Virus record (IMG/VR): IMGVR_UViG_3300020428_000095
Coordinates: 1-22,894 of that record
DNA from: a virus
Length of the DNA: 22,894 nucleotides
Direction: 5' to 3' (one strand)
The notes beneath the pieces were generated by a model. It made no database searches, was not told where the DNA came from, and worked only from the letters and a program-made list of their open reading frames with translations. Shown here piece after piece: positions 1 to 22,894 of the stretch (its first letter is position 1; each line of letters opens with the position of its first letter). The position numbers were made by a program, and so were the translations under genes.

Positions 1-1
1 T

Positions 2-265
2 AGCGAGTCAGGCGCACCTATAGCTAAAGCTACAGTTAATATGCCAGAAGCAGAAGATCAACGCCTGGAATTATTAGAAGAGATGGGCGAATTAGATAAT
101 AAAGATGAGTTTGTATATATTAAAGACTATGCAGAGAATGAAGGCATGCTTAACTCATTGAAGGATGCTGGATTTATACTACATGAAGTAGCTACTACAA
201 CTACTAATCATGTATCTATACCACTAGTACAATTAACACCAATAGCAATGGAAGGATGGAAATAA
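2..265 (+). CDS. Small hypothetical phage protein, 5' end outside window
   Basis: The frame is open from the window edge (base 2) to the TAA at 263-265, so this is probably the 3' part of a gene that begins upstream. The first internal ATG is at 41 but has no Shine-Dalgarno sequence in front of it, and the codons before it read as normal protein (SESGAPIAKATVN). The visible part is acidic, with a Leu/Glu-rich stretch followed by a LKDAGF motif that recurs as LRDAGF in the next gene, so the two may be distant paralogues. I do not recognise a family. The stop overlaps the next start (TAATG), suggesting translational coupling in an early operon. Confidence 0.6.
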   Translation, partial: SESGAPIAKATVNMPEAEDQRLELLEEMGELDNKDEFVYIKDYAENEGMLNSLKDAGFILHEVATTTTNHVSIPLVQLTPIAMEGWK

Positions 266-504
266 TGAACACACCTAAGTATGATGGCTATCATGTACCT
301 CATAAATGTTCTTCAATAGATCTTAGATTACAAGAGTTACGTGATGCTGGATTTGACTGTGAAATATCACGATCAGTAGTAGTACAACATAAAGAGATTA
401 AAGATGGCATGATATTAGATAGAGAAAATGTTATTGATATCATGCAAGGACCAACAACACCTACAAAGTATAGTGCCATAAGAAAGGATGGAACATGTAT
501 ATAA
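265..504 (+). CDS. Small hypothetical phage protein (79 aa)
   Basis: An in-frame ATG lies at 256, but the ATG at 265 is preferred. It overlaps the upstream stop as TAATG and has GGAAGG (250-255) at good spacing. The product is about 79 residues, soluble and mixed-charge, with no signal peptide or membrane segment. It contains LRDAGF, resembling LKDAGF in the preceding gene. No family is recognised. It ends 61 bp before the next gene, in a gap that holds a promoter-like motif. Confidence 0.65.
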   Translation: MNTPKYDGYHVPHKCSSIDLRLQELRDAGFDCEISRSVVVQHKEIKDGMILDRENVIDIMQGPTTPTKYSAIRKDGTCI

Positions 505-517
505 CTTCTTCTTCGGG

Positions 518-533
518 TTTGTGTGGTAAAAAG
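518..533 (+). promoter_or_regulatory. Promoter-like motif TTTGyGTGGTAAAAA, copy 1
   Basis: TTTGTGTGGTAAAAAG lies in the gap before the gene at 566. It matches 14 of 16 bases of TTTGCGTGGTAAAAAC at 2389-2404, also just upstream of a gene with a strong ribosome binding site. TGG-TAAAAA resembles an extended -10 element. Unlike the 2375-2403 copy, no TTGACA-like -35 lies 17 bp upstream (bases 504-509 read acttct). It could be a weak extended -10 promoter, an activator-dependent promoter or a phage-specific site. Confidence 0.4.
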
Positions 534-565
534 TTTTTGTTGGTTTTAAACATGGAGGAACAGGT

Positions 566-826
566 ATGTCTTTTATACCATATCGGAGCGACGAAGAGCT
601 AGTACAACTAGTAAATGATTATGACGAGTATGCGTTTCAAGATTTACCTGCTCAACTACGATTAGCACTACAATCACGAAGTATTATGTTCAGACGTAGA
701 GAACCTACAGAACAAGAACGTAATGAAACTATAATAGATGCTAAAGAACATAGACATCTAAACAAAGAACTAACACTTAAAGATTATTTTGATAAGTATC
801 AAGGAAAACAATTCACATTATATTAA
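566..826 (+). CDS. Hypothetical phage protein (86 aa)
   Basis: Starts at ATG 566 behind GGAGG (554-558) with 7-nt spacing, a strong ribosome binding site. The 86-residue product is charged and probably helical: an acidic N-terminal third (SDEELVQLVNDYDEY), a basic middle (FRRREPTEQER) and a Lys/Tyr-rich C-terminus. No signal peptide, membrane helix or known motif is visible and I do not recognise a family. It is the first gene after the promoter-like motif at 518-533 and is followed 13 bp later by the next gene, so the two probably share a transcript ending at the terminator at 1430-1466. Confidence 0.7.
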   Translation: MSFIPYRSDEELVQLVNDYDEYAFQDLPAQLRLALQSRSIMFRRREPTEQERNETIIDAKEHRHLNKELTLKDYFDKYQGKQFTLY

Positions 827-839
827 CACAGGAGATATC

Positions 840-1346
840 ATGAATACATTTAGTGTACCACAATTTCTTAGCGAAATGTCAGTAAGCAAAGACGATCCAG
901 AATTAGAATTAGCAATGGATGCTGTAGAGTTAACAGAACTAGGTTGCGATGATGGATGGTTAGCCAGACAAGAACACTTCGGAGTTGCTGGCGCAATGGA
1001 ACGCCAGATAGAATACTTAGGTTCAGTGTTATTACCTAATGCAGAAGATAAGATCAAGAAGATGGCTAGTGACGGTATAATAGGCGAAAGTTATACACAA
1101 GATCATTGGTTTGGCACTACTAACTCAGATAGTCCACACGAAAGCGAAGAAATATCTTTTGATCAACAGATAGAAGATCAACAGAACTTTGCCGATGGCT
1201 TACGAGCACGTATGCGTACTGCTGCAATACGAATGGTAACAAGAATTAAAGCTCACGATGAGCTTAGTAATACATTAGGTCAGTTGACATATTCAGCTAT
1301 CAAAGCTAAAGCAACAGCTAACCGTAATGCAAAAGCAACAGCGTAA
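840..1346 (+). CDS. Hypothetical phage protein (168 aa)
   Basis: The frame is open from 789, but the start is placed at ATG 840 because AGGAGA sits just upstream and the extra 17 codons would overlap the previous gene. The 168-residue product has an acidic, Leu-rich N-terminal half (PELELAMDAVELTELG), an acidic and Gln-rich middle, and a basic Ala/Lys-rich tail (IKAKATANRNAKATA) that could bind nucleic acid or be disordered. No catalytic motif or family is recognised. It is the last gene before an intrinsic terminator. Confidence 0.7.
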   Translation: MNTFSVPQFLSEMSVSKDDPELELAMDAVELTELGCDDGWLARQEHFGVAGAMERQIEYLGSVLLPNAEDKIKKMASDGIIGESYTQDHWFGTTNSDSPHESEEISFDQQIEDQQNFADGLRARMRTAAIRMVTRIKAHDELSNTLGQLTYSAIKAKATANRNAKATA

Positions 1347-1349
1347 TTA

Positions 1350-1369
1350 TAGGTTTAGTTACTAACCTA
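1350..1369 (+). promoter_or_regulatory. Hairpin upstream of terminator, possible alternative pairing
   Basis: TAGGTT (1350-1355) and AACCTA (1364-1369) can form a 6-bp hairpin just after the stop of the 840-1346 gene. The sequence AACCTAGCTA occurs at 1364-1373 and again at 1446-1455, the right arm of the terminator. The first copy could therefore pair with the terminator left arm (1436-1443) and compete with it. This is a folding inference from base complementarity only. Confidence 0.35.
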
Positions 1370-1429
1370 GCTACGTGAAGAAAGATCTGGAGTAAAATAG
1401 TAACACATATGAGAAAGAAAGCGACGAAG

Positions 1430-1466
1430 ATGGGATAGTTAGGGAAACCTAGCTATCTCATTTTTT
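1430..1466 (+). terminator. Rho-independent terminator
   Basis: A 14-bp stem (1430-1443 with 1448-1461, two G-U wobbles) closes a GAAA tetraloop and runs into six Ts (1461-1466). It ends the transcript of the 566-1346 genes and sits 57 bp before the micro-gene at 1524. A nine-codon frame (ATG 1409 to TAG 1436-1438, MRKKATKMG) ends inside its left arm but has no ribosome binding site at normal distance. Confidence 0.85.
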
Positions 1467-1523
1467 ATTTCTCAGGTAATACTACCCTTGTCTTTGCTTA
1501 AATTATTATTTTAGGAGGTTAAT

Positions 1524-1586
1524 ATGGAAGTCTTAATAATACTAGGTGTAGTTATAGGACTGCTCCCTTTGTTTTTTATCCTATGA
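1524..1586 (+). CDS. 20-residue membrane micropeptide
   Basis: ATG 1524 has a textbook Shine-Dalgarno sequence (AGGAGGT, 1513-1519) at ideal spacing. It opens a 20-codon frame encoding MEVLIILGVVIGLLPLFFIL. The peptide is almost entirely hydrophobic and long enough for one membrane span, with a lone Glu near the N-terminus. Its stop overlaps the next start as ATGA (1583-1586), so it also looks coupled to the 1583 gene. It might be a real single-span membrane peptide (superinfection, lysis or host-membrane effector) or a leader whose translation opens the next gene. The strong ribosome binding site plus the hydrophobic composition make chance unlikely. Confidence 0.65.
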   Translation: MEVLIILGVVIGLLPLFFIL

Positions 1587-1816
1587 GAATACCACAACGA
1601 GTACCATTACAAACACCACTAAAACAATTACGTGTGGCTAGAATAGATGATACTTGGCAGATATGGTTAGCAGCTAATGGCGACTTTAGTCTTGGCTCTT
1701 TTCTTCAACTATGTGATGATAGTATTATTAACATAGTAACATGGCATCCTGATGGTACAGAAACAGTACAACAAATTGCTGATTGTTTAAATGATAATAC
1801 TTTTACTCACATCTAA
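1583..1816 (+). CDS. Hypothetical phage protein (77 aa)
   Basis: Starts at ATG 1583, overlapping the stop of the 20-residue membrane peptide (ATGA). There is no separate ribosome binding site, so translation probably depends on the upstream micro-gene. The 77-residue product has a basic N-terminus (MRIPQRVPLQTPLKQLRVAR), then alternating hydrophobic strands with many Trp and Asp residues; it looks like a small beta-rich soluble domain. No family is recognised. It is followed after 14 bp by the HNH endonuclease. Confidence 0.65.
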   Translation: MRIPQRVPLQTPLKQLRVARIDDTWQIWLAANGDFSLGSFLQLCDDSIINIVTWHPDGTETVQQIADCLNDNTFTHI

Positions 1817-1830
1817 TAATGAGATAATCA

Positions 1831-2268
1831 ATGGGAAAATCAAATGTTCCAACAGACGTTTTTAAGAATGTGGATATGGCTGCGCCAGATGAGTGTTGGC
1901 CTTGGAAAGGTAAGATTAATAGCAAAGACCAAAGACCGTATATTACCATCGAAGGAGTTAGACGCGCGGCTTATGTCATCGTATATGAACTCTATTCAGG
2001 AGAACAGGCGATGGGAAGATACATACTCCATTCGTGCGATAATAGTATCTGTTGTAATCCTCATCATCTCAGTTGGGGTAGTCATCAAGATAATATGGAT
2101 GATATGAAACAACGAGATCGTCATGGACTACCTAAGACTGTAGTAAGAGCTATTAAGACCTTACTAGATGGTAATAAGACTCATCAAGAGATAGCAACAC
2201 TTTATGGAGTGTCTAGAGAATCAATAACAGCTATTAACAACGGTCGAGGAAAGAGTATTGACTACTAA
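1831..2268 (+). CDS. HNH endonuclease with C-terminal helix-turn-helix
   Basis: The 145-residue protein matches the HNH_3-type free-standing endonucleases found in phages. The N-terminus has CWPWKG (residues 22-27). The core runs LHSCD ... CCNPHHLSWG, with His67, Asn76 and His79 as the likely HNH residues and Cys69, Cys74 and Cys75 near the metal-binding loop, followed by the characteristic DN..DM..R pattern (87-95). Residues about 112-136 (HQEIATLYGVSRESITAIN) form a helix-turn-helix like those in resolvases, probably for DNA recognition. Such enzymes act as homing or nicking endonucleases and often sit between phage operons, as here: just before a terminator and new promoter. Which DNA it cuts cannot be read from the sequence. 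Confidence 0.85.
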   Translation: MGKSNVPTDVFKNVDMAAPDECWPWKGKINSKDQRPYITIEGVRRAAYVIVYELYSGEQAMGRYILHSCDNSICCNPHHLSWGSHQDNMDDMKQRDRHGLPKTVVRAIKTLLDGNKTHQEIATLYGVSRESITAINNGRGKSIDY

Positions 2269-2287
2269 GAGCTTATAAGATACAGTA

Positions 2288-2314
2288 AGGTTGTTAGACT
2301 CATATCTAACACCT
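2288..2314 (+). promoter_or_regulatory. Bulged hairpin downstream of HNH gene
   Basis: AGGTTGTTAGA (2288-2298) pairs with TCTAACACCT (2305-2314) as a 10-bp stem with one bulged T and a six-base loop. No T-run follows, so it is not itself a terminator. It stands 18 bp before the strong terminator at 2333 and may protect the mRNA 3' end or form part of a small structured RNA. Function is inferred only from pairing. Confidence 0.4.
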
Positions 2315-2332
2315 CCCTGTGTAAAAGAACTT

Positions 2333-2369
2333 GCCCCTAGTACTTCACGCGTACTAGGGGCTTTTGTTT
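2333..2369 (+). terminator. Strong Rho-independent terminator
   Basis: A perfect 11-bp GC-rich stem (GCCCCTAGTAC at 2333-2343 with its complement at 2351-2361), a seven-base loop and TTTTGTTT. It ends the operon that carries the HNH gene and insulates the promoter immediately downstream. Confidence 0.92.
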
Positions 2370-2374
2370 GTGTA

Positions 2375-2403
2375 TTGACACACATCTATTTGCGTGGTAA
2401 AAA
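2375..2403 (+). promoter_or_regulatory. Sigma70-like promoter with extended -10
   Basis: Perfect -35 TTGACA (2375-2380), 17-bp spacer, TAAAAA as -10 (2398-2403), with TGG before it as an extended -10. The -35 context TTGACACACA and the TGnTAAAAA -10 recur with identical spacing at 8222-8250. The -10 region is also part of the 16-base motif shared with 518-533. It should drive the DUF932-like gene and the following cluster, with transcription starting near 2410. Confidence 0.7.
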
Positions 2404-2406
2404 CTG

Positions 2407-2422
2407 TTTATTGTTCAATAAA
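2407..2422 (+). promoter_or_regulatory. 16-bp palindrome at predicted transcription start
   Basis: TTTATTG-TT-CAATAAA is a perfect inverted repeat with a 2-bp centre. It covers the expected start site of the 2375-2403 promoter and lies 17 bp before ATG 2440. The tiny loop argues against an RNA hairpin and for a dimeric repressor or activator site. The regulator is unknown; the ribbon-helix-helix protein at 8256 is one candidate, but its own promoter palindrome has a different sequence. Confidence 0.4.
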
Positions 2423-2439
2423 GAGCAACGGAGGTATGC

Positions 2440-3342
2440 ATGAATAATATTACACCACTTTTTTCTCAAAAACCAAATAGACCAGAAGCATTTAACAGTG
2501 ATTCTGAGTTATACTTTGATGTATGGGAACGACCAGCATTTTTTCAAGGAAGAGACGTTGGTGTTTACTATGGAGACAGTAATCATAAACATATAGTACG
2601 TATGTGGGATGGATCTCCGCTATCTATAGGACTAGTAGGCAAAAATTATAAACTATTAAAGAATCAAGAATTGTGTGAGAGTATTGAAGATACTTTCATG
2701 GATAGCTTGACGAGTGAGGAACTACATGGAGTTAGACGAAGAGATAGCGTGTCATACATGGGAGGTACATCTTTCAGAGATTACATCTTCCCGAACATTA
2801 AGGTGGATCTCAAAGGAGGAATCTCCGATATCGCCTTTCGAGCTATCGTTATTAACGGGTATGATGGCTCATCCTCTTTCAAGTTTTACCACGGAGCTAT
2901 CGACTTCTTCTGTACAAATGGCATGGTCACAGGATCATATGATATGATTACTAAGAAGCATACATCAGGATTATCTATACCAAGAATGACTGATAGATTA
3001 CGAGTGTCTATAGATATATTCTATAAACAAGCAGAACAATGGAGTCATTGGATTGGAAAAGAAATATGTGATGAACACGCGGAAGAATGTTATCGTGCCA
3101 TGCCCAATGTTAGTGAAAAAAGAGTGCAACAACTCATGCGACAATTTCGGATCGAGGTACAATCTCACGGAAGAACAGTATGGGCATTGTATTCAGCGGC
3201 TACCTTCTACGCAACCAGTAATAGTGGAGACTTCACTGTTAGGGAAACTGGCAACGATCATCGAGCGTCTACTATTATGAATAGAGAACAACAAGTTAGA
3301 AGTTGGATTAATACTGATGAGTTCTTAGAATTAGCAGCATGA
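2440..3342 (+). CDS. DUF932-like phage/plasmid protein
   Basis: The 300-residue product resembles the DUF932 (phage/plasmid-like) family. It has a central segment reading FRAIVINGYDGSS, then FYHGAIDFFCTNGMVTG, the conserved NSHDGS-like and C-x-N-G blocks of that family, at roughly residues 130-165. A helical C-terminal half follows. The molecular function of DUF932 is not established. ATG 2440 has GGAGG (2430-2434) with 5-nt spacing; it is the first gene after the strong terminator and the sigma70-like promoter, so it is likely well expressed early. No signal peptide or membrane segment. The family assignment is from remembered motif patterns, with moderate certainty. Confidence 0.65.
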   Translation: MNNITPLFSQKPNRPEAFNSDSELYFDVWERPAFFQGRDVGVYYGDSNHKHIVRMWDGSPLSIGLVGKNYKLLKNQELCESIEDTFMDSLTSEELHGVRRRDSVSYMGGTSFRDYIFPNIKVDLKGGISDIAFRAIVINGYDGSSSFKFYHGAIDFFCTNGMVTGSYDMITKKHTSGLSIPRMTDRLRVSIDIFYKQAEQWSHWIGKEICDEHAEECYRAMPNVSEKRVQQLMRQFRIEVQSHGRTVWALYSAATFYATSNSGDFTVRETGNDHRASTIMNREQQVRSWINTDEFLELAA

Positions 3343-3353
3343 TGGAGAAGCAA

Positions 3354-3491
3354 ATGCCTGAAGAATTTGAACATGATTTAATAGGTATTCTACAAGAACA
3401 TTATGGTAAAAGTTATTATTATCAATGGGATAGTGAAGAGGATGGATTTTATGTCCGAGTAAGAGTATGGAAGAAGGAAACAAATGCTTAA
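3354..3491 (+). CDS. Small acidic hypothetical protein (45 aa)
   Basis: In-frame ATGs at 3339 and 3342 overlap the previous stop, but GGAG (3344-3347) sits 6 nt before ATG 3354, which is preferred. The 45-residue product starts MPEEFEHDLIGILQEHYG, has a Tyr cluster and ends in a basic strand (VRVRVWKK). It looks like a small alpha/beta protein of unknown family. The next gene begins inside its last codons in another frame (3484). Confidence 0.55.
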   Translation: MPEEFEHDLIGILQEHYGKSYYYQWDSEEDGFYVRVRVWKKETNA

Positions 3492-3654
3492 AGAAAGTCT
3501 TAATGATAGTGATGAAAGAAGAAAAGATCTGTTTAAAGCATGGTTACATTCATGTCCTCATGGAGCATTTCACTCTATTGAACATACTTGGGATGATGAA
3601 GCTACTCTAGGATTTCATGTAGACTTTGCACTCATTAGAAATGGAGCTGAGTAA
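3484..3654 (+). CDS. Small hypothetical protein (56 aa)
   Basis: ATG 3484 overlaps the end of the previous gene by 8 bp and has AAGGA about 7 nt upstream. The 56-residue product is charged, with an N-terminal helix rich in Asp/Arg and a His/Cys-containing middle (WLHSCPHGAFHS) that could bind metal, but the pattern is too short to assign. It ends with a hydrophobic strand. No family is recognised. The lipoprotein gene follows 2 bp later. Confidence 0.55.
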   Translation: MLKESLNDSDERRKDLFKAWLHSCPHGAFHSIEHTWDDEATLGFHVDFALIRNGAE

Positions 3655-3656
3655 TT

Positions 3657-3920
3657 ATGACTAAATATATTATAGTTAGTATCTTAGCATTATGGTTATC
3701 AGCATGTAGTAGAGGTCATGATGGTGGTAACTATGCTTGGATAGGATGTCATGTTGTTACTGATAACCCTCATTGTTATCCTGATAAAGATAAGTGTGTG
3801 TTTGCTTTTGGTCCAGAAGGAGATAAGAAAGCTGGTCAACGGATCTATTGGAAACAAGAAGATAAATATGGTAAAACTGGCCCTATTATGACGGCTCGTC
3901 CGTGTCGAGATGACGAATGA
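3657..3920 (+). CDS. Small lipoprotein
   Basis: The N-terminus is a clear lipoprotein signal: a Lys-bearing start, a hydrophobic stretch (IIVSILALW) and the lipobox LSAC, so Cys17 of the precursor would be lipidated. The mature part is about 70 residues, polar, with four more Cys residues that could form two disulphides in the periplasm. This suggests a Gram-negative host. It overlaps the next gene, a cell-wall hydrolase, by 4 bp (ATGA). An outer-membrane spanin role is possible but not shown: it is not Pro-rich and no inner-membrane partner lies beside it. A superinfection-exclusion or envelope-modifying lipoprotein is another possibility. Confidence 0.7.
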   Translation: MTKYIIVSILALWLSACSRGHDGGNYAWIGCHVVTDNPHCYPDKDKCVFAFGPEGDKKAGQRIYWKQEDKYGKTGPIMTARPCRDDE

Positions 3921-4336
3921 TGGTTAGTGCAGCTGTCTTGTGCTTGGCTTTAAATATATATCATGAAGCACGTAACCAACCTGTTATAGGACAGATAGCT
4001 GTATCAGAAGTAGTACTTAATAGAGTGTTAGACGAAGCATATCCTAATAATATTTGCGATGTAGTTCATCAAGCTAAGTATGAAGAAGGAAGTAACTTAC
4101 CAATAAGAAATCAGTGTCAATTTAGTTGGTACTGTGATGGTAAAAGCGACAAGCCTACAGATATTGATGCGTATAGATGGGCAATAATGTTATCAGGTAG
4201 AATATTATCTGGTGAATTTGCTCCACTAACAGGTGGTTCAATACATTATCATAATACTAAGGTAGCACCAGAATGGAAATTGCGAAAAGAAAAGGTTACA
4301 CAAATAGAGGATCATATATTTTATAAGAGAAAATAG
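3917..4336 (+). CDS. SleB/Hydrolase_2-type cell-wall hydrolase
   Basis: The 139-residue protein matches the SleB (Hydrolase_2) fold. CLALNIYHEARNQP contains the proposed catalytic Glu17, followed by IGQIAVSEVVLNRV, the P..ICDVV.Q block and CQFSWYCDG (about residues 73-81), all typical of this peptidoglycan lytic transglycosylase family. The domain fills the whole protein. The hydrophobic start belongs to the fold, so there is no clear cleavable signal peptide. It overlaps the lipoprotein gene by 4 bp, suggesting coupled synthesis. It sits in the plus-strand block far from the holin and T4-type lysozyme on the minus strand, so this phage appears to encode two muralytic enzymes in different transcription units. 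Confidence 0.85.
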   Translation: MMVSAAVLCLALNIYHEARNQPVIGQIAVSEVVLNRVLDEAYPNNICDVVHQAKYEEGSNLPIRNQCQFSWYCDGKSDKPTDIDAYRWAIMLSGRILSGEFAPLTGGSIHYHNTKVAPEWKLRKEKVTQIEDHIFYKRK

Positions 4337-4348
4337 GGGATGTAAGTA

Positions 4349-4843
4349 ATGCGAAATGAACACAACAAAGTTGTTAAATTAATATCAGATATGACAGCTG
4401 ATGTAGCTGATGTAGTAGACAAAGCGTATAATGATCTGTCTAACATGTTTGATATTGATGATCGTGATAATGTGACTGTTGAAACAGCATATAATAGACA
4501 CAATGCTATGGTCTGGCACAAATTATCATCAGTATTAGGTACTAAGTATAAGAAAGCAGCTGATGATTCTAAGAAAGCATTGGATATTTTATCTACAAAA
4601 GAATCTATTCCAAATGATACTGTATATATATTTGATTCTAATGTTTTTCTTTATAGTAAAAAACAGAATAGAAGTAGTTCAAGTATAGTTGTTAAGGATT
4701 TAATAACTGAACTCTCTCGGTTGGGGGTGGAAAAATCTGTGCTTGATGAAGCTGTGAGTAAGGCTACTACAGAAAGACGAGGAAATGTTTATTATAATGT
4801 GGAGATATTAGATGGTCACAACGTCGTCAACATCGAAAGCTGA
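4349..4843 (+). CDS. Hypothetical phage protein (164 aa)
   Basis: ATG 4349 has GGGGA (4336-4340) upstream. The 164-residue product is highly charged, with Asp-rich helices in the N-terminal third (DMTADVADVVDKAYNDL), a Lys-rich middle and a C-terminal strand-rich part. No signal peptide, membrane span or recognised catalytic motif. The last 32 bp overlap the next gene in another frame. Function unknown; its place between the hydrolase and two coiled-coil genes gives no clear hint. Confidence 0.65.
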   Translation: MRNEHNKVVKLISDMTADVADVVDKAYNDLSNMFDIDDRDNVTVETAYNRHNAMVWHKLSSVLGTKYKKAADDSKKALDILSTKESIPNDTVYIFDSNVFLYSKKQNRSSSSIVVKDLITELSRLGVEKSVLDEAVSKATTERRGNVYYNVEILDGHNVVNIES

Positions 4844-5120
4844 TACACCTATCAGTCTTGCTGATCTAACTAAGATGAGTGAGAAAGAACGTGATGACTT
4901 GCTCATTCAAATTCGTGAAAGAAGATTACGATCAGTAGTTATCTATGAAGAATTATCATTAATGAAAGCTGAAGCAAGGAAAGAACAGTTAGAAGGCCAG
5001 CTTACTAAGGCTTTAGAAATGTTCAACAAAGACTTAGTGCGCGTAGACAAAGCACTAACATCATTAGAAACTCGTGCAGTTAAATTGCGTAGCATAGAAT
5101 TGGAGATAGAACAGTTATGA
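4812..5120 (+). CDS. Coiled-coil hypothetical protein (102 aa)
   Basis: ATG 4812 has GGAG (4801-4804) with 7-nt spacing and overlaps the previous gene by 32 bp. After a Ser/Thr-rich N-terminus, residues about 20-102 form a nearly continuous charged helix with heptad-like Leu spacing (LMKAEARKEQLEGQLTKALE, then SLETRAVKLRSIELEIEQL), a probable coiled coil. It is likely to oligomerise or act as an adaptor. No family assignment. It overlaps the next start by ATGA. Confidence 0.65.
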   Translation: MVTTSSTSKADTPISLADLTKMSEKERDDLLIQIRERRLRSVVIYEELSLMKAEARKEQLEGQLTKALEMFNKDLVRVDKALTSLETRAVKLRSIELEIEQL

Positions 5121-5338
5121 AGGGCAGAGAAGTAAGAGAACTATTAAACAGTACTCAAGATCCTAAGTTAATACATTGCATAGCAAGTATAGCAGAGGAA
5201 AATTCAGCAATAAATGTAGAGATGCATGCGTTAGCAAAGTTACTTGATCAGATAACTGATGTGTTAGGAGGTATAACAGAAACTATGGGCGAAATTAAAG
5301 ATGCATCAGTACCTAAGAAGAAGAAGAAGAAATCATGA
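5117..5338 (+). CDS. Small helical protein with poly-Lys tail (73 aa)
   Basis: ATG 5117 overlaps the preceding stop (ATGA). The product is 73 residues: mostly helical, with a coiled-coil-like middle (HALAKLLDQITDVLGGITETMGEIK) and a C-terminal run PKKKKKKS, which may bind nucleic acid. Together with the preceding coiled-coil protein it may form a complex; this is inference from adjacency and helical character. It overlaps the nuclease gene by 4 bp, so it belongs to the start of the recombination module. Confidence 0.6.
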   Translation: MKGREVRELLNSTQDPKLIHCIASIAEENSAINVEMHALAKLLDQITDVLGGITETMGEIKDASVPKKKKKKS

Positions 5339-6435
5339 GTAACTTCGAGTTAATATCTTTAGAGACAAGGATGGCAACAGATGAAGACAAACATTTACCT
5401 ACCTATGATCATACTAAACTTAGTGCTATCAACACTTGTCCTACGTGGGGTATCTTACGTTATACACATCACAAGAAGATGCCCGGATCAAGTAGAGCGA
5501 TGGCGTTGGATGCGGGATCGGCAGCACATGAAGCTTTCTCAGCGGTACGCTTATATCAGTATGAGAAATTCCAATGCACTAACTCAACACAAAGGGGTAA
5601 TGCAAGGTTCCATGCTAATAGATTATTTGGCAAGGAAAGGAGTGAGCGTATCTACAATGTACTGTCGGACACTGCAACACATAGAACTAATTGTATTAAC
5701 TTCGCGCTTGAAACCTTGGAAAGTGGAGACTTCTATGACGACATCTCAGACAATAGACGTACTATATCCAACATCTCTGAATCCTTAATAGCTTATATAG
5801 ATGCATATGATATGGAACGATATCCTATTTGGGTAAGAAATAAGAAAGATCCAAAGACAGACATAGGAATAGAAATCCCTTTTGATATTGTAGTAGACAT
5901 ACAATATAAATATAAAGATAGAGTTCCACATGAGCTTTCTCCCATATCATTTATGAAAGTAAGATTTACTGGCATATTAGATGGGCTTCATTGGAATAAA
6001 GATGATCTAATAATAATAGAAGAAAAGACAGGGGCCAGGTTAGACGATAGTTGGCTATCACAATGGATCTTATCTCATCAAATTACTGGTTATTGTATAG
6101 CTACTTCTACATTTACTAATACTAAGTGTGATCATGCATTAGTATCTGGCATGAGAATACCAATAGGTAAAGTACCAGCTGAAGGTATTCGTAGAGAGTA
6201 TGTAAATAGATCTCCCTTGTTGTTTGAGAAATGGGCTAACTGGTTTGTTACATCTGTAGAAATGGAAAATACTTGGAGAGATGATGTGGTACAAGCTCCT
6301 ATGTATACACACTCTTGTAATAGATACTTTAGAAGTTGTTCTTTTCTTCCTTTTTGTTCTGAAGATTCTATAGAAAACAAATTAAGTATCATAGATGAAA
6401 TGGAGAATGACGAATGGAATCCTCTAAGCCAGTAG
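5335..6435 (+). CDS. PD-(D/E)XK nuclease, RecB/Cas4-type with Fe-S cysteines
   Basis: The 366-residue protein has the layout of RecB/Cas4/AddB-like exonucleases: an N-terminal Cys35 in AINTCPTW, then AxxAGSAAHEAF with His65, then GILDG with Asp216 and IIEEKTG with Glu229-x-Lys231 as the D...ExK metal site, a Gln/Tyr motif (SQWILSHQITGY), and a C-terminal cluster Cys328, Cys335, Cys341 (CNRYFRSCSFLPFC). One N-terminal and three C-terminal cysteines are what is expected for a 4Fe-4S cluster that staples the nuclease domain. It would resect DNA ends during recombination or degrade host DNA. It starts by 4-bp overlap with the previous gene and lies two genes upstream of a Sak4-type ATPase, fitting an exonuclease/annealing pair. 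Confidence 0.85.
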   Translation: MSNFELISLETRMATDEDKHLPTYDHTKLSAINTCPTWGILRYTHHKKMPGSSRAMALDAGSAAHEAFSAVRLYQYEKFQCTNSTQRGNARFHANRLFGKERSERIYNVLSDTATHRTNCINFALETLESGDFYDDISDNRRTISNISESLIAYIDAYDMERYPIWVRNKKDPKTDIGIEIPFDIVVDIQYKYKDRVPHELSPISFMKVRFTGILDGLHWNKDDLIIIEEKTGARLDDSWLSQWILSHQITGYCIATSTFTNTKCDHALVSGMRIPIGKVPAEGIRREYVNRSPLLFEKWANWFVTSVEMENTWRDDVVQAPMYTHSCNRYFRSCSFLPFCSEDSIENKLSIIDEMENDEWNPLSQ

Positions 6436-6614
6436 AATTTGTCTTATATAGAAACAATAGTAATACATATCTAATAGATAGAAAACATAATGGTGAAAGT
6501 ATTCGCGTATGTACTACAAGTAGTCGTGCTATTGCTGATCACTTAATGAATTTACTAACACGAGGAGATGAATATGCCAAGTACGCCAACGAAAATGTCC
6601 CTTGGGACAGTTGA
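6414..6614 (+). CDS. Small hypothetical protein (66 aa)
   Basis: ATG 6414 lies inside the end of the nuclease gene (22-bp overlap), with GGAGAA about 6 nt upstream. The 66-residue product has short beta-strand-like segments (VEFVLYRNNSNTYLIDRK) followed by a helix (SRAIADHLMNLL). It overlaps the following ATPase gene by 41 bp in another frame. No family is recognised; its position between nuclease and ATPase suggests an accessory part in recombination, which is only inference. Confidence 0.6.
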   Translation: MESSKPVEFVLYRNNSNTYLIDRKHNGESIRVCTTSSRAIADHLMNLLTRGDEYAKYANENVPWDS

Positions 6615-7383
6615 AGTTACTACACCTAAGACACAAGTAAATCGTATGTCTACTATTATATGGGGTCCAAGCGGTTCAGGTAAAACCACCCTAGCTGCTA
6701 CTGCTCCTAGACCTATGTTATATGTTAACTTTGATCCTGACGGTACTAGTTCTCTTATGGATCAGGATGACATATATATTGCAGACTTTAGTATGGAGAA
6801 TCCTAATAAAGTTGTTACATTCAAACATGACAATGCTGGCGGTATTAAACAGATACTAGATGATCATCCAGATATTAAAACTGTAGTGTTTGATTCTATT
6901 ACTAGCTTCAATGAGATGTCATTACGTTATGCTGTATCAGAAGTTCGTGGTGCTACTATGGAAGCTCCAACATTACAAGGTTATGGCAGACGTAACTCTT
7001 ATACTATGCAAGGTATTATGTCTGTTATTAAAGTTACAGGTGCATTAGGTAAACATTGTATATTTGTTGCACACGAAGATTCACCACAGAAAGATGAGTT
7101 ATCTGGTGCTATGATGGTAAGCATCTTAGTGGGTGGTAAAATGCAATCAGAAATTCCAATCAAACTATCAGAAGTTTGGCATATGGAAGACACAGGGAAG
7201 GCTAGGAAAATTACTATACGATCTTCCCGCCTTCGCAAGCCTATGAAAAGTCGGATGTTTGTACAGAGTGGAGATAGTGATTTCACTTGGGACTTTAATC
7301 CAGAGTCATGGGAAGGCGAAGGTATTGAGGCGTGGTATGATGCGTGGAACAAGAATGGTGGTAAAAAGATTCCTTTACCATAG
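6574..7383 (+). CDS. RecA-like AAA_24/Sak4-type ATPase
   Basis: The 269-residue product has Walker A GPSGSGKTT (Gly31-Thr39, Lys37), Walker B TVVFDSIT (Asp107), the LQGYGRRN stretch typical of AAA_24 phage ATPases, and FVAHEDSP after it. These features and the length fit the Sak4 group of phage recombinases, RecA-core single-strand annealing or strand-exchange proteins. ATG 6574 is chosen over 6568 because GAGGAG (6562-6567) is 6 nt upstream of it. Context supports recombination: a RecB-type nuclease upstream and an SSB-like gene downstream. A DnaB-like helicase role is less likely because the protein is short and lacks a primase or DnaB N-domain. Confidence 0.82.
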   Translation: MPSTPTKMSLGTVEVTTPKTQVNRMSTIIWGPSGSGKTTLAATAPRPMLYVNFDPDGTSSLMDQDDIYIADFSMENPNKVVTFKHDNAGGIKQILDDHPDIKTVVFDSITSFNEMSLRYAVSEVRGATMEAPTLQGYGRRNSYTMQGIMSVIKVTGALGKHCIFVAHEDSPQKDELSGAMMVSILVGGKMQSEIPIKLSEVWHMEDTGKARKITIRSSRLRKPMKSRMFVQSGDSDFTWDFNPESWEGEGIEAWYDAWNKNGGKKIPLP

Positions 7384-7409
7384 AAATACTACAATTAGTA
7401 GGCAACAGA

Positions 7410-7450
7410 ATTTTAGGTACTGTATAAAGGGGCTGGACAGTATCTAGAAT
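7410..7450 (+). promoter_or_regulatory. 14-bp hairpin in leader of SSB-like gene
   Basis: The gap between the ATPase and the SSB-like gene holds an imperfect inverted repeat. Bases 7410-7423 (attttaggtactgt) pair with 7437-7450 through 14 bp including two G-U wobbles. The 13-base loop carries AAAGGGG. No T-run follows, so it is not a normal terminator. It may be an RNase processing or mRNA-stabilising site or a translational control element for the gene at 7506. Confidence 0.45.
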
Positions 7451-7505
7451 AATAGTAAACTTATCAGTTCCAATTTCAACAACTTACACAAAGGAGGACA
7501 TTAAT

Positions 7506-7922
7506 ATGTCTGAAGAACTATCTAGTGTCGTAGAATACTCTATCGACCTTAACAAGCAAGAGCAGCCAGAGCCTCTACCAGCTGGCAAGTATACTGGTGT
7601 AATCAGAAATGCAGAAGTTAAGGAATCACAACGTGGTACTATGTATTGCGCTGTTAGTTTCCACATTGGCGCAGATCAATTCCCTGCAGATTACAAAGAC
7701 GGTAATGATGACGGTATGACACTTGTATATCGTCGTGTCGGTCTGGAAGATAACCCTCAAGCACGTTTTGGTACTAAGAGATTCATCGAATCTATTGGAG
7801 CACCTTTATCCAAGCGTATTGATGTAACAGAATGGGTCGGTATGGAAGCTGCCCTTGAAGTTACTCATGAAACTTATGAAGGCGTAACACGAGCATCTAT
7901 TGACCGTGTTCAAGCTGCTTAA
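7506..7922 (+). CDS. Putative single-stranded DNA-binding protein
   Basis: The 138-residue protein starts with an acidic segment and then LPAGKYTGVIRNAEVKES, a pattern shared with phage ssDNA-binding proteins of the DUF669/SSB-like kind. It continues with alternating strands that could form an OB-fold (MYCAVSFHIGADQF, MTLVYRRVGLED). The C-terminus lacks the usual acidic tail of bacterial SSB. ATG 7506 has AGGAGGA (7492-7498), a very strong ribosome binding site, fitting a protein needed in quantity. It directly follows the Sak4-type ATPase and has its own terminator at 7940, as expected for an abundant SSB. The assignment rests on context and a short motif, so it is moderate. Confidence 0.5.
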   Translation: MSEELSSVVEYSIDLNKQEQPEPLPAGKYTGVIRNAEVKESQRGTMYCAVSFHIGADQFPADYKDGNDDGMTLVYRRVGLEDNPQARFGTKRFIESIGAPLSKRIDVTEWVGMEAALEVTHETYEGVTRASIDRVQAA

Positions 7923-7939
7923 ATAATTTTACTCTCAAC

Positions 7940-7979
7940 TTGGGGCGTTAGTATGCAAGTACTAACGTCCAATTTTTTT
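7940..7979 (+). terminator. Rho-independent terminator after SSB-like gene
   Basis: TTGGGGCGTTAGTA (7940-7953) pairs with TACTAACGTCCAA (7960-7972) with one bulged G and one G-U pair, six-base loop, then seven Ts (7973-7979). It lies 18 bp after the SSB-like stop. Only 11 bp remain before the next start, so that gene depends on read-through. Confidence 0.9.
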
Positions 7980-7990
7980 ACGAGGTTGTT

Positions 7991-8200
7991 ATGGCAGAAG
8001 AAAAACCAAAGTTTACACGTACTGCTCGTCCCGTATATGTCATTATGACAGTTAAAGATGATGATGGCAATGTTATGGATGTAGCAAAAGAAAATGTTAC
8101 CATTTTAAGTGTCCATAAAAATTCAGATGAATTACTTGATGTTTTAGATGGAGGAAGCTTGGCAAAAGGCACATTTTATAAACGTATTGCTCTAGCCTAG
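7991..8200 (+). CDS. Small hypothetical protein (69 aa)
   Basis: ATG 7991 has GAGG (7982-7985) upstream. The 69-residue product has a basic N-terminus (MAEEKPKFTRTARPVY) followed by beta strands with a conserved-looking DDDGN turn and VTILSVHKNSDELLDVL. It looks like a small beta-barrel or ssDNA-binding-like fold, but no family is recognised. It sits between a strong terminator (7940-7979) and a promoter-like region (8212-8250), so it probably relies on read-through and should be made at a lower level than the SSB-like protein. Confidence 0.65.
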   Translation: MAEEKPKFTRTARPVYVIMTVKDDDGNVMDVAKENVTILSVHKNSDELLDVLDGGSLAKGTFYKRIALA

Positions 8201-8211
8201 TGTTTTTTGGT

Positions 8212-8250
8212 AGATCATTGTTTGACACACAAGCAATGATCTGCTAAAAA
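8212..8250 (+). promoter_or_regulatory. Promoter embedded in a 13-bp inverted repeat
   Basis: AGATCATTG (8212-8220) and CAATGATCT (8234-8242) form a perfect 9-bp inverted repeat, extended inward by TTTG/CAAG (one G-U) to 13 bp around a 5-base loop. The -35 TTGACA (8222-8227) lies in its centre. After a 17-bp spacer comes TAAAAA (8245-8250) with TGC before it as an extended -10. The -35/-10 arrangement matches 2375-2403. No T-run follows, so this looks like an operator-covered promoter. Transcription would start near 8257, on top of ATG 8256. Confidence 0.6.
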
Positions 8251-8255
8251 GAGAA

Positions 8256-8564
8256 ATGTCTTACGAACCACCACTTCAAATCACAATATCAACTCCAAAT
8301 ACCATACCTATTGGCTTCGGTCCCAATTCCACAGGTAAACGGGGCGGTAATCTTCGTGTTCGTTGTACTGATAATGAGTATGACGCGATTAAGCATGAAG
8401 CAGAACTCCTTAATATATCCCTAGCAACATTTACTCGTTGGTGTGCTACTCATGTAGCTCAAAAATTATCCCAACACAGGGAAACACAATCCACGAGTAA
8501 CATAATTGGAGAAGATAATGAGTCTAGCAATAGCAACAATGGAAGAGCCAACAGAAACAGATAG
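8256..8564 (+). CDS. Ribbon-helix-helix DNA-binding protein
   Basis: The 102-residue protein has a central segment (about residues 32-68: NLRVRCTDNEYDAIKHEAEL, then LNISLATFTRWCATHVAQKL) with the strand-helix-turn-helix pattern of MobC/NikA/Arc-type ribbon-helix-helix proteins. The tail after residue 75 is Ser/Asn-rich and probably disordered. Such proteins bind palindromic DNA as dimers. It lies immediately downstream of an inverted repeat that covers its own -35 box, suggesting autorepression. Only a weak AAGAGA precedes ATG 8256, and the promoter geometry hints at a leaderless or very short-leader mRNA. It overlaps the helicase gene by 47 bp, so it may control the replication operon. Confidence 0.7.
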   Translation: MSYEPPLQITISTPNTIPIGFGPNSTGKRGGNLRVRCTDNEYDAIKHEAELLNISLATFTRWCATHVAQKLSQHRETQSTSNIIGEDNESSNSNNGRANRNR

Positions 8565-9822
8565 CAATGAAATTATATTAGATGATACTCAACAATTAGC
8601 TGTTGATGAGTGTTGTGATATAAAGAAAAGAATAGTAGCTGTCACAGGTGCAGCTGGCACAGGCAAAACCACCATACTACAAAATGTTTATCGTACTTTG
8701 TACGAACAAAATCGTGAAGTTGTTTTATGTGCTCCAACAGGTAAAGCAGCCAAACGTATTACAGAAGCTACTGGTATTCCAGCAATGACCATTCACAGGT
8801 TATTAGAATACCCTCACCCCGGTGAACGTGACGAATTAACAGGTAAAACATTAATCACTACCGATCCTAAACGTGATCGTAACAACCCATTAGATGCAAA
8901 AGTTATACTCGTAGATGAGTATGCTATGGTTAATGTAGAAGTACATCGTAACTTGTTAGATGCCATGCCTTGTGGCGGTATCATTCGTATGTTCGGTGAC
9001 GCTAATCAATTACAACCTATTGAAACTAATAAAAGATTAGCCAAAGAACCCTCCCCATTCATTAAGATGTTAAATAAATTTGATGGCATTAAGTTGCAGA
9101 CTATTCATCGACAAGCTGGTGATAGTAACATCATCTTCAATGGCAAACGTATCATAGAAGGTACTGTACCATTAAAGAAAGAAGATTTTGCTATTAAGAT
9201 TAGTGATGAACCAGTAGAAACTATACTAGACTTTATCCAAGAAAATTTAACAAACAAAATTGACTATGGCATTACTACTAATCAAATCATTTCACCTACC
9301 AAAGTAGGTTGGGTAGGTTGTGAAGCACTTAATGCTGCCATTCAACAATTACTGCAGCCGGGAAACAAAGATTATATCCTTGCTGAACGTCAGAAGTGGA
9401 GCAACATTGAAGAGCAACGATTCTATATAGGTGACAAAGTTATCTTTACTGTTAACAACTATGCTATCGGTGTGTTCAATGGAGAGACAGGTATCATTAC
9501 TAAGTTCTTAGATAATGGTGGTATTATTGTAGACTTTGGCGACAAAGATATAGATATACCAGTGTCATTAGAGATGGAAGGTAGACATGGTACTTACTAT
9601 ATGAACCCACAAAAAGATTTAGACCTTGCTTATGTTATCACTACTCACAAGTCACAAGGTAGTGAGTATGATCGTGTTTGTTATATCATGAATAGATCTA
9701 GGTCTTACTTACTTAATAGAAAGAATTTCTATACAGCAATCAGCAGAGCAAAGAGTCATGTTACTGTTATCACTGACTCTAAAAGTCTCAATCTTAGCTT
9801 ATATAAAAAAGGAGATAAGTAA
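8518..9822 (+). CDS. RecD/Dda-like SF1 DNA helicase
   Basis: The frame could begin at a TTG at 8506, but ATG 8518 is preferred, with GGAG (8508-8511) 6 nt upstream. The 434-residue protein is a compact SF1B helicase: Walker A GAAGTGKTT (Gly44-Lys50-Thr51), CAPTGKAAKRI (motif Ia), Walker B VDEYAM (Asp133-Glu134), GDANQLQPIE (motif III), TIHRQ (motif IV), a beta-rich insertion with FNGETGIITKF, and C-terminal THKSQGSEYDRV and YTAISRAKSHV (motifs V and VI, Arg410). Length and layout match T4 Dda and RecD2-like 5'-3' helicases. It probably unwinds or remodels DNA at forks and during recombination, working with the PolA two genes downstream. Confidence 0.9.
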   Translation: MSLAIATMEEPTETDSNEIILDDTQQLAVDECCDIKKRIVAVTGAAGTGKTTILQNVYRTLYEQNREVVLCAPTGKAAKRITEATGIPAMTIHRLLEYPHPGERDELTGKTLITTDPKRDRNNPLDAKVILVDEYAMVNVEVHRNLLDAMPCGGIIRMFGDANQLQPIETNKRLAKEPSPFIKMLNKFDGIKLQTIHRQAGDSNIIFNGKRIIEGTVPLKKEDFAIKISDEPVETILDFIQENLTNKIDYGITTNQIISPTKVGWVGCEALNAAIQQLLQPGNKDYILAERQKWSNIEEQRFYIGDKVIFTVNNYAIGVFNGETGIITKFLDNGGIIVDFGDKDIDIPVSLEMEGRHGTYYMNPQKDLDLAYVITTHKSQGSEYDRVCYIMNRSRSYLLNRKNFYTAISRAKSHVTVITDSKSLNLSLYKKGDK

Positions 9823-9823
9823 T

Positions 9824-10108
9824 ATGACAGATACTGATGGAAATTTAGACATATTATCTGAAGCACTAGCTATAGTACGAACAAGAGAGAAAGCATATGG
9901 AGAAGCATCAGAAAATTTAGAACTTATTGCTTCTTTATGGTCTATGTATTTAGGTGTAGGTATTAATTTACATAATAAAGATGTAGCTCTTATGATGATA
10001 TTGCTAAAAATTGCAAGAGCTAAACATCCATTATTTCATAAAGATAACTACGTAGATATAGCTGGTTATGCTGCCATTGCAGCAGAACAAGACGAACAAG
10101 GAATTTAA
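9824..10108 (+). CDS. DUF6378-like phage protein
   Basis: The 94-residue product begins at ATG 9824 behind GGAGA (9810-9815); an upstream in-frame start would overlap the helicase. It has TREKAYGEASENLELIASLW near residues 20-40, then DVALMMILLKIARAKHPLFH and DNYVDIAGYAAIAAE, the pattern of the DUF6378 family common in tailed phages, a small all-helical domain that resembles MazG-type folds in its helical E..D layout. A nucleotide-pool role is possible but not shown. It ends with TAA one base before the PolA start. Confidence 0.7.
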   Translation: MTDTDGNLDILSEALAIVRTREKAYGEASENLELIASLWSMYLGVGINLHNKDVALMMILLKIARAKHPLFHKDNYVDIAGYAAIAAEQDEQGI

Positions 10109-10109
10109 T

Positions 10110-12554
10110 ATGGCTGATACAGTATCAGAAGCATGGCTTATGCGCGAGTTTACTACTAGGGCTAAAGCCTGTTTGTTAACTGTTAACTGTTTAGGATGGG
10201 GCGATCTTAATAGTGAGATCTGTATCATTGGTGAAGCTGTTAATGAACATGAAGCTGCAATGAAAATGCCTATGGTAGGTGGTCGTGGTAGACTACTATG
10301 GGACACACTACGTCCATTAAATATAGAACGATCAGATTGTTATGTTACTAACGTGGTAAAAAAGCAAACATCTATGTCTTCTAAAGTAGATGCCAAAAGT
10401 CCTGTTAAAAAATCAGAGATAGAACATTGGGAAGGCTTATTAGAATGGGAGTTAGATCACTTACCCAATCTTAAATACATTCTTTGTCTTGGCAACTTTG
10501 CATTACATGCTTTAACTAATGAAGAAGGTATTACCAAGTGGCGTGGTTCTGTCTTTGATTGTAAGGTAGGTAGACAACAACGTGTTGTTAAAGTAATTGT
10601 ATCTAATGAACCCGGACATATCTTACGTAATCTTTCTATGGAACCTATGTACAGATTTGACTTAGCTAAACTCAGGAGAGTAATGGATGGAAAATTCAGA
10701 CAACATAATATTAACGGAATCATTAACCCAAGTTATGACGAAGCTATCAGATATATCGATAAGCTTGAGCGAGACAGTGAACCAATTGCTTTTGATATCG
10801 AAATTATTGCCAACGAAACAGCCTGTATTGGATTTGCCAACAATGCCTATGAAGGAATATGCATTAACTTCCGCGACGGATCTAAAAACAGGTACGATCT
10901 ACAACAAGAAAGACTTCTGCGTGATAGAATCCAACGATTCTTTCATAATAAAAGTAATAAATTCATAGCACAAAACGGTTCGTTTGACTGTGGTTGGTTA
11001 TGGTTCAAAGATAGAATACGTGTTCCAGAATTATGGTTCGATACTCTATTAGCTCATCATACTTTGTACCCTAGTATGCCACATAACTTAGGTTACTTAA
11101 CTGCCCAGTATACTGATCATCCATACTACAAAGATGAAGGTAAAACTTGGCGCGAAGGAGGTAACATCAATCAGTTCTGGCATTACAATGTCAAAGATTG
11201 TTGTATTACATGGGCTGTGCATAAACAATTACATAAAGAATTAATCAGCCAAAAACTAAATGAGTTCTACTTTTCTCATGTGCAGCGACTACAGTCTCAC
11301 CTAGTACGTATGCAAGTCGGTGGTGTACTAGCTGATATTTCACTAAAAGATAAAATAGCAACAGAACTCAAATCAGAATTAGATGATCAACTCAAAGACT
11401 TCCACAAAAAAGTACTCAAGCTTACTGGTGATCGTAGCTTTGTACCCAACCCTAAATCTCCCAAACAATTACAAGAGTTATTCTTTAACTACTTAGGTCT
11501 AGTAGGCAGAGGTAGTAGTACTAACAAAGATAATCGTCAACGTATGATCGACAATCCCAAAACATCTCCAGAAAAGAAAGAGTTATTAATAGTACTCAAT
11601 GATTATCTTACTGAGCACAAGTTCTATAGTACATATGCTACACAGAAAGCTGATCCCGATCATCGTATCCGTTGTGAGTATAAACAATTCGGTGTGCAAT
11701 CGGCACCTGGGCGACTAAGTAGTAGTAAAACTTTATGGGGTAGTGGCATGAATTTGCAGAACCAACCTCATCGTGCTTATCCTATGTTCATTGCAGACGA
11801 TGGTTACATGCTTAGTTACTTTGATCTGCGACAAGCAGAAGCTAAAGTTGTTGCATACATATGGGGTGTCCAAGGTCTTATAGAAAATTTCAAACGTGCA
11901 GAAACAGAAGATGGCTTCGATGTACATAGAGGTAATGCTGCACGTATATTCAAATGTGACTATGACGATGTACCTAGTGGTGATTGGGATGATGATCTTA
12001 AACCAACGATTAGATACTTAGGCAAGCGTTGTGTTCATGGTCTTAACTATAGGATGCAAGCACCTAAGTTAGCAGAAGTATGTAACATACCAATGCAGCA
12101 AGCATACGAAGCCTTTGCATCTTATCATCGTGCCTTTCCAGAAATACAGAAAGGTTGGGCAGACACTATCAAAGAAGTACGTAATGATCGTATGTTGTTT
12201 ACTCCACTAGGTCGTAGACTTATATGGTTAGAACGTCTTACAGAAGAAAGCTTTGATTCAGTTATTGCTTTCAAACCACAGTCTACTATTGGTGACAAAG
12301 TATCTAGTGTTATATACGAATGTCATGATGATCCTGAATGGCCTGAAGATGCTCGTATGTTACTCAATGTACATGATGCGTTGATCGCCATACACAAACC
12401 AGAGTCAGCTACCATAGTACAAAAGATTATGAAACAACATGCTGAAGCTCCCATTATGATTAGAGGAGAAGCAGTTAGTATAGGTACAGATTTCAAACAA
12501 TCACAACCAGACGAACAGGGAGTACATAGATGGAGTACGTTGAAAAATATATAA
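10110..12554 (+). CDS. polA: UDG-like/exonuclease/family A DNA polymerase fusion
   Basis: ATG 10110 directly follows the previous stop; the product is 814 residues. Residues about 35-190 resemble a family 4 uracil-DNA glycosylase: IIGEAVNEHE (Glu42), MVGGRGRLL, YVTNVVKK and a C-terminal SNEPGHILRN in place of HPSY. The Fe-S cysteines and the His of the last motif are missing, so activity is doubtful. A proofreading exonuclease follows: Asp229-x-Glu231, Asp293 (QNGSFDCG), Tyr359-Asp363 (YNVKD). The polymerase has motif A YFDLRQAE (Asp572), motif B R635-K639-H643-G-Y647 and motif C VHDA (His755, Asp756, Ala757). His643 is at the E. coli Phe762 position, usually Phe, Tyr or Leu, and Ala757 replaces the usual Glu of HDE. 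The exonuclease residues and both metal-binding Asp residues are present, so it is probably an active replicative polymerase. Confidence 0.92.
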   Translation: MADTVSEAWLMREFTTRAKACLLTVNCLGWGDLNSEICIIGEAVNEHEAAMKMPMVGGRGRLLWDTLRPLNIERSDCYVTNVVKKQTSMSSKVDAKSPVKKSEIEHWEGLLEWELDHLPNLKYILCLGNFALHALTNEEGITKWRGSVFDCKVGRQQRVVKVIVSNEPGHILRNLSMEPMYRFDLAKLRRVMDGKFRQHNINGIINPSYDEAIRYIDKLERDSEPIAFDIEIIANETACIGFANNAYEGICINFRDGSKNRYDLQQERLLRDRIQRFFHNKSNKFIAQNGSFDCGWLWFKDRIRVPELWFDTLLAHHTLYPSMPHNLGYLTAQYTDHPYYKDEGKTWREGGNINQFWHYNVKDCCITWAVHKQLHKELISQKLNEFYFSHVQRLQSHLVRMQVGGVLADISLKDKIATELKSELDDQLKDFHKKVLKLTGDRSFVPNPKSPKQLQELFFNYLGLVGRGSSTNKDNRQRMIDNPKTSPEKKELLIVLNDYLTEHKFYSTYATQKADPDHRIRCEYKQFGVQSAPGRLSSSKTLWGSGMNLQNQPHRAYPMFIADDGYMLSYFDLRQAEAKVVAYIWGVQGLIENFKRAETEDGFDVHRGNAARIFKCDYDDVPSGDWDDDLKPTIRYLGKRCVHGLNYRMQAPKLAEVCNIPMQQAYEAFASYHRAFPEIQKGWADTIKEVRNDRMLFTPLGRRLIWLERLTEESFDSVIAFKPQSTIGDKVSSVIYECHDDPEWPEDARMLLNVHDALIAIHKPESATIVQKIMKQHAEAPIMIRGEAVSIGTDFKQSQPDEQGVHRWSTLKNI

Positions 12555-12949
12555 AAAAGAGAGACCTATCTCAACCAGCTATTGATGGAGACTCAACTGA
12601 TGTAGTGATTGGCCTTAGTATTTCTAATCAACATATACATTATCATGTAGAACATCTTGATATGTTTAAAGAGTTTGGGTCTTTGATTAGAAAGCAGAAT
12701 CGTTGTGTTCAAATACTAGAGAAGATGTTTGAAGATAAGGATCGTATGTCTTTTAATCTAACCCTATTAGTAGATGGTTGTATTAGTGTACCTTGTCGTA
12801 TAGTTGGTGCAAGACTTAGAGACTACGATAAGCATGATATACCGGCCAAGTTAATCTCACAAGAAATGTCTTATGCTCCCGAAACAAATACTAATCATCT
12901 ATTCAAACAGCAACGTATATTAATTATAGACCATAAATATAGACCATGA
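12530..12949 (+). CDS. Hypothetical phage protein (139 aa)
   Basis: ATG 12530 lies inside the end of polA (25-bp overlap) with AGGGAG about 7 nt upstream. The 139-residue product has a mixed alpha/beta look, with His-rich HIHYHVEHLD near residue 35 and VPCRIVGARLRDYD in the C-terminal half, but no recognisable catalytic motif. It ends by ATGA overlap with the DUF3987-like gene, so it is translated with the replication genes. Function unknown. Confidence 0.65.
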   Translation: MEYVEKYIKKRDLSQPAIDGDSTDVVIGLSISNQHIHYHVEHLDMFKEFGSLIRKQNRCVQILEKMFEDKDRMSFNLTLLVDGCISVPCRIVGARLRDYDKHDIPAKLISQEMSYAPETNTNHLFKQQRILIIDHKYRP

Positions 12950-14172
12950 ACTATAAGAAGTTAGTACCTAAAGATTCATTCATTGGACAGTACATGGAGT
13001 ATATGTCTGTAGTAGAAACAGCAGAGAGTTATGACTTTTGGTGTGCTCTCTGGGCAATAGGAGTAAATTGTGGAAGAACCGTATATATTAATCGTCCTAA
13101 CAGCTTTGTTTATCTTAACTGGTATATTATCTTGGCAGCTGAGAGTGGCACAACAAGAAAGTCAACAGCTATTAGTGCTATCAGAAAGCTTATTTCTGAA
13201 GACTGTCCCATCATCACAGGAAAAACAAGTCCAGAGAATCTTGAAATACTGCTCCACCAAGAAACTATCAAATCGGGAAAGGCTGTTTCATCTCTTGCAA
13301 TTAACGAACTCGTCACAATACTGGGACGAGAAGGATACATGAGTACAATGCCCGGACTTCTTACGGACTTATATGATTGTCCAGAAGTAAGAAAATCTCC
13401 GGGAACTATTAAGTCAGGAGAACTAACACACAACAACGTCTATGTTAATTTCTTATCAGCATCAACACCTTCATGGTTAGTAACAGCTATTAATCCTAGT
13501 GTTATAGAAGGTGGATTTACTTCAAGAGTTATATTTGTAGTAGATGATGCACGAAAGAAATCAATAGCATGGCCTAAACAAAGGGAAGAAGGTGAAGATG
13601 AACGAATTAAAAGAACTCTCACAAAGAGTTGCGATGCTGCAAGGGTATTGGGATCAATCGGGATCTCAACAGGAGGACTTAAAAAGTACACTAATTGGTA
13701 TAATTCCAGACCTTCTCATACCGATCCTTTCCAATCCAGCTTTGAAGCTAGAGAAGACGACCACCTCTTACGACTCGCTGGCTGTCTTGCCATTAACGAT
13801 GGAGTGCTGGAAATACAAAGTAGGCACATTGGGTATGCAAGTAAAATTATCTCTTCAGTTAAAAGTGGTGCAACACAGTTATTCGGAGGCGACTTCTCAG
13901 TTAGAGCTAGACTTACAAATGCCATCAGTAGAGTAAGAGAAATATTAATAGAAGTTGATCAAGATGGTATTAGACACAGTGATTTACAAAGAAGAATAGT
14001 AAGACGAGCTGACGCGAAAGAACTTCGTATGCTTATAGATATTATGCATGAGTGTGGAATGGTACAGATCTTTGAAATGAAACGAGGACGGATGTATAGA
14101 GCCACTAGAAATATAGAAAAGTTTGGTGTTACTTCTGAAGTCTTGAAAAAATTGAACCTTTCGACAAATTAG
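12946..14172 (+). CDS. DUF3987-like replication ATPase
   Basis: The 408-residue protein resembles DUF3987 proteins, phage NTPases related to primase-helicase C-terminal domains. Its P-loop is AESGTTRKST (Lys72), the altered GxxxxxKS/T form typical of that family, with Arg before the Lys where most P-loops have Gly. SLAINELVTILGR (about residues 118-130) fits the Walker B region, and FLSASTPSWLV and GGFTSRVIFVV follow as expected for the sensor and Arg-finger area. The C-terminal third (SDLQRRIVRRADAKELRMLI) looks like a winged helix. No separate DnaB or T7 gp4-type primase-helicase lies in this window, so it may fill part of that role with the PolA. It overlaps the previous gene by 4 bp, and its 3' end overlaps the minus-strand virion gene by 44 bp. 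Confidence 0.7.
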   Translation: MNYKKLVPKDSFIGQYMEYMSVVETAESYDFWCALWAIGVNCGRTVYINRPNSFVYLNWYIILAAESGTTRKSTAISAIRKLISEDCPIITGKTSPENLEILLHQETIKSGKAVSSLAINELVTILGREGYMSTMPGLLTDLYDCPEVRKSPGTIKSGELTHNNVYVNFLSASTPSWLVTAINPSVIEGGFTSRVIFVVDDARKKSIAWPKQREEGEDERIKRTLTKSCDAARVLGSIGISTGGLKKYTNWYNSRPSHTDPFQSSFEAREDDHLLRLAGCLAINDGVLEIQSRHIGYASKIISSVKSGATQLFGGDFSVRARLTNAISRVREILIEVDQDGIRHSDLQRRIVRRADAKELRMLIDIMHECGMVQIFEMKRGRMYRATRNIEKFGVTSEVLKKLNLSTN

Positions 14173-17100
14173 CTCGTGGCTTATAGTTAGTGAAATCAAC
14201 AGTAACATCTCTTCCATATTCTTTAGTTAGATAGTTACTTAATTCAGCTTCGAATTCATGTATTACAGATAATTGTTGCGCCTTTAATGCTTTTATTTGT
14301 AAAGCTGCTGCATCCATTAATTCTCTTCTAGCTTTACTGTTTCCTAAATTAGTTGAATTAGGAATAGTTGATAAATCTTTTCTAAGTTTGGCTATTTGAG
14401 AATCTAATTGTCCTATATTAGAGTCTATTTGTTTAGCACTAGCAGCTAATTCTAAATTAATAGGATCATCTGGTGGTATCATAGTATTACCAGCAATAGG
14501 TTGCCCATCAGAATAAGCAATTCCCCCACCAATATATCCATTACTCATGTCAGTTTTTAATTGTCCTAAAGTTTTTCGAGCAGCAAATAAATTAGTTGCA
14601 ATCTCATCATTAGGATTAGCATGTAATGTCTTTCCCCAAAGTGGTTGTAAATATCTTACCTGACTTTTAGCTGAGTCAGCTAATGATGATAATCCTTCTC
14701 CAAAAGCTCCAGCTACTGAAGTATCTTTTCTTGTTATTCTTGATCCTGTTGCTTCTATAAAGTTTACATATGCAGATCCAGCAGCACCAAAAAGATCTTG
14801 AATTACATTAGTTAGTTGTCTGTTTATTACACCTTCAGCATGACGAGTCTCACCATTTCTACGAGTAACACGCTCACCTTTTCCTAATGGAATATTCCTC
14901 ATTACAGAAGCAGTTGCTCCCCCTTCACCTTTTTGTTCTACAGAAAGACCTAATCGAACATCAGCATTAACAGCAGAAAAAGCTGCAGCTATTGGTGGAG
15001 GTATTGGAACATCAAATACTCTTGCTAATGGAGTAAGAAATTGACTTCTATTAGTTTTGTTTTGGTCAACAGATCCTATATCTCCTACGTCTGATAAACC
15101 AAATATAGCATCCATACCTTCCATTACTATTCCACGAAATAATCCCCACTCTGGTGAAACAGGAACAATCACAGCTTCCCAAGGAGGTTTACCCGGAAGA
15201 AAATAAATAAAGTTATCTGCTCGTTGTTGAGAAGTAAAAGCGTTCCAATAATAATCATTGTATGTCCATGTTTTATTTGGATTATTTGGATCTTCCCAAG
15301 GAGGAAAACTCTCACTCATTATTTGTGTATTTAATATTTCAGTTACAGTAGGTATTCCTATTAATGCACTAGCTCCCATCATGAATTTGCTTGGATTATG
15401 TTTTATTGCTCCTCCAATACTTGCCCATGATTGTACCATTGCTGCTGAAAACGGAACAGAATTGTGTATTATTTTAGCAGCTTGAGAACCTCCAACTCTA
15501 TTCATATCTCCAGCAAGATCTTTGCTTATATCTACAGCATCTCTAATATCTTGTGTACTAACTTTCTTACCAGAATTTTGTATCTTTCCTATATGTTTTA
15601 CCATTGCACCGTAAGCTGGACCTTCGTGCCATGCATTATTCCATGAATTCCATAAACCTTTTAATAGAGTAAAAACATCAGAAGTCATACTATAGTTTTC
15701 AAAGTTCTTTCCCATAGTATTAAATACTTCATCAACAGAATTCTTTCCTATTGATCCTATACCAGTAACAGTACGACCTGTCTCTGTACGTGCTCTATGT
15801 ATAGTTGAATCTAATATAGCTTTTTCTAATCGTTGTTGTAATTTAATCTGCATTTGTGGAGGAACACGACCAGCAGCAAGATGAGAAGAAATTCGTTTAG
15901 ATAAAAAGTTAGCGATATCACGCGATCCATTTATTATTAATAGTCTTCCTGTTCCTGATAATCCTTGTCCGACAGATTTAAATCCAGCAGCTATTCCATC
16001 TCTTGCTGCAGTATTTATTGCTACTTGTTGTGCTGAATATAAATGTGATATAGGAGCAAATAAAGATAAGTTACCAGTAGTTCCTCTAGTCATTAAATTT
16101 TTCCAATGAGAAAATGAATTTAATACTTGGCCTAGTTTAGGATCTAAATTTAATGCTGCACGAACTCCTTTATCCGGCACATGATACACACGTATTTCAC
16201 CAGCTTCGTGTACTGTTACTAACTCATCACCATTCTTACCATTTTTTAATGCTTGTAGATCTCCGTCTTTAAATTTACTTCCTGATTTTGTATCAACAGT
16301 AACATTAATTCTTGATGTATCATCTAAATTAGATGCTCGACCTACATAAGTAACTTCTCCCATAGATTCATCTTTAACAGTTCCTGTTCTTACTGGCTTT
16401 CCAGTTAAAAAATCTGTTTGTATATAATTACCTTTAGCATCTTGTCGATGTCTTACTCCAGCTAATGCAGATAATACTCCTCCTTTAAAACTTTCATCGT
16501 TAGCATGCTTAATAGTTGTAGCAGAATATTGTTCTAAAGCTTCTATTGGATTTAAGTATTCTGATTGAGAACCAACATTTCCATCAAGAACTGCACCTTT
16601 ACTACTAAATTCTGAAGGAACTTCTCCAGCACTTCTGACTGTAGGAGTACCAAATAAGTAGTTTTCTTTTATTCTCTTTAAAAATGATTGTTTATTTCTA
16701 GTATATAATGGCATGTGACTTAAACGACCATTTACTGTAGCAGTATCTCTAAAGTTTTTTGCTTCTTTAGGAGTAAATACACCACGATGTACTTGATAAT
16801 CTAAAAGATCATCAAAAGTTTTTGAGGTATCATCCATTAATTTTTTAACTTTAGTATTGTTTCGTGCTAAACGAATAGTTTCATTTAACTTTTCTTCTGG
16901 TCTAGCAGATTTCCAAAGTTTTCCTCCACTTGCTTGTCTAGCAGCTAACTCTGCATGAGCAAACATAGCATCATCAAATAATTGAGCATCTTCTTTTCCT
17001 AAAGCTCTGCGATCATTATATAAAGTTCGTAATGATATTACAGGTTTACCATCTCTAGGTTTAAAATTTTGTCCTAGTTCCCCTGTCTCTTTAAATTCTT

Positions 17101-18187
17101 CTACAATATCAAAAGAGTTTGTATGAGCATTATGTTGTACTTTTGCTATGTCTTCTTCTGATCTACCTATATTACGTAATGCTGTATTAATAGCGCGTAC
17201 TTTATCTACTCCTCCAGCGATTTTATTATCTGCTACATTTTTGAGATTGCCATACTTTTCTATTTGAGTTTTCCAAGCTTTACGTCCTCCATACAAAGTA
17301 CCAGCAGCTGCTAAAGCTAATCCTATATATTGAGCAGTGTCATATTTATCTTGTTCAGCTTGTACATCACGATCTAGTTGTCTAAATTTCTCTACAGCTG
17401 GATTAACATTACCTGTATTACCAGACATACTAATTGATGGTATATCATCTAATTCATCATCAGGAACAGGAACAGGAGTAGATAACATTGCCGGACTAGT
17501 ATTAGAACTAGTAGTAGTATAAGTTTGTGATGAAGTTTTTGGAGCATCTTTGCCAGTTAATGCTTTTTCAGAAAACATTAGTGGAGCATTAGGATCATCT
17601 GATGCTGCACGTATACCTTGTTCAATACCAGTACCAAGACCAGCTTGTATACCAGATCTCATGCCATAATTTTTAAGTCCTTTAGCTGTGGTAAAACCTT
17701 TTTTAATTCCATAAGGCATTTTTACTGCAGGAGTTAATACGTTAAATGCTCCTCTACCTACTTTAGCTAATTTTCCGGCTCCTCCAATAAACTGCATGCC
17801 AGGTGGTGCAACAAAACTTCCTAGTAATCTAGCTGCTTGATCTTCTGTTGATACAGGTCTAGCAATTCCTAAAGATTTATTTATATCATCTTGCCATCCC
17901 ATACCAGTATCTAGTAAATCTTTATCCCAACCAGATGACGCTGCTTCAGCAAAGTTTTCTCCAAAGCCCTTATCTCCTGTCATAGTATTCCAACCAGCTT
18001 GGATTCCAGAACCAGCTAAACCAGCAAGCATAGGTATACCTGTTCCTATATCTGTTATACCAGCAAGAAATTGTTTTCCGGGATCGGAAGGACGAACTTG
18101 TGTAGCTGTACCTTTACCCGACATACTAATGGAAGGGATATCTTCTAATTCTTCTTCTGGTACTGGAACAGGAGTAAATTTAGCCAC
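14129..18187 (-). CDS. Large internal virion/ejection-type protein (1352 aa, LPD38-like)
   Basis: The start is GTG at 18187, with GGAG about 9 nt upstream, just after the previous stop. Residues 5-24 and 237-256 carry the same 20-residue motif TPVPVP[ED]{2}EL[ED]DIPSISMSG. Between them lies a Gly/Ala-rich segment; near residues 262-290 a Gln/Asp-rich helix precedes a short hydrophobic stretch (IGLALAAAGTLYGG). Around residues 920-1010, NPSKFMMGASALIGIPTV followed by PPWEDPN, a Trp/Tyr-rich block, NFIYFLPG and PVSPEWGLFRGI resemble the LPD38 domain of very large phage polyvalent or internal virion proteins. The C-terminus is helical. It may be an ejected protein or DNA-transfer machine; no transglycosylase motif was found. 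It ends inside the convergent DUF3987-like gene. Confidence 0.75.
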   Translation of the reverse strand: MAKFTPVPVPEEELEDIPSISMSGKGTATQVRPSDPGKQFLAGITDIGTGIPMLAGLAGSGIQAGWNTMTGDKGFGENFAEAASSGWDKDLLDTGMGWQDDINKSLGIARPVSTEDQAARLLGSFVAPPGMQFIGGAGKLAKVGRGAFNVLTPAVKMPYGIKKGFTTAKGLKNYGMRSGIQAGLGTGIEQGIRAASDDPNAPLMFSEKALTGKDAPKTSSQTYTTTSSNTSPAMLSTPVPVPDDELDDIPSISMSGNTGNVNPAVEKFRQLDRDVQAEQDKYDTAQYIGLALAAAGTLYGGRKAWKTQIEKYGNLKNVADNKIAGGVDKVRAINTALRNIGRSEEDIAKVQHNAHTNSFDIVEEFKETGELGQNFKPRDGKPVISLRTLYNDRRALGKEDAQLFDDAMFAHAELAARQASGGKLWKSARPEEKLNETIRLARNNTKVKKLMDDTSKTFDDLLDYQVHRGVFTPKEAKNFRDTATVNGRLSHMPLYTRNKQSFLKRIKENYLFGTPTVRSAGEVPSEFSSKGAVLDGNVGSQSEYLNPIEALEQYSATTIKHANDESFKGGVLSALAGVRHRQDAKGNYIQTDFLTGKPVRTGTVKDESMGEVTYVGRASNLDDTSRINVTVDTKSGSKFKDGDLQALKNGKNGDELVTVHEAGEIRVYHVPDKGVRAALNLDPKLGQVLNSFSHWKNLMTRGTTGNLSLFAPISHLYSAQQVAINTAARDGIAAGFKSVGQGLSGTGRLLIINGSRDIANFLSKRISSHLAAGRVPPQMQIKLQQRLEKAILDSTIHRARTETGRTVTGIGSIGKNSVDEVFNTMGKNFENYSMTSDVFTLLKGLWNSWNNAWHEGPAYGAMVKHIGKIQNSGKKVSTQDIRDAVDISKDLAGDMNRVGGSQAAKIIHNSVPFSAAMVQSWASIGGAIKHNPSKFMMGASALIGIPTVTEILNTQIMSESFPPWEDPNNPNKTWTYNDYYWNAFTSQQRADNFIYFLPGKPPWEAVIVPVSPEWGLFRGIVMEGMDAIFGLSDVGDIGSVDQNKTNRSQFLTPLARVFDVPIPPPIAAAFSAVNADVRLGLSVEQKGEGGATASVMRNIPLGKGERVTRRNGETRHAEGVINRQLTNVIQDLFGAAGSAYVNFIEATGSRITRKDTSVAGAFGEGLSSLADSAKSQVRYLQPLWGKTLHANPNDEIATNLFAARKTLGQLKTDMSNGYIGGGIAYSDGQPIAGNTMIPPDDPINLELAASAKQIDSNIGQLDSQIAKLRKDLSTIPNSTNLGNSKARRELMDAAALQIKALKAQQLSVIHEFEAELSNYLTKEYGRDVTVDFTNYKPRANLSKGSIFSRLQK
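17424..17480 (-). repeat. 57-bp repeat, downstream copy in giant virion gene
   Basis: This copy aligns without gaps to 18120-18176, 696 bp (232 codons) away and in frame. It encodes TPVPVPDDELDDIPSISMSG around residues 237-256. Base changes relative to the other copy are mostly synonymous or Glu/Asp swaps, so the peptide appears selected. Confidence 0.85.
18120..18176 (-). repeat. 57-bp repeat, upstream copy in giant virion gene
   Basis: Encodes TPVPVPEEELEDIPSISMSG at residues 5-24, right at the N-terminus of the 1352-residue protein. It is the partner of the copy at 17424-17480. Confidence 0.85.
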
Positions 18188-18189
18188 AA

Positions 18190-18897
18190 TTAAGGCTCCA
18201 TATACATTAATACACCATCAACTTCTGCGGCTAATCTTCCTCTATGAAGTCTAACATTAGTAATTTTTTTATTTTTAAATTCAGGATTATTTTTTATACT
18301 ATCCATAACAATTGCTTCTAATTCTTTTTGAGTTGCTTTCTCCCCAATTTTTGAAGTTTGAGGATCTCCTTTAGTTTGTGTTTTGTTATATCGTTTGAAT
18401 TTTTTGAATCCAACATCTTTATCTCCAGCACTAACTCCAGATTCTTCTGTTCCTGCCTCATATTTTACACTAGCAAGAGCCTCAGCAACTGTAGGACTTT
18501 TTACTTTTGATAACGGTCTAGTTATATCTGTAGCATTAACCATAGTGTCTCCGGAACGAGGCGCAATACCTTTTCCTAATCTAGCTAATGGTATCAATGT
18601 TGGAGCTATTTTACTTATATCACTTATTTTTGCTCTTTTGTTTAATCTATTAAGAACAGTTGGTGTTACTCCAAGACCTCTTGCTAAATCTCCAATGTTT
18701 TCAGTAATACCTAGTTGAGCCATAGTTGCTCTGTTATTAGCATTAGTTCTATTCATTGCTCCTCTATTAGTCATTTGTTGAGTAGCAAGTCCTTGTCTCA
18801 TACGAGAAAGATTATCACCAGAACTAGCAGCCATTCTAGCTAGAGTAGGATCAGCTGTTAAATTAGCAAAAGGATTTATAGGTGGTCGTTCAGCCAT
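18190..18897 (-). CDS. Hypothetical virion protein (235 aa)
   Basis: The frame continues upstream to a TTG at 18909, but ATG 18897 is preferred because it overlaps the previous stop as TAATG. The 235-residue product is polar, with an N-terminal Asn/Met/Arg/Ala-rich part (QQMTNRGAMNRTNANN), helix-turn-helix-like LGVTPTVLNRLNKRA in the middle, a Gly/Lys-rich disordered region, and a compact C-terminal domain (ITNVRLHRGRLAAEVDGVLM). It stops 2 bp before the GTG start of the giant protein. Position among internal-virion-type genes suggests a small virion or ejection partner, but no family is recognised. Confidence 0.6.
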   Translation of the reverse strand: MAERPPINPFANLTADPTLARMAASSGDNLSRMRQGLATQQMTNRGAMNRTNANNRATMAQLGITENIGDLARGLGVTPTVLNRLNKRAKISDISKIAPTLIPLARLGKGIAPRSGDTMVNATDITRPLSKVKSPTVAEALASVKYEAGTEESGVSAGDKDVGFKKFKRYNKTQTKGDPQTSKIGEKATQKELEAIVMDSIKNNPEFKNKKITNVRLHRGRLAAEVDGVLMYMEP

Positions 18898-19706
18898 TAT
18901 AAGTACCAATCCCCTTGATTACCCATTTGTCTAGAAAATAGTTGTCTCATCAAAGCATTATTTTCTTTTGTTGCTGCTTGATTTTGTATGTCTTTAAGTA
19001 TTGCTTGTCCTCCCATAAAAGGAGCAGCACCACCAAGATCAGCTATTTGTGTTGCTGGAGGAGTTTGTGCAACTAATTGAGCAGCAGCAACTCCGGGAGC
19101 ACCAGATGTATATGCTGGAGCTGGTGCTCTTGTTGTTAGGTTTCCTAATCGAGCATTGACATTAGCAAGATCATTAGACATAGATTTGTCGAATAATCCT
19201 AAAGCATTTTTTTCTCTATTAAATTTGTTGGCATCACTAAATTCTGCTAAAGCTCTTATAGTAGCTGGAAGTTCGCCAGTATTATTTACACCATCAAACT
19301 TTCTTCGTTGTGCTTCTAATAAAGTATTAACACCTCTATCAAATCTTCGTTGTGTTCTACTAATATCTCTATCAATTACGCCTTGAGCATCAGCTACAGT
19401 AGGAAGTTTAGGATTAAAGTCTGTAAGTTTGTTAGCTTGTGTAGCTCGTTTAACATCTCCGAAAGAAGTAATACCTCGTGTTTTGGCAGCATCAGCACCA
19501 CCTACTTGATTGACATCAAATCCTCCGTCATCTGCTCGTTTAGTAATACCAAAATCAGTTTTAGATTGTAAGGCATCTAATCCTTTTTCTTGGTTTGCAG
19601 CCCTTGCAGCTATGTTAGCGCGATTAGCATCAGTTTGGGCATCAGCAGTCATCTTACTGCCTATGATGCCCATCAATCCCCCACCAATAGTTCCTAATAA
19701 ACTCAT
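18897..19706 (-). CDS. Putative internal virion/DNA-transfer protein (269 aa)
   Basis: ATG 19706 follows directly on the previous stop. The N-terminus MSLLGTIGGGLMGIIGSKMT is Gly-rich and hydrophobic, then runs into Ala/Asn-rich helix (DAQTDANRANIAARAANQEK). This is the usual start of phage internal virion or DNA-transfer proteins that insert into the host membrane during ejection. The middle is Arg/Asp-rich and helical; the C-terminal third is Pro/Ala-rich then Gln-rich. No specific family could be named from motifs. It shares the operon with the 552-residue and the giant protein, which fits a set of ejected proteins. Confidence 0.6.
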   Translation of the reverse strand: MSLLGTIGGGLMGIIGSKMTADAQTDANRANIAARAANQEKGLDALQSKTDFGITKRADDGGFDVNQVGGADAAKTRGITSFGDVKRATQANKLTDFNPKLPTVADAQGVIDRDISRTQRRFDRGVNTLLEAQRRKFDGVNNTGELPATIRALAEFSDANKFNREKNALGLFDKSMSNDLANVNARLGNLTTRAPAPAYTSGAPGVAAAQLVAQTPPATQIADLGGAAPFMGGQAILKDIQNQAATKENNALMRQLFSRQMGNQGDWYL

Positions 19707-21365
19707 CTAAAATACTCCACTTCCTCTAGAACCTAAACCACGATTTCTACTGGTTCTTGCTCCTTGAGCTTCCCTTGCAGCTATCGTGTCTAAGAATGTT
19801 TGGTTTGATGGCTGACCAGAGACTACTCCCTGTACTCTACCACCTTTTGCTAAAGCATCACCAGAACTAAATAATGGTTCATTACCTATAGCATCGCTAA
19901 TATCCCCTTGTAAAGATTGACTTTTATCTTCTATTAATTTACTGCGTTGTTCAGCAAATGGAGATACATCGAATAGATCATCTCCTAATTTAAAACCACT
20001 AATACCAGCTTGTGCCGTATCTTTTAATGCACTTATATCTTTACCATAACCTCCAAGAACTCCTTCACCTATCTCTCTAACTCTTGATGTTGCTGCTGGA
20101 GTTTGAAAATCTATGGCTTGGTTAGCTGTTCTACCACCTGTAGGATTATAATTACCTCTAGCAACAGCAGAAGATATTTGTTTTCTAGCTGGAGCTGCAC
20201 GTTCTTGTACTATACTATTTATAATACTATCATCTAATGGATCGAAAGCATTACCAGTAAATACTTGATTTAATCTATTAGTAGCTTGTCCTCGTAGATT
20301 AGTAGTTTCATCATCTAATAATCCTTGGCCTAAAAAGTCAGAACTAAAAGCATTATTAAATTGATTCTGAGTGATATTATCACCAAGTTCTTGGTCTTGT
20401 CTTGTTAATCCTCTACGTATTATATCATTAAAGTATATATCACTTATGCCCGGATTAATTGTATTACCTTGTGTTTTTCCTATCAACTCTTCTAAAGCAG
20501 CTTGTCTGTTAAAAGCTCCGGGATTAATATTAGGATCTAATGTTTGTACTGGTGGAGCTGTTTGTCGTGGATCATTTCCATAATCAATATCAGGAATATC
20601 TTGAAAGTTAGAAAGATAATTTCCTTCGGCATCTCTATTTACTCCAAAAGACAAACCAAAACGATCTAAACTTCCTACTGGAGTTTCTCCTGTTAAACCA
20701 CTTAGTAAAGCATTACCTATTGTTGCTGGAGTTCCTAATGGTCCAGCCATCCAACTAGGAACAGCTATTCCCATTGCTTGATCCATAGTTAGGTTATCTC
20801 GTGCTCCATCTTTATTAAACAGCACATCTAATGCTTGTGGTCCCCATTTAGTATAATTAGGATTAGATGCATCTCTAAAAACATCTTGATTTTGTTGAAA
20901 ATCTTTGTTTGCTTGATCTATAAAATCATTAAAAGGTTGTGGTGCTGATAAAGATCCTTTAGATAAAGCAAAATCTGTAGCTTCTTGTAAAGCATCTCCT
21001 CTTACTCCACGATCTATTAAAGCACTTTGAAATCCAAGAACACTACCTCGATACTCATCTTTTATATCTGTAGTAAAGAGTCCTTGCAATGGTCCTTCTG
21101 GTCTTGAATCTACATATTGTTGAACTTCTGGAGGTAAAGCATTATATTCTGTTGTTCCTCCTGAAAGACCTTTATTTTTATATAATTGATCTTGTGCAGC
21201 TTGTTGACGAACTAATTCAGCCACATTTTGTTTAGCTTTTTGTTGTGCTTTAGCTTGAACGACTGAATCATTCCAACCAATATCATCCAACCAACCTTGA
21301 AAAGCATCCCAAGACAAATCTTCAGTGGCATCAGCTACATTACTTGGTCCATATGAATCAGCCAT
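19707..21365 (-). CDS. Large virion protein of unknown role (552 aa)
   Basis: ATG 21365 overlaps the lysozyme stop as TAATG. The 552-residue product starts with a Trp/Asp-rich segment (SWDAFQGWLDDIGWND), then a Gln/Ala-rich helix and long stretches rich in Asn, Asp, Gly and Gln with little predicted hydrophobic core. The C-terminal 40 residues are Gly/Arg-rich (GLGSRGSGVF at the end). No signal peptide or catalytic motif. It probably belongs with the neighbouring internal virion proteins; a tail or connector role cannot be excluded. Confidence 0.6.
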   Translation of the reverse strand: MADSYGPSNVADATEDLSWDAFQGWLDDIGWNDSVVQAKAQQKAKQNVAELVRQQAAQDQLYKNKGLSGGTTEYNALPPEVQQYVDSRPEGPLQGLFTTDIKDEYRGSVLGFQSALIDRGVRGDALQEATDFALSKGSLSAPQPFNDFIDQANKDFQQNQDVFRDASNPNYTKWGPQALDVLFNKDGARDNLTMDQAMGIAVPSWMAGPLGTPATIGNALLSGLTGETPVGSLDRFGLSFGVNRDAEGNYLSNFQDIPDIDYGNDPRQTAPPVQTLDPNINPGAFNRQAALEELIGKTQGNTINPGISDIYFNDIIRRGLTRQDQELGDNITQNQFNNAFSSDFLGQGLLDDETTNLRGQATNRLNQVFTGNAFDPLDDSIINSIVQERAAPARKQISSAVARGNYNPTGGRTANQAIDFQTPAATSRVREIGEGVLGGYGKDISALKDTAQAGISGFKLGDDLFDVSPFAEQRSKLIEDKSQSLQGDISDAIGNEPLFSSGDALAKGGRVQGVVSGQPSNQTFLDTIAAREAQGARTSRNRGLGSRGSGVF

Positions 21366-21811
21366 TAGCTTTTCCTAAATAAAATTTCTTCATCTTTTCT
21401 ACGCCTTACTAATCCTCTAAGAATCTTACCACCAGCCCTACGCCATTTCCAGAATTCATTAGCTGCTCCAGTAAAATCTTTTCTATTTAGTTTCATTCTT
21501 ATTGTACTACTTCTAAACTTTCCACTACCTACATTATATACTAAACAACAAACTGCTGAAAACTGATTTACCGTAAGTGGCTGCTTAACCAACCTTGCAA
21601 CGGCATTTTCAGTTTGGCGAAGTTCTCTTTTAAGTAAGTATTCTGCTTCGTCTTGGGTAATATCTCTATGATTGCGAGATAACCTAGAGTGATCAAGACC
21701 CCAAATAGAACCAAAACCGATAGTAGGTATACCAATAGGGTCGAGATAACACCGAAGACTACATCCTTCATATTTCTTAATAATTTCAATACCTTCGTCA
21801 TTAGTTCTCAC
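21365..21811 (-). CDS. T4-type lysozyme (GH24 endolysin)
   Basis: The start is GTG at 21811, overlapping the holin stop as GTGA, with GGAGG on the minus strand about 15 nt upstream. The 148-residue protein begins in the manner of phage lysozymes and has the catalytic spacing of T4 lysozyme: Glu15 in YEGCSLRCY, Asp24 in LDPIGIPT and Thr30, i.e. the same 9 and 6 residue intervals as T4 Glu11, Asp20, Thr26. TIGFGSIWG follows, and FSAVCCLVYNVGSGKF (about 88-103) is the usual second lobe block. There is no signal peptide, so it would need the holin encoded just upstream to reach the peptidoglycan. Confidence 0.92.
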   Translation of the reverse strand: MRTNDEGIEIIKKYEGCSLRCYLDPIGIPTIGFGSIWGLDHSRLSRNHRDITQDEAEYLLKRELRQTENAVARLVKQPLTVNQFSAVCCLVYNVGSGKFRSSTIRMKLNRKDFTGAANEFWKWRRAGGKILRGLVRRRKDEEILFRKS

Positions 21812-22173
21812 TTCTTAAATTGCCTTCCTCCAAACCAGAAAGCTAAGATACTAGCCCACATAGCCATAATCTGTTCATCCCAAGCAGCAACTAGTGCATC
21901 TCCGGGAGCAACACCATTTTGTATTAACAAATAGTAAGTTGTTACTTCTATTCCGATGAAGAGGGCCATAAATAAATAAGTAATAACAGGACGAACAGAA
22001 GCCCGAATAGCATTGACAAACCCCCCACCATCAAGAGAAGCATCATGCTCATGAATAGTTTCAACTTCTCGTATATTTGCATCAATAGCTGTTTTATCAA
22101 GTTGTATCTCAGCTTGTCGTGTCATTATTTCTAGTTCATGTTTCTTATCTGCCTTGTCTTGGAAATAATCCAT
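21808..22173 (-). CDS. Three-TM holin-like protein; N-terminus probably longer
   Basis: From ATG 22173 the product is 121 residues: a charged helical N-part (MDYFQDKADKKHELEIMTRQ), then SVRPVITYLFMALFIGIEV, a second hydrophobic stretch and AMWASILAFWFGGRQFKK. This matches the GTA_holin_3TM family, whose members end in a WFG.R motif. ATG 22173 has no good ribosome binding site. The frame stays open upstream to 22254, adding ILTLLGSVLGFGTSFLPRV, which looks like the family's usual N-terminal helix, but it contains no ATG, GTG or TTG. An ATC at 22230 lies 7 nt after GGAG. So either translation starts at that AUC or ribosomes slip -1 from the upstream gene at A AAA AAA (22230-22236). It is followed by the lysozyme with a GTGA overlap, the normal holin-endolysin pair. 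Confidence 0.8.
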   Translation of the reverse strand: MDYFQDKADKKHELEIMTRQAEIQLDKTAIDANIREVETIHEHDASLDGGGFVNAIRASVRPVITYLFMALFIGIEVTTYYLLIQNGVAPGDALVAAWDEQIMAMWASILAFWFGGRQFKK

Positions 22174-22223
22174 GACTCTTGGAAGAAAAGATGTACCAAA
22201 TCCTAGAACACTTCCTAATAATG

Positions 22224-22406
22224 TTAAGATTTTTTTGCTCCCTTCTTTTTTCTTTTAGGTTTTGGAACTGGAATATTCATATTCTCAGCAATAGGATGTC
22301 CTTGAGGTTTTTCTACAAAGAAGATCCAACGTAAGAAATCTTTAAATGATTTTATATCTTTATAAGTCATTGTTTTTCCTATCATTTTACTTAGGATGTG
22401 ATCCAT
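22224..22406 (-). CDS. Small basic-tailed protein upstream of holin (60 aa)
   Basis: Starts at ATG 22406, inside the end of the preceding coiled-coil gene (20-bp overlap); no obvious ribosome binding site. The 60-residue product has an amphipathic or partly hydrophobic middle (FKDFLRWIFFVEKPQGHPIA) and a highly basic tail (PKPKRKKKGAKKS). The last codons read GCA AAA AAA TCT TAA, so the frame contains the slippery heptamer A AAA AAA just before its stop and the holin frame lies -1 to it. It could be an independent membrane-associated peptide or the N-terminal part of a frameshifted fusion with the holin. Family unknown. Confidence 0.6.
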   Translation of the reverse strand: MDHILSKMIGKTMTYKDIKSFKDFLRWIFFVEKPQGHPIAENMNIPVPKPKRKKKGAKKS

Positions 22407-22719
22407 TGTGTATACTTAATAATGTATCTGTATCTCTACGTAATGCATTAACTCTATGTTGTAAGCCTTCTAATTCCCTGGACCTTGTTGCCATTTCAGC
22501 TGGACTTAACATTGATCCTAATACTTTTACTTGATGTTGCATAACAGCATCTCCTGATTCTGTAGCATCTAATCTAGTATTTAAAGAAGCAATCTCAGCT
22601 AGAACACCTTTTAAATCTTCTTGTATTCTAGCAACAGTTGACTTGATAACAGCCCATGTTCCAGCTAATCCAGCAAGAACCGTAGCAAAGGTTAGTATTT
22701 CACGAGCACCAAGTTCCAT
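22387..22719 (-). CDS. Membrane-anchored coiled-coil protein (110 aa)
   Basis: ATG 22719 overlaps the upstream stop as TAATG. Residues about 8-27 (ILTFATVLAGLAGTWAVIKS) form one membrane span, followed by about 80 residues of charged coiled-coil-like helix (LKGVLAEIASLNTRLDATES). This N-in, one-span, coiled-coil layout resembles holin-associated and i-spanin-like small phage proteins near lysis cassettes. The name of the family is not clear. It is the second gene of the lysis-side cluster in this window. Confidence 0.7.
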   Translation of the reverse strand: MELGAREILTFATVLAGLAGTWAVIKSTVARIQEDLKGVLAEIASLNTRLDATESGDAVMQHQVKVLGSMLSPAEMATRSRELEGLQHRVNALRRDTDTLLSIHNGSHPK

Positions 22720-22892
22720 TACTTTCTAGCCCACCAAATGTAAGCTCCTACTCCTACTATTGTTACTATTAAAAATATATATCCAGCAACCATTTCTAAA
22801 ATTTTATAAAGTTTCTCATTTGCTTCTTGTTTCTTTTCATTTGCTTTTTTAGTTTCTTTATTATGTTCTTCTATTCTTATTCTTCTTTCTTC
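22719..22892 (-). CDS. Single-span membrane protein, 5' end outside window
   Basis: An open minus-strand frame continues off the right edge and ends at TAA 22721-22719, overlapping the next start. Its visible part is about 57 residues: a very charged Glu/Lys/Arg-rich helix (EERRIRIEEHNKETKKANEK) and a C-terminal membrane span (MVAGYIFLIVTIVGVGAYIWW) ending in ARK. This is the mirror layout of the next protein, which has its span at the N-terminus. It may be another lysis or holin-associated membrane peptide. The start lies outside the window. Confidence 0.6.
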   Translation of the reverse strand, partial: EERRIRIEEHNKETKKANEKKQEANEKLYKILEMVAGYIFLIVTIVGVGAYIWWARK

Positions 22893-22894
22893 AA

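Follow-up and report, generated by a model that had tools for sequence, protein, structure and literature searches.

The window, by which we mean the whole stretch of 22,894 nucleotides analysed here, comes from a marine phage (IMG/VR virus record IMGVR_UViG_3300020428_000095), and towards its end the minus strand carries a small upstream gene, a holin-like gene and an endolysin gene with the following features:

22224..22370, minus strand: upstream gene, probably of 48 residues; a single nucleotide separates its stop TAA (22226-22224) from the preceding holin start codon (ATCTTAA)
22237..22244, minus strand: putative ribosome-binding site of the holin, AAGGGAGC, with a spacer of 6 nt to the ATC; the nearest relatives have AAAGGAGC
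22230..22236, minus strand: A7 run, described in the first-pass annotation as a slippery heptamer; belongs both to the lysine-rich tail of the upstream gene and to the spacer that precedes the holin start codon
22228..22230, minus strand: proposed AUC start codon of the holin; NTG in most relatives, ATC in L001-L004 and L014, ATT in L005 and L081
22174..22230, minus strand: hydrophobic segment ILTLLGSVLGFGTSFLPRV at the N terminus, mean hydropathy 1.43; conserved throughout the family
21808..22230, minus strand: holin-like gene, 140 aa, from the ATC at 22230-22228 to the stop TGA at 21810-21808
21365..21811, minus strand: phage lysozyme (endolysin) gene, PF00959 E 5.2e-39, whose GTG start overlaps the holin stop

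The first-pass annotation had pointed out that the holin frame extends upstream of its first ATG with no standard start, and this proved correct. On the minus strand an in-frame TAA occupies 22257-22255, from 22254 onwards the frame is open, and its earliest NTG codon is ATG 22173; it reads KKKEGSKK after the TAA, then ILTLLGSVLGFGTSFLPRV from ATC 22230, and then MDYF. The A7 run (22236-22230) and a GGGAG motif (22242-22238) are likewise present as described.

The gene is called a holin on the grounds of its family and position. Read from 22230, the frame has a match to PHROG 6637 that spans residues 2-140 (E 1.4e-25), and it gives a weak, nearly full-length match to PF11351, GTA_holin_3TM (E 0.013), which stays below the cut-off of that family (16.4 vs 24.8 bits) and is matched at E <= 0.01 by 15 of 31 relatives. 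The predicted product has the anatomy of a holin, being a small protein with three hydrophobic segments, the first of which is the extension, encoded next to the endolysin gene. Its AlphaFold model (mean pLDDT 69.5, pTM 0.41) was too weak to be usable for a structure search. Codons 2-19 differ from those of relatives by 164 synonymous vs 47 non-synonymous changes, and the remainder of the gene by 865 vs 406, all counted against the window and uncorrected for relatedness. Together with the PHROG coverage and the conservation in relatives, this argues that the extension is real protein and part of the holin, evolving under constraint, as had been proposed.

A search of IMG/VR returned 118 relatives of the holin, of which 80 were kept, and start codons were compared by nucleotide-level alignment of 126 distinct sequences, with the window counted once. 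The N-termini of the homologues include the extension, and the codon aligned with ATC 22230-22228 is ATG in 113 of the 126, GTG in five, TTG in one, ATC in five and ATT in two; the position thus holds NTG in 119 sequences and ATC or ATT in seven, window included. In two separate scans for the N-terminal motif with ATH (ATT, ATC or ATA) directly before it, the same seven contigs were found; the counterpart scan with ATG, GTG or TTG, confined to the LTLLG...FQ(D/E) subgroup, gave 25 contigs. Down to 33% identity, relatives start at this column, with Met except in the ATH members and in the GTG-started L026, and in Pelagibacter phage Mosig EXVC030M, a distant relative, the gene is annotated from the same position, with ATG after AGGAG. 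Bacterial genomes gave no match for the ATH holins. The first-pass annotation had raised an AUC start at 22230, 7 nt after GGAG, as an alternative to a -1 frameshift, and the relatives start at precisely this codon. On the strength of these comparisons we give a probability of roughly 0.88 that the holin starts at AUC 22230-22228, rather than at ATG 22173 or via a frameshift. The start position is well supported comparatively, by its place in the alignment, its recurrence, its restriction to the holin and the constraint on the codons that follow.

L251-L253 and L255 also seem at first sight to have ATH starts, but in each an in-frame ATG lies directly or just upstream, and we discounted them. 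The divergent holins L252, L253 and L255 begin ATG-ATH-S-T-I/L-I-S-T and are one codon longer at the N terminus, so that in their branch the start position has moved by one codon.

The seven ATH starts occur in four upstream contexts. In the window and L001-L004 (context a) the ATC is kept throughout and overlaps the end of the 48-residue gene. The other three contexts are represented by one contig each: L005 (context b) reads AGGAGacataaa-ATT, L014 (context c) reads AGGAGGcgaac-ATC, and L081 (context d) reads GAGGAGGcttaa-ATT, where the TAA is the in-frame stop of an upstream 113-residue gene and touches the ATT. L207 and L219 are 94-95% identical to L081 in the holin and have the same upstream gene, yet start with ATG. 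In L005, L014 and L081 a strong Shine-Dalgarno (SD) sequence stands 4-6 nt before the ATT or ATC and no NTG lies between the in-frame stop and that codon; these three loci have no A7 run, and no overlapping upstream gene or frame that a -1 slip could fuse. The SD duplex at the window ATC, at -6.9 kcal/mol, is among the best 4.5% of internal positions, and for the ATH codons as a group the duplexes range from -6.9 to -11.3 kcal/mol, with spacers of 4-6 nt, within the best 0.1-4.5% of internal positions of these genes. We considered compensation of the unusual codon by a stronger SD and rejected it, as SD strength at the ATH loci does not differ from that of close ATG relatives (p 0.76).

The holin start also marks a module junction, seen at 22231 and upstream in the window and in L005, L006, L007 and L081. 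Between the window and L006 the holin is 88% identical, while the 200 bases before it are unrelated (24%), and L006 and L007 have the start region in common but different upstream genes.

Immediately upstream, the small gene had been described as encoding 60 residues and ending GCA AAA AAA TCT TAA. The end stands as described; the length does not, because the first 8 residues of the 60-codon reading frame have no counterpart in relatives, whose ATG sits at the methionine of MTYKD (22370), and the gene therefore probably encodes 48 residues. It is conserved at this place only in L001-L004. Its lysine-rich tail varies in L003 with KKGAKKS kept, and it is the KKGAKKS stretch that encodes the holin ribosome-binding site and start. 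A related small protein (distant kin MKFSDIKTFKD...) is encoded elsewhere in L007, L011 and L012. L189 has two copies of a gene related to the 110-residue one upstream of the window holin, and one of these copies has ACG at the aligned start and a GTG only further upstream in frame.

This arrangement raises the question of how ribosomes would reach the AUC. Initiation might occur mostly by re-initiation after the 48-residue gene, through translational coupling, and not by fresh SD binding, which would refine the AUC-start explanation and is compatible with it. The TAA that follows the ATC by 1 nt in the window and L001-L004 speaks for such coupling, as does the stop touching the ATT in L081, but in L005 and L014 the ATT or ATC has no adjacent upstream stop of a plausible gene. 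We regard re-initiation as the main route as a tentative proposal, and somewhat unlikely; judging from the arrangement of the genes, it may contribute in contexts (a) and (d), and could not easily do so in (b) and (c).

Translation from ATG 22173 would yield a 121-residue holin without the first helix, and hence without ILTLLGSVLGFGTSFLPR. This codon is the first in-frame ATG and is present in all seven ATH sequences. However, the earlier observation that it has no credible ribosome-binding site holds: its best SD duplex, at -2.4 kcal/mol, is about the median of internal positions, and an SD duplex is absent at its counterpart in L005, L014 and L081. Moreover, the codon is CTT or CTC in L011, L012, L013 and L022, the codons upstream of it are conserved as protein, and the PHROG 6637 match covers them. 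We consider a start at this ATG very improbable.

The first-pass annotation had favoured a programmed -1 frameshift on A AAA AAA that would fuse the lysine-rich upstream protein to the holin, and in the window and L004 the heptamer does lie intact in the correct frame, with the SD-like GGGAG just upstream. It is not kept beyond these two, however, being broken in L001-L003 (GCG AAA AAA), which share the TAA of the upstream gene with the window and L004, and absent from L005, L014 and L081, all of which have the same missing start. The 7-bp stem proposed downstream does not stand out from shuffled sequence, with 37 of 200 shuffles being as stable (z -0.84). The ATG relatives begin with Met exactly at the AUC position, with no fusion, and the upstream fusion partner is absent at this place in relatives other than L001-L004. 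As the AUC occupies the position of the normal AUG in most relatives, a frameshift is unnecessary to explain the missing start, and we find it hardly credible; from the alignment we judge the A7 run to be incidental. A base-count or assembly error in this run, or a decayed start in a dying gene, can be all but dismissed. Poly-A runs are error-prone, and L005, L014 and L081 are one contig each. Against this, a frame with the same missing start is found again in other IMG/VR contigs, in four upstream contexts; a different A count would fuse the two genes and not create an ATG; and every one of these sequences has an intact, constrained reading frame.

The history of the codon was followed on a tree of holin DNA from which the start codon had been excluded. 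The tree requires four NTG/ATH changes, in which gains are not separable from reversions to ATG, and at least two of the four are forced by well-supported branches. An AU test rejects the grouping of all ATH sequences in one clade (p 6e-57); L014 forms a long branch. On this tree the ATH state is clustered in one subgroup and labile within it.

The unusual start is peculiar to the holin. All other window genes compared start with ATG, GTG or TTG, and a general shift of start-codon use in these phages was discarded as an explanation. No ATH start was found among lysozyme relatives with an aligned start (93 NTG, 7 in-frame extensions), and at the ATH loci examined the lysozyme gene starts with ATG or GTG; 7 ATH starts in about 165 holins vs none among the lysozyme relatives gives a Fisher p of about 0.05. 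A screen of the other window genes upstream of their first NTG was uninformative, because close relatives align throughout. We ruled out a special initiator tRNA encoded by the phage, as a search of the window and of six ATH loci turned up no tRNA genes. Given the normal starts of the neighbouring genes and the lack of tRNA genes, the unusual start therefore belongs to the holin gene and not to the genetic code of the phage.

We propose that the GGGAG ribosome-binding site just upstream directs initiation at AUC 22230-22228 to give the 140-residue holin. The initiator tRNA would read the near-cognate AUC or AUU with a third-position mismatch, of the kind that IF3 rejects, and would place formyl-methionine there, such that the tryptic N-terminus of the product would read M-LTLLGSVLGFGTSFLPR. 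In the lineage of the window, the ATCTTAA overlap may in addition let ribosomes that finish the 48-residue gene re-initiate. Because AUC and AUU are disfavoured by IF3, the holin would be expected at a low, IF3-dependent rate and is probably made in small or regulated amounts; both IF3 control and low output are carried over by analogy from E. coli and Streptomyces. Such synthesis could in turn delay lysis, holins being thought to time the bursting of the host cell. A selected role of the start codon in lysis timing is possible, although we lean against it, and we are more doubtful still that AUC/AUU acts as a selected lysis clock in which IF3-limited initiation keeps holin low until late infection. 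If such a clock did exist, a late fall in free IF3 relative to 30S subunits would raise holin synthesis, and the phage would be timing lysis by reading the state of the translation machinery. The natural set of ATG, ATT and ATC alleles could be used to ask whether start-codon strength tunes lysis time.

The finding also has a practical side, in that gene callers limited to ATG, GTG and TTG would truncate the holin at its first helix or miss it. Annotation pipelines rarely call AUU or AUC starts, a caveat on the count in the following survey. Among 61,358 ancestral AUG starts, the part of a start-codon switch survey available to us reports a single switch from AUG to AUU, with no switch to AUC mentioned (PMC5622118). 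AUU and AUC starts are thus very rare, yet within this one phage group a single lysis gene has ATT or ATC repeatedly, while its neighbours do not.

Near-cognate starts as such are already known, and their recurrence in a phage holin is a variant of that. The gene infC starts with AUU in E. coli and with AUC in Streptomyces and is repressed by IF3 (PMC5472188), and in a reconstituted system a mismatched third start-codon position gave poor expression (PMC10158994). The likeness to infC lies in an AUU or AUC start on a gene whose dose matters; as in the infC type, ATT or ATC stands where orthologues have ATG, no usable NTG lies upstream in frame, and the ribosome-binding site is normally spaced. 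However, infC encodes a translation factor, whereas here a phage lysis gene is concerned, for which no autoregulation is implied and in which most relatives keep AUG. The sigR gene of Streptomyces, with a GTC start repressed by IF3 (PMC5472188), is likewise a gene harmful in excess with a non-canonical start, although codon and gene are others, and the IF3 repression shown for sigR would apply to the holin by analogy. Among the papers covered by our literature search for phage genes with AUU, ATT or ATC starts, there was no comparable holin case except the alleles of TcdE, a holin family protein of Clostridioides difficile; 4 of 44 strains have ATT in place of its first ATG (PMC6200909). TcdE, however, uses the downstream starts M25/M27 (PMC6200909), whereas no usable downstream start is evident in the window holin. 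As to the protein, a parallel is GTA_holin_3TM, which the window holin resembles in its weak, nearly full-length match, its place before a lysozyme gene and its three hydrophobic segments, with the differences that its score is under the Pfam cut-off and its holin function is predicted. The S holin of phage lambda has a dual-start motif, and the choice of start at its N terminus sets the timing of lysis. Lambda S has two nearby starts for this choice, whereas the window holin would have one weak near-cognate start.
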